The notes under the pieces: generated by a model
What the model saw: the letters and a program-made list of their open reading frames with translations, nothing else
The model's database searches: none
Told to the model about the DNA's origin: nothing
NCBI GenBank assembly: GCA_015066935.1
Contig: SVNK01000003.1
Coordinates: 186,001-250,000 of the forward strand
DNA from: Ruminococcus sp.
GTDB lineage: Bacteria; Bacillota; Clostridia; Oscillospirales; Ruminococcaceae
Length of the DNA: 64,000 nucleotides
Direction: 5' to 3'
Shown here: positions 1 to 64,000 of the stretch, in pieces
Position numbering within the stretch: position 1 is the first letter of the stretch
Layout: every line of letters begins with the position of its first letter
Position numbers and translations under genes: made by a program

Positions 1-1240
1 AGTTCTTGGAAATAAACCTGAAGTTTCTTTCGGCACGTCTGATAATAAGGAATTTTGCAATTGAATTAATCAGCAGGGCGAGAATTCCTACAGGCATATA
101 GATGTGGATGGAGTTATCGGCGACAAGCTCGGGTTTTGCGAAAGCGGGAATGAGTGCTGCAAGACATGATATTACTGTAACGGCAGTCATGGAATCGCTG
201 TCAGCCTTGAATGTGAACAGCTTTTTCAGACCCTTTGTCAGTACGGCTATTGATGAGCTTACAGATAAAAGTCCGATAAGAAGGTGGAAGAGTATATAGA
301 ATTTTGTGTTTGACTTCTGAAGAAGATCAGGAAGCGGAAGCGAAAATTGATTCCCGACTGTAACAAAGACACTGAGAAAAGCGGTCATTGCGAGTATGAA
401 TACTCTCATTGAAATAGTACTTTTGAGTTCGAAGATGTCACGTCCGACGTCTTCCACATCGCCGTAGTAATTGAAATCGACAATACGTTTAGTACGTTTG
501 TTTCTGGTTTTTACAGCGATGAATTCGTCCGTTTCCTGAGTAATATGCACGTCAATGGCACTTGCATCGTATTCGGGACGCTCGCTCAGATTAATGCTTG
601 TAACTTCGGCACGAGGCGTAGGGTTGACAGGCTTTGCAGCTTCAACAGCATCGGGTGACGGCACAATATCTGTAATGTGCTTTCTTCCTTCGGGACTGTC
701 ATATTCTGCCATAATGGCTTCACGTGTACGTTTTTTCTTTTTGAATGACGGTGGGGTATACATATATTCACCGTCGGCACGTTCTCTTTCGTAAGCTGAA
801 TCAAGGATTTCATGTTTCCGGCGTTTTTTCAGACGCTTTTCCTTTTCCCTTGCCCTTGTCGAATCACTCATCCGTCGGATTTTCGGAGCTTCACCGGGTG
901 GTGGAGCTTCAGGGAGAATAATAGGTGAAGTATTTCCCGAAACCTGCGGCTTTACCTCATTTACAGTTGCCTGACTTACGATCGAGACCTTGTTTTTCGA
1001 GAGATCGGCAGGTTTGAAGTCGTTAACGGGTACAGAACTTCTGCGGGCTCCTTCGAAGTGAGAAACGCTTTCTTGCTTGACATAGGCGATTCTGGGTTCG
1101 GATTTGATACGGCTGGGGTCATCAAGAGTTGAATTTATAACTTTCTGTGCGTCGATACGTCCGACGCTTGATTTCGGAGAATCATTTTCGGGCGAATACT
1201 CATCGAGAATGTCCTCCAGAGAGAATTTCTGTTCTGACAT
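1..1240 (-). CDS. Partial membrane protein of unknown function (C-terminus off window)
   Basis: An open frame on the minus strand begins at the ATG complementary to 1238-1240 and runs without a stop to the window edge, giving at least 413 residues. The first ~260 residues are hydrophilic and probably disordered. They start MSEQKFSLEDILDEYSPE and contain a basic stretch rich in K and R around residues 140-180. At least four hydrophobic segments follow, around residues 275-295, 313-335, 355-370 and 375-395, and then a basic patch RRAERNF. This looks like a cytoplasmic N-terminal tail joined to a polytopic membrane domain. The gene starts 11 bp downstream of the rlmB stop on the same strand, so they are probably co-transcribed. 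I do not recognise the family and the C-terminus is missing. Confidence 0.8.
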   Translation of the reverse strand, partial: MSEQKFSLEDILDEYSPENDSPKSSVGRIDAQKVINSTLDDPSRIKSEPRIAYVKQESVSHFEGARRSSVPVNDFKPADLSKNKVSIVSQATVNEVKPQVSGNTSPIILPEAPPPGEAPKIRRMSDSTRAREKEKRLKKRRKHEILDSAYERERADGEYMYTPPSFKKKKRTREAIMAEYDSPEGRKHITDIVPSPDAVEAAKPVNPTPRAEVTSINLSERPEYDASAIDVHITQETDEFIAVKTRNKRTKRIVDFNYYGDVEDVGRDIFELKSTISMRVFILAMTAFLSVFVTVGNQFSLPLPDLLQKSNTKFYILFHLLIGLLSVSSSIAVLTKGLKKLFTFKADSDSMTAVTVISCLAALIPAFAKPELVADNSIHIYMPVGILALLINSIAKFLIIRRAERNFRFISKN

Positions 1241-1251
1241 AGTAATCCACC

Positions 1252-2028
1252 TTATTTTCTGCGCTGCCGAACCGTCTCATACATAAAAATACCTGCGGCA
1301 ACGGAAGCATTGAGAGAGTTGATTTTTCCCGCCATGGGGAGCTTTATCATAAAGTCACATTTTTGCTGGATGAGCTTGCTTATGCCGAAGCCTTCCGAAC
1401 CGATTACAAGAGCGACACTGCCTGTGAGATCCGTATCGCAGTAGTCGGTACCCGAAGCGTCGGTTCCGTAGATCCACACGCCATTGTCCTTGAGGGTATC
1501 AATACATGAAGCGAGGTTGGAAACTCTTGCAACGGGGACATAGCTTGCCGCACCTGCCGACGTCTTGAAAACAGTGGCGTTGAGGGAAGCACTGCGGCGT
1601 TTCGGAATGATGACACCGTCAGCACCGGCTGTTTCAGCGGTACGGATTATAGCACCGAGATTATGAGGGTCCTCGATTTCGTCGCAGATGATAATGAAAG
1701 GCTTCGTACCTTTTTCACGGGAAATGCTGAGAATATCATCAAGTGAAACATACTGACCGCATGCACCTTCAGCAACAACGCCCTGATGTGAAGCTCCGCC
1801 TGAGAGACGTGAGAGCTTTTTTTCGTCGGCGTCCTTGACAACAATTCCCTTTTCCTTTGCAAGACGGCGTATAAGATTCAGACTGCCGCCGCTGCCGTCT
1901 ATGTAGATGGTATCGAGAGGCGAATCGGATTTAAGCGCCTCAATAACGGGATTTCTGCCGCAAATGATGTTTACGGACGAATCCTCTGCAAAATTTTCTT
2001 TTTTCATAGTTTTGTTTTGTAGAGACAA
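1252..2028 (-). CDS. rlmB: 23S rRNA 2'-O-ribose methyltransferase, TrmH/SpoU family (RlmB-like)
   Basis: A 258-residue SPOUT methyltransferase. The N-terminal substrate-binding domain contains GRNPVIEAL (~24-32). The C-terminal knotted domain carries the three SpoU motifs: DPHNLGAIIRTAE (~120, with the conserved Asn and Arg), LVIGSEGFGIS (~212) and SLNASVAAGIF (~240). RlmB methylates G2251 in the P-loop of 23S rRNA using S-adenosylmethionine; closely related paralogues have other targets, so the exact site is family inference. A TTG start at 2028 is chosen because AAGGAG lies 9 nt upstream of it. The in-frame ATG at 2007 has no ribosome binding site at usable distance. It is the first gene of an operon with the membrane protein that follows. 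Confidence 0.93.
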   Translation of the reverse strand: MSLQNKTMKKENFAEDSSVNIICGRNPVIEALKSDSPLDTIYIDGSGGSLNLIRRLAKEKGIVVKDADEKKLSRLSGGASHQGVVAEGACGQYVSLDDILSISREKGTKPFIIICDEIEDPHNLGAIIRTAETAGADGVIIPKRRSASLNATVFKTSAGAASYVPVARVSNLASCIDTLKDNGVWIYGTDASGTDYCDTDLTGSVALVIGSEGFGISKLIQQKCDFMIKLPMAGKINSLNASVAAGIFMYETVRQRRK

Positions 2029-2090
2029 ATGTCTCTGCTCCTTTTTATTTTATCGGACAATATATTTTTCTCTTAATCCGACATATAATT

Positions 2091-2119
2091 ATTATATCAT
2101 CTTGCAAAAGAAATTACAA
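2091..2119 (-). promoter_or_regulatory. Sigma-A-type promoter for rlmB
   Basis: Read on the minus strand, TTGTAA (complement of 2114-2119), a 17-bp spacer and TATAAT (complement of 2091-2096) form a near-consensus promoter about 65 bp upstream of the rlmB TTG start. Confidence 0.65.
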
Positions 2120-2251
2120 TACCTCTGATTAAAAAAATCTTGGATTGATTATATATATAAAATTGCCAATCTGCACAAAAAATTTGTTTCATATGCTGTG
2201 TGAAGGATGAAGGAAAATTATGATTAAACGGTGAAATATTTATAAAAATAC

Positions 2252-2280
2252 TTGAAAAATAAATCGAAATGTGTTAATAT
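2252..2280 (+). promoter_or_regulatory. Putative promoter of the nfeD-SPFH operon
   Basis: TTGAAA (2252-2257), a 17-bp spacer and TAATAT (2275-2280) precede the nfeD-like gene by about 95 bp. The leader holds a long-range inverted repeat, GCAGTAT at 2299-2305 with ATACTGC at 2332-2338, of unknown role. The stretch from 2120 to 2250 between the divergent promoters is AT-rich and shows no gene. Confidence 0.5.
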
Positions 2281-2374
2281 ATAGTTGTAGGGATTAAAGC
2301 AGTATGTTTTCAGCGGCTTATCCAAGGGAATATACTGCGGAAAAACTGCAATATTTCTGAAAGGGGGATTCACC

Positions 2375-2812
2375 TTGGAGATAATTTTCTGGGCTGTATT
2401 CTTTGTTCTGTTTGTTCTTGCAGAAGTTGCAACGGTGCAATTTGTGTCCGTTTGGTTTGCAGTCGGTGCACTCGTAACGCTTATCGTTACAATTTTTGTG
2501 GAAGATATCGGAATGCTGGCACAGCTGGGAATTTTCATCCTTGTATCGGGTGCATTTCTTGCTGTAACGTTTCCGTGGCTGCGTAAGGTCAGAGCGTCAG
2601 GACACACGTCCACCAACGCTGATATGGACGTAGGAAAAAATGCGGAAGTCATTGAAGAAATAGAACCGGACAAGGGAACGGGGCGTGTTACTCTCAGTGG
2701 GGTAGACTGGAGTGCGTTACCGTCTGACGGAAAGTCAGTAATTCCCATAGGTACTACTGTCAAGGTAGTAAAGGTTAAGGGCACTAAGCTCATTGTTGAA
2801 GCAAAGAAATAA
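2375..2812 (+). CDS. NfeD-like membrane protein
   Basis: A 145-residue protein. The first ~70 residues form two or three membrane helices, beginning MEIIFWAVFFVLFVLAEVA. A soluble C-terminal part (~80-145) has the beta-barrel OB-like pattern of NfeD, with GRVTLSGVDWSA and KVVKVKGTKLIVE. NfeD proteins act with SPFH/stomatin proteins in the membrane, and the next gene is such a partner, 27 bp downstream. The start is TTG at 2375, preceded by AAGGGGGATTCACC; no ATG fits this frame upstream of the first helix. It lacks the protease domain found in long NfeD proteins, so it is the short form. Confidence 0.88.
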   Translation: MEIIFWAVFFVLFVLAEVATVQFVSVWFAVGALVTLIVTIFVEDIGMLAQLGIFILVSGAFLAVTFPWLRKVRASGHTSTNADMDVGKNAEVIEEIEPDKGTGRVTLSGVDWSALPSDGKSVIPIGTTVKVVKVKGTKLIVEAKK

Positions 2813-2839
2813 TAATAATTTATTCGGAGGAAAACTATC

Positions 2840-3817
2840 ATGGATTTTGGTTCTTTATTTATTGGTGCAGCGGTACTTATATTTATACTCGCATTTATCA
2901 TCAGATGCTTCAGAATTGTACCACAGGCACATATTTTCGTAGTAGAGCGTCTCGGTTCATTCCACGCTGAGTGGGAGACCGGTATGCATATTCTTGTACC
3001 TTTCATCGACAGAATTGCCGGTAAGGTTTCACTCAAGGAAAAGGTTGTTGACTTCAAGCCGCAGCCTGTTATCACAAAGGATAACGTAACAATGCAGATC
3101 GATACTGTCGTGTTCTATCAGGTTACTGACGCAAAGCAGTACATCTACGGTGTTGAAAGACCTCTCGCAGCTATCGAGAATCTTTCCGCAACAACTCTCC
3201 GTAACATTATCGGTGAAATGGAACTCGACTCAACACTTACATCAAGAGATGTAATCAATACAAAAATCACAGCTATCCTTGACCAGGCTACAGACCGCTG
3301 GGGTATCAAGGTAAACCGTGTAGAGCTTAAGAATATCCTTCCTCCCCGTGAGATTCAGGATGCCATGGAAAAGCAGATGAAGGCTGAGCGTGAGCGTCGT
3401 GAGAAGATCCTTCAGGCAGAGGGTGACAAGAAGTCACAGATCCTCGTTGCAGAAGGTGAGAAGGAATCACAGATTCTCCGTGCACAGGCTAAGAAGGAAT
3501 CACAGATTCTTGAGGCTGAAGCTCAGAAGCAGGCAATGGTTCTCCGTGCTGACGCCGTAAGAGAGCAGAAAATCCTTGAGGCTACCGGTGAAGCTAAGGC
3601 TATCGAAATGGTTCAGCAGGCACTTGCAGACAGTTTGGTAAAGCTCAATCTTGCAAATCCCAACGAGAGAGTTCTCCAGCTCAAATCGCTTGAAGCATTT
3701 GCAAAGGCTGCTGACGGTAAGGCTACAAAGATCATCATTCCCAGCGAGATTCAGGGAATGGCAGGTCTTGCAGCAGGCTTAAAGGGAATCATCGAGAACG
3801 ATGCTCCCAAGCAGTAA
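2840..3817 (+). CDS. SPFH/band 7 membrane protein (stomatin/QmcA type)
   Basis: A 325-residue protein with one N-terminal membrane anchor (~5-25), a band 7/SPFH domain (~27-190, with VPQAHIFVVERLGSF and VKVNRVELKNILPP-like segments), and a long charged Ala/Glu/Lys/Gln coiled coil (~180-265) containing three closely similar 11-residue units around KESQILRAQAK. A Gly/Ala-rich oligomerisation tail follows. SPFH proteins form ring-like membrane scaffolds, and pairing with NfeD is the usual arrangement. Codon use is strongly biased, suggesting high expression. The ribosome binding site is CGGAGG before the ATG. The exact physiological role is not known. Confidence 0.93.
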   Translation: MDFGSLFIGAAVLIFILAFIIRCFRIVPQAHIFVVERLGSFHAEWETGMHILVPFIDRIAGKVSLKEKVVDFKPQPVITKDNVTMQIDTVVFYQVTDAKQYIYGVERPLAAIENLSATTLRNIIGEMELDSTLTSRDVINTKITAILDQATDRWGIKVNRVELKNILPPREIQDAMEKQMKAERERREKILQAEGDKKSQILVAEGEKESQILRAQAKKESQILEAEAQKQAMVLRADAVREQKILEATGEAKAIEMVQQALADSLVKLNLANPNERVLQLKSLEAFAKAADGKATKIIIPSEIQGMAGLAAGLKGIIENDAPKQ

Positions 3818-3830
3818 GTAATGAAATCAT

Positions 3831-3858
3831 GAGGCAGAGTACAGAAATACTCTGCCTC
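3831..3858 (+). terminator. Stem-loop between the SPFH gene and the phosphoesterase gene
   Basis: GAGGCAGAGTA (3831-3841), a 6-nt loop and TACTCTGCCTC (3848-3858) form a perfect 11-bp stem just after the SPFH stop codon. No T-run follows, so it may stabilise the upstream mRNA 3' end rather than terminate transcription. Confidence 0.5.
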
Positions 3859-3891
3859 AATCTGTCATGGCAGCTTTGGAAAGGACATAAA

Positions 3892-4713
3892 ATGACAAAA
3901 AAGAAAAAAAGAATAATCATAACACTAATTATAGCAATTATCGTGATTCTCCTTGATATGTGGGGATTTGCCATGAAAAAGGAGTACTATGCGATAGAAT
4001 CAGACAAGATTGATAAAGGACTCAGAATAGTGTTCGTTTCAGACCTGCATAACTCGTTTTATGGCGGAACTGATCAGTCGGGAATAATTGATGCGATTCG
4101 TGACGAAAACCCCGATATCGTACTGTTCGGCGGAGACATGATCGACAGACAAGGCGGAACAAAGTATGCCCTGAGACTGATGGGGGAGATTGTCAAGGAT
4201 TATCCTTGCATTTATACACCGGGAAATCATGAGATGGGACGAAGTGATTACAAGGAATTTTTCAATGAAGTTGACAAGCTCGGAGTCAAGCATCTCAAGG
4301 GTGGATACAGTGAGCTTGAAGTCAACGGGCAGAAGGTGAGAGTATACGGAGTGTATGATGCATATTATAAATCGCATCTGAAAAAATGCTTTGAAACTCT
4401 TGATGACAGCTGTTACAATATTCTTCTTGCACATCAGCCTGAGCAGTATGAAACGCTCCTTGACAGCGGTGATACGAAGTTCGACCTGATACTTTCGGGA
4501 CACGCTCACGGAGGACAGTGGAGGATTCCGTTCATTCTCGACCAGGGAATCTACGCTCCCGACCAGGGAATTTTCCCTGACCGTACAAACGGCAGATTTG
4601 ATTATGACGGCGGTGTACAGATTGTCAGCAGAGGACTTGCACGTCAGCTGAAAATGATTGTTATACCGAGAATCTTCAATCGTCCGGAGCTCAGCGTAAT
4701 TGAAATTGAATGA
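3892..4713 (+). CDS. Membrane-anchored calcineurin-like metallophosphoesterase
   Basis: A 273-residue protein with a basic N-terminus (MTKKKKR), one membrane helix (~8-27) and a metallophosphoesterase domain. Metal-binding motifs appear in order: VSDLH (~53), GGDMIDR (~82), GNHEMG (~112), LAHQPE and GHAHGGQWRIP near the C-terminus. The layout resembles YkoQ/YaeI-type proteins, some of which hydrolyse UDP-diacylglucosamine or related lipids; the substrate here is unknown. The ATG at 3892 is chosen because GGAAAGGA precedes it. A longer frame from 3829 would begin inside the stem-loop at 3831-3858 and has no ribosome binding site. Confidence 0.88.
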   Translation: MTKKKKRIIITLIIAIIVILLDMWGFAMKKEYYAIESDKIDKGLRIVFVSDLHNSFYGGTDQSGIIDAIRDENPDIVLFGGDMIDRQGGTKYALRLMGEIVKDYPCIYTPGNHEMGRSDYKEFFNEVDKLGVKHLKGGYSELEVNGQKVRVYGVYDAYYKSHLKKCFETLDDSCYNILLAHQPEQYETLLDSGDTKFDLILSGHAHGGQWRIPFILDQGIYAPDQGIFPDRTNGRFDYDGGVQIVSRGLARQLKMIVIPRIFNRPELSVIEIE

Positions 4714-4718
4714 CAATG

Positions 4719-4767
4719 CGGTTTATGTGGTTCAGCAGACAGCTTTTCCATATAAACCGTTTTTTTA
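4719..4767 (+). terminator. Rho-independent terminator after the phosphoesterase gene
   Basis: CGGTTTATGTGG (4719-4730) pairs with CCATATAAACCG (4748-4759), allowing one G-U pair, and is followed by a run of eight T. Confidence 0.8.
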
Positions 4768-4795
4768 TGGGTGACGGATTTTTTTGCTCTTTTGC

Positions 4796-4824
4796 TTGAC
4801 TTTATGGGAGAAAAAGTTTATAAT
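4796..4824 (+). promoter_or_regulatory. Promoter of the tepA-spoIIIE operon
   Basis: TTGACT (4796-4801), a 17-bp spacer and TATAAT (4819-4824): a near-perfect housekeeping promoter 67 bp upstream of the tepA start. Confidence 0.75.
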
Positions 4825-4890
4825 AAATAATGTATATGCTCATGGATTTTTCGCATAATATCAGCAGAAAATGATAAGGAGCGTGTACAC

Positions 4891-5610
4891 ATGAAAGATG
4901 AAAATGAAAAGACTTCCGCTGAAGAAAAGCTCAATGAAGCAGAGCTTGCCGAAAAGCTCGGACAAACTGTTTCACGAAACGCAAAGCATCTTATTCACTG
5001 CCTTACGGTCATTGGTCAGATAGAGGGACATTATGTGCTTTCAGAGCAGAATAAAACAACGAAATATGAACACATAATTCCTGCGCTTGTGGCTATAGAA
5101 CAGGACAGAAGCGTCGAAGGACTCATGATAATCCTGAATACAGTCGGCGGTGATGTTGAGGCAGGACTTGCCATTGCGGAGCTTATCTCCGGCATGAAAA
5201 CGCCTACTGTTTCGCTTGTTGTGGGAGGCGGTCACTCTATCGGAGTGCCTCTTGCGGTATGTGCAAAGCGCTCATTTATTGTCCCCTCTGCTTCCATGAC
5301 CATCCATCCTGTGAGGATGAACGGAACTGTTCTCGGAGTACCGCAGACACTTTCGTATTTTGATAAAATGCAGGCGAGGATAGTGAATTTTGTCCTGAAA
5401 AACAGTAATATAGACGAGGAGGAATTCCGTCGTCTTATGATGAATACGGAAGAGCTTGTGCTTGATGTGGGCAGCGTAATTGAGGGCGAAAAGGCTGTTG
5501 AACTCGGACTTATCGACGAACTCGGCGGTCTGAGCGATGCGATGGAATGTCTTTATACTATGATAGAAAATACAGAAAAAAGATATTGTGAGAACAAAGA
5601 CGGAGGGTAA
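4891..5610 (+). CDS. tepA: ClpP-like serine protease, TepA family
   Basis: A 239-residue ClpP-fold protein. The segment GGGHSIGVPLA (~117-127) holds the presumed nucleophilic Ser, and SMTIHPVRMNG (~139-149) holds the His. ILNTVGGDVEAGLAIAE corresponds to the oxyanion and handle region. In Bacillus the orthologue (YmfB/TepA) sits directly upstream of spoIIIE, exactly as here: the next start is 2 bp after this stop. TepA was named for an effect on protein translocation but its substrate is unclear. It is distinct from the true ClpP at 56131. The ribosome binding site is AAGGAGCG before the ATG. Confidence 0.88.
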   Translation: MKDENEKTSAEEKLNEAELAEKLGQTVSRNAKHLIHCLTVIGQIEGHYVLSEQNKTTKYEHIIPALVAIEQDRSVEGLMIILNTVGGDVEAGLAIAELISGMKTPTVSLVVGGGHSIGVPLAVCAKRSFIVPSASMTIHPVRMNGTVLGVPQTLSYFDKMQARIVNFVLKNSNIDEEEFRRLMMNTEELVLDVGSVIEGEKAVELGLIDELGGLSDAMECLYTMIENTEKRYCENKDGG

Positions 5611-5612
5611 AA

Positions 5613-8135
5613 ATGGCTGAACCAAAAAAGAAAAGCAGTACGCAGCAAGGGAAGCAGCATGCTTCCGCATCTGCTGCGGAGTCAAAAAAACCAACTGCCC
5701 CAACAAAAAAGAATGAGCAGAATCAGGTATGGTCTGTAATACTGTTTGCTGCCGGAATACTGATCGGACTCATGGTTGTGATATCGGGTTCCGACGGCTG
5801 GAATGCGATACATAGATTTTTACTTGGAATGTTCGGAATATCGGCGTTTTTCGTACCGATAATCCTTATTTACACCGCATTGATGATAGGTATGGAAAAA
5901 AGTCAGGAAAGCGTTTCGGGACGTGCGTTCTGGGGCATTGCACTGATGTTCATGACAAGTGCGGCAATACAGACTTTTTTTGTGGGCGAGCTTGAACTAA
6001 AATCATTTGCCGACTTCAAGGAACTGTACAATGACGGTGTAGAACTCAGAGGCGGAGGTATTGCAAGTATTGTTATTGCCGGAATACTTCTCACTGTATT
6101 CGGACGCACAGGTGCAAGAATCATAACGGTTATAATGTTTTTTGTGTTTGTGATGCTTCTTTCGGGACTGGGAATAATTGATTTCTTCCGTCTTCTCAAA
6201 CAGCCTTTCAGATTAATTGGAAATGTGATCGAGGGCTGTCAGAATGTGCTTATGGGCGGAGCGTTCGAGGATGCATTTCAGGACGACGCAGACGATGAGA
6301 AAGAGAAAAAAAGCTTTGCAAAGGATCTTGAAGCAATAGAAATAGTGAACAGCCGCAAACGTCCGGAGAATAACGAGCCTGCATCTGTTCATATAAGCAA
6401 CAGTATGGGTGACGAGAGTTTTCCGCTTGACATTCCGCTTCCTACCGATAAGCTCATTGCACGTGAAAGAAAAAAAGCCGGAAAAGATGCGGAAAAGAAA
6501 GAGGAGCTTATTGACGACGGTCTTGAATTTCTCATTTCAAGGGCAGCAAGTGCAAGTTCGAAGCAGAAACGTGCCGATAAAAAGCAGGCTGCCGCTGAAG
6601 GTGCAAAAAATACTGCTGAGACGGTTCAGGAAACTGAACAAGGCAATGATGTTCCTGAAAAGGTTTATGCACTGCCGCCGCTTGACCTGCTTGCGATGCC
6701 GAAAGGTGTGACCAGAACTGCCGAGGCTGCCGTCGAGATGCGTGAAAAGGCAGATATTATCGTAAATACACTCAAAAGCTTTGGCGTTGATGTAAAGATC
6801 AAGGACATTTTCAGAGGACCGTCCATAACACGTTATGAAATTCAGCCGGGTGTGGGAGTAAAGATTTCGAAGATCAAAGGTCTTGAGGACGACATAACCC
6901 TCAGTCTTGCAGCGCAGGGTGTCCGTATTGAGGCTCCCGTACCGGGTAAAGCTGCTGTCGGAATCGAGATTCCTAACAGTACAAAAGATATGGTAACGCT
7001 CCGTGAGATTCTTGCGTCACCAAGCTTCCGTGATTCCGAAAGCAAGCTTACATTTGCTGTCGGCAAGGACATTACGGGAAATATTATTCTCGGAGACATT
7101 GCGAAAATGCCCCACGTTATTATCGCAGGAACTACCGGTTCGGGTAAATCGGTCTGCACACGTTCAATCATCATGAGTATTCTCTACAATGCCAAGCCCG
7201 ACGAGGTAAAGCTCATCCTTATAGACCCGAAAATGGTTGAATTCAAGGTCTTTGAGGGACTTCCGCACCTTCTTATCCCCATTGTAATCGAAGCTAAAAA
7301 GGCAGCGGGAGCTCTTAACTGGGCGGTCAACGAAATGATGCGGCGTTATTCGATTTTTGCCGATATAGGTGCAAACGACCTCAAATCATACAATGTTATG
7401 GCTGAAACGACCGAGGGTATGGACAAAATGCCGCAGATTGTTGTTTTCATAGACGAGCTTGCAGATATGATGATGGTCGCAGGCAAGGAGGTAGAAGACT
7501 CTATCTGTCGTCTTGCACAGATGGGACGTGCAGCAGGAATGCACCTCGTTGTAGCTACTCAGCGTCCCACAACGGACGTCATCACGGGACTTATCAAGGC
7601 GAATATCCCGAGCCGAATCGCACTTTCGGTTCAGTCCCAGATAGACTCACGAACAATCATAAACATGGCAGGTGCGGACAAGCTCCTCGGAAACGGCGAT
7701 ATGCTGTATATGCCGATAGGAATGAACAAGCCTGTACGTATTCAGGGCTGCTTCACGTCAAACAAGGATATTTCTTCGACGCTTGAGTTTATCAAGGCTC
7801 AGGCTCAGGGCGAGTATGATGCAGAAATTATCGAGGCAGTTGAAAGTTATGTTCCTGCGTCCAAGGGCGATGAGACTGCCGATACTCCGCTTACGGGAGG
7901 CGACAGCGATATAGTCGAGAAGGCTATGGAGGTTGCCGTGAACAACGGTCAGCTCTCAACGACAATGCTCCAGAGAAAGCTGAAGCTCGGCTATGCCAAG
8001 GCAGCACGCATTATGGACGAGCTTGAAGAAATGGGCGTTATCGGTCCGAGTGAAGGCGCAAAGCCAAGACGTGTACTGATGTCAAAAATGCAGTTCGACG
8101 AGCGTAAGCTCCGCCGTATGCAGGATATAGACTGA
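5613..8135 (+). CDS. spoIIIE: DNA translocase FtsK/SpoIIIE
   Basis: An 840-residue septal DNA pump that moves chromosomal DNA through the closing division or sporulation septum. Four membrane helices lie within ~35-200. A charged linker (~220-350) leads to the motor: alpha domain, RecA-like beta domain with Walker A GTTGSGKSV (~505-513) and Walker B VVFIDELADM (~610-620). The C-terminal winged-helix gamma domain (~770-835, with KLGYAKAARIMDELEE) reads the orienting sequences. Length is typical of SpoIIIE-type proteins. It is co-transcribed with tepA. Whether it serves sporulation cannot be judged from this window, so the symbol follows the tepA linkage. Confidence 0.95.
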   Translation: MAEPKKKSSTQQGKQHASASAAESKKPTAPTKKNEQNQVWSVILFAAGILIGLMVVISGSDGWNAIHRFLLGMFGISAFFVPIILIYTALMIGMEKSQESVSGRAFWGIALMFMTSAAIQTFFVGELELKSFADFKELYNDGVELRGGGIASIVIAGILLTVFGRTGARIITVIMFFVFVMLLSGLGIIDFFRLLKQPFRLIGNVIEGCQNVLMGGAFEDAFQDDADDEKEKKSFAKDLEAIEIVNSRKRPENNEPASVHISNSMGDESFPLDIPLPTDKLIARERKKAGKDAEKKEELIDDGLEFLISRAASASSKQKRADKKQAAAEGAKNTAETVQETEQGNDVPEKVYALPPLDLLAMPKGVTRTAEAAVEMREKADIIVNTLKSFGVDVKIKDIFRGPSITRYEIQPGVGVKISKIKGLEDDITLSLAAQGVRIEAPVPGKAAVGIEIPNSTKDMVTLREILASPSFRDSESKLTFAVGKDITGNIILGDIAKMPHVIIAGTTGSGKSVCTRSIIMSILYNAKPDEVKLILIDPKMVEFKVFEGLPHLLIPIVIEAKKAAGALNWAVNEMMRRYSIFADIGANDLKSYNVMAETTEGMDKMPQIVVFIDELADMMMVAGKEVEDSICRLAQMGRAAGMHLVVATQRPTTDVITGLIKANIPSRIALSVQSQIDSRTIINMAGADKLLGNGDMLYMPIGMNKPVRIQGCFTSNKDISSTLEFIKAQAQGEYDAEIIEAVESYVPASKGDETADTPLTGGDSDIVEKAMEVAVNNGQLSTTMLQRKLKLGYAKAARIMDELEEMGVIGPSEGAKPRRVLMSKMQFDERKLRRMQDID

Positions 8136-8158
8136 AATCTGTAAAAAGGAAGAGTAAA

Positions 8159-10132
8159 ATGTACGATAAATTCATTCCTTTGACGAAAAAGGAAATGGAA
8201 GAGCAGGGAATCAAGCAGTTTGATTTCATATACATAACGGGCGACGCTTATGTTGACCATCCGAGCTTCGGTGCGGCAATTGTAACCCGTCTTATCGAGG
8301 CAATGGGTTTCACTGTCGGAATAATCTCACAGCCGGACTGGCATACAGACCGTGATTTCAGACGTTTCGGTGCACCGAAGTACGCATTTCTGGTGACTTC
8401 GGGTAATATTGATTCCATGGTTGCTCATTACACTGCCGCCAAGAGAAAACGCTCCGATGATGCGTACACGGCAGGCGGCGTGGCAGGGAAGCGTCCCGAC
8501 CGTGCCGTAATAGTTTACTGTAAGAAGCTTCGTGAATATTTCGGTGACGTTCCGATTGCTATCGGAGGTCTTGAGGCTTCACTGAGACGTTTTGCCCACT
8601 ATGATTACTGGGATGACGCTGTGAGACCCTCGGTTCTTGCGGACAGCGGTGCCGATATTCTGATGTACGGTATGGGTGAGCACCAGATAAGGGAGCTTTG
8701 CACCCGTCTTTCCGAGGGCGAAAACATTCGTGATATTCATGACATAAGGGGAACCTGCTATATGACCGAGCCTGTGAATACTCCTCTTGGAGCAGCACAG
8801 TGTCCGTCGTTTGAGCAGGTTTGCGAAAGCAGGACCGAATATGCAAAGGCTACGAAAATCCAGTACGACTGGCAGGATGAGGTTTACGGAAAGACAGTGA
8901 TCCAGCGTCACGGAAAGCTCATGCTTGTGCAAAATCCTCCCGCAAAGAGTCTGACGACGGAGGAGCTTGACTATATTTACAGTCTGCCGTATACAAGACG
9001 TTATCATCCGTCATACGAGGCTCTCGGAGGAGTTCCGGGAATCGAGGAGGTACGTTTTTCAATAACACACAACAGAGGCTGCTTCGGATACTGCAATTTC
9101 TGCTCGATAGCACTGCATCAGGGCAGACGTATAACCTGCCGCAGTGAAGAATCTGTCCTTGCCGAGGCTGAACGCATTACACAGATGCCGGATTTTAAGG
9201 GTTACATCCACGATGTCGGAGGTCCGACGGCAAATTTCCGTCACACCTCATGTGAAAAGCAGCTGAATCAGGGATTGTGCATGGGCAGGAAATGTCTTGC
9301 ACCGAAGCCGTGTCCCGCACTCAGAGCCGACCATAGAGAATACCTTGAAATGCTTCGTAAAATCAGAAAAATCAAGGGTGTCAAGCGAGTTTTCATACGT
9401 TCGGGAATCAGATACGACTACCTTATGGAGGATAAAAACGACGAGTTTATCCGTGAGCTTATAAAGCATCATGTAAGCGGTCAGCTGAAGGTCGCACCAG
9501 AGCATTGTTCTGCTGCTGTGCTTGACAAAATGGGAAAGCCGCACATAGAAGCGTACAAGGCGTTCCAGAAGCGTTTTTACGAGATAACAAAGGGTATCGG
9601 AAAGGAACAGTATCTTGTTCCGTATCTGATGTCGTCGCATCCGGGAAGTACGCTGTGTGACGCTGTTGAGCTTGCATTATTCCTCAGAGACAACAAGATT
9701 CGTCCCGAGCAGGTTCAGGACTTCTATCCCACGCCCGGAACAATCTCAACGTGTATGTTCTACACAGAGCTTGACCCATATACAATGGAAAAGGTCTATG
9801 TACCGAAAACTCCGAAGGAAAAGGCGATGCAGCGTGCACTTCTCCAGTATTTCAGACCTCAGAACAAGGAGCTTGTAATCGAGGCTCTGAAATTGGCAGG
9901 AAGACGTGATCTTATCGGTTCGTCACCGAAGTGTCTTGTTGAGGATAATTCGGTGAATACGGCAAACAACTCCGTAAAAGGCGGTGACAGACAATGGCAG
10001 AAGGCAAAGCGGTCATCTCAGTCTCAGGGCAGAAATACGAGGGCAGGCTCACCGAAGAACAGAAAAAGCGTGTCATCAGGCTCGCCAAGGAACTCGAAAA
10101 ACAGCACAAAAAGGGGAAAATCCCCAAGATAA
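8159..10132 (+). CDS. YgiQ family radical SAM protein
   Basis: A 657-residue radical SAM enzyme of the YgiQ/UPF0313 family. The cluster-binding CxxxCxxC lies in GCFGYCNFC (~306-314). The N-terminal part begins MYDKFIPLTKKEMEEQG and contains a segment typical of YgiQ (YITGDAYVDHPSFG). A second Cys group, CMGRKCLAPKPC (~380), is also a family feature. The function is not established. The ribosome binding site is AAGGAAGAG before the ATG. The last ~46 codons (9994-10132) overlap the next gene in another frame and encode a basic low-complexity tail rich in Lys, Arg, Ser and Gly, which many YgiQ proteins have. Confidence 0.92.
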   Translation: MYDKFIPLTKKEMEEQGIKQFDFIYITGDAYVDHPSFGAAIVTRLIEAMGFTVGIISQPDWHTDRDFRRFGAPKYAFLVTSGNIDSMVAHYTAAKRKRSDDAYTAGGVAGKRPDRAVIVYCKKLREYFGDVPIAIGGLEASLRRFAHYDYWDDAVRPSVLADSGADILMYGMGEHQIRELCTRLSEGENIRDIHDIRGTCYMTEPVNTPLGAAQCPSFEQVCESRTEYAKATKIQYDWQDEVYGKTVIQRHGKLMLVQNPPAKSLTTEELDYIYSLPYTRRYHPSYEALGGVPGIEEVRFSITHNRGCFGYCNFCSIALHQGRRITCRSEESVLAEAERITQMPDFKGYIHDVGGPTANFRHTSCEKQLNQGLCMGRKCLAPKPCPALRADHREYLEMLRKIRKIKGVKRVFIRSGIRYDYLMEDKNDEFIRELIKHHVSGQLKVAPEHCSAAVLDKMGKPHIEAYKAFQKRFYEITKGIGKEQYLVPYLMSSHPGSTLCDAVELALFLRDNKIRPEQVQDFYPTPGTISTCMFYTELDPYTMEKVYVPKTPKEKAMQRALLQYFRPQNKELVIEALKLAGRRDLIGSSPKCLVEDNSVNTANNSVKGGDRQWQKAKRSSQSQGRNTRAGSPKNRKSVSSGSPRNSKNSTKRGKSPR

Positions 10133-10986
10133 TAATCTGGATAGCGGCAATTGCACTGATTCTCTTAGTCGTAAACGCTTTTCTGCGGAACTATCAGGCA
10201 AACGGAGCGGTCAGCGGAAGTCTGTCAGTGCATTTTATAGACGTGGGACAGGGAGATTCCGTATTGATTTCCTATGAGGGCGGAAATATGCTCATAGACT
10301 GCGGTGAATCGGAGAAAACCGACAGCGTTGTTCATTATCTGCGTGATCAGGGGATAAGCCGTCTTGACTACGTTATCGCAACTCATCCCCATTCAGACCA
10401 CATGGGTGGTATGTACAAGATTATAAATGAATTCAGAATCGGCGAGGTCATAATTCCTCATCTCGATGACGACGATATTCCGACAACACGTTTCTTCGAA
10501 AAATTCCTTGACGCCTGCGAGGACAAGGAATGCGGACTTACCGAGGCTGAAATCGGCAGAAAGATTCAGCTCGGAGAGGCAAGTCTGGAGCTTATTGCTC
10601 CCGTAAGTGAGGAGTATGAGAATCTCAACAACTATTCCGTCGGAACGGTGATAAGTCATGGCAGAAACAGCTTTATCCTGACAGGCGATGCGGAGACTCT
10701 TGCCGAGGCGGAAATGCTTGAAAGCGGCAGAGTGAATCGTACAACGGTCTATAAGGCAGGTCATCACGGCAGCAGTACCTCATCTTCAAAGAAGTTCATT
10801 GACGCAATTGCTCCCGATTATGCTGTTATTTCCTGCGGAGAGGGCAATTCATACGGTCATCCGAGCGATGCTGTTATCAAGAGAATAAGCGGATATACCG
10901 ATAAAATCTACCGTACCGATTTGTGTGGAAGCGTAGTTTTTGTGTCCGACGGCGCAGAGCTTGAAGTGCGGACGGAAAGGAACTGA
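9994..10986 (+). CDS. ComEC/Rec2-like MBL-fold hydrolase with N-terminal membrane anchor
   Basis: A 330-residue protein with a short basic cytoplasmic N-terminus, one membrane helix (~46-62) and a metallo-beta-lactamase domain resembling the C-terminal domain of ComEC. It begins HFIDVGQGDSVLI, has the metal motif THPHSDHMGG (~130), and later FILTGDAE and YKAGHHGSS. Such proteins are predicted extracellular or membrane-tethered nucleases or phosphodiesterases. There is no ComEC permease domain, so this is a stand-alone hydrolase. The start overlaps the upstream gene by 139 nt; a shorter form from GTG 10230 would lack the anchor. The DUF3006 gene follows by one base, a common pairing. Confidence 0.87.
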   Translation: MAEGKAVISVSGQKYEGRLTEEQKKRVIRLAKELEKQHKKGKIPKIIIWIAAIALILLVVNAFLRNYQANGAVSGSLSVHFIDVGQGDSVLISYEGGNMLIDCGESEKTDSVVHYLRDQGISRLDYVIATHPHSDHMGGMYKIINEFRIGEVIIPHLDDDDIPTTRFFEKFLDACEDKECGLTEAEIGRKIQLGEASLELIAPVSEEYENLNNYSVGTVISHGRNSFILTGDAETLAEAEMLESGRVNRTTVYKAGHHGSSTSSSKKFIDAIAPDYAVISCGEGNSYGHPSDAVIKRISGYTDKIYRTDLCGSVVFVSDGAELEVRTERN

Positions 10987-10987
10987 A

Positions 10988-11206
10988 ATGACTGTATTTG
11001 ACAGAAAAGAAGGGGATACCGCATTCCTCGAAACCGACAGCGGAATAATCGGAATCAGTGCGGACGAGCTTCCGCCGGATGCTTCCGAGGGCGATATACT
11101 GATAAAAATCGACGGAGCATGGATTGTTGACCGTGAGGCTACGGAGAAACGTCGCCGCCGCATAAGAAATAAACTGAAAAGGCTGATGAAAAACAGAAAT
11201 GACTGA
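10988..11206 (+). CDS. DUF3006 domain protein
   Basis: A 72-residue protein, MTVFDRKEGDTAFLETDSG, with an N-terminal small beta domain (DUF3006: IGISADELPPDASEGDILI) and a strongly basic helical tail (EKRRRRIRNKLKRLMKNR). DUF3006 proteins are repeatedly found next to ComEC-like MBL hydrolases, as here, and are presumed to act with them; the function is unknown. The ATG at 10988 lies one base after the preceding stop, which favours it over the in-frame ATG at 10940. The last 8 nt overlap the next start (ATGACTGA), a sign of translational coupling. Confidence 0.85.
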   Translation: MTVFDRKEGDTAFLETDSGIIGISADELPPDASEGDILIKIDGAWIVDREATEKRRRRIRNKLKRLMKNRND

Positions 11207-12416
11207 TATTATAATAGTAGGAGGAGGTGCGGCAGGCTGTTTTGCGGCAGTCTGGGCAGCACGCTTCGGAAAAAGCGTCATTGTCTTTGAGAAGAATGAA
11301 CGTCTTGGAAGAAAGCTCAGAATTACGGGAAAGGGCAGGTGCAACGTCACGAATAATTCTCCTGTAGAGGAACATATGCGGAATATACCCGTCAACTCAA
11401 GATTCCTGTACAGTGCATATTCGTCGTTTGACGCAGAAAGTACAATGGCATTTTTTGAGGAGCTGGGAGTTCCTCTTAAAACCGAGCGGGGAAACCGTGT
11501 CTTTCCTGTCAGCGACAATGCCCACGACATAGCCGACGCTCTGGTACGTGAAATGAAAAAACTCGGCGTAAAGGTGGTCAATGCACAGGTTACGCAGCTT
11601 CTTGCGGAAAACGGTGCGGTAAGGGGAGTACGTGCAGGCGGCAGGGAATATGAAAGCGGTTCTGTACTGATAGCCTGCGGAGGGAAGTCGTATCCTGCAA
11701 CAGGCTCGACAGGCGATGGCTACAAGCTTGCGGAGTCGGTCGGACATACGGTTACCGAACTCAAACCGTGTCTTGTACCGCTTGTTTCTCCCGATAAATA
11801 CTGTGCAGAGCTTATGGGACTCTCCCTGAGAAACGTCACGCTCTCGCTCTATGACGGAAACAAGGAGATTTTCAGTGAGCTGGGTGAGATGCTTTTCACT
11901 CATTTCGGAGTGACGGGACCGCTTGTGCTGAGTGCAAGCTCTCACATTAAAGATATGAAGCCGAATCGCTATACCCTGAAAATAGACCTCAAGCCGGGAC
12001 TGACTCCGGAGAAGCTTGATGAGCGTATACAGCGTGATTTCAGCGAAAATCTCAACAGGGACTTCGTAAACGGAATCAGAAAGCTTCTGCCCGCAAAGCT
12101 GCTTCCCATAGCGGCAAGACTTGCGGAAATTCCCGAGGAGCTTAAAATAAACAGTGTTACAAAGGAACAGCGCCGTCGTTTCGGGGAGCTTATAAAAGCG
12201 TTTCCCGTGAGGATTTCGGCTTTTCGTCCGATAGACGAAGCGATTGTCACGGGCGGAGGTGTTTCCGTCAAGGAGATTAACCCGAAAACAATGGAATCAA
12301 AGCTTGTCAGCGGATTATTCTTTGCAGGCGAGGTCATTGATACCGATGCTTATACGGGAGGCTTCAATCTCCAGATTGCTTTTTCAACGGCATATTCAGC
12401 CGCAGTCAATATGTAA
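11199..12416 (+). CDS. HI0933/YhiN family NAD(P)/FAD-dependent oxidoreductase
   Basis: A 405-residue flavoprotein of the HI0933 (BaiN/YhiN) family. The N-terminal FAD-binding motif is IIIVGGGAAGCFAA (~3-17), followed by RLGRKLRITGKGRCNVTN (~40-60). The C-terminal FAD-contact motif is GLFFAGEVIDTDAYTGGFN (~370-390). Several members are assigned as flavoproteins of uncertain substrate; one gut member (BaiN) was linked to bile acid dehydroxylation, but this cannot be inferred here. It is translationally coupled to the DUF3006 gene by an 8-nt overlap. Confidence 0.9.
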   Translation: MTDIIIVGGGAAGCFAAVWAARFGKSVIVFEKNERLGRKLRITGKGRCNVTNNSPVEEHMRNIPVNSRFLYSAYSSFDAESTMAFFEELGVPLKTERGNRVFPVSDNAHDIADALVREMKKLGVKVVNAQVTQLLAENGAVRGVRAGGREYESGSVLIACGGKSYPATGSTGDGYKLAESVGHTVTELKPCLVPLVSPDKYCAELMGLSLRNVTLSLYDGNKEIFSELGEMLFTHFGVTGPLVLSASSHIKDMKPNRYTLKIDLKPGLTPEKLDERIQRDFSENLNRDFVNGIRKLLPAKLLPIAARLAEIPEELKINSVTKEQRRRFGELIKAFPVRISAFRPIDEAIVTGGGVSVKEINPKTMESKLVSGLFFAGEVIDTDAYTGGFNLQIAFSTAYSAAVNM

Positions 12417-12440
12417 CAAATCACAGAAGGAGTGTAAATA

Positions 12441-13103
12441 ATGATAAATATAGCTATCGACGGTCCTGCAGGTGCAGGAAAAAGTACAATTGCAAAAATG
12501 GTTTCGGCGAAACTCGGATACATCTATGTTGACACGGGTGCACTTTACCGTGCAATTGCGCTCTATATCAAGGAAAATGCCATTGCTGATGAAGATATTG
12601 AGAAATCTCTGGCAGACGCTGATGTTTCGCTCAGATTTGTTGACGGAGCTCAGAGAGTGTATCTCGGAGACAGGGATGTTTCGGGACTCATCAGAACTAA
12701 TGAGATTTCAATGGAGGCTTCAAGAACATCGTCAATCCCTGCCGTACGTGCATATCTTTTCGAGACTCAGCAGAAGATTGCCCGTGAAAACAACATTATT
12801 ATGGACGGACGTGACATCGGAACAGTAATCCTTCCGAATGCAGACGTGAAGATTTTCCTTACTGCTTCAGCGGAGGAGCGTGCAAACCGCCGTTTCAGGG
12901 AGCTTTCCGAGAAGCCCGACTGTCCTCCGTATGAGGTTATACTCAAGGACATCATACAGCGTGATTATCAGGACATGAACCGCGAGACTTCTCCGCTCAG
13001 ACAGGCAGAGGATGCGATTCTTGTCGATACAACATCACTGAATCTTGAGGAATCTGCTGAAGAAATACTCCGCATAATCCGTGAAAAAACAGGGAGAGAG
13101 TAA
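12441..13103 (+). CDS. cmk: Cytidylate kinase
   Basis: A 220-residue P-loop kinase that phosphorylates CMP and dCMP to the diphosphates. The P-loop is IDGPAGAGKSTIAKM (~5-18); the CMP-binding region contains VDTGALYRAIAL (~30-41) and MDGRDIGTVILP (~120-131), diagnostic for Cmk. A lid segment with RANRRFREL follows. The order cmk-plsC-ispH-rpsA is a conserved clostridial arrangement; plsC begins 3 bp downstream. The ribosome binding site is AAGGAG. Confidence 0.96.
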   Translation: MINIAIDGPAGAGKSTIAKMVSAKLGYIYVDTGALYRAIALYIKENAIADEDIEKSLADADVSLRFVDGAQRVYLGDRDVSGLIRTNEISMEASRTSSIPAVRAYLFETQQKIARENNIIMDGRDIGTVILPNADVKIFLTASAEERANRRFRELSEKPDCPPYEVILKDIIQRDYQDMNRETSPLRQAEDAILVDTTSLNLEESAEEILRIIREKTGRE

Positions 13104-13106
13104 ATC

Positions 13107-13736
13107 ATGATATACGTATGCAAATTTCTGCTCAGAATCTATTTTGCTGCAGCATACAGGCTGAAGTATGAAGGACTGAAGAATATACCGAAAAAAACAG
13201 CGGTAATATATGTTTCGAATCACAGAACGTATGCAGACCCTCCGCTTGTAGGTGCAAGAGCGAGGGGAAAGCTTGCCTTCATGGCTAAAGAGGAGCTTTT
13301 TAAGAATCCGCTGTTCGCATGGCTTATCCGTTCTCTCGGAGCATTTCCCGTTGCAAGAGGCAAGGGTGATACAGGTGTTCTCGATACTGCGGTGGAAAGA
13401 CTTGAAAAGGGACACAGCCTAATGATTTTTCCCGAAGGAACACGTTCAAAGGACGGCAAGGTCGGACGTGGTCACAGCGGAGCCGCAGTAATTGCTGCAC
13501 GTTCAGGCAAGATGATGATACCTGTCGGAATAGTTTTCGGCGAGAAGCTGAAATTCCGTTCAAAGGTGACTGTGAAGTACGGCGAACCGATTATGACGCA
13601 GGATTATGTTGAAATCAGCGACACTCCCAATCCGAGACAGCTTGTAAAGCTCAAGAACCGCTATATGGCTGACATAAAGCGTCTTGTTGAGGGTGAACCT
13701 GAAAGTGCTGCTGCGGAGGAAAAGACTGATGAGTAA
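13107..13736 (+). CDS. plsC: 1-acyl-sn-glycerol-3-phosphate acyltransferase
   Basis: A 209-residue acyltransferase that makes phosphatidic acid at the cytoplasmic face of the membrane. The NHx4D catalytic motif is SNHRTYADPP (~35-44) and the substrate motif is FPEGTRSKDG (~109-118). A hydrophobic N-terminal segment is consistent with membrane association. Its last 8 nt overlap the ispH-rpsA start (ATGAGTAA), so translation is coupled. Confidence 0.93.
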   Translation: MIYVCKFLLRIYFAAAYRLKYEGLKNIPKKTAVIYVSNHRTYADPPLVGARARGKLAFMAKEELFKNPLFAWLIRSLGAFPVARGKGDTGVLDTAVERLEKGHSLMIFPEGTRSKDGKVGRGHSGAAVIAARSGKMMIPVGIVFGEKLKFRSKVTVKYGEPIMTQDYVEISDTPNPRQLVKLKNRYMADIKRLVEGEPESAAAEEKTDE

Positions 13737-15720
13737 GGTTACGGTAGCAAAATCCGCAGGCTTTTGTTTCGGTGTTGACCGTGCAGTGAAGATGGTCTAC
13801 GGTGAGCTTGAAAAGAATACAAAGGTAGCGACGCTTGGTCCGATAATTCACAATCAGGACGTTGTAAACGATATGCAGTCGAAAGGTGCGAGGATAATCA
13901 GTTCCGTTGACGAGCTTGCTTCTGATGAAACAGTTGTGATACGTTCACACGGAGTTGGCAGGGATGTCTATGAGCAGATAGAGAAGAAGGGCTGCCGTAT
14001 GCTTGACGCAACGTGTCCTTTCGTGTCGAGAATTCATAAAATTGTTGACGAAAAAACACGTGAAGGATACTTTATTCTTATCGCCGGAGACGCTTCTCAC
14101 CCTGAAGTGCAGGGAATTGTTGGTCATTGTGACGGAAATTACCATGTTTTTAAGGATAACTTTGAGCTAAAACACTTTTTTGAAAATAATTATAAAAATT
14201 TGCAAAAAAAGCTTGCAATTGTCGCTCAAACGACGTATAATATAGTAGTATGGGATGAGTGTTTACGTGTGATTCCGAAAGAGAATCCTGATATTGTAAT
14301 TTTTGATACAATATGCAACGCTACCGATACGAGACAGTCGGATGCAGCCGAGCTTGCAAAAGCTTCGGATATCATGCTTGTCGTCGGAGGACGTCACAGC
14401 TCAAATACCGTTAAGCTGTCTGAAGTCTGCAGCCGCTACTGTAAAACGTATCATATCGAGAATTCAGATGAGCTGAGGAATCTTAAGATTCCTGCCGCTG
14501 AAAATATCGGCATCACTGCAGGGGCCTCAACCCCGTCTTATATAATCAAGGAGGTACAAACCAAAATGGCAGAGAACGAAATTATGACAACCAATATGGA
14601 TGAGGAGATTGATTTCGCTGAAGCGCTCGATCAGTCATTCAAAAAAATACATACAGGAGAGAAAGTTAAGGGCATCGTTGTTGCTGTAAACAACACAGAA
14701 GCAATCGTGGATCTCGGTACAAAGCACACAGGTTATGTGGCACTCGACGATCTTACAGACGATCCTTCAAAGAAGCCCGCTGACATCGTTAGCGTCGGCG
14801 ACGAGATCGAACTCATCGTTGTTAAGGTTAACGACGCTGAGGGTACAGCTGCTCTTTCCAAGAGAAAGGTTGACGAGCAGGCAGGCTACGAGAAAATCGT
14901 TAAGGCTAAGGAAGAGGGAACTGTTCTTGAGGGCATCGTTCAGCACGTTGTTAACAAGGGCGTTACACTCAGCGTTTTCGGCGTAAGAGTATTCATTCCC
15001 GCTTCACAGACAGGTCTTCCCAGAGGTGCAGAGCTTGAGCAGCTCCTCAAGAAGAAGGTTGAATTCACAATTATCGAAGTTACAGAAGGCAGAAAGAGAG
15101 CAGTCGGCTCAATCAAGGCTGTTCAGAATGCAAAGAAGGAAGAGGCTAAGGCTAAGTTCTGGGAGGCAGCTGAAGTTGGTGCTGTTTACACAGGAAAGGT
15201 TAAGTCACTCACAAGCTTCGGTGCATTCGTTGACCTCGGCGGCATCGACGGTATGGTACATATTTCTGAGCTTTCATGGAAGCGTATCAAGCACCCCAGC
15301 GAGGTTGTTGCTGTAGGCGATACTCTCGAAGTATACATCAAGGACCTCAACAAAGAGGAGAACAGAATCTCCCTCGGTTTCAAGAAGGCAGAGGACAATC
15401 CTTGGGAAATCTTCAGCGCTAAGTACAACGTAGGCGATGTTGTAAAGGTTACAATCGTTTCCATTACAAGCTTCGGTGCTTTCGCACGTATCATTGACGG
15501 CGTTGACGGTCTTATCCACATTTCTCAGATCGCTGACAAGAAGGTTGAGAATGTCAAGGATCTTCTCACAGTAGGCGATGAGGTTGATGTTCAGATTATC
15601 GACATCGACGAGGAGTCCAAGAGAATCAGCATTTCAATGCGTGCTCTCCTTGAGGATGCAGAGGAAGCTGAGGAAGAGGCTGCTACTGACGAGGTAGAGG
15701 CTTCTGAGGACGCTGAATAA
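13729..15720 (+). CDS. ispH-rpsA: Fused HMBPP reductase (IspH) / ribosomal protein S1
   Basis: A 663-residue fusion known in clostridia. Residues ~1-279 are IspH, the last enzyme of the MEP isoprenoid pathway, with its three cluster Cys in FCFGVDRAV, DATCPFVSRIH and TICNATDTRQS. Residues ~290-650 carry four S1 RNA-binding domains, the last two clearly canonical (SFGAFVDLGGIDGMVHISE and SFGAFARIIDGVDGLIHIS). A Glu-rich acidic tail ends the protein. The start is ATG 13729, overlapping plsC. Codon use changes sharply from ordinary in the IspH part to highly biased in the S1 part, and a ribosome binding site with an in-frame ATG sits exactly at the junction (see separate entry). Confidence 0.95.
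   Translation: MSKVTVAKSAGFCFGVDRAVKMVYGELEKNTKVATLGPIIHNQDVVNDMQSKGARIISSVDELASDETVVIRSHGVGRDVYEQIEKKGCRMLDATCPFVSRIHKIVDEKTREGYFILIAGDASHPEVQGIVGHCDGNYHVFKDNFELKHFFENNYKNLQKKLAIVAQTTYNIVVWDECLRVIPKENPDIVIFDTICNATDTRQSDAAELAKASDIMLVVGGRHSSNTVKLSEVCSRYCKTYHIENSDELRNLKIPAAENIGITAGASTPSYIIKEVQTKMAENEIMTTNMDEEIDFAEALDQSFKKIHTGEKVKGIVVAVNNTEAIVDLGTKHTGYVALDDLTDDPSKKPADIVSVGDEIELIVVKVNDAEGTAALSKRKVDEQAGYEKIVKAKEEGTVLEGIVQHVVNKGVTLSVFGVRVFIPASQTGLPRGAELEQLLKKKVEFTIIEVTEGRKRAVGSIKAVQNAKKEEAKAKFWEAAEVGAVYTGKVKSLTSFGAFVDLGGIDGMVHISELSWKRIKHPSEVVAVGDTLEVYIKDLNKEENRISLGFKKAEDNPWEIFSAKYNVGDVVKVTIVSITSFGAFARIIDGVDGLIHISQIADKKVENVKDLLTVGDEVDVQIIDIDEESKRISISMRALLEDAEEAEEEAATDEVEASEDAE
14548..14568 (+). promoter_or_regulatory. 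Internal ribosome binding site and start codon for a separate S1 protein
   Basis: AAGGAGG (14548-14554) is followed 11 nt later by ATG (14566-14568), in frame with the fusion and exactly at the end of the IspH domain. Initiation here would give a 384-residue S1 protein starting MAENEIMTTNMDEE. The site lies inside coding sequence. The strong Shine-Dalgarno match may have been kept from an ancestral two-gene arrangement. Confidence 0.6.
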
Positions 15721-15735
15721 TCCAATTGAATCAAT

Positions 15736-15768
15736 AAGTGCCTTGCCCGTCGGGTGAGGCACTTTTTT
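15736..15768 (+). terminator. Terminator of the cmk-plsC-ispH/rpsA operon
   Basis: AAGTGCCT (15736-15743) pairs with AGGCACTT around a GC-rich inner part (GCCCGTCGGGT) and is followed by a T-run. Confidence 0.88.
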
Positions 15769-15821
15769 ACTGCTGATTATTTGAAAAATGAGTATGAATT
15801 GTTAAAAAACGTCTGTAACTC

Positions 15822-15850
15822 TTGACAAATGAAGGGCAATATAGTATTAT
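15822..15850 (+). promoter_or_regulatory. Promoter of the first GH9 gene
   Basis: TTGACA (15822-15827), a 17-bp spacer and TATTAT (15845-15850). The start codon is 57 bp downstream of the -10 box. Confidence 0.75.
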
Positions 15851-15851
15851 T

Positions 15852-15871
15852 AAACTATATAGGTATAGTTT
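15852..15871. promoter_or_regulatory. Putative operator at the GH9 transcription start
   Basis: AAACTATA (15852-15859), a 4-bp centre TAGG and TATAGTTT (15864-15871) form a perfect 8+8 inverted repeat immediately downstream of the -10 box, so it covers the likely transcription start. A dimeric repressor bound there would block initiation. The cognate regulator is not in this window as far as I can tell. Confidence 0.5.
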
Positions 15872-15906
15872 TTGACTATGCCAAATAATACGAGAGGGGT
15901 ATTACA

Positions 15907-18288
15907 ATGATTTTTAAGAAAATTACGGCAGCTCTTTCTGCTATGGCAGTATCAGCCGGTATGCTGACGTCACTTCCGATGGCACAGTCAACTGCTGCTA
16001 TGGACGTCAACTATGCTGAAGCGCTCCAGAAGTCGCTGTTCTTCTATGAAGTTCAGCAGTCAGGTATTCTTCCTGAGTGGAACTCTGTTCCGTGGAGAGC
16101 TGATTCAATGATTAATGAAGAAGGCGTTGAAACCGACATCATTCCCGGTGGATGGTTCGATGCGGGTGACCACTTTAAGTTCACACTGACAAATGCTTAT
16201 TCTGCATCTGTACTTGCATGGGGCTATATCCAGTATAAGGACGCTGTTGATAAGGCAGGTCTTGGCGAGGTTTACCGCAACAATGTGCAGTGGGGACTTG
16301 ACTATGTAATGCAGGCAGACAGAGGTGACAAGATCATCGGTACAATCGGTGACTTCACAGGCGGCTCTACCGACCATAACATCTGGTGCAGTGCCGAGGT
16401 TTACCTGAGAAAGCATCACCTCAATAACGGCGACTGGGAGCGTCCCTACGACGAAATTGCCGACTCAACAACAATTGCTCTTTGTGCAGCAGCACTTGCA
16501 CAGGGATACATTATCTTCAAGGACGACCAGCCCGATAAGGCTGCTGCTTACCTTGCACAGGCTAAGAAGTATTTTGAGACTGCCGATAAAATCAGAGATA
16601 ACGAAAACGGTGCTATGGGAACCATGTACAATCCCAGTTCATGGGTTGACGACTGTATGTACGCTGCAAACTGGCTCTACATGGCAACAGGCGATGAGTC
16701 TTATCTTAAAAAGTGCGAGAGCGACTACATTCCGAATTTCCCGACAGAGAGTCAGTCTACAGACTGGAAATACACATGGGGCTTCTGCTGGGACGATACA
16801 ACACAGGCTGCTGCCCTGCTTTATGCTATAAATACAGGCAAGCAGGAGTGGATTGACCATATTTCACACCACCTCGATTACTGGGATGAAGGATACGGCG
16901 GAAAGCGAGTTGCTTACACAGATGACGGTCTTGCTTATCTTATGAACTGGGGTCCGCTTCGTCATGCAACTTCTACCGCATGGATTGCTAAGCTTGCAAG
17001 TGATACAATATTCAAGGACGACGCCGCACTTTCCAAGAAGTATGATGAATGGGCAAAGAGTCAGATGGAATATTGTTTCGGAGACAATTCAACCGGTCTT
17101 TGCTACGTTCTCGGCATGGGCGAAAAGAATCCCACAGCTATTCACCACAGAACAGCTTCCGGTATTCATGACGACCATTGGAATGAGCTCGGTAAGGAGT
17201 CGGGCGGTGCTGAGGGCTGGCAGACAGAGTATGCGCATACATTATATGGTGCACTTATCGGCGGTCCCGATTCAAAGGGAAATTATGACCAGAGTCAGAT
17301 TGGCGTAAGCAATTACGAATATACAGAGGTTGCTATAGACTACAATGCAGGTTATACAGCAGCTCTTTGTGCTATGATCGATGATTACGGCGGAACAAAG
17401 CTTGCTGACTTCCCACCCAGAGAGACTCCTACATGGGATGAGTGGAAGGTTGGTGCTGTTCTTAACGGTAAGGGTGACAGCTACACAGAGATCAAGGCAT
17501 GGGCAATGAATCATACGGCGTGGCCGGCAAGAGTTCAGAAGGATATTTCGTACCGTTACTTCTTTGACGTGTCAGAGCTTATCGAAGCAGGATACTCCAT
17601 TGATATTTTAAAGGTGGAAGGAAAGTCTCAGCAGTATAAGGAGGGCGAACAGGGTTACGCAGAAGTTTCAGGTCCTTATAAATATGAAGGAGATCCTTCG
17701 GGCAACACATATTATGCTGAAATAAAATTCCTCGACGGCAGAGCAATCCAGCCTACAGGTCAGAGTGAGCACAGAGACGAAGTTCAGTTCAGAGTATCAA
17801 TTCCTGACGCCATTGACGGAAAGTCTACAAAGGGTGCATGGGATCCTACAAACGACTTTTCATATGAGGGCGTAACAGCTACAGACAGCCTCAAGAACCC
17901 TGCTTCCTATAATAAGCATATTCCTATGTATATCAATGGCGTTCTTGTATGGGGCGAAGAGCCTGACGGTACAAAGGCTGTTCCGGGTGCTGACCTTGGT
18001 GAGGAACAGCAGCCCACAACGGGTTCGACAGAGCCTTCACAGACCGAAACAACTCAGGGCGGAATAGCTGCAAAGGTATGGGGAGATTCAAACTGTGATG
18101 AAGCTGTAAATCTTGCGGATGCTATCCTTATAATGCAGGCTAAGGCTAATCCGTCGAAGTACGAACTCAGCGAGCAGGGCGCTGCAAATGCTGATGTATA
18201 TAAGACAGGCGACGGTATCACAAACGGCGATGCACTTTCAATCCAGAGATATCTGCTTGGTCTTGTAGAATCACTTCCTGAAAAATAA
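15907..18288 (+). CDS. Cellulosomal GH9 endoglucanase with CBM3c and dockerin
   Basis: A 793-residue secreted enzyme. The signal peptide (~1-32) starts MIFKKITAALSAMAVSAG. The GH9 catalytic domain (~36-500) has GGWFDAGDHFKF (~81-92), which carries the catalytic base Asp, and SNYEYTEVAIDYNAGY (~462-477), which carries the acid Glu. A CBM3c-like module (~510-660) follows; in theme B GH9 enzymes this module helps feed a cellulose chain into the active site. A Thr/Ser/Gln linker leads to a dockerin (~724-793) starting WGDSNCDEAVNLADAILI. It is expected to be a processive endoglucanase attached to a cellulosome. It is monocistronic, with its own promoter and terminator. Confidence 0.94.
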   Translation: MIFKKITAALSAMAVSAGMLTSLPMAQSTAAMDVNYAEALQKSLFFYEVQQSGILPEWNSVPWRADSMINEEGVETDIIPGGWFDAGDHFKFTLTNAYSASVLAWGYIQYKDAVDKAGLGEVYRNNVQWGLDYVMQADRGDKIIGTIGDFTGGSTDHNIWCSAEVYLRKHHLNNGDWERPYDEIADSTTIALCAAALAQGYIIFKDDQPDKAAAYLAQAKKYFETADKIRDNENGAMGTMYNPSSWVDDCMYAANWLYMATGDESYLKKCESDYIPNFPTESQSTDWKYTWGFCWDDTTQAAALLYAINTGKQEWIDHISHHLDYWDEGYGGKRVAYTDDGLAYLMNWGPLRHATSTAWIAKLASDTIFKDDAALSKKYDEWAKSQMEYCFGDNSTGLCYVLGMGEKNPTAIHHRTASGIHDDHWNELGKESGGAEGWQTEYAHTLYGALIGGPDSKGNYDQSQIGVSNYEYTEVAIDYNAGYTAALCAMIDDYGGTKLADFPPRETPTWDEWKVGAVLNGKGDSYTEIKAWAMNHTAWPARVQKDISYRYFFDVSELIEAGYSIDILKVEGKSQQYKEGEQGYAEVSGPYKYEGDPSGNTYYAEIKFLDGRAIQPTGQSEHRDEVQFRVSIPDAIDGKSTKGAWDPTNDFSYEGVTATDSLKNPASYNKHIPMYINGVLVWGEEPDGTKAVPGADLGEEQQPTTGSTEPSQTETTQGGIAAKVWGDSNCDEAVNLADAILIMQAKANPSKYELSEQGAANADVYKTGDGITNGDALSIQRYLLGLVESLPEK

Positions 18289-18312
18289 TTACAAATTCAC
18301 ATTAAATTAACA

Positions 18313-18340
18313 AAAGGGAGCTTCGGCTCCCTTTGTTTTT
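18313..18340 (+). terminator. Terminator after the first GH9 gene
   Basis: AAAGGGAG (18313-18320), loop CTTCGG and CTCCCTTT (18327-18334), followed by GTTTTT. Confidence 0.85.
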
Positions 18341-18411
18341 GCGGTTATTTGTGATTGTGCACAAATATTGGTTTGCAGGATTAGGAAAATACACGAATTT
18401 CCAAAAAACTA

Positions 18412-18440
18412 TTTACTTTTCTTTCTCAATATAATATAAT
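18412..18440 (+). promoter_or_regulatory. Promoter of the second GH9 gene
   Basis: TTTACT (18412-18417), a 17-bp spacer and TATAAT (18435-18440). It gives a long leader of about 125 nt before the start codon. Confidence 0.55.
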
Positions 18441-18504
18441 GAGATTGATAGGAAAGGGTCGGTGCAGGTTCGTGAAGGACAACTATCTTATCGTTAAAAG
18501 TGAT

Positions 18505-18537
18505 ATAACCGCAATGTTTGCACTGGCATTGCGTTAT
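18505..18537 (+). promoter_or_regulatory. Leader hairpin of the second GH9 mRNA
   Basis: ATAAC-C-GCAATG (18505-18516) pairs with CATTGCGTTAT (18527-18537), giving 11 bp with one bulged C, about 35 nt upstream of the start codon and before the AGGGAGG ribosome binding site. It may stabilise the mRNA or regulate translation. Confidence 0.45.
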
Positions 18538-18571
18538 GTAAATTTATATTATATCAGGGAGGGTATTTTAA

Positions 18572-21500
18572 ATGCACAAGAAATTTTCAAGAGCGATTGC
18601 TGCAAGCCTTATGGCCGCTACAATGATCGCACCAACTGTTGCTAACGTTGCGCCCATGAGTGTTTCTGCTGGTCAGGTACTTGGTGAGTCAACATTCGAT
18701 TTCAAGGCGCTTCCTTGGCACACATGTGAAACAAGCCCTGCTAAGCAGGACTTCGCTATTGAGGACGGAGCTTTCCACGTAAAGGTTGAAGTTGCTGAAG
18801 GTGGCGACGGCGAGAAGTGGGATCTTCAGTTCAGACACAGAAACCTTAACTTCAAGTCCGGTCATACTTATAAGGTAAGCTTCAAGGCTAAGGCTAAGAG
18901 AGCAGGCATGGAGCTTTGCTCAAAGATCGGTAACATCAAGGGTGATGAAGAGTACTTTGTTCTTGCTGGTACAGAAATGAAGGCTGGTCCTAATATGGGC
19001 GGTACATGGGGTAAGGCAGCATCTCTGTCTACTTCATACCAGACTTTTGAGGGTACATTTACACCTACCAAGGATCTCGAAGGTGTTGAGTGGTGCTTCC
19101 ACTACGCTAAGGGTACAGAGTGGGAAGGTAATGGTCAGGCTGGTGACGAACTCTGGTTTGACGATATGTCAATCATCTGTACAACATGTCCTGATGAGTA
19201 TGCACCTGATACATGTAACTCAGATCCTTCAAACTCCTACGGTGCTGTAAACCGTGACTACGGTGCTAAGAAGAACCCCGATATCCTTATGGATGGCGAC
19301 GAGATAATCAACTTCATTTCAGTTAACCAGGTAGGTTACTATCCTAAGCTTGCAAAGACAGCTACACTCGGTGATAACTCAGGTGATATCCTTCACGGTG
19401 CTTCTACTATTACACTGAGCAAGGATTCATACACATTCGAGCTTGTTGATGCTCAGTCTGATAAGGTTGTATATACAGGCACAACAGGAAAGAAGTTCCA
19501 CGATGCTGACTCTGATGATAACGTATGTAAGATCGATTTCTCAGAGTATCAGACTCCCGGTAGATACTATCTCCGTATCGAGGGTGAGAAGTGGAGATCA
19601 TTCGAATTCAATATCGGTGACAACATTTACGAAGATACATCACATAACATGCTTACAAATGCTCTGAACTACTTCTATCAGAACCGTTCAGGTATTGACA
19701 TTAAGGAAGCATACATCACATCCGGTGACAAGTCTACACTTGCTCACGAGGGTGGTCATAAGACAGATACAGCTTCTATCCAGAAGATCTGGAAGAACGA
19801 GTATGCAAGCGAGACAGAAGCTACTTCAACATACAAGTCAGGTACACTTACTGCAAACGGCGGTTGGTACGACGCAGGTGACCACGGTAAGTACGTTGTT
19901 AACGGCGGTATCTCTGTTTGGACTCTCCAGAATATGTACGAGAGATCAATTCTTATCGGTAAGGACAAGGAAAAGTTTGCTGATAATTCAGGCGTTTGCG
20001 TAGTTCCTGAGGCAGGCAACGATATTCCTGATATCCTTGATGAGGCTGCTGTAGAGCTTGACTTCATCGCTCAGATGAAGGTTGTTTCCAGCGATTCCGC
20101 ATGGGGCAAGTATGATGGTCTTTACTACCACAAGCTCCACGACCATAAGTGGACAGGACTTGCTACAAGACCTTACGACTATGAGGAGGAATGGAAGACT
20201 GTTCGTATCGTTAAGCCTCCGACGCTTGCTGCTACACTGAACTATGCTGCTTGTGCTGCTCAGGCTGCAAGACTTTGGGAGCCATATGACTCAGCAAAGG
20301 CTAAGACATACCTTGAGACTGCTAAGGAAGCATTTGCTGCATACGAGAAGCACTGGTATGAATATGATTCCTCCACGACAACTCATCCTACACTTAAGTG
20401 TGAGTGTCCTGCTGAGGAAATCAACGAGAATTCACTCTATGCTCCTATGTGGCAGGCAAAGGGCGGCGGACCTTACGGTGATAACAACGTTCTTGACGAT
20501 GCTTACTGGGCTGCATGTGAAATCTTCATTTCAGCTTCTGAAATGGGCGATTCCGACGCTGCAGAATTCAAGAAGGTAATTGATGCTTCTAAATACGCTT
20601 ACTCATGTGAAACAAGAATGGTCGGCGGTGAGAATAAGGACGGTTCATTCACATCCTTTAACTGGGGTAATACTGCATCATGCGGTACACTTGCACTCTC
20701 ACTCCATCAGGATCTCCTTTCTGATTCAGAAAACCAGAAGGTAGAAGCTGCTATTACAGAGGCTGCTGATGCGTACGTAGATATGGAAGAGCAGCAGGGT
20801 TATGGTATTCCTTACACCTATGATGGTCCCGGATACAATGATCCTAACAACCTCAAGCCCTCTATTGTTATCAAGGGTTATGAGTGGGGTTCAAACTCAA
20901 TGGTAATCAATAACGCTATCGTTATGGCTTACGCTTACGACCTTACAAAGGATATTGATTACATGAACGGTGTTACAACTGCTATGGACTACCTCTTCGG
21001 TGTTAACCCGCTTTCATTCTCCTTCGTAACAGGTTACGGTACATATAAGGAGCAGAATCCTCACCACAGATACTGGTCATATGAGCTTGATAAGACTCTG
21101 CCTATGGCTCCCGACGGAGTTCTCTCCGGTGGTCCTAACGCAGGTCTCCAGGATCCTTATGTTCGTGCACTTGGATTCGTTCCCGGTAAGGATGGCAACC
21201 CCTCACAGAGATGTTATGTTGACTCAATTGAAGCTTGGTCTACAAACGAGGTAACAATCAACTGGAACTCACCTTTCGCTTGGATCGTTTCATTCCTTCA
21301 GGATGAAGCTCCTAATCCTATTCCTGATCCTACTACCGGTTCTTCAGAGGGTACAACAGGTGGTGGCACAGCTACTCTCTGGGGTGACGCTAACTGTGAC
21401 GATAAGGTAAACCTTGCAGACGCAGTTCTTATCATGCAGAACAAGGCTAATCCTTCTAAGTACTCCATCACAGCTCAGGGCGAGCTCAACGGTGACGTTG

Positions 21501-21586
21501 ATGAGAACGGTAACGGTCTCACAAATAAGGATGCTCTCAAGATTCAGCAGTTCATGCTCGGTCTTGTAACATCCCTCGAGCCCTAA
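18572..21586 (+). CDS. Cellulosomal GH9 cellulase with CBM4-like, Ig-like and dockerin modules
   Basis: A 1004-residue secreted enzyme with signal peptide (~1-32), an N-terminal CBM4/9-like module (~35-205; WDLQFRHRNLNFKSGHTY and DELWFDDMSI), an Ig-like domain (~245-345; FISVNQVGYYPKLAKTA) and a GH9 catalytic domain (~350-915). The base-Asp motif is GGWYDAGDHGKYV (~430) and the acid Glu is in STNEVTINWNSP (~890). The dockerin (~936-1004) begins WGDANCDDKVNLADAVLI. The module order matches theme D, CbhA/CelK-like GH9 enzymes. Codon use is extremely biased, like that of a top-expressed protein. It is expected to be a major cellulosomal cellulase. Confidence 0.94.
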   Translation: MHKKFSRAIAASLMAATMIAPTVANVAPMSVSAGQVLGESTFDFKALPWHTCETSPAKQDFAIEDGAFHVKVEVAEGGDGEKWDLQFRHRNLNFKSGHTYKVSFKAKAKRAGMELCSKIGNIKGDEEYFVLAGTEMKAGPNMGGTWGKAASLSTSYQTFEGTFTPTKDLEGVEWCFHYAKGTEWEGNGQAGDELWFDDMSIICTTCPDEYAPDTCNSDPSNSYGAVNRDYGAKKNPDILMDGDEIINFISVNQVGYYPKLAKTATLGDNSGDILHGASTITLSKDSYTFELVDAQSDKVVYTGTTGKKFHDADSDDNVCKIDFSEYQTPGRYYLRIEGEKWRSFEFNIGDNIYEDTSHNMLTNALNYFYQNRSGIDIKEAYITSGDKSTLAHEGGHKTDTASIQKIWKNEYASETEATSTYKSGTLTANGGWYDAGDHGKYVVNGGISVWTLQNMYERSILIGKDKEKFADNSGVCVVPEAGNDIPDILDEAAVELDFIAQMKVVSSDSAWGKYDGLYYHKLHDHKWTGLATRPYDYEEEWKTVRIVKPPTLAATLNYAACAAQAARLWEPYDSAKAKTYLETAKEAFAAYEKHWYEYDSSTTTHPTLKCECPAEEINENSLYAPMWQAKGGGPYGDNNVLDDAYWAACEIFISASEMGDSDAAEFKKVIDASKYAYSCETRMVGGENKDGSFTSFNWGNTASCGTLALSLHQDLLSDSENQKVEAAITEAADAYVDMEEQQGYGIPYTYDGPGYNDPNNLKPSIVIKGYEWGSNSMVINNAIVMAYAYDLTKDIDYMNGVTTAMDYLFGVNPLSFSFVTGYGTYKEQNPHHRYWSYELDKTLPMAPDGVLSGGPNAGLQDPYVRALGFVPGKDGNPSQRCYVDSIEAWSTNEVTINWNSPFAWIVSFLQDEAPNPIPDPTTGSSEGTTGGGTATLWGDANCDDKVNLADAVLIMQNKANPSKYSITAQGELNGDVDENGNGLTNKDALKIQQFMLGLVTSLEP

Positions 21587-21604
21587 GTCAAATTAACAAA
21601 AATT

Positions 21605-21632
21605 AAGGGACGCAAATGCGTCCCTTTTTTTG
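21605..21632 (+). terminator. Terminator after the second GH9 gene
   Basis: AAGGGACGCA, loop AA, TGCGTCCCTT and a T-run. A second hairpin follows 30 bp later. Confidence 0.9.
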
Positions 21633-21663
21633 TGTTTCTACATAATATAAATGCATAAAAATC

Positions 21664-21692
21664 AAGGCTGTGTAAATCTACACAGCCTTTTG
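21664..21692 (+). terminator. Second terminator-like hairpin
   Basis: AAGGCTGTGTA and TACACAGCCTT around loop AATC, followed by TTGTG. It can also be read from the opposite strand and may block transcription coming from the convergent dockerin gene. Confidence 0.6.
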
Positions 21693-21705
21693 TGTTAAAT
21701 GCTGA

Positions 21706-21956
21706 ATTAATGTCAGCTCATCAACTTAAAATTGGCTTAATATAGCTTTATAAAGCCAATTTTAAGTTTACAAAGTGCAAGAAAAAATAAAGGAATTGAT
21801 AATTTTTCTTGCACTTTGTTTTGCCCTATAGGGCAAAATGAGCATGACATCAATGAATGTGATGCGCAAATTTCTCATATTATAAAGAATTTGCGCTACC
21901 CGAACGAAGTTCGGGGCAATAACCGCCTGACGGCGGTTATTGAGGACACATGAATT
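21706..21956 (-). repeat. Dispersed structured repeat, full copy 1 (modules A and B)
   Basis: A 251-bp element nearly identical to the copy at 63477-63726, with only a handful of substitutions. It runs from ATTAATGTC (module A end) to GAGGACACATGAAT (module B end). All stems of the family are present: AACTTAAAATTGGCTT with its complement, CAAAGTGCAAGAAAAA with its complement, TTTTGCCCTATAGGGCAAAA, GCGCAAATT with AATTTGCGC, CCGAA with TTCGG, and AATAACCGCC with GGCGGTTATT. The B end touches the stop codon of the dockerin gene, which is read B to A. Unlike the other B-containing copies, no -35 box is found at this end. It lies between convergent genes. Confidence 0.9.
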
Positions 21957-23310
21957 ATAACTCGGTCAATCCAAGGAGGAACTGCTGAATCAGAAGTGCA
22001 TCCTTGTTTGTGATTCCGTCGCCTGTATCAGCAACGTCGCCGTTCTTTGCGCCCTGTTCAGAAAGTTCATACTTAGAGGGGTTAGCCTTGTACTGCATGA
22101 TAAGAACTGCGTCTGCGAGGTTAACCTTATCGTCACAATTAGCATCGCCCTTTGCTGATTCCTCAGAGCCGGATGTATCAGGAGGCGTTGTTGAAGTTGA
22201 AGATGTTACAGTAGTAGAAGTTGTTGTTACGGTGGTTGTAGTAGTGGTTGTAGTTGAACCGCTGTTCCATATTGCCTTGAGCTGAATTCCGATACCTGGT
22301 TCAGCACCTCTTACAAGGAATTCGTCGCCGGGCTGATAAATCTCATCACCGAACTGCCAGCCGCCGAAAGTGCTGCCCTCGACGGTGATTGTAGGCTCCG
22401 GAACAGTGATTGTTGTACCGGTATCACCCTTTACAATGATGTTGTCTTTACCGGATTTGCCTTGCGAGAAAACTACAGCATAATTTATCGGCTTCCAAAC
22501 CGCATACATAACAACGTCTTCTTCAGGCATTATGTAGCCGCTGAGAGGCGAATATGTTTTGCCATCGTTTTCGCAGTACCAACCTGTAAGCTTGTAGCCG
22601 ATTCTTGAGAAGCGGTTAGAAGCCTGAAGGTCTGTTGAGAATGTTTCGACATATTCGTACTGCATCATAGTAGCACCGAGTAGTCCGTCAACGTCTCCCG
22701 GGAGATATGTCATTTTGCGGAAGTTGTACCATTTTGCGGTAAGAGTAATGTCGTGATCGGGCATTACAATTCTGCTTTCACCACGGTAGATTTCGTCGTT
22801 ATAAATCCAGCCGACGTGCTTTTTGCCTTCGACACCTGTAATGCCATAAAGCGAAACGGTGTGGAAAGAGCCTGGGAGACACGCCTGAGGCGGCATATCT
22901 TCACTGATATCAATAGTCTGACCATCGACTTCGCAGACGTAATTTACGTGGAAAATGTCACCTTCTTCTTCATTCAGCCATACGGGCCTGAAGGTGAGGT
23001 CCTTTGTATCGAGGCGGAGTGCGTCTCCGGGAGCATAACCACGGAAACCGTCGGCAGTCCAGCCGCTGAAAGAGTAACCTTCCTTTTCGAGAATAGCCTT
23101 GGGCATATAAACGGAAGAATTGGGCTTGCTGGTGATTGTTTCGATAACCGCATCATCCTCGATAGTGATACCATCGCCTTCATACTCAAATGAAACAGTA
23201 ACCACGTCGTCAGTTGAGTCATCAGCAGAAGCGCTGACAGCAGCTGTAGATGTAATTCCTACCGCTGATGCAAGAATTAAAGAAACTATGCGATTGTGAA
23301 TGTGTTTCAT
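21955..23310 (-). CDS. Secreted B-repeat (InlB/Listeria-Bacteroides type) protein with dockerin
   Basis: A 451-residue secreted protein with no recognisable catalytic domain. The signal peptide (~1-28) starts MKHIHNRIVSLILASAVG. Four repeats of ~70 residues follow (~35-110, 113-190, 192-270, 272-345). Each has a GYxxxGW-like core and ends with an AxW motif (FRPVWLN, LTAKWYN, MYAVWKP, LKAIWN), the pattern of the Listeria-Bacteroides B-repeat (Flg_new). A Thr/Ser linker (~348-385) leads to a dockerin (388-451) starting GDANCDDKVNLADAV. The dockerin should attach it to the cellulosome as a non-catalytic component, possibly for adhesion. The ATG at 23310 is chosen for GGGAGGG directly upstream. 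The upstream neighbour is the DUF4250 gene in the same operon. Confidence 0.88.
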   Translation of the reverse strand: MKHIHNRIVSLILASAVGITSTAAVSASADDSTDDVVTVSFEYEGDGITIEDDAVIETITSKPNSSVYMPKAILEKEGYSFSGWTADGFRGYAPGDALRLDTKDLTFRPVWLNEEEGDIFHVNYVCEVDGQTIDISEDMPPQACLPGSFHTVSLYGITGVEGKKHVGWIYNDEIYRGESRIVMPDHDITLTAKWYNFRKMTYLPGDVDGLLGATMMQYEYVETFSTDLQASNRFSRIGYKLTGWYCENDGKTYSPLSGYIMPEEDVVMYAVWKPINYAVVFSQGKSGKDNIIVKGDTGTTITVPEPTITVEGSTFGGWQFGDEIYQPGDEFLVRGAEPGIGIQLKAIWNSGSTTTTTTTTVTTTSTTVTSSTSTTPPDTSGSEESAKGDANCDDKVNLADAVLIMQYKANPSKYELSEQGAKNGDVADTGDGITNKDALLIQQFLLGLTEL

Positions 23311-23324
23311 ATTCCCTCCCATCC

Positions 23325-23339
23325 CGGTGCATTGCACCG
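23325..23339. other. Palindrome between the DUF4250 gene and the dockerin gene
   Basis: CGGTGC, ATT, GCACCG form a perfect 6-bp hairpin in the 30-bp gap. In the mRNA it would lie just 5' of the ribosome binding site of the dockerin gene and could influence its translation. Confidence 0.45.
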
Positions 23340-23340
23340 T

Positions 23341-23517
23341 TTACATGAAACGATTTTTTTCTTTATTGTAAGAATATCCGATGGGGGACAGCTTACGCTG
23401 GATTTCTTCGGGAGAAACCATAAGACTTTTACATAGTTCATCGAAACTGGGATACCGGTCCCTGAGCAGAGTGTTAACATAGCTTAACAGTATCGCAGGA
23501 TCGTTCGGGATGTTCAT
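23341..23517 (-). CDS. DUF4250 domain small protein
   Basis: A 58-residue protein, MNIPNDPAILLSYVNTLLRD, with the hallmarks of DUF4250: the N-terminal NDPAILLSYVNTLLRDRYPS core, an FDELC segment and a C-terminal Lys/Tyr-rich end (IGYSYNKEKNRFM). The function is unknown. It has an AAAAAGGAG ribosome binding site and a strong promoter upstream. It is the first gene of a two-gene transcript with the B-repeat/dockerin protein, 30 bp away. DUF4250 proteins are small, soluble and probably cytoplasmic, so the pairing with a secreted protein is unexplained. Confidence 0.85.
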   Translation of the reverse strand: MNIPNDPAILLSYVNTLLRDRYPSFDELCKSLMVSPEEIQRKLSPIGYSYNKEKNRFM

Positions 23518-23601
23518 ATTATCATTTCTCCTTTTTGAATTGCGGCAGGAATGCAGTGCAGGACATCCGTGCCTGAAAATCGGACATTACTACATATATT
23601 T

Positions 23602-23630
23602 AATATACAATAATTATCAAAGCGTGTCAA
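23602..23630 (-). promoter_or_regulatory. Promoter of the DUF4250-dockerin operon
   Basis: On the minus strand: TTGACA (complement of 23625-23630), a 17-bp spacer and TATATT (complement of 23602-23607), about 85 bp upstream of the DUF4250 start. Confidence 0.75.
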
Positions 23631-23905
23631 CAAATTTTAAACATAATTATTTGTGAATTTTTGGTAAATTTGTAATTTGAAAAAAATAAAAAAATGGCGA
23701 AAAATAGCATATGTTAGCTGTATATAACATATTTTTGTGCAGTTTGTGTGATATGCACAATTTTTTGAGTGCTAATTAGGTGAAAAAAGCGATAGCAATT
23801 TCTATTATAATATGTTATAATATGATACAGATATGTGGATTTTAACATATTTCTTAAGCCAAAGATTGTTATTTATTTCACATGAAGTAAAAGGAGGTTC
23901 ATTTA
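23631..23905 (+). promoter_or_regulatory. Upstream region of the hydrogenase operon with two inverted repeats
   Basis: An AT-rich, gene-free stretch. It contains ATATGTTA (23709-23716) with TAACATAT (23725-23732), and TTGTGCA (23735-23741) with TGCACAA (23754-23760). Two TATAAT boxes at 23806-23811 and 23816-23821 are the likely -10 elements, although no good -35 box is spaced for either. The repeats lie 45-110 bp upstream, where an activator or repressor could bind. The second repeat resembles, but does not match, the Rex consensus. Confidence 0.4.
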
Positions 23906-24403
23906 ATGAATTCAGCTAAATCAACTGTTCCCTTCAAGGGTACTCCTGAACAGGAGGCACAGCTTCTCGCAGTAATTAACGAGAAGAAGAGTGATAAGGG
24001 TGCTCTCATGCCCATTCTCCAGAAAGCACAGGAGATCTACGGTTACCTTCCTATCGAGGTTCAGACCATTATTTCCAATGAAACAGGTATTCCGCTTGAG
24101 AAGATTTATGGTGTTGTAACATTCTACGCACAGTTCTCACTCTTCCCGAAGGGCGAATACACAATTTCTGTATGCCTCGGTACAGCTTGCTATGTAAAGG
24201 GCTCAGGAGATATCTTCGACAAGCTCCAGGAGAAGCTTGGAATTGCAGGCGGAGAGTGTACTCCCGACGGTAAGTTCTCTCTTGAAGCGTGCCGCTGCAT
24301 CGGTGCATGCGGACTTGCTCCCGTACTCACTGTCAATGAGGACGTTTACGGACGTCTCACTGTTGACGATGTAGACAAGATTATCGAAAAGTATAACGCA
24401 TAA
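23906..24403 (+). CDS. hydC: NAD-linked [FeFe] hydrogenase subunit HydC (NuoE-like)
   Basis: A 165-residue NuoE-family protein with a helical N-terminal domain and a thioredoxin-like domain that binds one [2Fe-2S] cluster through four Cys: CLGTAC (~90-95) and CRCIGAC (~131-137). It is the small electron-transfer subunit of a trimeric hydrogenase. The next genes encode the flavin subunit and the hydrogenase itself (hydC-hydB-hydA), with spacers of 27 and 15 bp and good ribosome binding sites (AAGGAGG here). Codon use is strongly biased, so the complex is probably abundant. The same fold occurs in complex I, but no other complex I genes are present. Confidence 0.93.
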   Translation: MNSAKSTVPFKGTPEQEAQLLAVINEKKSDKGALMPILQKAQEIYGYLPIEVQTIISNETGIPLEKIYGVVTFYAQFSLFPKGEYTISVCLGTACYVKGSGDIFDKLQEKLGIAGGECTPDGKFSLEACRCIGACGLAPVLTVNEDVYGRLTVDDVDKIIEKYNA

Positions 24404-24430
24404 TATACATAACTGTTAGGAGGTTAACTT

Positions 24431-26329
24431 ATGAAGACTCTTGAAGAACTCAAGGCTGTCAGAGAATCTATGGAGGGCGAAGTTGCTCTCAGAACTCATG
24501 GCAACGCTTCTTCAAAATATGAAAGACACGTCCTTGTTTGCGGCGGTACAGGATGTACATCATCCGGTTCACCCAAGCTCATTGCAAAGCTTGAGGAGGA
24601 ATTCGCAGCAAAGGGACTCACAGATAAGGTTCAGATTGTAAAGACAGGTTGTTTCGGTCTTTGCGAGAGAGGTCCCATCATGATCGTTTACCCCGAGGGT
24701 TCATTCTACTCACGTGTTGAGCTTGATGAGATTCCCCGCATCGTAGACGAGCATCTTATCGGCGGAAATCCTGTTAAGGAATTCCTCTATGAAGAAACAG
24801 TTGACGGCGATAACATCAAGTCACTTGACGATACATCATTCTATAAGAAGCAGCACCGTGTTGCTCTCAGAAACTGTGGTGTTATCAACCCTGAGTGCAT
24901 TAATGAGTATATCGGCCGTGACGGATACAAGGCTCTCGGTAAGGTTCTCACAGAGATGACTCCTGAGGATGTTATCCAGACAATCCTTGATTCAGGTCTC
25001 CGTGGACGTGGAGGCGGCGGCTTCCCCACAGGTATGAAGTGGAAGCTTGCAAGAAATATCGTTCCCGATGCAGACATCAAGTATGTTTGCTGTAATGCCG
25101 ACGAGGGTGACCCGGGTGCATTCATGGACCGTTCCGTTCTTGAGGGCGACCCCCATGTTCTCCTTGAGGCTATGACAATCGCCGGTTACGCAATCGGCGC
25201 AAATCAGGGTTATGTATATGTTCGTGCAGAGTACCCCATCGCTGTAGACCGTCTTAACATCGCTATCCAGCAGGCTCGTGAGGCAGGTATGCTCGGTAAG
25301 GACATCTTCGGAACAGGCTTTGATTTCGATATCGACCTCCGTCTCGGCGCAGGCGCATTCGTTTGCGGTGAGGAAACAGCTCTCATGACATCAATCGAGG
25401 GTAATCGTGGTGAGCCCAGACCCAGACCTCCTTTCCCTGCTGAAAAGGGCCTCTACAACAAGCCCACAATCCTCAACAATGTTGAAACATATGCAAATAT
25501 TCCCCAGATTATCCTTAACGGTGCAGACTGGTTCAAGGGTATGGGTACAGAAAAGTCCAAGGGTACAAAGGTATTCGCTCTCGGTGGTAAGATCAACAAC
25601 ACAGGTCTCGTAGAAGTTCCTATGGGAACAACTCTCCGTGAAGTTATCGAGGAAATCGGCGGCGGTATCCCCAACGGCAAGAAGTTCAAGGCTGCTCAGA
25701 CAGGCGGACCTTCAGGCGGATGTATCCCTGCAGAGCATTTCGATATTCCGATTGACTACGATAACCTCATCGGTATCGGTTCAATGATGGGTTCAGGCGG
25801 ACTTATCGTTATGGACGAAGACAACTGTATGGTTGACATCGCTAAGTTCTTCCTCGAATTCACAGTAGACGAGTCATGCGGTAAGTGTACACCCTGCCGT
25901 ATCGGTACAAAGAGAATGTACGAGATTCTCGACAAGATTACAAAGGGTAAGGGAACTCTTGAGGATATCGACAAGCTCGAAGAGCTTTGCTACCACATCA
26001 AGACAAACTCACTCTGCGGTCTCGGACAGACAGCTCCCAACCCTGTTCTTTCAACACTCAAGTTCTTCAGAGACGAGTATATTGCTCACGTTGTTGACAA
26101 GAAGTGTCCCGCAGGCGTATGTAAGGACCTCCTCAGCTTTGAGATCATCAAGGACAGCTGTATCGGCTGTGGACTTTGTGCAAAGCAGTGTCCCGCATCT
26201 GCAATCACAAGAACAGATTATATTGCTCCCGGAAAGAAGCTTGCCGCTATGGAAATCGACAAGGATAAGTGCGTAAAGTGCGGTGCATGTATAGCTTCAT
26301 GTAAGTTCAAGGCAATTATCAAGAAATAA
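24431..26329 (+). CDS. hydB: NAD-linked [FeFe] hydrogenase subunit HydB (NuoF-like)
   Basis: A 632-residue subunit where NAD(H) is oxidised or reduced. Modules in order: N-terminal thioredoxin-like [2Fe-2S] domain (CGGTGCTSSGSP at ~37-48, CFGLCERG at ~76); NuoF flavin domain with GLRGRGGGGFPTGMKW (~190) for FMN and an NAD-binding region (~285-380); [4Fe-4S] motif CGKCTPCRIGTKRM (~482); and a C-terminal double [4Fe-4S] ferredoxin (CIGCGLCAKQCP at ~577, CVKCGACIASC at ~616). This is the layout of HydB in bifurcating hydrogenases, which couple ferredoxin and NADH oxidation to H2 production. Confidence 0.95.
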   Translation: MKTLEELKAVRESMEGEVALRTHGNASSKYERHVLVCGGTGCTSSGSPKLIAKLEEEFAAKGLTDKVQIVKTGCFGLCERGPIMIVYPEGSFYSRVELDEIPRIVDEHLIGGNPVKEFLYEETVDGDNIKSLDDTSFYKKQHRVALRNCGVINPECINEYIGRDGYKALGKVLTEMTPEDVIQTILDSGLRGRGGGGFPTGMKWKLARNIVPDADIKYVCCNADEGDPGAFMDRSVLEGDPHVLLEAMTIAGYAIGANQGYVYVRAEYPIAVDRLNIAIQQAREAGMLGKDIFGTGFDFDIDLRLGAGAFVCGEETALMTSIEGNRGEPRPRPPFPAEKGLYNKPTILNNVETYANIPQIILNGADWFKGMGTEKSKGTKVFALGGKINNTGLVEVPMGTTLREVIEEIGGGIPNGKKFKAAQTGGPSGGCIPAEHFDIPIDYDNLIGIGSMMGSGGLIVMDEDNCMVDIAKFFLEFTVDESCGKCTPCRIGTKRMYEILDKITKGKGTLEDIDKLEELCYHIKTNSLCGLGQTAPNPVLSTLKFFRDEYIAHVVDKKCPAGVCKDLLSFEIIKDSCIGCGLCAKQCPASAITRTDYIAPGKKLAAMEIDKDKCVKCGACIASCKFKAIIKK

Positions 26330-26344
26330 GCGGAGGAACATATA

Positions 26345-28090
26345 ATGGAAAATATCACAGTTAAAGTTAATGGTGTTGAAGTCTCCGTACCCAAGGGTGC
26401 AACAGTCCTTGAGGCTGCACACGCTGCAGGTTTTGAGATTCCCACACTTTGCTATATGAAGGAAATCAACGAGATCGGTGCTTGCCGTATCTGCGTTACA
26501 GAAGTAAACGAAGGCAGAGGCTTCCGTCTTGTTGCAGGCTGTGTTTATCCCTGCACAGACAATATGGAAATCCTCACAGCTTCACCCAAGGTTATTGAGT
26601 CCAGAAAGAGAACGCTTGAGCTCATTCTTTCAACTCATGACAGAAAGTGCCTCTCCTGCGTAAGAAGCGGCAACTGCGAGCTTCAGAAGCTCTGCAAGGA
26701 CTACGGCATCGAGGATGCTTCCATATATGACGGCGCAAAGCCTGAGTATGAGATCGACAACTCCGCAGCTCATATGTACCGTGACAACAACAAGTGTATC
26801 CTTTGCCGCCGCTGCGTAGCAGTATGTGCAAACACACAGGGTATCGGTGTTATCGGTGCAAACGAGAGAGGCTTCAAGACATATATCGGTTCTGCATTTG
26901 ACATGGGACTCGGCGAGACAAGCTGTGTATCCTGTGGTCAGTGTATCGCAGTATGTCCTGTAGGCGCAATCGCTGAAAAGGATTACATCAAGCCTGTTCT
27001 TGAGGCAATTGCTGATCCTGAGAAGGTTGTTCTTGTACAGACAGCTCCTGCTGTTCGTGCAGGTCTTGGTGAGTGCTTCGGACTTCCCATCGGCACAAAC
27101 GTTGAAGGCAAGATGGTTGCAGCTCTCAGAAAGCTCGGTTTCGATAAGGTGTTCGACACTGATTTCGCTGCTGACCTTACAATCATGGAAGAAGCTACAG
27201 AGTTCCTTGACAGAGTCAAGAACGGCGGAAAGCTTCCCCTTATCACATCATGTTCACCCGGTTGGGTTAAGTACTGCGAGCACTACTTCCCTGAGATGAC
27301 AGAGAATCTTTCAAGCTGTAAGTCACCTCAGCAGATGTTCGGTGCAGTAGCTAAGACATATTATGCTGAGAAGATCGGCGTTGATCCCAAGAATATCGTT
27401 ATGGTATCAATCATGCCTTGTACAGCTAAGAAGTTCGAAATCGGCAGAGACGACCAGAATGCTGCCGGTGTTCCTGATGTTGATTACTCACTTACAACAC
27501 GTGAGCTTGGCAGAATGATTGAGCGTGCAGGTATCAACTTCCTCGGACTTGAGGACGAGAAGTTTGACGATCCGCTCGGAATCTCAACAGGTGCAGGCGT
27601 TATCTTCGGTGCTACAGGCGGTGTTATGGAGGCTGCTCTCAGAACAGCTGTTTATACACTCACAGGCGAGACTGTAACAGACCTCCCCGAAGTTCGTGGA
27701 ACAGCAGGCATCAAGGAGGCTACTTACAATGTAGCAGGCATGGATGTTAAGGTTGCTGTAGTAAGCGGTCTTGCAAACGCTAAGGAAGTTCTTGAGAAGG
27801 TACAGAGCGGCGAAGCTGATTACCAGTTCATTGAAATCATGGCATGTCCCGGCGGCTGTGTAAACGGCGGCGGTCAGCCTCAGGTTGCAATGGGTATCAG
27901 AAACTTCACTGACCTCAGATCCGAAAGAGCTAAGGTTCTCTACAACCTTGACAAGGAGATGCCTCTCAGACAGTCTCACAACAACCCTGCTGTAAAGGCA
28001 CTCTATGATGAGTTCCTTGAGAAGCCCGGCAGTCACAAGGCTCATGAGCTTCTCCACACAACATACGTTAAGAGAACAATCAATAAGTAA
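26345..28090 (+). CDS. hydA: [FeFe] hydrogenase catalytic subunit HydA
   Basis: A 581-residue hydrogenase. The N-terminal [2Fe-2S] domain (~1-80) has GACRICVTEV; His/Cys and two [4Fe-4S] clusters follow (CILCRRCVAVC at ~157, CVSCGQCIAVCP at ~198). The H-cluster domain has all three signatures: TSCSPGW (~301), MPCTAKKFE (~357) and MACPGGCVNGGGQP (~498). It produces H2 from protons with electrons from NADH and reduced ferredoxin together with HydB and HydC. Maturation genes hydEFG are not in this window. The operon ends at a terminator just downstream. Confidence 0.96.
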   Translation: MENITVKVNGVEVSVPKGATVLEAAHAAGFEIPTLCYMKEINEIGACRICVTEVNEGRGFRLVAGCVYPCTDNMEILTASPKVIESRKRTLELILSTHDRKCLSCVRSGNCELQKLCKDYGIEDASIYDGAKPEYEIDNSAAHMYRDNNKCILCRRCVAVCANTQGIGVIGANERGFKTYIGSAFDMGLGETSCVSCGQCIAVCPVGAIAEKDYIKPVLEAIADPEKVVLVQTAPAVRAGLGECFGLPIGTNVEGKMVAALRKLGFDKVFDTDFAADLTIMEEATEFLDRVKNGGKLPLITSCSPGWVKYCEHYFPEMTENLSSCKSPQQMFGAVAKTYYAEKIGVDPKNIVMVSIMPCTAKKFEIGRDDQNAAGVPDVDYSLTTRELGRMIERAGINFLGLEDEKFDDPLGISTGAGVIFGATGGVMEAALRTAVYTLTGETVTDLPEVRGTAGIKEATYNVAGMDVKVAVVSGLANAKEVLEKVQSGEADYQFIEIMACPGGCVNGGGQPQVAMGIRNFTDLRSERAKVLYNLDKEMPLRQSHNNPAVKALYDEFLEKPGSHKAHELLHTTYVKRTINK

Positions 28091-28125
28091 TTAAGACACA
28101 CGGTCAGCCGTATGTCAGAACAGGG

Positions 28126-28155
28126 CGCTGTGGCTTATGTCACAGCGTCTTTTTG
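28126..28155 (+). terminator. Terminator of the hydCBA operon
   Basis: CGCTGTG pairs with CACAGCG, followed by TCTTTTT. Confidence 0.85.
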
Positions 28156-28171
28156 TTAAGGAGGTATCAAT

Positions 28172-28831
28172 ATGGCAAGAACAATTGCAATCAACGGTAC
28201 AGGCACTGCCTCGGTGAAGCCTGACAGAATCAGTATTTCGCTCACACTTTTTGCTCTTGACACCGATTACGCAAAGGCAATGCAGAAAGCCTCACAACAG
28301 CTCGAATCGTTGAAAAAGAGCATGGGTTCGGTTGGCTTTGATTCGGACGAGATCAAAACGACAGGTTTTAATGTCCGTACAGAATACGAGACTGTTTTCA
28401 ATGAGATTAATCAGCGGAAAAATGTCTTTAAGGGATACAACTGTATTCATAATCTGAAGATTGATTTTGATATGGACACTGAACGTCTGGCGGCTGTTTT
28501 GTCAGCAATTTCGTGTGCATCCGCAGAGCCGGAACTTCATATAGCGTTTACGGTTGAGAACAGCGAGGAAATCAGGGAAAACCTGCTTAGGGCCGCTGCT
28601 GAGAATTCCAGAAAGAATGCAGAAATCCTTTGTGACGCTACGGGAGTGAAGCTTGGTAATCTGATTTCAGTGAGATATGATATTGACAACATGTCGTTTG
28701 TGTCGCCTACTTCGTACAGAATGGATAGGAATTGTATGCTTTCTGCGTCGGCTGACGGGTGCTCAATAGACATAAATCCCGAAAACATTGAACTCAGCGA
28801 GAACGTGGAGTTTGAGTGGGAGATCGTATAA
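28172..28831 (+). CDS. SIMPL domain (YggE/DUF541) protein without signal peptide
   Basis: A 219-residue SIMPL-domain protein starting MARTIAINGTGTASVKPDRI, with the typical IxxxGxGxxxxxPD opening and repeated alpha/beta pattern. Most family members (YggE) are secreted or periplasmic and linked to stress tolerance; this one begins directly with the domain and has no signal peptide or membrane segment, so it should be cytoplasmic. The ribosome binding site is AAGGAGG before ATG 28172. It follows the hydrogenase terminator, so it either has its own promoter or is reached by read-through. Confidence 0.85.
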   Translation: MARTIAINGTGTASVKPDRISISLTLFALDTDYAKAMQKASQQLESLKKSMGSVGFDSDEIKTTGFNVRTEYETVFNEINQRKNVFKGYNCIHNLKIDFDMDTERLAAVLSAISCASAEPELHIAFTVENSEEIRENLLRAAAENSRKNAEILCDATGVKLGNLISVRYDIDNMSFVSPTSYRMDRNCMLSASADGCSIDINPENIELSENVEFEWEIV

Positions 28832-28870
28832 CCGCAAGTACTGTTGCAATAATGAATGGGGGAAAGGTAT

Positions 28871-29344
28871 ATGATTGAAAAGCTTGATCCGATGCAGGAA
28901 GCTGCATCAGAAGCGGAAAACGGCGTGAAATCAGGGCATGGCGGACCGTTTGGTGCTGTTATTGTCAAGGATGGCAAAATAATCGGCAGGGGACACAATA
29001 GTGTTATCCTGAACAACGACCCTACATCTCATGCTGAGGTTGAAGCGATTCGTTATGCGTGCCGCAGAACAGGAAGTTTTGACCTTTCGGGTACGGTGCT
29101 TTATACAACGTGCTATCCGTGTCCGATGTGTCTCGGAGCGATTATGTGGGCGAGAATTGACAGGATATATTACTGTCTAAATTCGGAGGACGTTGCAAAA
29201 ATAGGCTTTGATGACGGGGAATTTTATGATAATTTCAGCAATCCTGAATTTCTTGAAGGTTTTGCACATGTGAGTGATCAAGAAAGAGAAAGGTGTATTG
29301 AAATTCTGAAAAGCTACAGCAGTAATGAACATACGATATATTAG
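28871..29344 (+). CDS. guaD: Guanine deaminase (GuaD), cytidine deaminase fold
   Basis: A 157-residue zinc deaminase of the GuaD type, converting guanine to xanthine. Zinc ligands and catalytic Glu appear in SHAEVEAIR (~56-64) and PCPMCLGAI (~85-93); the N-terminal GGPFGAVIVKDGKIIG (~22-37) and C-terminal GFDDGEFY match Bacillus GuaD well. TadA (tRNA A34 deaminase) shares the fold but lacks the GFDD segment, so GuaD is the better call. The start at 28871 is chosen because GGAAAGG precedes it at proper distance; a longer frame starts at 28856. Confidence 0.88.
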   Translation: MIEKLDPMQEAASEAENGVKSGHGGPFGAVIVKDGKIIGRGHNSVILNNDPTSHAEVEAIRYACRRTGSFDLSGTVLYTTCYPCPMCLGAIMWARIDRIYYCLNSEDVAKIGFDDGEFYDNFSNPEFLEGFAHVSDQERERCIEILKSYSSNEHTIY

Positions 29345-29349
29345 CGTAA

Positions 29350-29386
29350 AACCTCACTGCAAAAGTATTTGCGGTGAGGTTCTTTG
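29350..29386 (+). terminator. Terminator after guaD
   Basis: ACCTCACTGCAAA pairs with TTTGCGGTGAGGT, with one mismatch, followed by TCTTTGTT. Confidence 0.75.
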
Positions 29387-29437
29387 TTATCTGCGGTTGA
29401 CATTTAAGCGGTGCAGTGATATAATTAATAATATTAA

Positions 29438-29610
29438 GGCAACACCGCACCAAAGCATGCCTTACGGCTTTGCACGAAATCTGCGTTCATATTTCCCGTC
29501 ATCTTGCACAGAAATTCCTTGACATACGTCAGTATGCCTACGGAATTTCTATACAATCTGACGAAAAATCTGTCTTCGCATCTTTCGTACAATCTCTGTG
29601 CGGTGCTGCC
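29438..29610. mobile_element. MITE-like palindromic element with 13-bp terminal inverted repeats
   Basis: The 173-bp element begins GGCAACACCGCAC and ends GTGCGGTGCTGCC, which are inverted repeats matching at 12 of 13 positions. It is flanked on both sides by TAA, a possible 3-bp target duplication. The two halves are complementary over much of their length (ACGAAA/TTTCGT, GAAATTCC/GGAATTTC and others) around a central loop near 29515-29545, so the whole forms a long hairpin. It has no coding sequence and looks non-autonomous. It separates guaD from tyrA; the tyrA start lies 25 bp downstream. Confidence 0.75.
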
Positions 29611-29635
29611 TAAAGTAAATTATGTGAGGTGTAAA

Positions 29636-30487
29636 ATGAATATACTTTTAGTCGGAATGGGACTTATAGGCGGTTCGCTTTGTAAGGCTCTTAAAAAGTA
29701 TACATATCACACTGTAACAGGCTGTGACAGAAATAAGGATATAGAAATTCAGGCGCTTCGTGAAGCAGCGGTTGACAGGACGTTTGACGGCAGTTTTGAT
29801 GGGTATGACGTTGCTGTAATAGCACTTTTTCCGGAAGCGGCGGAGAAGTTTTTTGCTGAAAATGCAGCAAAAATGGACAAGAAAACGCTTGTGACGGATG
29901 TCTGTGGAATCAAGGGAGAATTTTCACAGCGAATGAAGAAAACAGCTGAGGAAAATGGTCTGAGGTATCTTGGAATTCATCCTATGGCAGGCAAGGAGTT
30001 TGGTGGATACTACAACAGTACGGCTGAGCTTTTCGTCAAGGCGAACTTCATTATAGCACCTTTTGAGGACTCTTCTGCGGATGACGTAAAGCTGCTGAGA
30101 GAGCTTGCGATTGAAATTGGTGCAGGAAAAATTGTTGAGACAACTCCCGATAATCACGACAAAATGATTGCCTATACGTCGCAGCTTGCACACATTGTAT
30201 CAAGTGCTTACGTAAAAAGCCCCGAGCTGGGGCTTGAGTGCGGATTCAGCGGAGGAAGCTTTCAGGATATGACCAGAATCGCCACAATGAATGAGAAAAT
30301 GTGGACGGACCTCTTTATGCAGAACCGTGAGAATCTTATGTTTGAGCTTGATATTCTTATAGAAAATCTGAAAAAGTATAATGAGGCTCTGAAAAACAGT
30401 GATTGTGAGAGACTCAGTGCATTGATTGCGGAGGGCAGGGAACTGAAGGAGGACAACCTGCGTCACAGAGTAGGTCAGCCTAACTGA
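29636..30487 (+). CDS. tyrA: Prephenate dehydrogenase
   Basis: A 283-residue NAD-dependent enzyme that converts prephenate to 4-hydroxyphenylpyruvate for tyrosine synthesis. The Rossmann motif is ILLVGMGLIGGSLCKAL (~3-19). GIHPMAGKEFGGYYNS (~111-126) contains a His conserved in TyrA. The all-alpha C-terminal dimerisation domain follows (~160-283). It has no fused chorismate mutase or ACT domain. The start at 29636 is chosen because the ATG is followed directly by the Rossmann fold and preceded by GAGGTG; an upstream frame beginning at 29504 lies inside the mobile element. It converges with the pseudouridine synthase gene 3 bp away. Confidence 0.9.
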   Translation: MNILLVGMGLIGGSLCKALKKYTYHTVTGCDRNKDIEIQALREAAVDRTFDGSFDGYDVAVIALFPEAAEKFFAENAAKMDKKTLVTDVCGIKGEFSQRMKKTAEENGLRYLGIHPMAGKEFGGYYNSTAELFVKANFIIAPFEDSSADDVKLLRELAIEIGAGKIVETTPDNHDKMIAYTSQLAHIVSSAYVKSPELGLECGFSGGSFQDMTRIATMNEKMWTDLFMQNRENLMFELDILIENLKKYNEALKNSDCERLSALIAEGRELKEDNLRHRVGQPN

Positions 30488-30490
30488 TAT

Positions 30491-31435
30491 TCAGCGTATA
30501 AATCTTTCGAAATCCGGAGGTGGTGCGGTAATCCTGAGTTTGTTAAGGTAACTGAGCGTGGAGCTTTCAGGCAGTGCGAATTGCAGGGAATAGGCGCAGA
30601 GAGCCTGTCTGAAAATGCCGTAACGCTTGTTTACGCTGTTGTTTCCGTATTTTCCGTCACCGAGCAGAGGTGCACCAATGTGAGCGAGGTGAGCTCTTAT
30701 CTGATGAGTGCGTCCCGTGAAAAGTGTGATTTCGGCAAGTGTGAGACCGTCTTTTTCCGCAAGGACACGGTAGCCTGTCTTAATTGGTCTGAAGCCGTCG
30801 GACGGAGTATCCGAAATTGTCACGATGTTTTTTTCGTCGTCCTTTTTGTGAAAAGCGGTTATGATATCGCTTTTTTTAGGCAGGGGAGCCGTAACGATAC
30901 AGTGATAGATTTTGGTTATTAAGCCGTCACGGATTGCGGAGTTGACTTCTCTTAATGCGGTGGATTTTTTCGCTGCAGTGACAAGTCCGCAGGTGTTTCT
31001 GTCGAGACGGCTGCAAAGTGCGGGAGCGAATGAGCTTTCCTTTTCGGGAGTGAATTCACCTTTTTTGTACAGATAGTGCTGTATACGACTGATGAGCGTA
31101 TCTGATGAGCCGCTTCCCTGATGTGAATCAAGACCGACAGGCTTGTTGACAATGATGATATTATCGTCCTCATAGACAACATCGATTGAGTCGGGAGCGT
31201 TGAGGAAGCTCATATCATGTGATTTTACGGCAGAGAGTTCGTCCTTGACGTAGACCGTGACCGTATCGCCTGTACAGATGCGTGCAGAGCCGTCACATCG
31301 TTTGCCGTTGATTTTTATGTCTTTTTTGCGCAGGAGTTTATACAGCATGCTTTTAGGCAAATCGGGCAATGCTTTTGTGATGAATTTATCTATGCGCTGA
31401 CCGCTGTCGTTTTCATTAATGATAAATGTTTTCAT
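30491..31435 (-). CDS. RluA-family pseudouridine synthase
   Basis: A 314-residue enzyme that isomerises uridine in rRNA or tRNA. An S4-like N-terminal domain (RIDKFITKALPDLPKSMLYKLL) precedes the catalytic domain with CSRLDRNTCGLV (~155), where the Asp is the catalytic residue; GRTHQIRAHLAHIGAPLLGDGKYG (split here as GRTHQIRAHLAH and LLGDGKYG, ~255-275) is the second family motif. It could be RluD, RluC or a similar enzyme; the target is not decidable from the sequence. The start at 31435 is chosen for GAGGG a few bases upstream; the longer frame at 31468 has none. Confidence 0.9.
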   Translation of the reverse strand: MKTFIINENDSGQRIDKFITKALPDLPKSMLYKLLRKKDIKINGKRCDGSARICTGDTVTVYVKDELSAVKSHDMSFLNAPDSIDVVYEDDNIIIVNKPVGLDSHQGSGSSDTLISRIQHYLYKKGEFTPEKESSFAPALCSRLDRNTCGLVTAAKKSTALREVNSAIRDGLITKIYHCIVTAPLPKKSDIITAFHKKDDEKNIVTISDTPSDGFRPIKTGYRVLAEKDGLTLAEITLFTGRTHQIRAHLAHIGAPLLGDGKYGNNSVNKRYGIFRQALCAYSLQFALPESSTLSYLNKLRITAPPPDFERFIR

Positions 31436-31738
31436 ATTTTTCCCTCGTTTTTTATTAAATAATGACAAAATATATTATTATTCTCATAACGTTCATATAT
31501 TTTTTATGTAGCATTCATATTTCGACCAATTAATATAATAAACTACAAATAAAATATGGTAAAATACACAAAAAGCCTTTCGTCCTATTGGCTAAGGCTA
31601 CGAAAATTTGTAAAAATACGTCTTTTTTTTCGTGAAGTATTGATATAAATTAACTGTTGTGTTATAATTTAGTAAACTTAGTGAGATTAATCGTAACAAA
31701 ACTTATATTATTTTACCTTTTTAAGGAGATGATTTTAT
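31436..31738 (+). promoter_or_regulatory. Intergenic region with the GH25 promoter
   Basis: A promoter, TTGATA (31640-31645), 17-bp spacer, TATAAT (31663-31668), lies 70 bp before the lysozyme gene. Upstream, AGCCTT at about 31575-31580 and AAGGCT form a small hairpin that, on the minus strand, is followed by T's; it lies upstream of the pseudouridine synthase start and may be an attenuator for that gene, though this is weak. I see no gene in the region. Confidence 0.6.
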
Positions 31739-33307
31739 ATGAAGCGATATGGAAGAATACTTGCAGCCGTTATATCTTGTGTCATGATGAATACGTCAGG
31801 TGTGTTGACTTCGTTTGCAGATTATACGGAAGCAGATACAACTGTTTATTCTTATAATAACATAAATAGTTCTGAATGTAAAGTATCAGAAACAGATTCC
31901 TTGCCTGAAACACAGTACAAGCAGTCTGAGGATGTGCCGTTCAACGTATTCAATATTATGGAGGCACATAAGGAGTATGTCGATAATCAGAATCAGCCTT
32001 CAGTATACCGTAATTCACTTGGAATAGACGTTTCACAATGGCAGGGTGATATTGATTGGTCAAGGGTAAAGTCAAGCGGAATTGACTATGCAATTATAAG
32101 AGCCGGCTACGGTAAATGCTCGTGGCAGGAAGATCCTAAATTTGATGTGAATATGAAGGGTGCTCAGGAAGCAGGTCTCGACTGTGGTACATACTGGTAT
32201 AGTTATGCTCTTACCGTAGAAGAAGCTGTTGAAGAAGCAGAAGCCTGTTATGAAGTTATCAAGGATTATGATTTTACTTATCCTGTGTATTTCGATATTG
32301 AAGATCCTTCACAGTCTCATCTTTCAACAGTACAGACCTCCGCTATCATAGAAGCATTCTGCACAACGCTTCAGTCCAAGGGATATTATGTAGGACTTTA
32401 CAGCTATGCAAATCTTCTCAGCACAAAGGTGTTTTCCACAGTTCTTGAGAAATATCCTGTCTGGGTTGCTCATTATGGTGTAGAGACTCCCGATTATACA
32501 GGACAGTACGGAATGTGGCAGTATACAAGTACAGGTTGGGTTGATGGTATTAACGGTAATGTTGACATGAATTATGCATATGTAAATTACCCCTATATCA
32601 TTTCTCCCGATACATATAAAGAAAAACCCGATAATCCTGATGTTCCTGGTATAGCACCTCCCATTCAGTGGGATCCCGTTGAGGACTCCGTTGCGGAAGG
32701 TATCGACGTTTCATTCTGGCAGGGTGACATCGACTGGAATGCTGTAGCAGAATCCGGAGTGGACTATGCGATTATCCGTGCAGGATACGGAAACCTTGTT
32801 TCTCAGAGGGATACAAAGTTTGTTGAAAACATCAACGGAGCTAAGGCAGCAGGTCTTGACTGTGGAGTATACTGGTACAGTTATGCAGCATCTCCTGAGG
32901 ATGCTGTCCTTGAAGCTCAGGCTTGTTACGAAGTAATCAAGGATTATCAGTTTGAATATCCCGTATACTTTGATATTGAGGACCCCGTGTTCAATGGTAA
33001 ATCAGCAGAAGAGCTTACAGAGATTACCGATGCATTCTGTTCATATCTTGAATCCATGGGCTATTACGTAGGTATCACAAGCTATTCAAGCTTCCTTAAT
33101 ACAAGACTTGATTCGTCGATTTTTGAAAAATTCGACGTGTGGGTGGCCCATTATGGTGTAAGCAGACCCGATTATTACGGAAATTTCGGTATGTGGCAGT
33201 ATTCATCGACAGGTTATGTAAACGGAATCTACACAGCAGTAGACCTCAATCACTGTTACTATGATTATCCTACAATTATGAAGGAAAACTTTATTAACGG
33301 TTTTTAA
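31739..33307 (+). CDS. Secreted lysozyme with two tandem GH25 domains
   Basis: A 522-residue protein with signal peptide (~1-28, MKRYGRILAAVISCVMM), a short spacer, and two GH25 (Cellosyl-type muramidase) domains, ~97-285 and ~321-510, with similar sequences. Each has the motif DVSxWQGDIDW (first GIDVSQWQGDIDW, second EGIDVSFWQGDIDW) and YFDIEDP, carrying the catalytic Asp and Glu. It cleaves peptidoglycan between MurNAc and GlcNAc. There is no recognisable cell-wall binding repeat, anchor or dockerin. A strong AAGGAG ribosome binding site precedes the ATG. The duplication is unusual; most GH25 proteins have one domain. Confidence 0.93.
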   Translation: MKRYGRILAAVISCVMMNTSGVLTSFADYTEADTTVYSYNNINSSECKVSETDSLPETQYKQSEDVPFNVFNIMEAHKEYVDNQNQPSVYRNSLGIDVSQWQGDIDWSRVKSSGIDYAIIRAGYGKCSWQEDPKFDVNMKGAQEAGLDCGTYWYSYALTVEEAVEEAEACYEVIKDYDFTYPVYFDIEDPSQSHLSTVQTSAIIEAFCTTLQSKGYYVGLYSYANLLSTKVFSTVLEKYPVWVAHYGVETPDYTGQYGMWQYTSTGWVDGINGNVDMNYAYVNYPYIISPDTYKEKPDNPDVPGIAPPIQWDPVEDSVAEGIDVSFWQGDIDWNAVAESGVDYAIIRAGYGNLVSQRDTKFVENINGAKAAGLDCGVYWYSYAASPEDAVLEAQACYEVIKDYQFEYPVYFDIEDPVFNGKSAEELTEITDAFCSYLESMGYYVGITSYSSFLNTRLDSSIFEKFDVWVAHYGVSRPDYYGNFGMWQYSSTGYVNGIYTAVDLNHCYYDYPTIMKENFINGF

Positions 33308-33320
33308 ATGAAGAAAAAAC

Positions 33321-33356
33321 ATCAGAGCCTATTCCTTTCGGGGAGTAGGCTCTGAT
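33321..33356. terminator. Stem-loop between the GH25 and addB genes
   Basis: ATCAGAGCCTA (33321-33331) pairs with TAGGCTCTGAT (33346-33356). No T-run follows on the plus strand (an A-run precedes it), so it is a weak terminator for the GH25 gene at best and addB may be reached by read-through. Confidence 0.5.
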
Positions 33357-33371
33357 TCGGCAGGTGAGAAA

Positions 33372-36300
33372 ATGATTGAATTTATAATCGGACAGGCAGG
33401 AAGCGGAAAAACAACACTTATGCTTGAACGTATCGCAGAAGCCTCGTCTGAAGGCAAGAAGCAGTATATACTTGTTCCCGAGCAGTATTCATATGAATTT
33501 GATAAGACTCTGTATTATCGTATCGGAGCAGGGAAGTTCAACGATATATATTCGCTGAGCTTTACAAGTCTTGCCCGTCAGCTTTTCCAGCAGTACGGAG
33601 ACCCGAACAGAAACAGTGAGTACGCCGATGAGCTTACACGCATGATTCTGATATATCAGGCTGTTGCAGCAGTACAGAAATCTCCGGAGAGTCTGAGCTA
33701 TTTCAGGAAAAGAAGCTTCAATAACGGTTTTGCGGAGGACGTGCTGAGAGTAATAAACGATATGAAACGAGCAGGTGTACGTCCTTCACAGCTGAGAGAA
33801 AAGGCTTCAATGCTTGATAAGCAGCTTATGGATAAGACTACGGACGTTTCCGCAGTCTATGCTGAATATGACAGACTGATGAGTGAATACGGGTTCAAGG
33901 ATAATCTTGACAATATAAGTGAAGCTGCTGAAACAGCGAATCTGTATGGCTGTTTCAAGGGGACAAATGTGTATATTGATGAGTTCGAAAGCTTCACAGG
34001 CGACCAGCTTAAAATGCTCAATGTGATAATTGCGGATGCGGATAATGTGGTGATAGCACTTCGTACGGAGGACGTGAAAAGTGGGAAATTCACGCTGTTT
34101 GAAACAGTAAACAGAACATACAATGCAATAGCGGCAATATGTCGTGAACTTCACGAAGATTTCACGGTAACTGCCTGCGGACGGAGCTATCGTTTTAATC
34201 ATCCGGACCTTGAATATCTCAGCAGTCATATTATGCGTAATTTCAGATATGCCCCCGAAAGTGCGCCGTTGCCTGAACATATTACAGTTTTTGAGGCAAA
34301 GGATATGTACAGTGAAGCTGAATATGTATGTGCAATGGTAAAACGACTCATAAATGGCGGAAATGCTTTGAAATACCGTGATATAGCCATTATATCCAAC
34401 GACATAGCGGAGTATGCAGATGTGTTGAAAGCAACATTCGGCAGATATGATATACCGTATTTTCTGAGCGTTGAGAAATCGGTAAGTCACACGCCGATAA
34501 TGGTATTTTTCACATCTCTGCTTGATATACTGACGGCGAAGAAGCTGCGTTCAGAGCTTGTGTTCAGACTTTTGAAATGCGGAATACTGGAATACTCACT
34601 GACTGAGGTTTCGCATCTTGAAAACTACTGTTATAAGTGGGGCATTGAGGACGCTATGTGGTTTTCGGAGTTTACTGCTCATGATGCCGAACTTGAAAAG
34701 ATAGAGGGACTGCGCAGTGCCGTTATAGAGCCGATTGTAAGTCTGAGGAAGAATGTCGGCAGGAAAAACACGGCTTCCGGACTTTGCAGACTGTTGTATG
34801 AGTACCTTATAAACTGTAATGCAGAAACAGCTCTTGCGAAGCTTATGAGTCGTCTTATAAAGGAGAATCGTGATCATGAAGCCGCTGAGCTGAAGCGTCT
34901 GTGGGGATGCCTCATGGACATTCTGGACAGCATCAGCGATACGCTTGGAGATAATGTACTGACAATCAGCGAGGCTTCACGCATTATACGGTCGATGATA
35001 AACAGCATAACATATTCCGTACCGCCGCAGACTCTTGATACTGTGATTGCAGCGTCAGCGAGAACGGCACGTCTGAATTCACCGAAAATAGTGTTTGTTA
35101 TGGGTGCTACAGACGGTTCTTTTCCGAATCAGGTAAACGTCAGAGGAGTATTTTCAGAAGCTGAAAAACAGAAGCTTGCTGATAACGGGATTGAGATTTC
35201 ACGTCCGCTGACTGACCTGATAGCGTCGGAGCGTCTTGTTGTGTATAAGGCACTGTCGTCGGCTTCCGAGAGACTTTACATAACATATCCTTTGTCTGAC
35301 CTTTCCGGACAGGCGAAATATGCTGCTCCTGCCATTGACAGCATATCAAAAATGTTCGGTGAAAGCTTCCATATCACGAAAGAGGAGGATGTGCCTCCGC
35401 ATTACTATGCTGTAACGTATCATTCGGCTTATTATCATTATATGCAGAATAAATCGGAGAATACGGAATCAGTGGCATCAATCAGGGAGGTACTCAATGA
35501 TTCTCCCGAATACCAGCGGAGGATTTCATATGTTCTGAGACGTTCAGATCACAGACAGGATTTCCGTATTGACAGCGATGTTATGAAGAAGCTGAAAAGC
35601 TTTTATCCTCTGGAGCTTTCGTCAACGGCACTTGAGAATTTCAGCCAATGTCACTTCATGTATTTCTGCAGTCAGTGGCTCGGACTGAGTGAGTGTGAAC
35701 GCATTGATATGGACAGACGTGTTGTCGGTGAACTTACCCATGACTGTTTTCGTGGAATACTCGGAAAGCGTACAAAATCAGAGTTCGTAGGACTTACCGT
35801 AAAGGAACTCCGTGCGGAAATCGAGCATTATGCCGAAAGATACCGTCGGGAGCGTCTTGGAGGAGATTTCAGCAAAACAGCGAGGTTTGAGCTTGTATTC
35901 CGCAAGCTTACCGAGCGTCTTGCGGGAGTATTCATCCACACACAGCAGTCGCTGATGGCGTCTGATTTTGTCCCGAGAGACTATGAGCTGAATCTACGCA
36001 GAAAGCATCCCGTAGTTCTTGAATTCGGCGACGGAGATTATAAGCTAAGCTTCGGCGGAGTTGTTGACAGACTTGACACCTGTACCGTAGGTGATGAGAA
36101 GTACGTCAGAATCGTTGATTACAAGCCGGGCAAAAAGTATATAAATGCTGAGACTCTCGGAGGCGGAACCAATCTTCAGATGCTTCTTTATCTGTTCTCG
36201 GTTACAGAAAAAGGCGGACCTTACGAGGACTATGAACCTGCCGGAGTTTTATATGCTCCTGTGCAGATCAATGATATTTCACTGGAAAAAAGCCGCAATA

Positions 36301-36716
36301 ATGAACCGAATATTTCTGCGGTAAATGCTGCACTCAAAACCAACGGTCTTGTGCTTGGGGACGCAGATGTTCTTGAAGCAATGGAGAACGGTGCGGCAGG
36401 AAAATACATACCTGCAAGACTTACCAAGGACGGAACGATTGACAGTCGTTCTGCGTGCATTTCAAGGGACAGCATGAAACGTCTGAGGAATTTTGTCCAT
36501 AAGAAGCTTACAGGAATGGCGGAATCGCTCCTTGAGGGCAACTGTGAAGCAGTGCCGCTTGTAAGCGGAGGAAAGATTCCGTGCAGTTATTGCAGGTATA
36601 TAAACATCTGTGACAATTCACTTCTTACAAGATACAGGACGGCTGATGAAGAAAGCATTGCCGAGGCTGAAGAAATCCTGAGTCATAAAACGGATGCTGA
36701 AAAGGAGGAGGAATAA
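33372..36716 (+). CDS. addB: ATP-dependent helicase/nuclease subunit AddB
   Basis: A 1114-residue subunit of the AddAB (RexAB) complex that processes double-strand DNA ends for homologous recombination. The N-terminus has a Walker A motif, GQAGSGKTTLM (~6-16). The four iron-sulfur cysteines typical of AddB are present, one at the segment FSQCHFMYFC (~757) and three in CSYCRYINIC (~1069-1078). The nuclease region contains VDYKPGKKY (~915), the RecB-type motif. It lies directly before addA, separated by 2 bp, as is usual in Firmicutes. A coupled partner is needed for function. Confidence 0.95.
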   Translation: MIEFIIGQAGSGKTTLMLERIAEASSEGKKQYILVPEQYSYEFDKTLYYRIGAGKFNDIYSLSFTSLARQLFQQYGDPNRNSEYADELTRMILIYQAVAAVQKSPESLSYFRKRSFNNGFAEDVLRVINDMKRAGVRPSQLREKASMLDKQLMDKTTDVSAVYAEYDRLMSEYGFKDNLDNISEAAETANLYGCFKGTNVYIDEFESFTGDQLKMLNVIIADADNVVIALRTEDVKSGKFTLFETVNRTYNAIAAICRELHEDFTVTACGRSYRFNHPDLEYLSSHIMRNFRYAPESAPLPEHITVFEAKDMYSEAEYVCAMVKRLINGGNALKYRDIAIISNDIAEYADVLKATFGRYDIPYFLSVEKSVSHTPIMVFFTSLLDILTAKKLRSELVFRLLKCGILEYSLTEVSHLENYCYKWGIEDAMWFSEFTAHDAELEKIEGLRSAVIEPIVSLRKNVGRKNTASGLCRLLYEYLINCNAETALAKLMSRLIKENRDHEAAELKRLWGCLMDILDSISDTLGDNVLTISEASRIIRSMINSITYSVPPQTLDTVIAASARTARLNSPKIVFVMGATDGSFPNQVNVRGVFSEAEKQKLADNGIEISRPLTDLIASERLVVYKALSSASERLYITYPLSDLSGQAKYAAPAIDSISKMFGESFHITKEEDVPPHYYAVTYHSAYYHYMQNKSENTESVASIREVLNDSPEYQRRISYVLRRSDHRQDFRIDSDVMKKLKSFYPLELSSTALENFSQCHFMYFCSQWLGLSECERIDMDRRVVGELTHDCFRGILGKRTKSEFVGLTVKELRAEIEHYAERYRRERLGGDFSKTARFELVFRKLTERLAGVFIHTQQSLMASDFVPRDYELNLRRKHPVVLEFGDGDYKLSFGGVVDRLDTCTVGDEKYVRIVDYKPGKKYINAETLGGGTNLQMLLYLFSVTEKGGPYEDYEPAGVLYAPVQINDISLEKSRNNEPNISAVNAALKTNGLVLGDADVLEAMENGAAGKYIPARLTKDGTIDSRSACISRDSMKRLRNFVHKKLTGMAESLLEGNCEAVPLVSGGKIPCSYCRYINICDNSLLTRYRTADEESIAEAEEILSHKTDAEKEEE

Positions 36717-36718
36717 TT

Positions 36719-39700
36719 ATGCCATGGACTGAACAACAGCAGAGTGCTATAGATGCAAGAAATTCCTCTGTTATAGTATCAGCGGCAGCCGGAAGCGGTA
36801 AGACTGCTGTCCTTACAGAAAGACTTGTACAGCTTATAGCAGACCCGAATTCAGGTGTGCGTGCGGACAGGATGATTGTCGTTACATTTACAAATGATGC
36901 TGCGGCAGAGCTTAAAAAACGACTTGATATGAAGCTTCGCAGTCTTATAAATGATGATCCGGGGAATGCTCATCTTCTGAAGCAGCAGGTCCTTCTTCAG
37001 AATGCAAGGATTTCGACTATAAACTCATTCTGTTTCGAACTTCTCAGGGACAATATTACAGATGAGGGTATAACTTCGGGATTTACGGTGATTGACGACA
37101 CGGAAAACAATGTTCTGAAAATGCAGGCAATGGAGGAGCTTTTTGATTATTACAGCAGCGAGGAATATGAAAAGATTTCGTTTCTGTATGACAGGTTCTG
37201 CGTGAAGGATGAAAGACGTCTTACAGAGGTTATATCACTTGCGGACAATTTTCTGTCGTCGGTGACTTTCCGTGACAAATGGCTTGACAGTGCGGTAAAC
37301 GGATACAAATGCGATTTCCGTGAATCTGCATATTTCGGGAAAATAGGCGAACTTGCTCTTTCCAAGCTGAAACGTGCACTGAAAATATCAGAGAGCTGCT
37401 GCAGGGACATATCAGCGATTTTCCCTGATATGAGTGTTCCTGCCGCAGTCAGAAGTCTTGAACAGGCAGAGGACGACAGGAAAAACATTGAGAAACTAAT
37501 CCGTATCTTTGAGGATGGCAGATTCCCGACAGAAGCGGAAGTGCCTTCATTTTCAGACCTTGTACGTGTCGGAAAGACGGTTCACAGCAAGGAACTGAGG
37601 GAGATATACAAAACCCGACGTGACAGACTGAAAAAAATAACAGCAGATGCACTCGAAAGTATAGCATCGGCTGAGAGGGACTATGCCGAAGCGGGAGAAG
37701 TAACTGTAATTCTGGCAGAAGTAATCAGGAAGTATCATGAAATAATATGGGCAAAAAAGTGTGCGAAAAATGCACTGAGCTTTGATGACGGTGAGCGTCT
37801 TGCTCTTGAACTGCTTTCGGAAACCGATGAAAACGGCAGAATGTGTCAGTCGGAAATCGCCCGAAAAACAGCGGAATACTATGACCTTATAATGATTGAT
37901 GAGTATCAGGACTCCAACAATAAGGAGGACATGATCTTTAAACTTCTTTCGAAGAATTTCAGGTACGATGATGAATACGGACCGATGTACGGTGATAATG
38001 TATTTCTTGTCGGTGACGTGAAGCAGTCGATTTACCGTTTCAGACTTGCAAATCCGAAGAATTTTATCAGGACTCTCAGAGCGTCCGAGCCATATACCAA
38101 AGAGAGTGAAAATCCGAATAAAAGCATAGTTCTGAACAAGAATTTCCGCAGTTCGGAGGGTGTTATAGGATTTGTCAATTATGTATTCGGTCAGATAATG
38201 ACGGCGGAATGCGGCGATATAGATTATACTGAGGATGAGCAGCTGTATTTCGGAGCAGAAATCTATGACGGTGCACCTGAGAATATGGTCCGCACCTGTA
38301 TTAATTTCATAAACGATGACCCTGATGATAATACGGAAGAAGCAGAGACAGTGAAGATAACGGGAATCAGGACGTCTCCGGAGGTTGAATACACAGCAGG
38401 AAAAATAGCGGAGATGCTGAAAAACAACGCCGAAGTAATCGTAGGAAAAGGAGAAACACGTGCTTGCAGACCGTCGGATTTCTGTGTTCTTGTCCGAAAT
38501 AACAGGTTTGTACGGATGTACGTAAAGGCACTTGAAGAGAGAGGCGTTCCCGTAAGAGAAATAGGCGAAGAAGGGTATCTTCGTTCAAGAGAGATAGCTG
38601 TATTGCTTGATTTACTGAGGATAATCAATAATCCGCTTCTTGACGTCCCGATGGCAGCGGTTATGACTTCACCGATGTATATGTTTACAGTCGGTGAGAT
38701 AGCATATCTGAAATCACTTGACCGTTCACTGCCGCTTTTCTCAGTAATCAGAGGACTTGCGGACGGTGCATACAGTGAATGTACGGATATGTTCCTTATC
38801 GGCAGGTGCAGAGAATTCCTTGATGCACTCGACGGGTTCAGACTTGATTCTGTTACAATGACGGTCGGAGAGCTTATCGACAAGATTTATGATACAACTG
38901 ATTTTATTTCAGTTATGCAGCTGCAGAGCAACGGCGAAAAAAAGCGTGCAAATCTGCGTGCACTGATACGTTTTGCTGCAGGATACGAAGCTTCGTCGGC
39001 GTTTGAGGGTTCGGGCGGACTTGGCGGATTCCTCCGTCACACTGACAGAATTATGGCGACGGGAGATTATACACAGGGCAAAGGTTCGGCGTCATCGGGA
39101 GAATATGTAGTTGTACAGACGCTGCATGGCTCAAAGGGACTTGAATATCCGTTTGTGTTTATAGCAGAGACCTCGTGTTTATTCAAGTATGATTCTGATG
39201 CAGTGATGTGTTCTGATGACGGAAGGGTAGGGTACGTGCTTTATGACCCGAAAATCTATCGCCGGTACAAGACCTTCCAGCAGATTATGCTCAGCAATGA
39301 AGCAAAGAGAGATACAAGAAGCGAGGAAATGAGACTGCTTTATGTGGGACTCACAAGAGCGAAACAGCAGCTTTTTGTCAATCTGAAATGTGGTGAAAAA
39401 GCGCTGAAAAGGGTGCGGTCAGGTCTTGAAGAAACTGCACTCAGCGGTGGTGATTCGGAAGATATGATACATAATGCGGAATGTTTTGCCGACTGGATAT
39501 GGGCATGTATTTTTGCTTCCGAAGAGTTTGACAGTATTTCGGCAGAACTTGACATTTCAACAAAAATCGCTTATACAAGGAAGATAGCGTCTCATGGAAG
39601 AATGTTTGACTGTGAATTCATAGGAAACGTGTCTGTGCGTGAAGAAATGATGTCGGAAGAACAGGAGTATGCCTCTGCTGATACAGAGATATGCAGTGAG

Positions 39701-40369
39701 ATACGCTCAATGATAACGGCAGGCTATGACAGAACACTTTCAGAAACACCGTCAAAGCTGAGTGTAACGCAGATTACAAAGAAGTTTGATGATGAGGACG
39801 AACCGTTTGATTTCAGGCTGCGTCGTCCACGCTTTATAAGCGGTGAATCTGTGCTGACAGGAGCTGAGAGGGGAACGGCAATACATACCTTTTTTCAGTA
39901 TTGCAGTTTTGAGTCTGCAATTGAGGACGTTGATTCTGAAATAGACAGAATAAGGAAAATGGGTTATATTACGCAGCTGCAAGCCGATTCAATCAGCAGA
40001 GAAAATGTAAGTGCATTTTTCAGAAGCGACTTATACAGACGTATTGTCGGTGCAAAAGAGATATGGCGTGAAAAGAAGTTCATGGTTGCTCTTTCCGAAC
40101 TCGGCATGAAGGACGTACTTTCAGAACGCTTCGGAAGTTTTGACGGTATGATTAAAGGAATCATCGATCTTATGTTTGAGGAAGAAAACGGAATAGTAAT
40201 AGTAGATTACAAGTCGGACAGACAAGCTTCGGAGGAATGTCTGAGAGAGCGTTATGCCGTGCAGCTGAAGCTGTATTGTTCAGCTGTTGAACTTATAACG
40301 GGAAAAAGTGTTACGGAAGCCTATCTGTATTCGTTTGAGCTGAGAAAAGCGATAAAAATGGCGTTATGA
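36719..40369 (+). CDS. addA: ATP-dependent helicase/nuclease subunit AddA
   Basis: A 1216-residue UvrD/Rep-type superfamily 1 helicase fused to a RecB-like nuclease. The Walker A motif is AAAGSGKTAVL (~22-32), motif II is MIDEYQDSN (~393), and motif VI is LLYVGLTRAKQQLF (~875). The C-terminal nuclease has GIIDLMF followed by IVIVDYKSDRQ (~1147-1165), the metal-binding catalytic Asp and Lys. AddA unwinds and resects DNA with AddB. It starts 2 bp after the addB stop, with AAGGAGG overlapping the end of addB. Confidence 0.96.
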   Translation: MPWTEQQQSAIDARNSSVIVSAAAGSGKTAVLTERLVQLIADPNSGVRADRMIVVTFTNDAAAELKKRLDMKLRSLINDDPGNAHLLKQQVLLQNARISTINSFCFELLRDNITDEGITSGFTVIDDTENNVLKMQAMEELFDYYSSEEYEKISFLYDRFCVKDERRLTEVISLADNFLSSVTFRDKWLDSAVNGYKCDFRESAYFGKIGELALSKLKRALKISESCCRDISAIFPDMSVPAAVRSLEQAEDDRKNIEKLIRIFEDGRFPTEAEVPSFSDLVRVGKTVHSKELREIYKTRRDRLKKITADALESIASAERDYAEAGEVTVILAEVIRKYHEIIWAKKCAKNALSFDDGERLALELLSETDENGRMCQSEIARKTAEYYDLIMIDEYQDSNNKEDMIFKLLSKNFRYDDEYGPMYGDNVFLVGDVKQSIYRFRLANPKNFIRTLRASEPYTKESENPNKSIVLNKNFRSSEGVIGFVNYVFGQIMTAECGDIDYTEDEQLYFGAEIYDGAPENMVRTCINFINDDPDDNTEEAETVKITGIRTSPEVEYTAGKIAEMLKNNAEVIVGKGETRACRPSDFCVLVRNNRFVRMYVKALEERGVPVREIGEEGYLRSREIAVLLDLLRIINNPLLDVPMAAVMTSPMYMFTVGEIAYLKSLDRSLPLFSVIRGLADGAYSECTDMFLIGRCREFLDALDGFRLDSVTMTVGELIDKIYDTTDFISVMQLQSNGEKKRANLRALIRFAAGYEASSAFEGSGGLGGFLRHTDRIMATGDYTQGKGSASSGEYVVVQTLHGSKGLEYPFVFIAETSCLFKYDSDAVMCSDDGRVGYVLYDPKIYRRYKTFQQIMLSNEAKRDTRSEEMRLLYVGLTRAKQQLFVNLKCGEKALKRVRSGLEETALSGGDSEDMIHNAECFADWIWACIFASEEFDSISAELDISTKIAYTRKIASHGRMFDCEFIGNVSVREEMMSEEQEYASADTEICSEIRSMITAGYDRTLSETPSKLSVTQITKKFDDEDEPFDFRLRRPRFISGESVLTGAERGTAIHTFFQYCSFESAIEDVDSEIDRIRKMGYITQLQADSISRENVSAFFRSDLYRRIVGAKEIWREKKFMVALSELGMKDVLSERFGSFDGMIKGIIDLMFEEENGIVIVDYKSDRQASEECLRERYAVQLKLYCSAVELITGKSVTEAYLYSFELRKAIKMAL

Positions 40370-40513
40370 CAGGAGAAATGCTTTTTATACTAAACACGAT
40401 AAACTGAGAAATCCACGTGATATTTTTTGTCGGAAATTTTCTGTATGCTATCATAAATTTATCACAAAAAAGGGTATAATTATAATTACAGAAACGACGA
40501 AAGGATGATGGTT

Positions 40514-41851
40514 ATGTCAGATAACTTCGATGAATACAATGAGCAGAACAGCGTGTCTGAGGATACCGGTCACGATTACGGGAATTCTTATGCATATGTT
40601 TCAAATAATTCGGTCAAGCCAAAGAAAAAGAAGAACCACAGTGTTCTGAAAGCAGTTGCTCTTTTTCTCAGCTTTGGAATAGTTGCAGGAGTCTCCATAC
40701 AGGGATATAAGATATATAAGGGTGAGGACGAGAAGAATACACTTTCTGAGTTCGATGCGCTCGAAAACGAGTCGTCAAGCACAGAAAGTACTGATGCTGA
40801 CCGTTTATCATCTGACGATAATGATAATGCAGACGTTGTGTCTCTGTTTCAGCTTGCGGCACGTACCGATGCAAAGCCTATCCCAGAGATTGTTGACAGC
40901 ATAATGCCGTCATTTGTCGGTATATCCTCAACGTTTGAGGTTAGTTACAACGGCTGGGGAACTGTAAACAGCCAGCAGATGCAGGGAACCGGTACGGGAA
41001 TTATCATGACTGAGGATGGCTATATTGCAACAAATGCTCATGTCGTATATGATAATGAAAGCCAGTATGCGGCAGGTCAGGCAGTAGAAGTGTCTGTACT
41101 GTACAGTGATGAAAGCGTCCATGAGGCAAAAATCATAGCGTACGACCTTCAGACTGATCTTGCTGTTCTGAAAGTCGATGAAACAGGACTGACACCTGCG
41201 GTTTTCGGAGACAGTGATGACCTCAAGGTCGGAGAGCTTGTTATTGCCGTGGGAAATCCTCTTGGATTTGAACTTTTCGGTACTGTTACAAGCGGAATCG
41301 TTTCGGCACTTGACCGACAGGTAACAATCGGTGATAAGAATATGACACTCATCCAGACTGATGCACCTATTAATTCGGGTAACTCAGGCGGACCGCTTCT
41401 TAACAGCTGCGGTCAGGTAATAGGCATAAATTCAGCAAAGATGTCGTCCAGCTACGGCTCGGCAAGCATTGAGGGACTTGGTTTCGCAATTCCGATAAAC
41501 GATGCGAGAACAATTATCAACGACCTTATCAATTATAAGTATGTCAAGGGCAGACCATATATGGGCATAAGCACAACTGACATTACCGAAAGTTATTCAC
41601 GTTATCTCAATCTTCCTATGGGTGCATATGTAAACTATGTTGAAGAAGGCGGAGCAGCTGATTTCGCCGGAATTCAGGAAGGTGACGTCATCATTGGAGT
41701 TGAGGACGAAACAGTTTCAACAGGAGCTGAGCTTGCTGCAATTGTTTATGATTATAAGGCAGGCGATTCCATTACACTGACTGTCTCAAGACGAGGCAAG
41801 GATATTGAAATCACAATGATTCTTCAGGAACGCAAACAGCCTGAACAATAA
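40514..41851 (+). CDS. htrA: HtrA-like membrane-anchored serine protease with PDZ domain
   Basis: A 445-residue S1C protease. A hydrophilic N-terminus (~1-40) leads to one membrane helix (~45-65) and a linker. The catalytic triad is His in TNAHVV (~172), Asp in LQTDLAVL (~214) and Ser in NSGNSGGPLL (~290). A single PDZ domain (~345-435) contains YMGISTT and GDVIIGVEDE. It degrades or refolds damaged proteins at the outer membrane face. ATG 40514 is chosen because AAAGGATGAT is at proper distance; two ATGs at 40505 and 40508 lie too close to it. A TATAAT box lies at 40475 but has no clear -35 box. Confidence 0.9.
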   Translation: MSDNFDEYNEQNSVSEDTGHDYGNSYAYVSNNSVKPKKKKNHSVLKAVALFLSFGIVAGVSIQGYKIYKGEDEKNTLSEFDALENESSSTESTDADRLSSDDNDNADVVSLFQLAARTDAKPIPEIVDSIMPSFVGISSTFEVSYNGWGTVNSQQMQGTGTGIIMTEDGYIATNAHVVYDNESQYAAGQAVEVSVLYSDESVHEAKIIAYDLQTDLAVLKVDETGLTPAVFGDSDDLKVGELVIAVGNPLGFELFGTVTSGIVSALDRQVTIGDKNMTLIQTDAPINSGNSGGPLLNSCGQVIGINSAKMSSSYGSASIEGLGFAIPINDARTIINDLINYKYVKGRPYMGISTTDITESYSRYLNLPMGAYVNYVEEGGAADFAGIQEGDVIIGVEDETVSTGAELAAIVYDYKAGDSITLTVSRRGKDIEITMILQERKQPEQ

Positions 41852-41905
41852 TTTCAAAAGAATTTTTCTAATCCTTAAAAGGGAAACGTTCATATCTTCT
41901 CCTTC

Positions 41906-41945
41906 ATAAGAGCCGACTTATAATGGGTCGGCTCTTATACTTTTT
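41906..41945 (+). terminator. Terminator after htrA
   Basis: ATAAGAGCCGAC pairs with GTCGGCTCTTAT, with ACTTTTTC downstream. Confidence 0.85.
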
Positions 41946-41953
41946 CAATAATA

Positions 41954-42100
41954 ATTAATGTCTGCTCATCAACTTAAAATTGGCTTAGTATAGCTTTATA
42001 AAGCCAATTTTAAGTTGACAAAGTGCAAGAAAAAATAATGGAATTGATAATTTTTCTTGCACTTTGTTTTGCCCTATAGGGCAAAATGAGCAAGACATCA
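41954..42100 (-). repeat. Dispersed structured repeat, module A only
   Basis: ATTAATGTC to GACATCA (~147 bp), nearly identical to module A of the 63477 copy, including the 18-bp stem TCAACTTAAAATTGGCTT with its complement, the CAAAGTGCAAGAAAAA stem and TTTTGCCCTATAGGGCAAAA. Module B is absent: after GACATCA the sequence departs into unrelated DNA. The ends of module A are themselves inverted repeats (TTAATGTCTGCTCAT against the complement of ATGAGCAAGACATCA), so A can be a unit of its own. It lies between the convergent htrA and thioesterase genes. Confidence 0.85.
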
Positions 42101-42460
42101 GTTATTTCTGTTTCGTATATAAAAAAGCTGTGCATCGTATAATGCACAGCTGAGATTGTCGATAAACATCGCTATTTGCGGACGACCAATGGTCGTCACT
42201 ACAATTATACACGCAAAACAGCCAATCTGTAGGGATGTCCAATGGGCATCCGCATATAATTGTATTTGTAAATCGGCTTTTTCTACAGCTCAGTTTGTCT
42301 GTTAACCTGAATTTTAATCAGAATAGAATGGGACGACCGATTGGTCGCCCCATCACTTATATAAGCATAATAGTCAGATTATATGGATGTTCGTCGGGCA
42401 TCCGGAAATTAAATGTATCAGCAATCTGACTTTATCACAATCCCGGCTGAATGTACAGCT
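42101..42460. repeat. Cluster of REP-like palindromes
   Basis: A gene-free stretch. A hairpin AGCTGTGCAT / ATGCACAGCT lies near 42126-42151. Then four short palindromes follow: GACGACC-AAT-GGTCGTC (42181-42197), GGATGTCC-AAT-GGGCATCC (42233-42251), GGGACGACC-GATT-GGTCGCCCC (42330-42351) and GGATGTTC-GTC-GGGCATCC (42385-42403). At least two are enclosed by outer complementary arms, such as GTCAGATT at 42373-42380 with AATCTGAC at 42423-42430. The first and third, and the second and fourth, are clearly related to one another. Confidence 0.7.
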
Positions 42461-42847
42461 TTATTTTGAATTTGTTTTTGCCATGAATTTTTCGCCGTAC
42501 ACAAGGAAGCGTTTATGGATACCTTCGCCGATTTTTCCTGCCTCATCAGATGCAGTAACGTTGAAGGTAAACTCCCTGCCGTTAATTTCTGTAAGAAGAG
42601 CTTCAGCAGAAACCTTCATTCCGAGTGGAGTTGCAGAAATGTGACGGACGTCAAGAGCGGTGCCTACAGTAGTCTCATCGTTTTCGAGGTAATCATCGAG
42701 ACAGCTGCATGCAGCTTTTTCCATGAGCATAATCATTGCAGGGGTTGCAAATACATCAAGACTTCCGCTGCCGACATTTACGGCGAGTTCAGCGGCAGAA
42801 ACTTTTATTTCTGCCGTACCTTTGATACCACATTCAATAGTTTTCAT
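42461..42847 (-). CDS. Hotdog-fold thioesterase (FlK-like)
   Basis: A 128-residue hotdog-fold protein of the FlK/thioesterase superfamily, starting MKTIECGIKGTAEIKVSA. Features include STTVGTALDVRHISATPLG-like (TTVGTALDVRHISATPLG, ~60-77), where the conserved Thr, Glu and His of the FlK group sit, and REFTFNVTASDEAGKIGEG. Its substrate is unknown; it may hydrolyse short acyl-CoA. The ATG at 42847 has GGAGG six bases upstream. It lies 13 bp after the LTA-synthase-like gene stop and is probably co-transcribed with it. Confidence 0.82.
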   Translation of the reverse strand: MKTIECGIKGTAEIKVSAAELAVNVGSGSLDVFATPAMIMLMEKAACSCLDDYLENDETTVGTALDVRHISATPLGMKVSAEALLTEINGREFTFNVTASDEAGKIGEGIHKRFLVYGEKFMAKTNSK

Positions 42848-42860
42848 AATAGACCTCCGT

Positions 42861-44798
42861 TCAATCGCTGAGTGGAGAAGAGGAATAACCGTCTCCGATA
42901 GCACGGTCGTACGTTAGAGCATCAAGCTCATCGTTTTTGGGGACTGTATTGTCAAATGAAGTAGAGTAAACAGGGATTTCCTTCATGAACTGCATCATTT
43001 TTTCAATAAAAGCGTCATGAGGAGCGTCAATAATATCGAAAATTACGTAAGGGATATAGAAGAATGAGAATTCATTATCGGGTACGTTTGAGAAATCGGC
43101 GTCGTAGTTGCTCCAGAAGAAATATTTCTGTCTGTAGAGGTCACTGCAGTTTTCGCCTGTCAGGTTAAGCTGGTTGTAGACGCTTGTTTCGCCTCTCAGC
43201 GACGGGAAGTGGTCGCCTACAAAGAATACGAGAGTAGGTTCATCCATTTCCTTGAGCTGGTTGAGGAATACCTCAAGACCTTCTGTTGTGTGCTGAATCC
43301 ACTGCAGATAGTTGCCGAATTCGTCATCGGGATCTTCGCCCTGGTCGTAAGGCTGGTGGTTCTGCATTGTGGTTGTATGGATGTACATCGGCTCGTCGGA
43401 GTTCTTGATTGAATCGATAATCTGATTGAAAACTGTGGAGTCGTCCACATACTTGCCGAAGTATTCAACGGGAACGGTAAATGTTGAAACGTCGTCATAA
43501 TCATCGTGATAAATGAGTTCATCGAATCCGAATCTGGGATAGATATCATCACGGTTATAGAAACTTATCTGGAACGGGTGAATATAAGATGTCTTATATC
43601 CCCAGTCCTTGTAGTAACGTGCCATAGCAGGAAGATCGTGCTTGGCGTATTCACGCTGCGGCATATTTGGATCGTTGATACCCTTTACAGGAAGTCCGAA
43701 GAGGAGTTCAAATTCTGACCGCACGGTCCAGCTTGCATATGTCGGGGAAATAATTGTACCTCCATGACCTTCGGCACGAACCTTGTCAAATTTCTCATAA
43801 TATGAATTATCGACATTAAGCTCATCAAAGACTCTGAAATCGGCGAATGCTTCGCTCATGATGTAGATGACATTGGGCTTTTTGCCGCCGTTGAAGTCTC
43901 CTGACTTATCAATAGTGACATTGAGGATAGAGTCGATTTGTTCGTCATCGTAATCATCGGGAGCGACAAGACGGTTTTCAAAGCTTTCCGTAGCAGTCTG
44001 GACGAGGAAGGCGAGGAAGCTGTTGTTATTGAATTTCTCGTTGAGAAGAATATCGTTGCTTGCAGCAGTAGTGTCGATTCCGAAGAAGGAGTAGATTGGC
44101 TTATAGAAGCCGGGAAGCATTACGATTGCGCAGAAAGGAACGGTGCAGGCAAGTCCCGAAATAACACGTCTTGAAGTTCTGAGCTTGACTTTAGGGTTAA
44201 AATAGAATACAAGAGCAAAGAAAGCAATAACGATTATGTATGACAGAATCAGTGCGAAAGTAATTTTGATATATGCAAAGGAACTGAGACTTTTAACGCT
44301 TCGGAAGAGCTTCATATCCGAAAGGATAAGGTGATTTCCGTTTGTGTTGTATTTGAACAGCTCAGTGGTACTCAGAGCCATGTAGATGATACTCTGGGTC
44401 ATGACAGCAAGCCATCCCTTAGAGAAAATAGCAAGCAGGAAAAAGAAGATTATTGCTGCAATAATGATATTGAAAATCATAATTCCGGGATGGTCTGCCC
44501 AGAAGCCGAGATAATAAGTAATCGACTTTGCCTGAGTGATTTCAGCCATAGTACAGATAAACAGCGGAAAAATGAGAATCAGAGCGAGATTCAGTTTCTT
44601 GTAGCGTTCTGTATTTTCAACACGCTTTGCTGTAAAGCGTTTCCAGAATTCAAAGCGGCTCTTTTTTTCTTCGATGGGAGTAACAGAAAGAGTTTTATGC
44701 TCACTTACATCCTTCATTCCCGGAGCTGCTGTTTTAAGCTGCGGAATGTTTGTAATGCTGTTGCCAATATTTATTTTTTCTTTTGACTTTTTTGACAT
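42861..44798 (-). CDS. LTA synthase family sulfatase (phosphoglycerol transferase-like)
   Basis: A 645-residue membrane protein. The cytoplasmic N-terminus (~1-65) is followed by five membrane helices (~70-88, 105-125, 130-146, 178-200, 212-232) and an extracellular sulfatase-fold domain (~300-620). The metal-binding Glu is in IYIMSEAFAD (~316); the catalytic Thr is in YASWTVRSEFE (Thr358); GDHFPSLRGE provides the metal-binding His and Asp. Family members transfer glycerol phosphate for lipoteichoic acid or related polymers, but other alkaline phosphatase-fold roles exist. Length and layout match LtaS-type enzymes. Confidence 0.88.
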   Translation of the reverse strand: MSKKSKEKINIGNSITNIPQLKTAAPGMKDVSEHKTLSVTPIEEKKSRFEFWKRFTAKRVENTERYKKLNLALILIFPLFICTMAEITQAKSITYYLGFWADHPGIMIFNIIIAAIIFFFLLAIFSKGWLAVMTQSIIYMALSTTELFKYNTNGNHLILSDMKLFRSVKSLSSFAYIKITFALILSYIIVIAFFALVFYFNPKVKLRTSRRVISGLACTVPFCAIVMLPGFYKPIYSFFGIDTTAASNDILLNEKFNNNSFLAFLVQTATESFENRLVAPDDYDDEQIDSILNVTIDKSGDFNGGKKPNVIYIMSEAFADFRVFDELNVDNSYYEKFDKVRAEGHGGTIISPTYASWTVRSEFELLFGLPVKGINDPNMPQREYAKHDLPAMARYYKDWGYKTSYIHPFQISFYNRDDIYPRFGFDELIYHDDYDDVSTFTVPVEYFGKYVDDSTVFNQIIDSIKNSDEPMYIHTTTMQNHQPYDQGEDPDDEFGNYLQWIQHTTEGLEVFLNQLKEMDEPTLVFFVGDHFPSLRGETSVYNQLNLTGENCSDLYRQKYFFWSNYDADFSNVPDNEFSFFYIPYVIFDIIDAPHDAFIEKMMQFMKEIPVYSTSFDNTVPKNDELDALTYDRAIGDGYSSSPLSD

Positions 44799-44874
44799 TA
44801 GTAATCATCCCTCTTGTCTAAGAAATATTTTTAATTTTTGTCTGGTGATAGCCCCAAAACTATCTTTATACTAT

Positions 44875-44903
44875 ATAATAACATACCTTTCAAAAAAGTT
44901 CAA
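44875..44903 (-). promoter_or_regulatory. Promoter of the LTA-synthase-like gene
   Basis: On the minus strand: TTGAAC (complement of 44898-44903), a 17-bp spacer and TATTAT (complement of 44875-44880), about 76 bp upstream of the start codon. Confidence 0.65.
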
Positions 44904-45000
44904 GCTGTGAAATGAATTATCATGAAATAATCACGAAAATTGTCGCTTTGGTAATATTGCACGTTATAGCAAAATAAAATTTGTGTATTTTGACGATGCT

Positions 45001-45708
45001 TCAGATGACCATTCCGCCGTTGACCGCAAGTACCTGACCTGTAATGTATTCTGCCTGAGGAGACGCAAGAAATGCGGCTGAATCGGCTATATGACGAGGT
45101 TCGCCGAAGATACCGAGTGGGATTTCCTCACGAATGGATTCAAGGTCTTCATCTGAGAAACGACTGTTCATTTCGGTCATAATGAAGCCGGGAGCGATGC
45201 AGTTCACCCTGATTCCCGACGGCGCAACTTCCTTGGCAAGAGCCTTTGTGAATCCGATGATTCCTGCCTTTGAAGCGGAGTAGTCCACTTCACATGAAGC
45301 ACCGCACTGTCCCCACATAGAAGAAATATTTATGATACAGCCCGATTTTCGGCTTATCATTGAGGGGAGCACTGCACGGGCACAGTTCATTGTCCCCGAA
45401 AGATTCACGGCGAGAATGCGGTCAGCGGTCTGCTGAGGGATTGAGGGAAAGAGGTCGATTTCGGAAATACCAGCGTTATTTATAAGCAGGTCGATGTGAC
45501 CGATATTCCGTACAGCTTCACGGACGGCTTCGCAGTCTGATGTATCGAATTTCATGGGAGTACCGTGGATTTCCTTAGCAAGCAGCCTTGCTTTTTCCTC
45601 GGCACGGAAATAATTTATGATGACATGAAAGCCTTCTTCGGCGAAACGGCGGCATAAAGCTTCACCGATACCGCCTGTGCCACCTGTTATGAGAGCAGTT
45701 TTTGACAT
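45001..45708 (-). CDS. FabG-like short-chain dehydrogenase/reductase
   Basis: A 235-residue SDR starting MSKTALITGGTGGIGEALCR. The nucleotide-binding motif is TGGTGGIGEAL, then NNAGIS (~82), and the catalytic Ser-Tyr-Lys is in SSMWGQ and YSASKAG (~148-154). PGFIMTEMNSRF is the usual post-catalytic loop. It resembles 3-oxoacyl-ACP reductase FabG, but the gene is isolated from fatty-acid synthesis genes, so a different substrate is possible. The start at 45708 is chosen because AGGAGG lies 8 nt upstream; the GTG at 45714 is too close. I see no clear terminator or strong promoter around it. Confidence 0.88.
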   Translation of the reverse strand: MSKTALITGGTGGIGEALCRRFAEEGFHVIINYFRAEEKARLLAKEIHGTPMKFDTSDCEAVREAVRNIGHIDLLINNAGISEIDLFPSIPQQTADRILAVNLSGTMNCARAVLPSMISRKSGCIINISSMWGQCGASCEVDYSASKAGIIGFTKALAKEVAPSGIRVNCIAPGFIMTEMNSRFSDEDLESIREEIPLGIFGEPRHIADSAAFLASPQAEYITGQVLAVNGGMVI

Positions 45709-45794
45709 TGACACAGCCTCCTCTGATAGATTTCAGGCATAAAACTTGTTCATTTCATTATAACACATCCGGCAATAAAAATCTATAGCAATAC

Positions 45795-45823
45795 TTGAAT
45801 TTTTTGTGAAGTCGTGTTATAAT
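45795..45823 (+). promoter_or_regulatory. Promoter abutting the module B repeat, upstream of the DUF896 gene
   Basis: TTGAAT (45795-45800), a 17-bp spacer and TATAAT (45818-45823). The -10 box overlaps the first two bases of the repeat (ATTAATG from 45822), so the mRNA starts within the repeat and the repeat is part of the 5' leader. Confidence 0.7.
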
Positions 45824-45942
45824 TAATGTGTCCTCAATAACCGCCGTCAGGCGGTTATTGCCCCGAACTTCGTTCGGGGAGCGCAAATTCTTCATAATAT
45901 GAGGAAATAATATGAGGAATTTGTGCATCGCATTCATTGATT
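45822..45942 (+). repeat. Dispersed structured repeat, module B only (inverted orientation)
   Basis: The reverse complement of module B: ATTAATGTGTCCTC, AATAACCGCC/GGCGGTTATT, CCCCGAA/TTCGGGG and GCGCAAATTC/GAATTTGTGC (one G-U pair), ending at CATTCATTGAT, the same point at which module A breaks off elsewhere. The loop of the third hairpin carries a 13-bp tandem duplication (ATAATATGAGGAA at 45894-45906 and 45907-45919). The gene's ribosome binding site starts about 18 bp after the repeat ends. Confidence 0.85.
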
Positions 45943-45972
45943 ATATGAATTATGATTGTGAGGTGTATTTGA

Positions 45973-46176
45973 TTGACACAGGAAAAAATAGACAGAATCA
46001 ATGAGCTTGCCAGAAAATCGAAGAGCGAGGGACTTACTGATGCTGAAAAAGCTGAGCAGACCGAGCTTCGGAACGAGTACAGACGCTCTGTGACGGGGAA
46101 TCTTGCGGGACAGCTCAGCAACACATATATAATGACTCCCGACGGAAAAAAGCGCAAAGTCGGAAAGAACGGGTGA
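45973..46176 (+). CDS. DUF896/YnzC-family small protein
   Basis: A 67-residue protein starting MTQEKIDRINELARKSKSEG, with the DUF896 (UPF0291) pattern: two amphipathic helices (ARKSKSEGLTDAEKAEQ, then LRNEYRRSV) and a C-terminal TPDGKKRKVGKNG tail. The structure of this family is a helical hairpin and its function is poorly known. The start is TTG 45973 with GAGGTG seven bases upstream; no ATG fits. It is followed by cdd after 4 bp. Its promoter and leader contain module B of the repeat. Confidence 0.82.
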   Translation: MTQEKIDRINELARKSKSEGLTDAEKAEQTELRNEYRRSVTGNLAGQLSNTYIMTPDGKKRKVGKNG

Positions 46177-46180
46177 TTCT

Positions 46181-46573
46181 ATGACAAATACCGAGCTATT
46201 TTCGCTTGCAGTCAAAGCGGCAGAGAATTCACATTCAAAGTATTCGGGTTTTAGAGTAGGGGCTGCACTTCTTACAGCGGACGGAAGAATTTTCACAGGC
46301 TGTAATATTGAAAATGCGTCATATTCGCTGACAATCTGTGCCGAGCGTACAGCAGTTTTCAAGGCAGTCTCGGAGGGTGTCACGGAATTCAGGGCGATTG
46401 CCGTTGCAGGAAGTTCCGACGGAGACTTCTCCAAGCCATGTCCACCGTGCGGAGCCTGTCTTCAGGTACTTTCGGAGTTCTGCGGAGACGATATGGTGGT
46501 TGTACTGTCAAACGGCTGGTACAGACTTGCGGATTTCCTGCCGATGGGCTTCCGCAGTGACAATTTAAGATAA
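46181..46573 (+). CDS. cdd: Cytidine deaminase
   Basis: A 130-residue tetrameric zinc enzyme of pyrimidine salvage, converting cytidine and deoxycytidine to uridine forms. NIENASYSLTICAERTAVFKA (split as NIENASYSL and CAERTAVFKA, ~45-65) holds the zinc Cys and catalytic Glu, and PCPPCGACLQVL (~86-97) supplies the other zinc ligands. It is expressed with the DUF896 gene. The following radical SAM gene begins 13 bp later. Confidence 0.93.
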   Translation: MTNTELFSLAVKAAENSHSKYSGFRVGAALLTADGRIFTGCNIENASYSLTICAERTAVFKAVSEGVTEFRAIAVAGSSDGDFSKPCPPCGACLQVLSEFCGDDMVVVLSNGWYRLADFLPMGFRSDNLR

Positions 46574-46586
46574 TATGGAGGAAAAA

Positions 46587-48428
46587 ATGCTTAAGAATAA
46601 AATAGAAAAGCATCTTTTGTCGGTACAGAAGCCGTCACGCTATATCGGCGGAGAGGTCGGCAGCATAATCAAGGACAAGGAAAAAGTTGATGTACGGTTT
46701 GCATTCTGTTTTCCTGATACATACGATATCGGAATGTCACATCTCGGCATGAAGATTCTGTATTCGCTAATAAATGAAAGGGAGAATTACTGGTGTGAAC
46801 GCTGTTTCGCACCGTCGGAGGACTTCGAGACAATCATGCGTGAAAATGAGATTCCATTGTACGCACTTGAAAGTCTTGACCCGATAAAGGATTTTGATTT
46901 TATTGGCTTTACTATGCAGTACGAGCTTTCGTACACCAATGTGCTTAATATGCTTGACCTTGCAGGCATTCCGGTTTTTGCCCGTGACAGAGGGAATGAA
47001 CTGACACAGATTGTCTGTGCGGGAGGACCGTGCGTATGCAATCCCGAGCCTCTGGCAGACTTTTTTGATCTGTTCATTCTCGGAGAGGGCGAAGAAGTCA
47101 ATCTGGAGCTTATGGACCTTTATCATGAGATGAAGCAGCAAGGTGCTTCGAGGACGGAATTCCTCAGAAGAGCTGCAAATATTGAAGGTATTTATGTTCC
47201 GTCGCTTTACAGTTTCAGCTATAAGGAGAACGGGACAATTGAAAGTGTAACGGCTGCCGACGGAGCTCCTGCGACAATCCGTAAGCGTATTATCAGGGAC
47301 TTTGACAAGGTTTACTATCCCGATAATTTTGTTGTTCCGTTCACTGAAATAGTACACGACCGTGCTTCTGTTGAAGTTCTGAGAGGCTGTATCAGAGGCT
47401 GTCGTTTCTGTCAGGCAGGCTTCATATATCGTCCGTTCCGTGAAAAGAGCGTTGACACTATATGCAGTCAGACGAAGGCACTCTGCGAGAATACGGGCTA
47501 CGACGAGGTTTCACTTGCGTCTCTCAGTACAAGTGACCATTCCGAAATTGACCCCATGCTTTCACAGCTCATAGACTACACGGCTGATGCAAGGATAAAT
47601 CTTTCACTTCCGTCGCTGCGTGTTGACAATTTTTCAGAGGAACTCCTTGAGAAAATCAAGAAGGTACGCAAAAGCGGACTTACTTTTGCGGCTGAGGGCG
47701 GAACACAGCGTCTCCGCAATGTTATAAACAAGAATGTCAGCGAGGAAGAAATCATCAACACCTGCCGTATTGCGTTTCAGGGAGGATATTCGGCGGTCAA
47801 GCTTTATTTCATGATGGGACTTCCTACCGAGACTGGTGAGGATATTGTAGGAATTGCAGACCTTGCCCAGCGTATCGTTGACCTTTATTATGAAAACGAG
47901 AATCGTCCCAAGGGAAGAAGCGTACAGGTATCGGTAAGCGTGGCAACATTTGTACCGAAGCCGTTTACGCCGTTCCAGTTCGAGCCGCAGGATACACGTG
48001 AGATGATTGAGCACAAGCAGAAGCTTCTGATGGATTCCGTAAAGACGAAGAAGATAAAGGTGAGCTACCACAATCCCGATGTAAGTGCCCTTGAGGTTAT
48101 TCTTGCAAAAGGTGACAGAAGACTGTGCAAAGCTGTCTATACGGCGTGGAAGAAAGGCTGTAAGTTCGACAGCTGGGATGAATACTTCCATTATGACAAG
48201 TGGCTTGAAGCTTTTGAAGAGTGCGGCATAGACCCTTCGTTCTATGCAAACAGAAAATTTGAATTTGACGAGATACTGCCGTGGGATCACCTTGATTACC
48301 TTGTATCAAAGGAGTTCCTTATCCGTGAGAACAGAACTGCACACGAAGCGGCAACAACGCCGAACTGTCGTCAGAGATGTTCGGGATGCGGCGTGAATAA
48401 AGCGGTAGGGAGGGAATGTTTTTGTTAA
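46587..48428 (+). CDS. TIGR03960-family B12-binding-like radical SAM protein
   Basis: A 613-residue protein. The N-terminal half resembles a B12-binding fold (~50-200, CFPDTYDIGMSHLGM), and the radical SAM domain has CIRGCRFCQAG (~266-276) as its cluster motif. SLASLSTSDHSEI and FVPKPFTPFQFEP are family segments. A C-terminal CRQRCSGCG adds possible metal ligands. The family usually pairs with a TIGR03936 protein, the next gene, and is suspected to modify tRNA or rRNA, but the reaction is not established. The start at 46587 has GGAGG 5 nt upstream; the ATG at 46575 is within the ribosome binding site. Confidence 0.9.
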   Translation: MLKNKIEKHLLSVQKPSRYIGGEVGSIIKDKEKVDVRFAFCFPDTYDIGMSHLGMKILYSLINERENYWCERCFAPSEDFETIMRENEIPLYALESLDPIKDFDFIGFTMQYELSYTNVLNMLDLAGIPVFARDRGNELTQIVCAGGPCVCNPEPLADFFDLFILGEGEEVNLELMDLYHEMKQQGASRTEFLRRAANIEGIYVPSLYSFSYKENGTIESVTAADGAPATIRKRIIRDFDKVYYPDNFVVPFTEIVHDRASVEVLRGCIRGCRFCQAGFIYRPFREKSVDTICSQTKALCENTGYDEVSLASLSTSDHSEIDPMLSQLIDYTADARINLSLPSLRVDNFSEELLEKIKKVRKSGLTFAAEGGTQRLRNVINKNVSEEEIINTCRIAFQGGYSAVKLYFMMGLPTETGEDIVGIADLAQRIVDLYYENENRPKGRSVQVSVSVATFVPKPFTPFQFEPQDTREMIEHKQKLLMDSVKTKKIKVSYHNPDVSALEVILAKGDRRLCKAVYTAWKKGCKFDSWDEYFHYDKWLEAFEECGIDPSFYANRKFEFDEILPWDHLDYLVSKEFLIRENRTAHEAATTPNCRQRCSGCGVNKAVGRECFC

Positions 48429-49078
48429 GAGTACGTGCGATTTTTGAAAAAACAGGCAGGTCGAAGTATATTTCGCACCTCGACCTCAACCGCTGTATGC
48501 TGAGAACCTTCCGTCGTTCAGGACTTCCGATATGGTATACCGAGGGCTTCAATCCTCACCCGTATTATGCGTTTGCACTGGCACTATCGCTCGGATTTGA
48601 AAGCAGCTGCGAGATACTTGATTTCAACATCACCGACGACAATATATCTATGGACGAGATAAGAGACAGACTCAATGCGGTAGTGCCCGAAGGTATGCGT
48701 ATAGTATCTGTTGCACCACAGAAGCTCAAAATTACTGCGATTGCCAAGGCTGAGTACCGTTTTGAGCTTGTCTCGGCAGATTCTGCAAAGCTGAGTACCG
48801 ATATAGACGCTCTTCTCGGAGGTGATTCGATTCTCATTGAAAAGAAGACAAAGAGAGGTGTCAAAGAGGTTGACATCAAGCCTGATATGGAGATTGTGTC
48901 ACGGGAAACTGACGGTGATTCTGTGAAAATCGTTATGAGACTGCCTGCCGGAACACAGACGAACTATAATCCGACTCTGTTCATGGAAGCTCTCCGAAAA
49001 GCCGGTTGTGAACCGTTTGAAGCTGCAAATATATGCAGAACGGGAATTTTTTGCGAAAATAATGAAAAATTTTCTTAA
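48422..49078 (+). CDS. TIGR03936-family radical SAM-associated protein
   Basis: A 218-residue DUF2344/TIGR03936 protein starting MLRVRAIFEKTGRSKYISHL, with YISHLDLNRCMLRTFRRSGLP at the family's signature region (given in part) and FNPHPYYAFALALSLGFESSCE. It is a partner of the preceding radical SAM protein with unknown function. Its start overlaps the end of that gene. Both ATG 48416 and TTG 48422 are in frame; TTG is preferred because GGGAGGG is 7-8 nt upstream of it, whereas it nearly touches the ATG. If the ATG is used the protein has two more residues. Confidence 0.82.
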   Translation: MLRVRAIFEKTGRSKYISHLDLNRCMLRTFRRSGLPIWYTEGFNPHPYYAFALALSLGFESSCEILDFNITDDNISMDEIRDRLNAVVPEGMRIVSVAPQKLKITAIAKAEYRFELVSADSAKLSTDIDALLGGDSILIEKKTKRGVKEVDIKPDMEIVSRETDGDSVKIVMRLPAGTQTNYNPTLFMEALRKAGCEPFEAANICRTGIFCENNEKFS

Positions 49079-49084
49079 AAACAC

Positions 49085-49113
49085 TTGCAATTTCCGTGAA
49101 AGTATGTTATGAT
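49085..49113 (+). promoter_or_regulatory. Promoter of rplS
   Basis: TTGCAA (49085-49090), a 17-bp spacer and TATGAT (49108-49113). Confidence 0.7.
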
Positions 49114-49120
49114 ATAAAAG

Positions 49121-49320
49121 CATTTGAAATTCCGTCTGTTATGATTTTATCATACGGATGAGGGTTAATGCCGAAAGACATTAAATCGGACAGTCCGCTG
49201 CCTGCATCGTACAGAAATGCCTGTACTGCTCTTTAAGCCATATTTTTCCCAATCACCGTATGCTGAACGGCTGTGTCGGGACAGGTAAGAATGTTCGGAA
49301 ATTTTAGGAGGAAATGAAAA
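49121..49320 (+). promoter_or_regulatory. Structured 5' leader of rplS
   Basis: A 200-nt untranslated leader. Possible stems: CCGT...ATGAT with ATCATACGG (49132-49157); GTACAG with CTGTAC (49209-49214/49221-49226). Long leaders before ribosomal protein genes often bind the encoded protein and repress translation; L19 leaders are known in some Firmicutes, but I cannot match this one to a described motif. AGGAGG precedes the start codon. Confidence 0.5.
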
Positions 49321-49665
49321 ATGGATGCACTCAAGTTAATCAGCGACTCAAGCATGAAGGAAAATGTTCCGCAGTTCAATGTTGGTGATACTGTAAAGGT
49401 TCACGTACAGATCAAGGAAGGCGATAAGAGCCGTATCCAGGTATTTGAGGGAACTGTTATTGCCAAGAAGCACGGCGGAATCAGCGAAACTTTCACAGTA
49501 AGACGTGTAGCACACGGCTGCGGTATCGAGAGAGTTTTCCCTCTCCACTCTCCTGTTGTTGACAAGGTAGAGGTTGTAAGATACGGTAAGGTTCGCAGAG
49601 CTAAGCTCTACTACCTCAGAGACAGAGTTGGTAAGGCTGCTAAGGTTAAAGAGCAGATTCGCTAA
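49321..49665 (+). CDS. rplS: Ribosomal protein L19
   Basis: A 114-residue ribosomal protein located at the 30S-50S interface. The sequence [20 protein letters not shown] is followed by the KOW-like core ([20 protein letters not shown]) and ends in the [20 protein letters not shown] motif. Length is typical. Codon use is highly biased. It has its own promoter and structured leader. Confidence 0.97.
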
Positions 49666-49721
49666 TTACAGAATGCACATCCGGGCAGAGCTATCTGCTC
49701 GGGGTGCTATTTCCTTGAAGG

Positions 49722-49746
49722 AAGGGACAATGAATGTCCCTTTTTT
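49722..49746 (+). terminator. Terminator after rplS
   Basis: AAGGGACA (49722-49729) pairs with TGTCCCTT (49735-49742), followed by a T-run. A second small stem, GGGCAGA/TCTGCTC, lies just before it. Confidence 0.8.
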
Positions 49747-49776
49747 GCTAATATTATAAAAATCCGAGGTAATATT

Positions 49777-50505
49777 ATGGAAAAAAACAAACTGCCTGAA
49801 ATCAATACGGAAATGGCTTCCGAAGAAGTTTCCGCAGTGGGGGAAGCTCCGGAAGAAAAAAAGTCAGGGACAAAGAAGCTTGTAAATGATATTCTTGACA
49901 TAGTCGAATCGACTTTTGCAACTGTATTCGTAATGATAATGGTGTTTACATATCTGCTTCATCCTGTAAATGTGGACGGAGACTCAATGAATCCTACTCT
50001 CCATGACAAGGACAGAATACTGATGACAACCGTTTACGGCAAGCTTGAATACGGCGACATCGTTATTGTGAATAATGACGCTGTTTACGGAATAGATGCC
50101 GACGGTGATGCTGTCGATATGGCTGTGAAGAACAACCAGCTTGATAAATGTATCATAAAAAGAGTGATTGCGGCAGGCGGTCAGACAATCAACATCGACA
50201 ACTCCGATTCCGACAGAAGCAAATGGACCGTTGAGGTAGACGGAAAGGTCATTGATGAGCCTTATATCGCTGAAACCGCATTTACTTCCAAATCAGGTCT
50301 TTTTGACGGCAAATTTCCTTTTAAAGTGCCCGAGGGTTACTACTTTGTAATGGGCGACAACAGAAACAATTCATCAGACAGCCGAAGCGGATATGTCGGA
50401 CTTATAAAAAAAGATCAGGTCTATGGTAAGGCACTTGTAAGATATAACCCTTTAAGTGATTTCAAGTTCCTTTTCAATTCGCATAAGGAGTCCGCTGAGG
50501 ACTGA
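49777..50505 (+). CDS. lepB: Signal peptidase I
   Basis: A 242-residue membrane-bound protease that removes signal peptides, for example from the secreted enzymes in this window. One transmembrane helix (~43-64) precedes the catalytic domain: VDGDSMNPTL (~65-74, Ser), KRVIAAGGQ (~128, Lys), and VMGDNRNNSSDSR (~190, box E). It is the Gram-positive short form. The order rplS-lepB-rbgA-rnhB is common in clostridia. Confidence 0.96.
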   Translation: MEKNKLPEINTEMASEEVSAVGEAPEEKKSGTKKLVNDILDIVESTFATVFVMIMVFTYLLHPVNVDGDSMNPTLHDKDRILMTTVYGKLEYGDIVIVNNDAVYGIDADGDAVDMAVKNNQLDKCIIKRVIAAGGQTINIDNSDSDRSKWTVEVDGKVIDEPYIAETAFTSKSGLFDGKFPFKVPEGYYFVMGDNRNNSSDSRSGYVGLIKKDQVYGKALVRYNPLSDFKFLFNSHKESAED

Positions 50506-50524
50506 TCCCGTAGGAGGCGAAAAA

Positions 50525-51418
50525 GTGGATAATACGGAGATGAGGCAGATACAGTGGTTTCCGGGACACATGGCGAAAACAAGAAGGCTTATTGCCGCCA
50601 ATCTGAAGCTTGTTGACGCTGTTACGGAAATTGTTGATGCGAGGGCTCCCCTGAGCAGCAGAAATCCCGAAATGGACAGTATGACAAAGGGCAAGCCTCG
50701 TATAGTATTGCTCAATAAGAGCGATCTTGCCGACGAAAACGCCACCGGTATGTGGATAAATTACTTTAAGAACAACGGAGCAGAGGCTCTTGCGGTTGAC
50801 TGCAAATCAGGCAAGGGACTTAAAAATCTGCTGCCGACAATAAAGAAAAGCGTTTTGCGTGAGCTTATGGAAAAGCGTGAGAGAAGCGGAATGGTCGGAG
50901 CAGCCGTAAGACTGATGATTGTGGGAATTCCGAATGTGGGAAAATCCTCTCTTATCAACCGTATGGCAGGTTCAAAGCGTACAAAGGTCGAGGACAGACC
51001 CGGAGTTACCCGTACAAAGCAGTGGGTGAAGCTTGATAATAATACCGAGCTTCTTGATATGCCGGGAGTTCTGTGGCCGAAATTCGAGGATCAGGATGCA
51101 GCGATACGTCTTGCATTCACAGGTGCGATAAGCGACGATATACTCGATATTGAAACGCTTGCGATGAAGCTTCTGAGCTATCTTGCGGAGAATTATCCGC
51201 AGTCTCTCAGAGAACGCTACAAGATTGAATTTGACGATAACGACAGCGGACTCTCACTTCTTGAAAAAGTGGGAAAGAAGCGTGGAATGATGATTTCGGG
51301 AGGCGAAATCAATACAGAGCGTGCCGCTATAACAGTGCTTGACGAGTTCAGAAGCGGAAAGCTTGGCAGAATTACTCTTGAGCTTCCGCCGAAAAAGGAG
51401 CACGTATGCCAAGAATAA
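50525..51418 (+). CDS. rbgA: Ribosome biogenesis GTPase RbgA (YlqF)
   Basis: A 297-residue circularly permuted GTPase needed for late 50S assembly. Motifs occur in the permuted order G4 (LLNKSDLADE, ~60-69), G5 (DCKSGKG), G1 (IPNVGKSSLINRM, ~141-153) and G3 (DMPGVLWPK, ~178). The RQIQWFPGHMAKTRR opening is diagnostic. A C-terminal helical domain follows. A GTG start at 50525 is chosen because AGGAGG lies 7 nt upstream; longer frames starting at 50456 overlap lepB with no site. Its stop overlaps the rnhB start by 13 nt. Confidence 0.94.
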   Translation: MDNTEMRQIQWFPGHMAKTRRLIAANLKLVDAVTEIVDARAPLSSRNPEMDSMTKGKPRIVLLNKSDLADENATGMWINYFKNNGAEALAVDCKSGKGLKNLLPTIKKSVLRELMEKRERSGMVGAAVRLMIVGIPNVGKSSLINRMAGSKRTKVEDRPGVTRTKQWVKLDNNTELLDMPGVLWPKFEDQDAAIRLAFTGAISDDILDIETLAMKLLSYLAENYPQSLRERYKIEFDDNDSGLSLLEKVGKKRGMMISGGEINTERAAITVLDEFRSGKLGRITLELPPKKEHVCQE

Positions 51419-52029
51419 TTCTTCATAAAGAGCTTTTTGACTATGATGAGGAGCTGAGAAATGCTCATCCGATCATATGCGGAGTCGATGAGGCGGGCAG
51501 AGGTCCGCTTGCAGGAGACGTCTACGCAGCGGCAGTCGTACTTGACAGCGGTGTGACGATTGACTATCTGAACGACAGTAAAAAGCTTTCGGAAAAGCGT
51601 CGTGAGGAACTTTTCGACGTGATAAAGGAAAAGGCGAGAGCCTACTGTATTGCGACGGCGTCCGTTGAGGAGATAGACAGGCTCAATATCCTCAATGCCG
51701 CAATGGTTGCGATGAAGCGTGCAGTCGAGGGACTCGGTATAGCTCCCGACCTTGCACTCATCGACGGAAACAGACTTCCCGATATAAGCTGTAAGGCTCA
51801 GTATGTAATAAAGGGAGACGCTGTATCTGCCTCAATCGCAGCAGCATCGGTTCTTGCAAAGGTAGCTCGTGACCGCTATATGAAGGAGCTTGCTGAAAAG
51901 TATCCGCAGTATGTTTTTGAGAAGCATAAAGGGTACGGCACGAAGCTTCACTATGAATGTCTGGAAAAATACGGTATATCCGAAGTTCATCGCAGGTCGT
52001 TCCTGAAAAAGCTCTATGACAAGGGCTGA
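51406..52029 (+). CDS. rnhB: Ribonuclease HII
   Basis: A 207-residue RNase HII that cleaves RNA in RNA-DNA hybrids, especially single ribonucleotides. CGVDEAGRGPLAG (~25-37) contains the first two acidic ligands, LIDGN (~118) the third Asp region, and KVARDRYM the downstream conserved segment. It overlaps the upstream rbgA by 13 nt and the downstream yraN by about 14 nt, so the three are translationally coupled. Confidence 0.95.
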   Translation: MPRIILHKELFDYDEELRNAHPIICGVDEAGRGPLAGDVYAAAVVLDSGVTIDYLNDSKKLSEKRREELFDVIKEKARAYCIATASVEEIDRLNILNAAMVAMKRAVEGLGIAPDLALIDGNRLPDISCKAQYVIKGDAVSASIAAASVLAKVARDRYMKELAEKYPQYVFEKHKGYGTKLHYECLEKYGISEVHRRSFLKKLYDKG

Positions 52030-52393
52030 AATGGGTAAATTCGGCGAAGATAAGGTGTGCGGTTACCTTGTCGGGCACGGATATACAATAGAGGCAAGAA
52101 ATTACCGTATCAAGGGCGGTGAAATCGACATAATCGCTTCAGACGGCGATTACATTGCCTTCGTTGAGGTGAAAACAAGGAGACAGGGGAGTCTTGTTAC
52201 AGGCTTTGACGCTGTAAACAAGCGGAAAACCGGTCTGATAATCAGAACCGCAGCCGATTATTGCTGCAGGCATAATGTGGTTCTCCAGCCGAGATTTGAC
52301 ATAGCTCAGGTCGTTGTGGAGGGTGACAGGGTGCTCAGCATTGATTATATTAAAAATGCCTACGATACAACGGGGTATAATTTTATTTTCTGA
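52016..52393 (+). CDS. YraN/UPF0102 nuclease-fold protein
   Basis: A 125-residue UPF0102 protein of the PD-(D/E)XK nuclease fold. The N-terminal GKFGEDKVCGYL (~7-18) and the core GGEIDIIASD with FVEVKTR (~37-58) are diagnostic; EIDII and EVKT are the putative catalytic Asp, Glu and Lys. The biochemical role is not settled. Either ATG 52016 or ATG 52031 could be used; the longer one fits the family's usual N-terminus. It overlaps rnhB. Confidence 0.88.
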   Translation: MTRAEMGKFGEDKVCGYLVGHGYTIEARNYRIKGGEIDIIASDGDYIAFVEVKTRRQGSLVTGFDAVNKRKTGLIIRTAADYCCRHNVVLQPRFDIAQVVVEGDRVLSIDYIKNAYDTTGYNFIF

Positions 52394-52404
52394 AGGGTGA
52401 TACT

Positions 52405-53898
52405 ATGTTCTACAACAGTACAAGGAACAGTAATGTCAAGGTAAGCAGTGCAGAAGCCATTACTCAGGGAATTTCTGTTGAGGGAGGTCTTTTCGTTCCC
52501 GAAAGCATTCCCGTTCTGACGCTTGATGAGATTAAGAATGTCGGTTCAATGAGCTATGCCGACAGAGCTGCATTTGTATTCTCAAGGTTCCTGACAGACT
52601 TCACCGATGCAGAGATACACTACTGCACCGATAATGCCTACAGTACAAAGAATTTTGAAACAGAGAGCATTGCAGAGCTTGCTCATCTTTTTGACGGTAC
52701 ATATATGCTTGAGCTCTGGCACGGTCCGACCTGTGCATTCAAGGATATGGCACTCCAGATTCTTCCTTACTTCCTTACAACATCAGCAAAGAAAATCAAT
52801 CTTGACAAGAAGATTGTTATTCTTGTTGCAACATCGGGAGATACCGGAAAAGCTGCTCTTGAAGGTTTCAGAGACGTAGAGGGTACATCAATCCTCGTAT
52901 TCTATCCTGAGGACGGCGTAAGTCCAATGCAGAAGCGTCAGATGAAGACTCAGGAGGGCGGGAATGTCGGTGTTTGTGCAATCAAGGGAAATTTCGACGA
53001 CTGCCAGAATGGTGTAAAGGCAATTTTCACCGATAACGAGGTCAAGGAGGCTCTTGAGGCGAAGGGAATGATGTTCTCAAGTGCAAATTCAATCAACTGG
53101 GGACGTCTTGTTCCGCAGATTGTATATTACATTTCCGCTTATGCAGAACTTGTAAAGGACGAGGAGATTGAGCTTGGCGAGAAAATCAACATTGTAGTTC
53201 CCACAGGAAACTTCGGAAACATTCTTGCAGCTTATTATGCAAAGCATATGGGAGTTCCTGTAAATAAGCTCATATGTGCGTCAAATATCAACAATGTCCT
53301 TACCGACTTCATCAATACAGGTGTTTATGACAGAAACAGAAAGTTCTTTGCAACTGTTTCGCCTTCTATGGACATTCTTATTTCAAGCAACCTTGAAAGA
53401 CTCCTCTATCTCATGACTGACGGAAACGATGCTCTTATCCGTGAATGGTTCGGAAAGCTTGCGTCCGAGGGCAGATATGAGGTAAGTGACGATGTCAAGG
53501 CAAAGCTCAGAGAGGAATTCTGTGCAGGCTTCTGTGACGACGAGCAGACAAAGTCTGCGATAAGTGCTGTTTACGAGAAGTATTCCTATACATGTGATAC
53601 ACATACAGCAGTTGCCGTTAAGGTTTACAACGACTACAAGGAAGCTACAGGCGATACAACCAAGACTGTTATCGCTTCAACAGCAAGTCCCTACAAGTTC
53701 AGTGCAGCAGTTCTTGAAGCGATTGAAGGTGCGAAGTCTGATATTGAGGAATACGACATGGTTGAAAAGCTTGCTGAGCTTTCAAAGCTTCCTGTTCCGG
53801 AGGCACTTGCAGGTCTGAGAACAAAGCCCGAGCGCTTCTCCGATGTAATCGAAAAGAGCGAGCAGAAGGCTTACGTCCTCGGAAAACTGAACGTATAA
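52405..53898 (+). CDS. thrC: Threonine synthase
   Basis: A 497-residue PLP enzyme that converts O-phosphohomoserine to threonine. The N-terminus, MFYNSTRNSNVKVSSAEAI, matches the long fold-type-II form. The PLP-binding Lys lies in PTCAFKDMALQ (~112-122). ATSGDTGKAALEG (~140-152) contains the phosphate-binding loop. The gene lies between yraN and a phosphoesterase with a 1-bp gap downstream, and no other threonine-pathway genes are nearby. Length is normal. Confidence 0.95.
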   Translation: MFYNSTRNSNVKVSSAEAITQGISVEGGLFVPESIPVLTLDEIKNVGSMSYADRAAFVFSRFLTDFTDAEIHYCTDNAYSTKNFETESIAELAHLFDGTYMLELWHGPTCAFKDMALQILPYFLTTSAKKINLDKKIVILVATSGDTGKAALEGFRDVEGTSILVFYPEDGVSPMQKRQMKTQEGGNVGVCAIKGNFDDCQNGVKAIFTDNEVKEALEAKGMMFSSANSINWGRLVPQIVYYISAYAELVKDEEIELGEKINIVVPTGNFGNILAAYYAKHMGVPVNKLICASNINNVLTDFINTGVYDRNRKFFATVSPSMDILISSNLERLLYLMTDGNDALIREWFGKLASEGRYEVSDDVKAKLREEFCAGFCDDEQTKSAISAVYEKYSYTCDTHTAVAVKVYNDYKEATGDTTKTVIASTASPYKFSAAVLEAIEGAKSDIEEYDMVEKLAELSKLPVPEALAGLRTKPERFSDVIEKSEQKAYVLGKLNV

Positions 53899-53899
53899 G

Positions 53900-54592
53900 A
53901 TGAGCCTGTTTACAATCGGAGACCTTCATCTGTGTTTAGGTGCTCCCGACAAGACCATGAGCGTCTTTACGGGGTGGCAGAATTATCAGGAACGGCTTGA
54001 AAAAAACTGGCTTGAAAATATAACGGAAGATGACACCATAGTTCTTGCAGGAGATATTTCGTGGGGGATGTCGCTTCAGCAGGCGGCTCCCGACTTTCAT
54101 TTCATAGAAAAGCTTCCGGGGCAGAAGATTATTCTCAAGGGTAATCACGACTACTGGTGGACAACGCTGAAAAAAATGGAGAGATTCCTTGCTGATGAGG
54201 GATGCTCCAGCATAAAGATACTGCATAATAACCACTACCAATACGGCGATTACGGTATCTGCGGAACGAGAGGCTGGGTAAACATGCCGGGTGAGGTTCA
54301 GGATGAAAAGGTTCTGCGCCGGGAAGTGCAGAGACTTGAAACATCCATACAATCAGCAGTTAAGGCAGGTCTTGAGCCGATAGTGTTCATGCACTATCCA
54401 CCGATTTTCGCCACGAATTTCAACTACGATATCCTTGAGATTCTTTACCGCTACAAGATAAAGGATTGTTACTATGGACATGTTCACGGTCGTTCAGCTC
54501 ACGAGCTTTGTGTGACCAATACATACGACGATGTTAATTTTCATCTTATTGCAGGTGATTATTTACAGTTTATTCCACAAAAAGTAATATGA
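53900..54592 (+). CDS. Calcineurin-like metallophosphoesterase (cytoplasmic)
   Basis: A 230-residue metallophosphoesterase with all motifs: FTIGDLHL (~4-11), VLAGDISWG (~47-55), LKGNHDYWW (~80-88), MHYPP (~161) and YGHVHG (~190). It has no signal peptide or membrane helix. The substrate is unknown. It begins one base after the thrC stop. Unlike the membrane-anchored enzyme at 3892 it has no anchor. Confidence 0.9.
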   Translation: MSLFTIGDLHLCLGAPDKTMSVFTGWQNYQERLEKNWLENITEDDTIVLAGDISWGMSLQQAAPDFHFIEKLPGQKIILKGNHDYWWTTLKKMERFLADEGCSSIKILHNNHYQYGDYGICGTRGWVNMPGEVQDEKVLRREVQRLETSIQSAVKAGLEPIVFMHYPPIFATNFNYDILEILYRYKIKDCYYGHVHGRSAHELCVTNTYDDVNFHLIAGDYLQFIPQKVI

Positions 54593-54647
54593 AATGTAGT
54601 GAATGTAGAAGTGAAAGATTTTTGTGGAAAATTTTTTCAAAATGTGG

Positions 54648-54653
54648 TATAAT
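54648..54653 (+). promoter_or_regulatory. Extended -10 promoter of tig
   Basis: TGGTATAAT at 54645-54653 is an extended -10 box 45 bp upstream of the trigger factor start. A -35 box is weak (TGGAAA at 54625-54630). Confidence 0.6.
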
Positions 54654-54697
54654 ATTCCATGCTAATAACAAGTATAATATAATGGAGGATATATAAA

Positions 54698-56005
54698 ATG
54701 AGCTTAAAATCAACAACAAAGACTGATGTAAATACAACTGAGCTGGTAATCGGTATTGATGCCGATACTTTTGAGGCTGCTGTTGAAAAGGAATATCAGC
54801 GTCAGAAGAAGAACATCCAGATCAAGGGCTTCAGAAAGGGTAAGGTTTCCCGTAAGCTTGCAGAGAGAGAGTTCGGTGAGGGTGCATTCTATGAGGGTGC
54901 AATCAACGCTCTTATCGGTCCCGAGCTTGAGGCTGCTGTAAAGGAGACAGGTCTTAATCTTGTTGACAGACCCAATATCGAAATCACATCAATCGACAAG
55001 GAGCAGGGCGTTGAACTCAAGGCTGTCTGCGTTACAAAGCCTGAGATTGAGATTTCTGATTACAAGGGCATCAAGGCTGCAAAGTCTGTAAGAGAAATCA
55101 CTGACGAGGACATCGACAAGCAGGTTGACATGATCCGCAGAAAGAATGCACGTATCGTTTCTGTAGACGACAGAGCTGCTCAGATGAATGACGAAGTTAT
55201 CATTGACTTCGAGGGCTTCTTCGGTGACGAGGCATTCGATGGCGGCAAGGGCGAGGATCATCCTCTCCGTCTTGGCAGCGGTCAGTTTATCCCCGGATTT
55301 GAGGATCAGATCGTGGGTCACAATATCGGCGACGAGTTTGACGTAAATGTTACATTCCCTGAGAACTATCAGATGGCTGAATACGCCGGAAAGCCTGCTG
55401 TATTCAAGACAAAGCTCAAGGCTATCAGCTATGAGGAGCTTCCTGAAATCGACGATGAGCTCGTAAAGGATGCTACAGAATTTGAGTCAGTTGATGAGTA
55501 CAGAGCAGACATCAGAGCTAAGCTTGAGGACGCTGCTGTAAGTCAGGCAGAGGCTTCATTTGAGAATGCTATCATGGAAGCACTTATCGCTAAGGTAGAC
55601 GCTCCCATTCCCAACTGCATGTATGAGCAGAGAATCGACAACCTTATGCGTTCATTCGAGCAGCAGCTCCGTCAGCAGGGTATGGACCTCAACCTCTACT
55701 TCCAGTACACAGGTATGGACATGGATTCAATGAGAGATACTTACAGAGACAGAGCTGAGAATGAAGTAAAGCTTCGTCTTGCACTTGAGAAGATTGCAGA
55801 TCTTGAGAATCTTGATCCTACTGAGGAAGAAATCAACAACGGTCTTGCAGAGCTTGCAGGTCAGAACAACATGGATGTTGAAACACTCAAGAAGTTCATT
55901 CCTATGGACGAATATACAGCTGACCTCAGAGTACAGAAGGCTGTTGACCTCGTTAAGGAGAATGCAGTTATTGATAATTCAGAGGCAGAGGAAAAGGCTG
56001 AATAA
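54698..56005 (+). CDS. tig: Trigger factor
   Basis: A 435-residue ribosome-associated chaperone and prolyl isomerase. The N-terminal ribosome-binding tail contains GFRKGKVSRK (~46-55); the FKBP-type PPIase domain lies at ~145-240 (VIIDFEGFFGDEAFDGG); the C-terminal helical chaperone domain follows. Codon bias is high. The order tig-clpP-clpX is a widely conserved arrangement. Confidence 0.95.
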   Translation: MSLKSTTKTDVNTTELVIGIDADTFEAAVEKEYQRQKKNIQIKGFRKGKVSRKLAEREFGEGAFYEGAINALIGPELEAAVKETGLNLVDRPNIEITSIDKEQGVELKAVCVTKPEIEISDYKGIKAAKSVREITDEDIDKQVDMIRRKNARIVSVDDRAAQMNDEVIIDFEGFFGDEAFDGGKGEDHPLRLGSGQFIPGFEDQIVGHNIGDEFDVNVTFPENYQMAEYAGKPAVFKTKLKAISYEELPEIDDELVKDATEFESVDEYRADIRAKLEDAAVSQAEASFENAIMEALIAKVDAPIPNCMYEQRIDNLMRSFEQQLRQQGMDLNLYFQYTGMDMDSMRDTYRDRAENEVKLRLALEKIADLENLDPTEEEINNGLAELAGQNNMDVETLKKFIPMDEYTADLRVQKAVDLVKENAVIDNSEAEEKAE

Positions 56006-56080
56006 TTTCATCCCCTGTTTAATGGACAAATAAAAGCTTTTTTCGACATAAAAAGCATAAAAAACACAAATATACTCAAA

Positions 56081-56112
56081 TTGTCCCACAGCCTTTGTGG
56101 GACAACCGTTTT
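56081..56112 (+). terminator. Terminator between tig and clpP
   Basis: TTGTCCCACA (56081-56090) pairs with TGTGGGACAA (56096-56105), followed by CCGTTTTT. It probably attenuates rather than ends transcription, since I see no separate clpP promoter with good match. Confidence 0.7.
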
Positions 56113-56130
56113 TAGAAAGGAAGATGGATA

Positions 56131-56721
56131 ATGAGCAGTTTAGTACCATATGTTGTTGAACAGACAAGTCGTGGAGAAAGATCATACGATATTTTCTCAA
56201 GACTTCTGAATGACAGAATCATAATGCTCTCAGATCAGGTTAACGACGCAACTGCAAGTCTTGTTGTTGCCCAGCTTCTCTACCTTGAAAGTCAGGATTC
56301 CGAAAAGGACATTTCACTTTATATAAACAGTCCCGGAGGTTCAATTACAGCCGGCATGGCAATTTATGATACAATGCAGTACATCAAGTGTGATGTTTCA
56401 ACGATCTGCATTGGTATGGCTGCATCTATGGGAGCATTTCTCCTTGCAGCAGGAGCAAAGGGCAAGCGTTTTGCACTTCCCAACAGTGAGATCATGATTC
56501 ATCAGCCTCTCATTTCAGGAGGACTTTCAGGACAGTGTACCGACATCAAGATTCATTCCGATCACCTTGTAAGAACACGTCAGCGAATGAATGAAATGTT
56601 GTCTGAAAACACAGGCAAACCTCTTGAGCAGGTACAGGCTGATACAGAGCGTGACAACTATATGACAGCTCAGGAAGCCCTTGAATACGGCATTATAGAT
56701 AAAGTTATCTCAAAAAGGTAG
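56131..56721 (+). CDS. clpP: ATP-dependent Clp protease proteolytic subunit
   Basis: A 196-residue ClpP. The N-terminus is [20 protein letters not shown]; the catalytic Ser is in [11 protein letters not shown] (~93-103), His in MIHQPL (~122) and Asp at ~170 ([15 protein letters not shown]). It forms a tetradecameric barrel fed by ClpX, whose gene follows 9 bp downstream. It differs from the TepA protein at 4891. Confidence 0.97.
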
Positions 56722-56730
56722 GTTATGTAA

Positions 56731-58023
56731 ATGGCTGAATCATTCAAATCATGCAGCTTCTGCGGAAAAGGTGAAAATCGTGTTCACAGTATGTTTTCTG
56801 CGGGAAACGCCAATATATGTGATGAGTGCGTATGCTACTGCTATGAAATGATTTTTGGTGCAGGAGTGGCAAAGTCCCAGAGAAAGGCTGCCAAAAAGGA
56901 CGGCGGTTCATCACTCTCATCAATAAAGCTTCTCAAGCCTGTAGAGATAAAGAATTTCCTTGACGAATACGTTATCGGTCAGGATGATGCAAAGATTTCT
57001 CTTGCCGTAGCAGTTTATAATCATTATAAGCGTATCATGAGTCAGGATAATGCTCAGAAGAACGAGCTTGAGGACGACGGAGTTGAACTTCAGAAGAGTA
57101 ACGTGCTTCTTCTCGGACCAACGGGTGTCGGAAAGACATTTCTCGCACAGACTCTTGCGAAGCTTCTGAATGTTCCGTTTGCCATTGCAGACGCTACAAC
57201 AATTACTGAGGCAGGATATGTCGGAGATGATGTAGAGAATGTGCTTCTGCGTCTTATACAGGCAGCAGATTACGATATCAAGGCTGCTGAAAGAGGTATC
57301 ATCTATATCGACGAAATAGACAAGATTGCAAGAAAATCTGAAAATACGTCCCTTACCCGTGACGTAAGCGGTGAAGGTGTACAGCAGGCACTCCTGAAGA
57401 TTATCGAGGGTACAGTATCAAATGTACCTCCACAGGGTGGAAGAAAACACCCGAATCAGGAAGTAATCCAGATAAATACAAAGAATATACTCTTTATCTG
57501 CGGCGGTGCTTTCGACGGACTTGAAAAGCAGATTCAGAAGCGTATAGGAAAGGCTCCCATAGGCTTTGGCGGCGAGCTGAGGTCACGTAAGGAAGAAACA
57601 GACAATATTTTCAAGAAGGTTGTTCCGAAGGATCTTGTAAAATTCGGAATGGTTCCTGAGTTTGTCGGCAGACTTCCCGTGATTTCTGTTCTTGAGGAGC
57701 TTGACGAGCATTCACTGGTGCGTATTGTCACAGAGCCCAGAAATGCACTTGTTAAGCAGTATAAGAAACTGTTTGCCTATGATGACATTGAACTTGAAGT
57801 GGAGGACGATGCTCTTATTGAGATTGCCAAAAAGGCAATTGAACAGAAAACAGGTGCAAGAGGTCTGCGTTCAATATTCGAGAATATCCTGATGAAGACC
57901 ATGTATTCGGTTCCGTCAGACGGAAGTATTGCAAAAGTGACCGTAACAGCAGACTGTGTTATCAACGGAACTCAGCCCAGACTTACAAACAGACGCAATA
58001 AAGTTGTCGAGCTTGCGGTATAA
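56731..58023 (+). CDS. clpX: ATP-dependent Clp protease ATP-binding subunit ClpX
   Basis: A 430-residue AAA+ unfoldase. The N-terminal zinc finger has CSFCGKG (~8-14) and CDECVCYC (~30-37). Walker A is [12 protein letters not shown] (~128-139), Walker B is [11 protein letters not shown] (~190), and pore and RKH-type loops include GYVGDD and GRKHPNQE. It unfolds tagged proteins for ClpP. The IGF-type ClpP-contact loop is at [18 protein letters not shown] (given in part). Confidence 0.97.
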
Positions 58024-58051
58024 GTCAGTGTAGAAAACTATATGCAAATTA

Positions 58052-58081
58052 AAAGGAGGCAATAATGCCTCCTTTATTTTT
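58052..58081. terminator. Bidirectional terminator between clpX and the patatin gene
   Basis: AAAGGAGGC (58052-58060) pairs with GCCTCCTTT (58067-58075) with A-runs and T-runs on both sides. It serves clpX and the convergent patatin gene. Confidence 0.85.
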
Positions 58082-58090
58082 ATGAACATT

Positions 58091-58939
58091 TTACGTAGAC
58101 AGAAACATTTTGAGTTTCTCAATATTAGCCATAGCAGTTTTCCGTCCGATGCGGCAAACCTCACGGAGTACATCGGGATCATGCTCTATATGTCCGACAG
58201 GCAGCTTTTCGTCGGGTGCGATTACAAATGCACGCCCATCATCTTCGGCATTTTTTACATAATCGAGCTGTTTGTTGTACATTTTGCTTCTTCTCGCCGA
58301 AGCCTTAACAAATTCGGGATATTTTCTCATTGCAGCTTTAATTAGCGGAAGGCTGCGACTTTTTCCCTTACGATAACTTCTCGGCTGAGTAAGAATCACA
58401 ACATTTCGCTCATACCCCATTTTTTCGATGAATCTAAGTGGGATAGAGTCTGAAATTCCGCCGTCGAGGAGCTTATATCCATCGACCTCCACTATATGTG
58501 ATGCCAGAGGCATTGAAGCGGAGGCTCTCATCCATGTCAATTCTCTGTCGTCGGCAGTAAGACATTTATGATAAACAGCCTTACCTGTTTCTACGTTTGT
58601 GCAGACAACGTAAAATTCCATTTCCGATTCTGCAAAAGTTTTTGTATCAAAAATGTCGAGTTTTTTTGGAACTATATTATAACAGAAATCGGCTCCGAAC
58701 ATATCTCCTGTTTTTAAGAGACTGCGGAAGCTGCAAAATCTTTTATCTTTGCAGAAGCGGGTATTATATCTGATAACACGTCCGGGCTGTCCGGATTTAT
58801 AATTGCAGCCGAAAACAGCTCCGGCGGAAACTCCTGCCGCCCCATCGAATTCGACGCCGTTCTCCATAAGAACGTCTATGACACCGGCGGTAAACATTCC
58901 ACGCATTGCTCCGCCTTCCATTACAAGACCTTTTTTCAT
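58091..58939 (-). CDS. Patatin-like phospholipase
   Basis: A 282-residue protein of the patatin family. The oxyanion loop is GGAMRGM (~9-15), the nucleophile elbow is GVSAGAVFG (~36-44), and the catalytic Asp is in LLDGGISDSIPL (~168-179). No signal peptide is visible, so it is presumably cytoplasmic or membrane-associated, hydrolysing lipids. The ATG at 58939 has GGAGCGA upstream. The repeat at 58966-59214 lies in its 5' leader, 26 bp upstream of the start. Confidence 0.9.
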   Translation of the reverse strand: MKKGLVMEGGAMRGMFTAGVIDVLMENGVEFDGAAGVSAGAVFGCNYKSGQPGRVIRYNTRFCKDKRFCSFRSLLKTGDMFGADFCYNIVPKKLDIFDTKTFAESEMEFYVVCTNVETGKAVYHKCLTADDRELTWMRASASMPLASHIVEVDGYKLLDGGISDSIPLRFIEKMGYERNVVILTQPRSYRKGKSRSLPLIKAAMRKYPEFVKASARRSKMYNKQLDYVKNAEDDGRAFVIAPDEKLPVGHIEHDPDVLREVCRIGRKTAMANIEKLKMFLST

Positions 58940-58965
58940 CTATATCGCTCCGTTTTTCAATATTA

Positions 58966-59214
58966 ATTAATGTCTGCTCAACAATTAAAAATTGGCTTAA
59001 TACAGGTTTTAAAAGCCAATTTTTAGTTGTCAAAGTGCAAGGAAAAACAGAATATTGAAAAATATTCCTGCACTTTGTTTTGCTCTTTCGGACAAAACGA
59101 GCTTGACATCAAGAAAAGTGACGCACAAATTCCCCATATTATAAAGAATTTGCGCTCCCCGAACGAAGTTCGGGGCAATAACCGCCTGACGGCGGTTATT
59201 GAGGACACATTAAT
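58966..59214 (-). repeat. Dispersed structured repeat, full copy 2 (diverged)
   Basis: A 249-bp copy, more diverged than the others in module A. Its stems remain: AATTAAAAATTGGCTT with AAGCCAATTTTTAGTT (a T-A to A-T pair swap and one G-U wobble compared with copy 63477), CAAAGTGCA with TGCACTTTG, TTTTG with CAAAA around a CCGAAAG-type loop (read on the minus strand), GCGCAAATT-like, CCCCGAA/TTCGGGG and AATAACCGCC/GGCGGTTATT. Read on the minus strand it follows a TATAAT box and leads to the patatin gene. Confidence 0.85.
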
Positions 59215-59241
59215 TATATAACCTTCTGGAGGATTTGTCAA
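59213..59241 (-). promoter_or_regulatory. Promoter abutting the repeat, upstream of the patatin gene
   Basis: On the minus strand: TTGACA (complement of 59236-59241), a 17-bp spacer and TATAAT (complement of 59213-59218), overlapping the outer end of the repeat. Confidence 0.75.
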
Positions 59242-59303
59242 GATATTGTCATAATTGTATACTATAAATGGCCGCAGTTTTCCGGATACACATAAAGACG
59301 GAA

Positions 59304-59338
59304 GGGTAAACAACCGCAGAATATACGGCTATTTACCC
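59304..59338 (-). terminator. Terminator-like stem after the GH5 gene
   Basis: GGGTAAA and TTTACCC arms at 59304-59310 and 59332-59338, with additional complementarity inside. On the minus strand it is followed by TTCCGTCTTT; T-run is short. Confidence 0.55.
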
Positions 59339-59344
59339 TGTCAA

Positions 59345-60376
59345 TCATAAGTATTTCAGAAGTTCGGGGAGAACATCGGCAAGACGTTCATCTGTGAGTC
59401 CGAAGTCCATCTGCTTATAGTTCCATACAGCACGTGGGATATTGTGCTTCTCAAAAGCGGCATGAATATCGGCAAACCAGCGGAGAGTGCCTTCAACGTC
59501 AGCGACGTCTATGACTCCGTATTCGCCGCAGTACAGAGGAACATCATACTTTTCGCTTACTGCAGTTGCCTGACGGAAAAGTCTGTCAAAGAACGAGGAA
59601 TCCATTATATCACCATCGTAATCGAATTCTCTGTCGTAGTCCCATCCGAAAATTTCGTGGGAGATTCTGCCGTAATCGCTTACAGTTCCGGGATATGACA
59701 ATCTGAAATCAGAAGGCATCTGCGGAACCCAGCAGGCAGCCTGATGAGTGAAAATCATCGGACTGTAGCAATGGAATGTAAATACGATATTGCTGTCAGC
59801 AGGCTTTTCAAGTGCTGTAAGACCTTCAATACTGCTGTTATAGTAACCACCGATTATTATTTTTACATCCTTGTTAAGTTCACGGATTGCCTTGATAGTT
59901 CTGTCGGCAATGCAGTTCCAGATGTCGGCGGTCTCCTTTTTAGTGATTTCGTTAAGAAGCTCAAATGAAACAAAATCCGAATACTTAGCATAGCGTTTTG
60001 TAATTTCAACCCAAAGGTCCACGAAAATATCCTGAAGCTTTGTATCGGTAAACAAACCGCAGTAAGCAGCGTCATCGAACACATATCCTGCTGCCTTGTG
60101 AAGGTCGAGAACGATTTTCAGATTATTCTTTCTGCACCACTCTATGCAGTTGTCGATATGGACAAATCCACTTTCCTTGAAGCTTCCGTCCTCATTCTGG
60201 ATAACATTGTAATCTACGGGCAGACGGACATGGTCTGCACCCCATGAAGCGATACGCTCGATGTCTTTTTCTACTATAAATGTATTGAAGCGTTCCTCGG
60301 TATAGTTGCCTTCTCCGCACTGGGAAAGCCATCCGCCGAGATCCACACCTTTTTTATATCCTGTAAATTCTCTCAT
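59345..60376 (-). CDS. GH5 family glycoside hydrolase without signal peptide
   Basis: A 343-residue GH5 enzyme starting MREFTGYKKGVDLGGWLSQC. The catalytic acid is in FELLNEITKK (~136-145) and the nucleophile in YCGEYGVID (~286-294); other conserved residues are HVRLPVDY and VFTFHCYSP. It has no signal peptide, no linker, CBM or dockerin. It should therefore act in the cytoplasm on imported oligosaccharides (cellodextrins, mannooligosaccharides or similar) or be secreted by an unknown route. The start at 60376 has AAAGGACGG upstream; an alternative at 60409 does not. Confidence 0.9.
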   Translation of the reverse strand: MREFTGYKKGVDLGGWLSQCGEGNYTEERFNTFIVEKDIERIASWGADHVRLPVDYNVIQNEDGSFKESGFVHIDNCIEWCRKNNLKIVLDLHKAAGYVFDDAAYCGLFTDTKLQDIFVDLWVEITKRYAKYSDFVSFELLNEITKKETADIWNCIADRTIKAIRELNKDVKIIIGGYYNSSIEGLTALEKPADSNIVFTFHCYSPMIFTHQAACWVPQMPSDFRLSYPGTVSDYGRISHEIFGWDYDREFDYDGDIMDSSFFDRLFRQATAVSEKYDVPLYCGEYGVIDVADVEGTLRWFADIHAAFEKHNIPRAVWNYKQMDFGLTDERLADVLPELLKYL

Positions 60377-60459
60377 GCTAAACCGTCCTTTCGGCAAGCA
60401 GCCCTGCACCTCATCACTTATATGAAATGTGCGGTACTGCTTTTATTATCACTTATTAC

Positions 60460-60488
60460 ATGATACCATAAATAATAATAAATTCATA
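60460..60488 (-). promoter_or_regulatory. Possible GH5 promoter with upstream inverted repeat
   Basis: TGGTATCAT (complement of 60460-60468) is an extended -10 box with a weak TATGAA at the -35 position. ATAACA-CTT-TGTTAT (60506-60520), a perfect inverted repeat, lies about 20 bp upstream of the -35 region and may be an operator. Confidence 0.4.
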
Positions 60489-60563
60489 CAAGAATTTTGT
60501 CATTTATAACACTTTGTTATCATAAGTTGTGATTTGTTGGATTACTTGTCCCGATACAATGAA

Positions 60564-60599
60564 AAAAGACTGCACAGATATTCTCCGTGCAGTCTTTTG
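60564..60599. terminator. Terminator (first copy of a repeated hairpin)
   Basis: AAGACTGCAC, loop AGATATTCTCC, GTGCAGTCTT with A-run and T-run flanks. An identical hairpin lies at 61239-61275. It terminates the small Cys-rich gene on the minus strand and can work in both directions. Confidence 0.8.
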
Positions 60600-60627
60600 T
60601 TATTGCTGATAAATATGAATCAGAAAC

Positions 60628-60798
60628 TTATTTGTTCTTGTAAATAGGACAATTCTTGTAATCGTCGCCGTAATCAGACTTACACTTATGATTAACTTCT
60701 GATTCCGACAATGTTTTTTTACACGCATCACAATAATAATCGCCCTGTGAGAACAATGCACCTCTTGATTCATATTCAAGATAAGGACATCTTGCCAT
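60628..60798 (-). CDS. Small Cys-rich, probably zinc-binding protein
   Basis: A 56-residue protein starting MARCPYLEYESRGALFSQGD. Six Cys are arranged as C-x18-C-x2-C, then single Cys and a final CPIYK motif (YYCDACKKTL, NHKCKS, KNCPIYKNK), which suggests metal binding. Similar short proteins occur in clostridia, but I cannot name a family. AAGGAGGTG is placed 7-8 bases upstream of the ATG. It lies divergently next to an HTH regulator. Confidence 0.8.
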   Translation of the reverse strand: MARCPYLEYESRGALFSQGDYYCDACKKTLSESEVNHKCKSDYGDDYKNCPIYKNK

Positions 60799-60850
60799 AT
60801 ACTACACCTCCTTTATTTTTTACTTGTTAGACATAATCACCTAAGTTATA

Positions 60851-60862
60851 TCCATTAATGGA
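60851..60862. promoter_or_regulatory. Palindrome in the Cys-rich/HTH intergenic region
   Basis: TCCATTAATGGA is a perfect 12-bp palindrome 53 bp upstream of the Cys-rich protein gene. Confidence 0.35.
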
Positions 60863-60941
60863 GAGTATAGCTTTTCAAATAGATAGCTTTATACAAAATT
60901 TTAATAATTAATGGTATGTAATCATAATGACATGTCTATAC

Positions 60942-60967
60942 TATAATTATACTCAATATATTGAGTA
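60942..60967 (+). promoter_or_regulatory. -10 box and operator of the HTH gene
   Basis: TATAAT (60942-60947) is followed directly by a perfect 18-bp palindrome, TACTCAATATATTGAGTA (60950-60967), 44 bp upstream of the HTH start codon. Its position over the transcription start suggests autoregulation by the HTH protein. A -35 box is not evident. Confidence 0.6.
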
Positions 60968-61011
60968 TTGTCAAGAGTTTTCTTATGATAAAATAAAATT
61001 GGTGATGAATT

Positions 61012-61212
61012 ATGATAACTTACAAACCTTTTTATGAAACATTATTCAAAAAGGGGATAACCGAATACAACTTGATTTTTAAGCAAGGCTTCTCAGCCAA
61101 CACACTCCACCGTATGAAAAAAGGAGAAGCAATAAGCACTAAAACACTTGACGCCTTATGCTATGCACTTGATTGTGAAGTAAATGACATTATCAAATTT
61201 GAAAAAGAATAA
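61012..61212 (+). CDS. Small Cro/CI-type HTH regulator
   Basis: A 66-residue protein consisting almost wholly of one XRE-like helix-turn-helix domain: ITEYNLIFKQGFSANTLHRM (~16-35) and KGEAISTKTLDALCYALDCEV (in part). It resembles the HTH_26 group of small regulators. It has a palindromic operator in its own promoter and a divergent small Cys-rich gene next to it. It is not located in a phage region. Confidence 0.85.
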   Translation: MITYKPFYETLFKKGITEYNLIFKQGFSANTLHRMKKGEAISTKTLDALCYALDCEVNDIIKFEKE

Positions 61213-61238
61213 TTATTCTACGCTCATATTTTATAACA

Positions 61239-61275
61239 TAAAAAGACTGCACAGATATTCTCCGTGCAGTCTTTC
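61239..61275. terminator. Terminator (second copy of a repeated hairpin)
   Basis: AAGACTGCAC, AGATATTCTCC, GTGCAGTCTT, identical in stem and loop to 60564-60599. It terminates the HTH gene and, on the minus strand, the GH26 gene. Confidence 0.85.
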
Positions 61276-61288
61276 TGATTATTATCCT

Positions 61289-63442
61289 TTATATTTCAGG
61301 AACCACATCTTTACCATAAACAGGAAGCTTCTCGGTAAGTCCGAGGAGATAACCCTGAATTGCAAGAGCGTCTCTGTTAGTGATGCCGTCGCCGGGATCG
61401 AATACATCCGCATTGAGTGCACCCTGCTCAGAAATCTCATACTTGGCAGGATTTGCCTTATGCTGCATAATGAGAATTGCGTCTGCAAGATTAACTGTAC
61501 CGTCCTCATTAGCATCGCCGTAGTCAACATCAGCGGGAGCACTGCCGCCAAAGGTATAGTCTACCATATCGCAGTCCTTATCTGTAGCTGACTCTGTAGC
61601 AGCGTTCCATACGTTAGACCACCAGATCTGGAACTCTGCTGTCTTGATGGAAGCAGGAATATCGGAAATATCAAGCTCAACAACAAGCTTACCTGTAGAA
61701 TCGGCATTGCCGCTCCAATCAATGTTTACCCAGTCATCAGCACTTGTACCGTAACCGAGTCCGCCGCCGATTGAAGCAGTTGCAGCACCGTCGATTTCGA
61801 CAGTCATAGTAGTTCTGTCATCGGGGAGTTCGATTTTGTATGATTTCTGTGCAAAAACAAACTGTGAGGGATCTGTAGTAGTTGTTGTCATTGTAGTAGT
61901 TGTTCTTGATGTGGTAGTAGTGCTGGGATCGATAACGATATTGCGTGTATAGAGGTCCTTGGGAAGTTCATCAAGAGTTACACAATATTCACTCTGATAC
62001 ATAGCGATAGTGTTTTCCTTTGTATTGAACTTAGGGTCTGAAAGGAAGTTGATATCAGAGCTTCCGCCGTCATACCAAGTACAGAAATAGAGCCAGCCAG
62101 CCTTATCATTTGTGAGGTTCTCGACAGTTGAGAAGCTGTCGTTCTCAGCCATTGCTACCATTTTTGAACTGTCATATTTCTCCATGATTCCGTAGAATAT
62201 TGATGATGCGGAACCTGTGTTGCCGGAATACTTATCGTAACCGATAATATCAACATAATTGTCGCCGGGATACCAGTTTACGGATGTATCAAAGTTGTAG
62301 CTGTTCCACTCCCAGATGAGGTTGTGGCAGCCGTATTCGTTTGTAAGAATGTCATATGTATAGATCCAGAGCTTCTTGTAAGCCTCGGAACCTTCTCTGC
62401 CCCACCAGAACCATGAGCCTGTTTCTCCGCCTGCACCTTCGGCTTCGTGGAGAGGTCTCCAGAGTACGGGAATACCCTGTTCCTGAAGCTCAAGGAATTC
62501 CTTGGCAAGGATGTCGAGAGACTGAAGATAGTACTCGTTGTCCTTTGTGCCGGGAGTAGCTGCCTTTGAAGGCGAGAAATCGGTCTTTGTACCGTAAGTT
62601 GTAGCACTCCAGTCGATTCTGCTTCCGATTGTGTAGCTTTCGAAATCGTTGGGGACATTAAGGTGGAACGACGCTGTTGCGATACCGTTCTTATCCTTTA
62701 CCCAGTTGATAATACGGTCAGTTGAGCCGTCGTCGCTGCCGTATGCCGGACAGCAGAAGTTACCGTAGTCAAAGCCTCTGATTGCGGGATAATGACCTGT
62801 AAGGTCGTTGAGGTATTCAAACTCGTACTCAAGATTGTGAGGTCCGCCTGAGTAGATTTCCTGCTGACCTGAGATGATTCCGTTACCGTAAACTTCTGAG
62901 AGATAGTCCATGAGACTTCTTACCTCAGGGATTGCCTTTGTGTCGCAGGGGGAAGTCTGGGACGCCTTTATTTCAGGCAGCTGAACGGATTCTACTGTGA
63001 AATAATCGAAGTTGGACCAGCCCCAGCTCTTGCTGATGAGCATAGTGTTTGTGCCCTTCTTGAGCGGAACAGCCTGTACTTTTACTGCTTCAAATCCTGC
63101 ACTTGAGGGAATTGCCAGTGCACCCTGACCGTTCCCGTTGATTGAAAGATCCTGCTGTTTGCTTCCGCCGATACCGCCTGCATAAACAGTAATGTCGTAA
63201 GCACCGGCTTCCTCTACCTCAAAGTCGATAGAGATTGTTCCGCTGTCAGTCATTTTAAGACATTTTCCGCCGCTTGCGCCTGAACTGTTCTCGACGGTAA
63301 CGTCACCTGTAATGACAGCGTCCTCAAACTCGTACTTTGCACCTTCTGCTGATGTTGCGATTCCGCCTATTGCGAGACCGTTCACAGCCAGAGCAGCCGA
63401 CATAACGACAGCTCCTGTCTTCTTCAAAAATTTTGAATGCAT
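61289..63442 (-). CDS. Cellulosomal GH26 mannanase with CBM35-like module, extra module and dockerin
   Basis: A 717-residue secreted enzyme. The signal peptide (~1-32) starts MHSKFLKKTGAVVMSAALAV. A CBM35-like module (~34-155; YEFEDAVITG and YFTVESV) precedes the GH26 domain (~165-505), with the acid/base Glu in WRPLHEAEG (~325) and the presumed nucleophile in VAMAENDSFS (~433). A Thr-rich linker leads to an unassigned beta-rich module (~540-635; EFQIWWSNVWNA) and a dockerin (~642-717) starting YGDANEDGTVNLADAILI. It should hydrolyse beta-1,4-mannans. The ribosome binding site is GGGAGGA. Its mRNA leader includes the repeat at 63477-63726. Confidence 0.92.
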   Translation of the reverse strand: MHSKFLKKTGAVVMSAALAVNGLAIGGIATSAEGAKYEFEDAVITGDVTVENSSGASGGKCLKMTDSGTISIDFEVEEAGAYDITVYAGGIGGSKQQDLSINGNGQGALAIPSSAGFEAVKVQAVPLKKGTNTMLISKSWGWSNFDYFTVESVQLPEIKASQTSPCDTKAIPEVRSLMDYLSEVYGNGIISGQQEIYSGGPHNLEYEFEYLNDLTGHYPAIRGFDYGNFCCPAYGSDDGSTDRIINWVKDKNGIATASFHLNVPNDFESYTIGSRIDWSATTYGTKTDFSPSKAATPGTKDNEYYLQSLDILAKEFLELQEQGIPVLWRPLHEAEGAGGETGSWFWWGREGSEAYKKLWIYTYDILTNEYGCHNLIWEWNSYNFDTSVNWYPGDNYVDIIGYDKYSGNTGSASSIFYGIMEKYDSSKMVAMAENDSFSTVENLTNDKAGWLYFCTWYDGGSSDINFLSDPKFNTKENTIAMYQSEYCVTLDELPKDLYTRNIVIDPSTTTTSRTTTTMTTTTTDPSQFVFAQKSYKIELPDDRTTMTVEIDGAATASIGGGLGYGTSADDWVNIDWSGNADSTGKLVVELDISDIPASIKTAEFQIWWSNVWNAATESATDKDCDMVDYTFGGSAPADVDYGDANEDGTVNLADAILIMQHKANPAKYEISEQGALNADVFDPGDGITNRDALAIQGYLLGLTEKLPVYGKDVVPEI

Positions 63443-63476
63443 TTTAATATCCTCCCAAAAATATATTTGTCCTTTT

Positions 63477-63726
63477 ATTAATGTCAGCTCATCAACTTAA
63501 AATTGGCTTAATATAGCTTTATAAAGCCAATTTTAAGTTGACAAAGTGCAAGAAAAAATAAAGGAATTGATAATTTTTCTTGCACTTTGTTTTGCCCTAT
63601 AGGGCAAAATGAGCAAGACATCAATGAATGTGATGCGCAAATTCCTCATATTATAAAGAATTTGCGCTCCCCGAACGAAGTTCGGGGCAATAACCGCCTG
63701 ACGGCGGTTATTGAGGACACATTAAT
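63477..63726 (-). repeat. Dispersed structured repeat, full copy 3 (best preserved)
   Basis: A 250-bp element in the GH26 leader. Perfect stems: TCAACTTAAAATTGGCTT (63492-63509) with its complement (63524-63541); CAAAGTGCAAGAAAAA (63542-63557) with its complement (63574-63589); TTTTGCCCTATAGGGCAAAA (63590-63609); GCGCAAATTC (63635-63644) with GAATTTGCGC (63658-63667); CCCCGAA (63669-63675) with TTCGGGG (63681-63687), loop CGAAG; AATAACCGCC (63689-63698) with GGCGGTTATT (63703-63712). The A end, ATTAATGTC-A-GCTCAT (63477-63491), can pair with ATGAGC-AA-GACATCAAT (63609-63625). The outer ends ATTAATGT and ACATTAAT are also inverted repeats. Confidence 0.9.
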
Positions 63727-63753
63727 TATAACGCATATTTTTTGGTAAATCAA
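63725..63753 (-). promoter_or_regulatory. Promoter abutting the repeat, upstream of the GH26 gene
   Basis: On the minus strand: TTGATT (complement of 63748-63753), a 17-bp spacer and TATAAT (complement of 63725-63730), whose last bases coincide with the outer end of the repeat. The start codon is 282 bp downstream, so the repeat makes up most of the leader. Confidence 0.7.
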
Positions 63754-63814
63754 GTGTTTCTAATTTATTTTACATTTTTATAATAATTTTGGAGAATATG
63801 CCGTCTCACAGCGA

Positions 63815-63843
63815 TTGACTTTTATGTTAAAAAACTGTATAAT
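63815..63843 (+). promoter_or_regulatory. Promoter of the partial gene at the window end
   Basis: TTGACT (63815-63820), a 17-bp spacer and TATAAT (63838-63843), 20 bp before the start codon. Confidence 0.75.
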
Positions 63844-63862
63844 TACATCAGGAGGGATTGAT

Positions 63863-64000
63863 ATGACCGAATATCTTAAAGCATATATGAAAACAGTTTC
63901 ACAGCGTCTTGAAAACTGCTCTGAAAAGTCTGACCTTGACGAAATCTTTGCGGAACACAAGGATAAAATCTCTTTTATGCAGCATGAACGCATTGTACAT
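63863..64000 (+). CDS. Partial gene of unknown function (C-terminus off window)
   Basis: The first 46 codons of a gene that runs out of the window: MTEYLKAYMKTVSQRLENCS and so on, ending ...ISFMQHERIVH. AGGAGGGAT precedes the ATG and a near-consensus promoter lies directly upstream. The FxQHERxxH segment resembles a conserved motif in small membrane proteins of gut Firmicutes whose function I cannot name, so no function is given. Confidence 0.7.
   Translation, partial: MTEYLKAYMKTVSQRLENCSEKSDLDEIFAEHKDKISFMQHERIVH

What the first reader, a model, noticed from the sequence alone, without database searches (positions are those of the whole stretch)
63477..63753. Structured repeat sits between promoter and start codon in three unrelated genes
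In three copies the outer end of module B overlaps the -10 box TATAAT of a different promoter: GH26 (TTGATT-17-TATAAT, 63725-63753), patatin (TTGACA-17-TATAAT, 59213-59241) and DUF896 (TTGAAT-17-TATAAT, 45795-45823). The -35 boxes and spacers lie outside the repeat and differ. The other end of each copy is 26-34 nt before a start codon. Each copy is therefore positioned as a transcribed leader and is read in the same direction (B to A). The genes have no shared function. This could be a leader RNA that has spread, or a transposable palindrome with a preference for TATA-like targets, including -10 boxes.
Basis: partly seen in the sequence, partly recalled or inferred. Interest (0 to 1): 0.88.

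Follow-up and report, generated by a model that had tools for sequence, protein, structure and literature searches.

The report
Tiny transposon inside bacterial promoter boxes
Rumen Ruminococcus bacteria carry many copies of a small protein-less jumping DNA that often lands in the -10 box of gene promoters, facing one way, leaves that box in place and so probably becomes the first part of the gene's message.

Summary
The repeat is a 242-bp non-autonomous mobile element (MITE-like), at 40 separate places in this 2.1-Mb genome and matched in 40 of 100 sampled genus genomes. It starts ATGTGTCCTCAATAAC, ends GAGCWGACAT, and is flanked by a 6-bp target duplication, most often TAATTA (66 of 90 full copies exact; shuffles mean 34, maximum 41). 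Of 155 left ends, 105 read TATAAT and 62 have TTG exactly 17 nt upstream of it (0-8 at other spacers); right ends 0 of 103. At lepA, relatives without the element carry the same promoter; aroC and DUF896 agree less completely. Most of the bias follows from the TATAATTA target plus intergenic retention: 43 of 73 element sites versus 18 of 47 empty intergenic TATAATTA sites (p=0.04; stricter tests not significant). Two of five window copies are not at promoters. Hairpins are kept by compensatory changes without G-U preference, against a sense-RNA regulator. No mobilising enzyme and no Rfam family were found. Known promoter-targeting transposons insert upstream of the -35 box, so this looks like a new variant.

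The parts
63481..63722 (-). Full 242-bp element upstream of the GH26 gene (B end at 63722, A end at 63481)
   Evidence: ends ATGTGTCC / GAGCTGACAT
63723..63728 (-). Left target duplication TAATTA, overlapping the -10 box (TATAAT, 63725-63730); -35 TTGATT 17 nt upstream
63475..63480 (-). Right target duplication, TAATAA (one mismatch to the left copy)
61289..63442 (-). Downstream gene: glycosyl hydrolase family 26 with carbohydrate-binding modules
   Evidence: PF02156 E 2.8e-50
58970..59210 (-). Full 241-bp element upstream of the patatin-like gene
59211..59216 (-). Left target duplication TAATTA inside TATAATTA; -10 at 59213-59218, TTGACA 17 nt upstream
58964..58969 (-). Right target duplication TAATTA (exact)
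58091..58939 (-). Downstream gene: patatin-like phospholipase
   Evidence: PF01734 E 2.7e-21
45826..45937 (+). Short (module-B) copy upstream of DUF896; right end uncertain (45933, or 45937 followed by TGATTA)
   Evidence: module-B forms of 94-95 bp elsewhere
45820..45825 (+). Left target duplication TAATTA inside TATAATTA; -10 at 45818-45823, TTGAAT 17 nt upstream
   Evidence: element-free L121 and L135 read TTGAAA-17-TACAATTA there
45973..46152 (+). Downstream gene: DUF896 (TTG start inferred from the reading frame)
   Evidence: PF05979 E 1.2e-20 for 45976-46152
21710..21951 (-). Full element not at a promoter: TAATTC at both ends, in the stop codon of the 21955-23337 gene (Listeria-Bacteroides repeat domain)
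41958..42098 (-). Module-A-only remnant: right end and TAATTA present, B module missing
   Evidence: (query 113-259)

Best explanation
It is a family of small non-autonomous transposable elements (MITE-like; 242 bp, with short forms down to 51 bp) of Ruminococcus. Recognition ends ATGTNNNCTCANNAAC are joined into the sequence TA-TAATTA or close variants, with duplication of 6 bp (7 in a few copies). Because TATAATTA is the sigma-A -10 box plus TA, and only the 5' side of the target is asymmetric, the element enters promoters in one orientation, rebuilds the -10 box at its B end and is then transcribed from about its first base as an untranslated leader. Shown by sequence: mobility, duplications, target sequence, orientation, a pre-existing promoter at lepA (and, less completely, at DUF896 and aroC), and that the promoter-side copy is the one kept. 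Inferred: that transcription starts at the B end, that an unidentified enzyme supplied in trans moves it, and that the hairpins act mainly at the DNA level (transposition or palindrome repair) and are at most mildly regulatory in RNA.
For: Dispersed copies: 40 separate places plus a tandem fragment in the own genome, 40 of 100 genus genomes. Left and right 6-mers agree exactly in 66 of 90 full copies, shuffles mean 34.0, maximum 41; 19 of the 66 are not TAATTA (TAATAA 9, TAAATA 4, TAAGTA 3, TAATTC 2, TATATA 1). 13 distinct short forms of 51-137 bp with exact duplications (15 rows, two loci listed on both strands; the scan required matching duplications). TTG at spacer 17 in 62 of 155 left ends, in 0 of 103 right ends; 5-of-6 matches to TTGACA 41 of 155 versus 1 of 103. 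Element-free relatives: a promoter in the 130 nt before the gene in 27 of 29 lepA, 24 of 28 aroC and 20 of 28 DUF896 loci, shuffle expectation 1.0, 0.7, 0.9. In the TAAT part of the duplication the far copy is the changed one in 9 of 10 discordant copies.
Against: No mobilising enzyme: no PF06782, PF01609, PF00665 or PF00872 match in the own genome; 0 of 29 transposase loci have paired ends with equal flanks, and no 300-6000 bp element with both ends was seen in held loci, most of which are only about 3 kb. About half of own-genome left ends have no recognisable -35 at 17 nt. The excess at promoters beyond the motif in non-coding DNA is borderline (p=0.04; stricter -35 p=0.24, TG p=0.13, 4-of-6 p=0.14). 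Element-free relatives mostly lack full TATAATTA at aroC (6 of 28) and DUF896 (4 of 28), against 21 of 29 at lepA. 24 of 90 copies do not have an exact 6-bp repeat (the GH26 copy among them). The repeat could also be the overlap of a site-specific recombinase.
Confidence: 0.82

Rival explanations
1. A spreading structured leader RNA: the element is kept because its RNA regulates or stabilises the downstream mRNA, like a portable riboregulator.
For: Very stable fold (-119.5 kcal/mol, z -17.2; coordinates shifted by 1 nt, 63482-63723); more than one Watson-Crick pair type in 16 of 60 pairs; oriented position downstream of -10 boxes; sense consensus fold lower than antisense (-66.8 versus -51.8); before clustering G-U exceeded A-C, 81 versus 51 cells.
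Against: After clustering (44 representatives) G-U cells are 43 and A-C cells 34 (p=0.36), at 22 versus 26 pair positions. Both strands fold strongly (z -14.0). About half of own-genome copies are not at recognisable promoters. The genes share no function (nine proteins). No Rfam match at gathering score.
Confidence: 0.12
2. The enzyme does not read a DNA motif but the melted -10 region of RNA polymerase open complexes, so the element is truly promoter-targeted.
For: Excess of TTG at 17 nt over intergenic TATAATTA sites, 43 of 73 versus 18 of 47 (p=0.04); extended -10 TG enriched against all TATAATTA sites, 45 of 79 versus 29 of 94; one orientation only.
Against: Other tests against intergenic sites are not significant (p 0.13-0.24); insertions in a stop codon and tandem insertions into another copy's duplication need no promoter.
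Confidence: 0.22
3. Site-specific integration by a tyrosine-type recombinase: inverted arms GAGNNNACAT / ATGTNNNCTC around a 6-bp overlap TAATTA, with a circular intermediate.
For: Arm-overlap-arm layout; tandem copies share one 6- or 7-mer (L003, L092, L094); four DDE families absent from the own genome.
Against: 7-bp TAATATA versions exist, and several different 6-mers occur as matching pairs, which fits staggered cutting better. Tyrosine recombinases were not searched for.
Confidence: 0.2

Closest known systems
[quoted passage not shown]
   Same: Insert at sigma-A promoters, most p-MULT 3 elements in one orientation set by unequal end repeats (PMC3942029, passages including the abstract).
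   Different: They insert 15-17 bp upstream of the -35 box and encode their transposase; here the insertion is inside/after the -10 box, the element encodes nothing, and PF06782 (ISLre2, linked by recall) was found in 4 of 125 genus genomes and not in this one.
BOX elements of Streptococcus pneumoniae
   Same: Modular, strongly structured, intergenic non-autonomous repeats that can be part of 5' or 3' untranslated regions (PMC3049150, passages).
   Different: BOX elements are over-represented between convergent genes; this element often sits just downstream of -10 boxes, with a 6-bp AT-rich duplication. BOX sequences were not compared directly.
RUP, Correia/NEMIS, ERIC and other bacterial MITEs
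   Same: Short, non-coding, terminal inverted repeats, target duplications, hairpin RNA (PMC2229807 and PMC10969869, passages).
   Different: Most carry a TA motif at their ends and several bring promoters of their own; here the host's -10 box is the target and is preserved.

Membership tests
MITE (miniature inverted-repeat transposable element) | Short, non-coding, many dispersed copies | tested here: met
   242 bp in 37 of 94 distinct full copies, range 210-246; 40 places in the own genome
MITE (miniature inverted-repeat transposable element) | Terminal inverted repeats | tested here: met
   ATGTNNNCTCANNAAC at both ends
MITE (miniature inverted-repeat transposable element) | Target-site duplication | tested here: met
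   66 of 90 exact 6-mers, shuffles maximum 41
MITE (miniature inverted-repeat transposable element) | Cognate autonomous element with the same ends | tested here: inconclusive
   none seen: end pattern in the own genome (list cut short) and 8 relatives, four transposase families in 125 or 10 genomes, end check on held loci; other recombinase families not searched
Promoter-targeting p-MULT elements (ISLre2/TnGBS) | Insertion 15-17 bp upstream of the -35 box | tested here: not met
   insertion at the -10 box, 17 nt downstream of the -35 box
Promoter-targeting p-MULT elements (ISLre2/TnGBS) | Mutator-type transposase present | tested here: not met
   no PF06782 or PF00872 match in the own genome; ISKra4-type not searched
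Known structured RNA family (Rfam 15) | Covariance-model match at gathering score | tested here: not met
   0 matches in the window; 18 matches up to E=1 on 63440-63780, all below gathering score
Pneumococcal BOX element | Sequence match to boxA/B/C | not tested
   layout compared only

The most novel reading that the evidence does not exclude
A parasitic DNA whose integration machinery reads the sigma-A -10 element itself, possibly in the melted open complex, and thereby makes its own sequence the 5' end of host mRNAs while leaving the promoter working: a harmless 'safe harbour' for a mobile element.
Probability: 0.25. Interest if true: 0.85.

Novelty: new variant of a known kind. Interest (0 to 1): 0.62.

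Why it matters
Elements that survive by landing where they do little harm are known from terminators, tRNA genes and sites upstream of promoters (partly recalled). Here the landing site overlaps the -10 box, a core part of the promoter, and the duplication rebuilds it. It gives a natural series of oriented leader insertions at unrelated genes (lepA-like, chorismate synthase, a PLP-dependent enzyme, GH26), some with element-free counterparts in relatives, and a genome in which the mobilising enzyme must lie outside the four transposase families tested. The promoter copies would also add about 240 nt of very stable structure to housekeeping and fibre-degradation mRNAs (inference).

Tried and rejected
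Rfam at gathering score and permissive: nothing credible; 18 sub-threshold hits, mostly microRNA or snoRNA models plus three bacterial sRNAs, as any long hairpin would give. Search for an autonomous partner: end pattern in the own genome with one mismatch (the list was cut off, so one-mismatch places late in the list were not seen) and exact in 8 relatives. The one pair about 3.5 kb apart (G077 C55, L190) proved to be two separate small copies. Of 20 stretches taken at or after such ends in G031 and G077, 18 showed small, mostly truncated copies, three of them cut by contig ends; in two (L194, L205) the script found no end. Four Pfam transposase families gave no partner. Plasmid and phage records: no match. 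Viral contigs: 15 match the 16-base right-end pattern, one of them (L220) also the left end with a whole copy; its flanks equal those of the G077 copy L190, so it may be prophage or bacterial DNA; the other 14 were not examined. The Methylobacter hit L187 was taken as a likely chance match to an 18-mer, not tested, and left out of the counts. IS200/IS605-type (HUH) insertion was considered and rejected because the flanking 6-mers vary together. The first promoter control (all TATAATTA sites, p=2e-6) was too generous because it included sites inside genes; the intergenic control gives p=0.04. The sense-strand G-U excess before clustering (81 versus 51) vanished after clustering. In the decay test, copies whose left 7-mer is TAATATA were left out. 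Papers: full-text searches for promoter- or TATAAT-targeting insertions, MITEs and Ruminococcus repeats and three wider ones; no listed title or abstract described this element or -10-box insertion; only four papers were opened, as passages. None of the 12 rows contained the words Ruminococcus flavefaciens.

Full report
The observation. The three sites are present as described. Each has a -35-like box, a 17-nt spacer, TATAAT, then TA and the repeat's B end ATGTGTCCTCAATA. Pfam confirms GH26, patatin and DUF896 downstream. One is a full copy at 21710-21951 with TAATTC on both sides, lying in the stop codon of a gene with a Listeria-Bacteroides repeat domain. The other is a module-A remnant at 41958-42098. 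Two of five window copies are therefore not at promoters.

Extent. The window is part of contig C17 of a 2.1-Mb genome. The own-genome search gave 96 matches; leaving out hits of the palindromes on themselves they fall at 40 separate places plus a 41-nt tandem fragment, the closest 99% identical to the GH26 copy. In the genus sample 40 of 100 genomes match; in the family sample 5 of 297, among them G347, of another genus, with full-length copies, and two weak short matches. An 18-base pattern in named genomes returned 48 stretches: 45 titled Ruminococcus (R. flavefaciens, other isolates and rumen MAGs), two Ruminiclostridium MAGs and one Methylobacter. Contig lengths agree between the two sources (G012:C27 and CACWHY010000027.1, both 27290), so the genus is Ruminococcus by inference. 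No plasmid or phage record matches. One viral contig carries a full copy, with the same flanks as the copy L190 of genome G077.

Element anatomy. Full copies are mostly about 242 bp (94 distinct sequences, 37 of exactly 242). The ends are ATGTGTCCTCAATAAC and, read inward from the other side, typically ATGTCWGCTCAWCAAC. Between them the GH26 copy folds into six hairpins in two domains: module B closed by AATGTG/CACATT and module A closed near TGAGC..GACA (folded with coordinates shifted by 1 nt, 63482-63723). The minimum free energy is -119.5 kcal/mol, z -17.2; the antisense strand also folds strongly, -111.7, z -14.0.

It is mobile. In 90 full copies the six bases before the left end equal the six after the right end in 66; dealing the right ends out at random gives 34.0 on average and 41 at most. 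Nineteen of the 66 are not TAATTA: TAATAA 9, TAAATA 4, TAAGTA 3, TAATTC 2, TATATA 1. A few copies have a 7-bp TAATATA. In 24 of 90 the 6-mers differ, the GH26 copy among them (TAATTA/TAATAA). Thirteen distinct loci hold short forms of 51 to 137 bp with both ends and exact duplications; five are module B alone, ending at its own CATCACAT or CGTCACAT (the scan required exact duplications, so this set is selected). Tandem copies share a single 6- or 7-mer between them.

It often lands in -10 boxes. Of 155 distinct left ends with at least 45 nt of flank (38 from the own genome, 48 from the pattern search, 17, the rest from other relatives), 105 read TATAAT and 79 TATAATTA. TTG lies exactly 17 nt upstream of the box in 62 and a 5-of-6 match to TTGACA in 41; at every other spacer from 8 to 30 the counts are 0-8 and 0-3. 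In the own genome the figures are 18 and 13 of 38. On the right side, read in mirror image, TTG at 17 nt occurs in 0 of 103 and a 5-of-6 match in 1. The two bases before the left duplication are T in 121 and A in 131 of 155; the mirror positions on the right are T in 23 and A in 35 of 103 (A, not T, is common at the first, 60 of 103). So the target is asymmetric and fixes the orientation.

How much is promoter and how much is motif. TATAATTA sites without an element were the control. Inside long reading frames 1 of 36 has TTG at 17 nt; outside them 18 of 47. Non-redundant element sites with TATAATTA have 43 of 73 (p=0.04 against the intergenic control; 5-of-6 criterion 29 of 73 versus 13 of 47, p=0.24; extended -10 TG 39 versus 18, p=0.13; 4-of-6 42 versus 20, p=0.14). 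Over all non-redundant left ends 58 of 147 have TTG at 17 nt. The control sites come largely from DNA near element copies. So the sequence preference plus loss of insertions in genes explains most of the bias; active recognition of promoters is possible but not shown.

The promoters came first. Three loci were tested in the best-scoring relatives (29 fetched loci each, of 118, 107 and 106 matching genomes). At lepA (named by eye; Pfam shows the GTPase and EF-G domains) 27 of 29 element-free loci have a promoter in the 130 nt before the gene (shuffle expectation 1.0) and 21 have TATAATTA; the relatives typically read TTTACA-17-TATAATTA where this genome reads the same followed by the element. 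At aroC it is 24 of 28 (expectation 0.7; L309 carries the element), but only 6 have TATAATTA. At DUF896 it is 20 of 28 (expectation 0.9; L130 is an element match without the gene), only 4 with TATAATTA; L121 and L135, which keep the divergent dehydrogenase gene, read TTGAAA-17-TACAATTA at the insertion point. For aroC and DUF896 the promoters lie at varying distances, so not each is shown to be the same promoter. The 30-40 nt between element and start codon is then simply the original leader: in lepA relatives the -10 box mostly lies 33-45 nt before the gene (24 of 27).

Does it matter to the cell? Within the four duplicated bases that belong to the -10 box, ten copies differ between sides (TAATATA copies left out), and in nine the far copy is the changed one (two-sided p=0.02). 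The promoter-side copy is thus being kept, so these promoters are probably still used and the element transcribed. The hairpins are kept by compensatory changes (16 of 60 pairs show more than one Watson-Crick type among 44 clusters). G-U cells (43) are not clearly more common than A-C cells (34; p=0.36), at 22 versus 26 pair positions. Selection on sense RNA should favour G-U; DNA hairpins or palindrome repair would not. I therefore do not read the element as a regulator selected in RNA, though a stable 5' structure may protect the mRNA (inference).

What moves it is unknown. The own genome, estimated 98.7% complete, has no match to PF06782, PF01609, PF00665 or PF00872, and none of the 29 transposase loci fetched from relatives has these ends with equal flanks. 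Either another recombinase type supplies the activity or the source element has been lost.

Compared with what is known. The nearest precedent in action is TnGBS and the ISLre2/ISKra4 groups, which insert 15-17 bp upstream of the -35 box (PMC3942029, passages including the abstract). This element works in a similar spirit but at a different point of the promoter, and fails the membership tests for those families. As a MITE it meets size, copy number, end repeats and duplication; a partner element was not found. BOX elements are near in build, but they favour the space between convergent genes (PMC3049150, passages). My paper searches listed no description of this family or of -10-box insertion; the library lacks most subscription journals.

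Noticed in passing
L191-L206 (G031, G077 stretches): Many truncated copies keep the -10 box and the first one to three hairpins but have lost the rest, directly before genes (L206: a dnaA-like protein by eye). In the own genome 14 copies have a left end but lack module A (at least seven of them are complete short forms) against 5 with a right end and no left end, by my count; the promoter-side part may be retained selectively.
   Followed up: partly
L015 right flank; L200, L201: A second dispersed sequence (CTTCAAGAGTNAATTGGCGGAGCAAT or close to it) lies near element copies in two genomes; perhaps another repeat or a decayed gene family.
   Followed up: no
window 21382-21462 and 22070-22150: 81-nt inverted repeat, 90% complementary, 607 nt apart, around the 21710-21951 element copy.
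   Followed up: no
window 60563-60597 and 61240-61274: Identical 35-nt terminator-like hairpin at two places 677 nt apart.
   Followed up: no
right target copies, for example L010, L017, L079: The second base of the right duplication is G instead of A in 10 of 103 right ends, while the left one is A in 154 of 155; L078/L079, an orthologous pair by their flanks, differ at this base, so it changed after insertion.
   Followed up: partly
G054:C8:3707-4166 and L309 (G023): Element sequence also lies upstream of the lepA gene of G054 (query 5-491 matched) and of the aroC gene of G023; whether these are shared old insertions or independent ones was not settled.
   Followed up: no
window 3405-3536: Four tandem 33-nt units in a coding region (AGATCCT...), probably an 11-residue protein repeat.
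   Followed up: no
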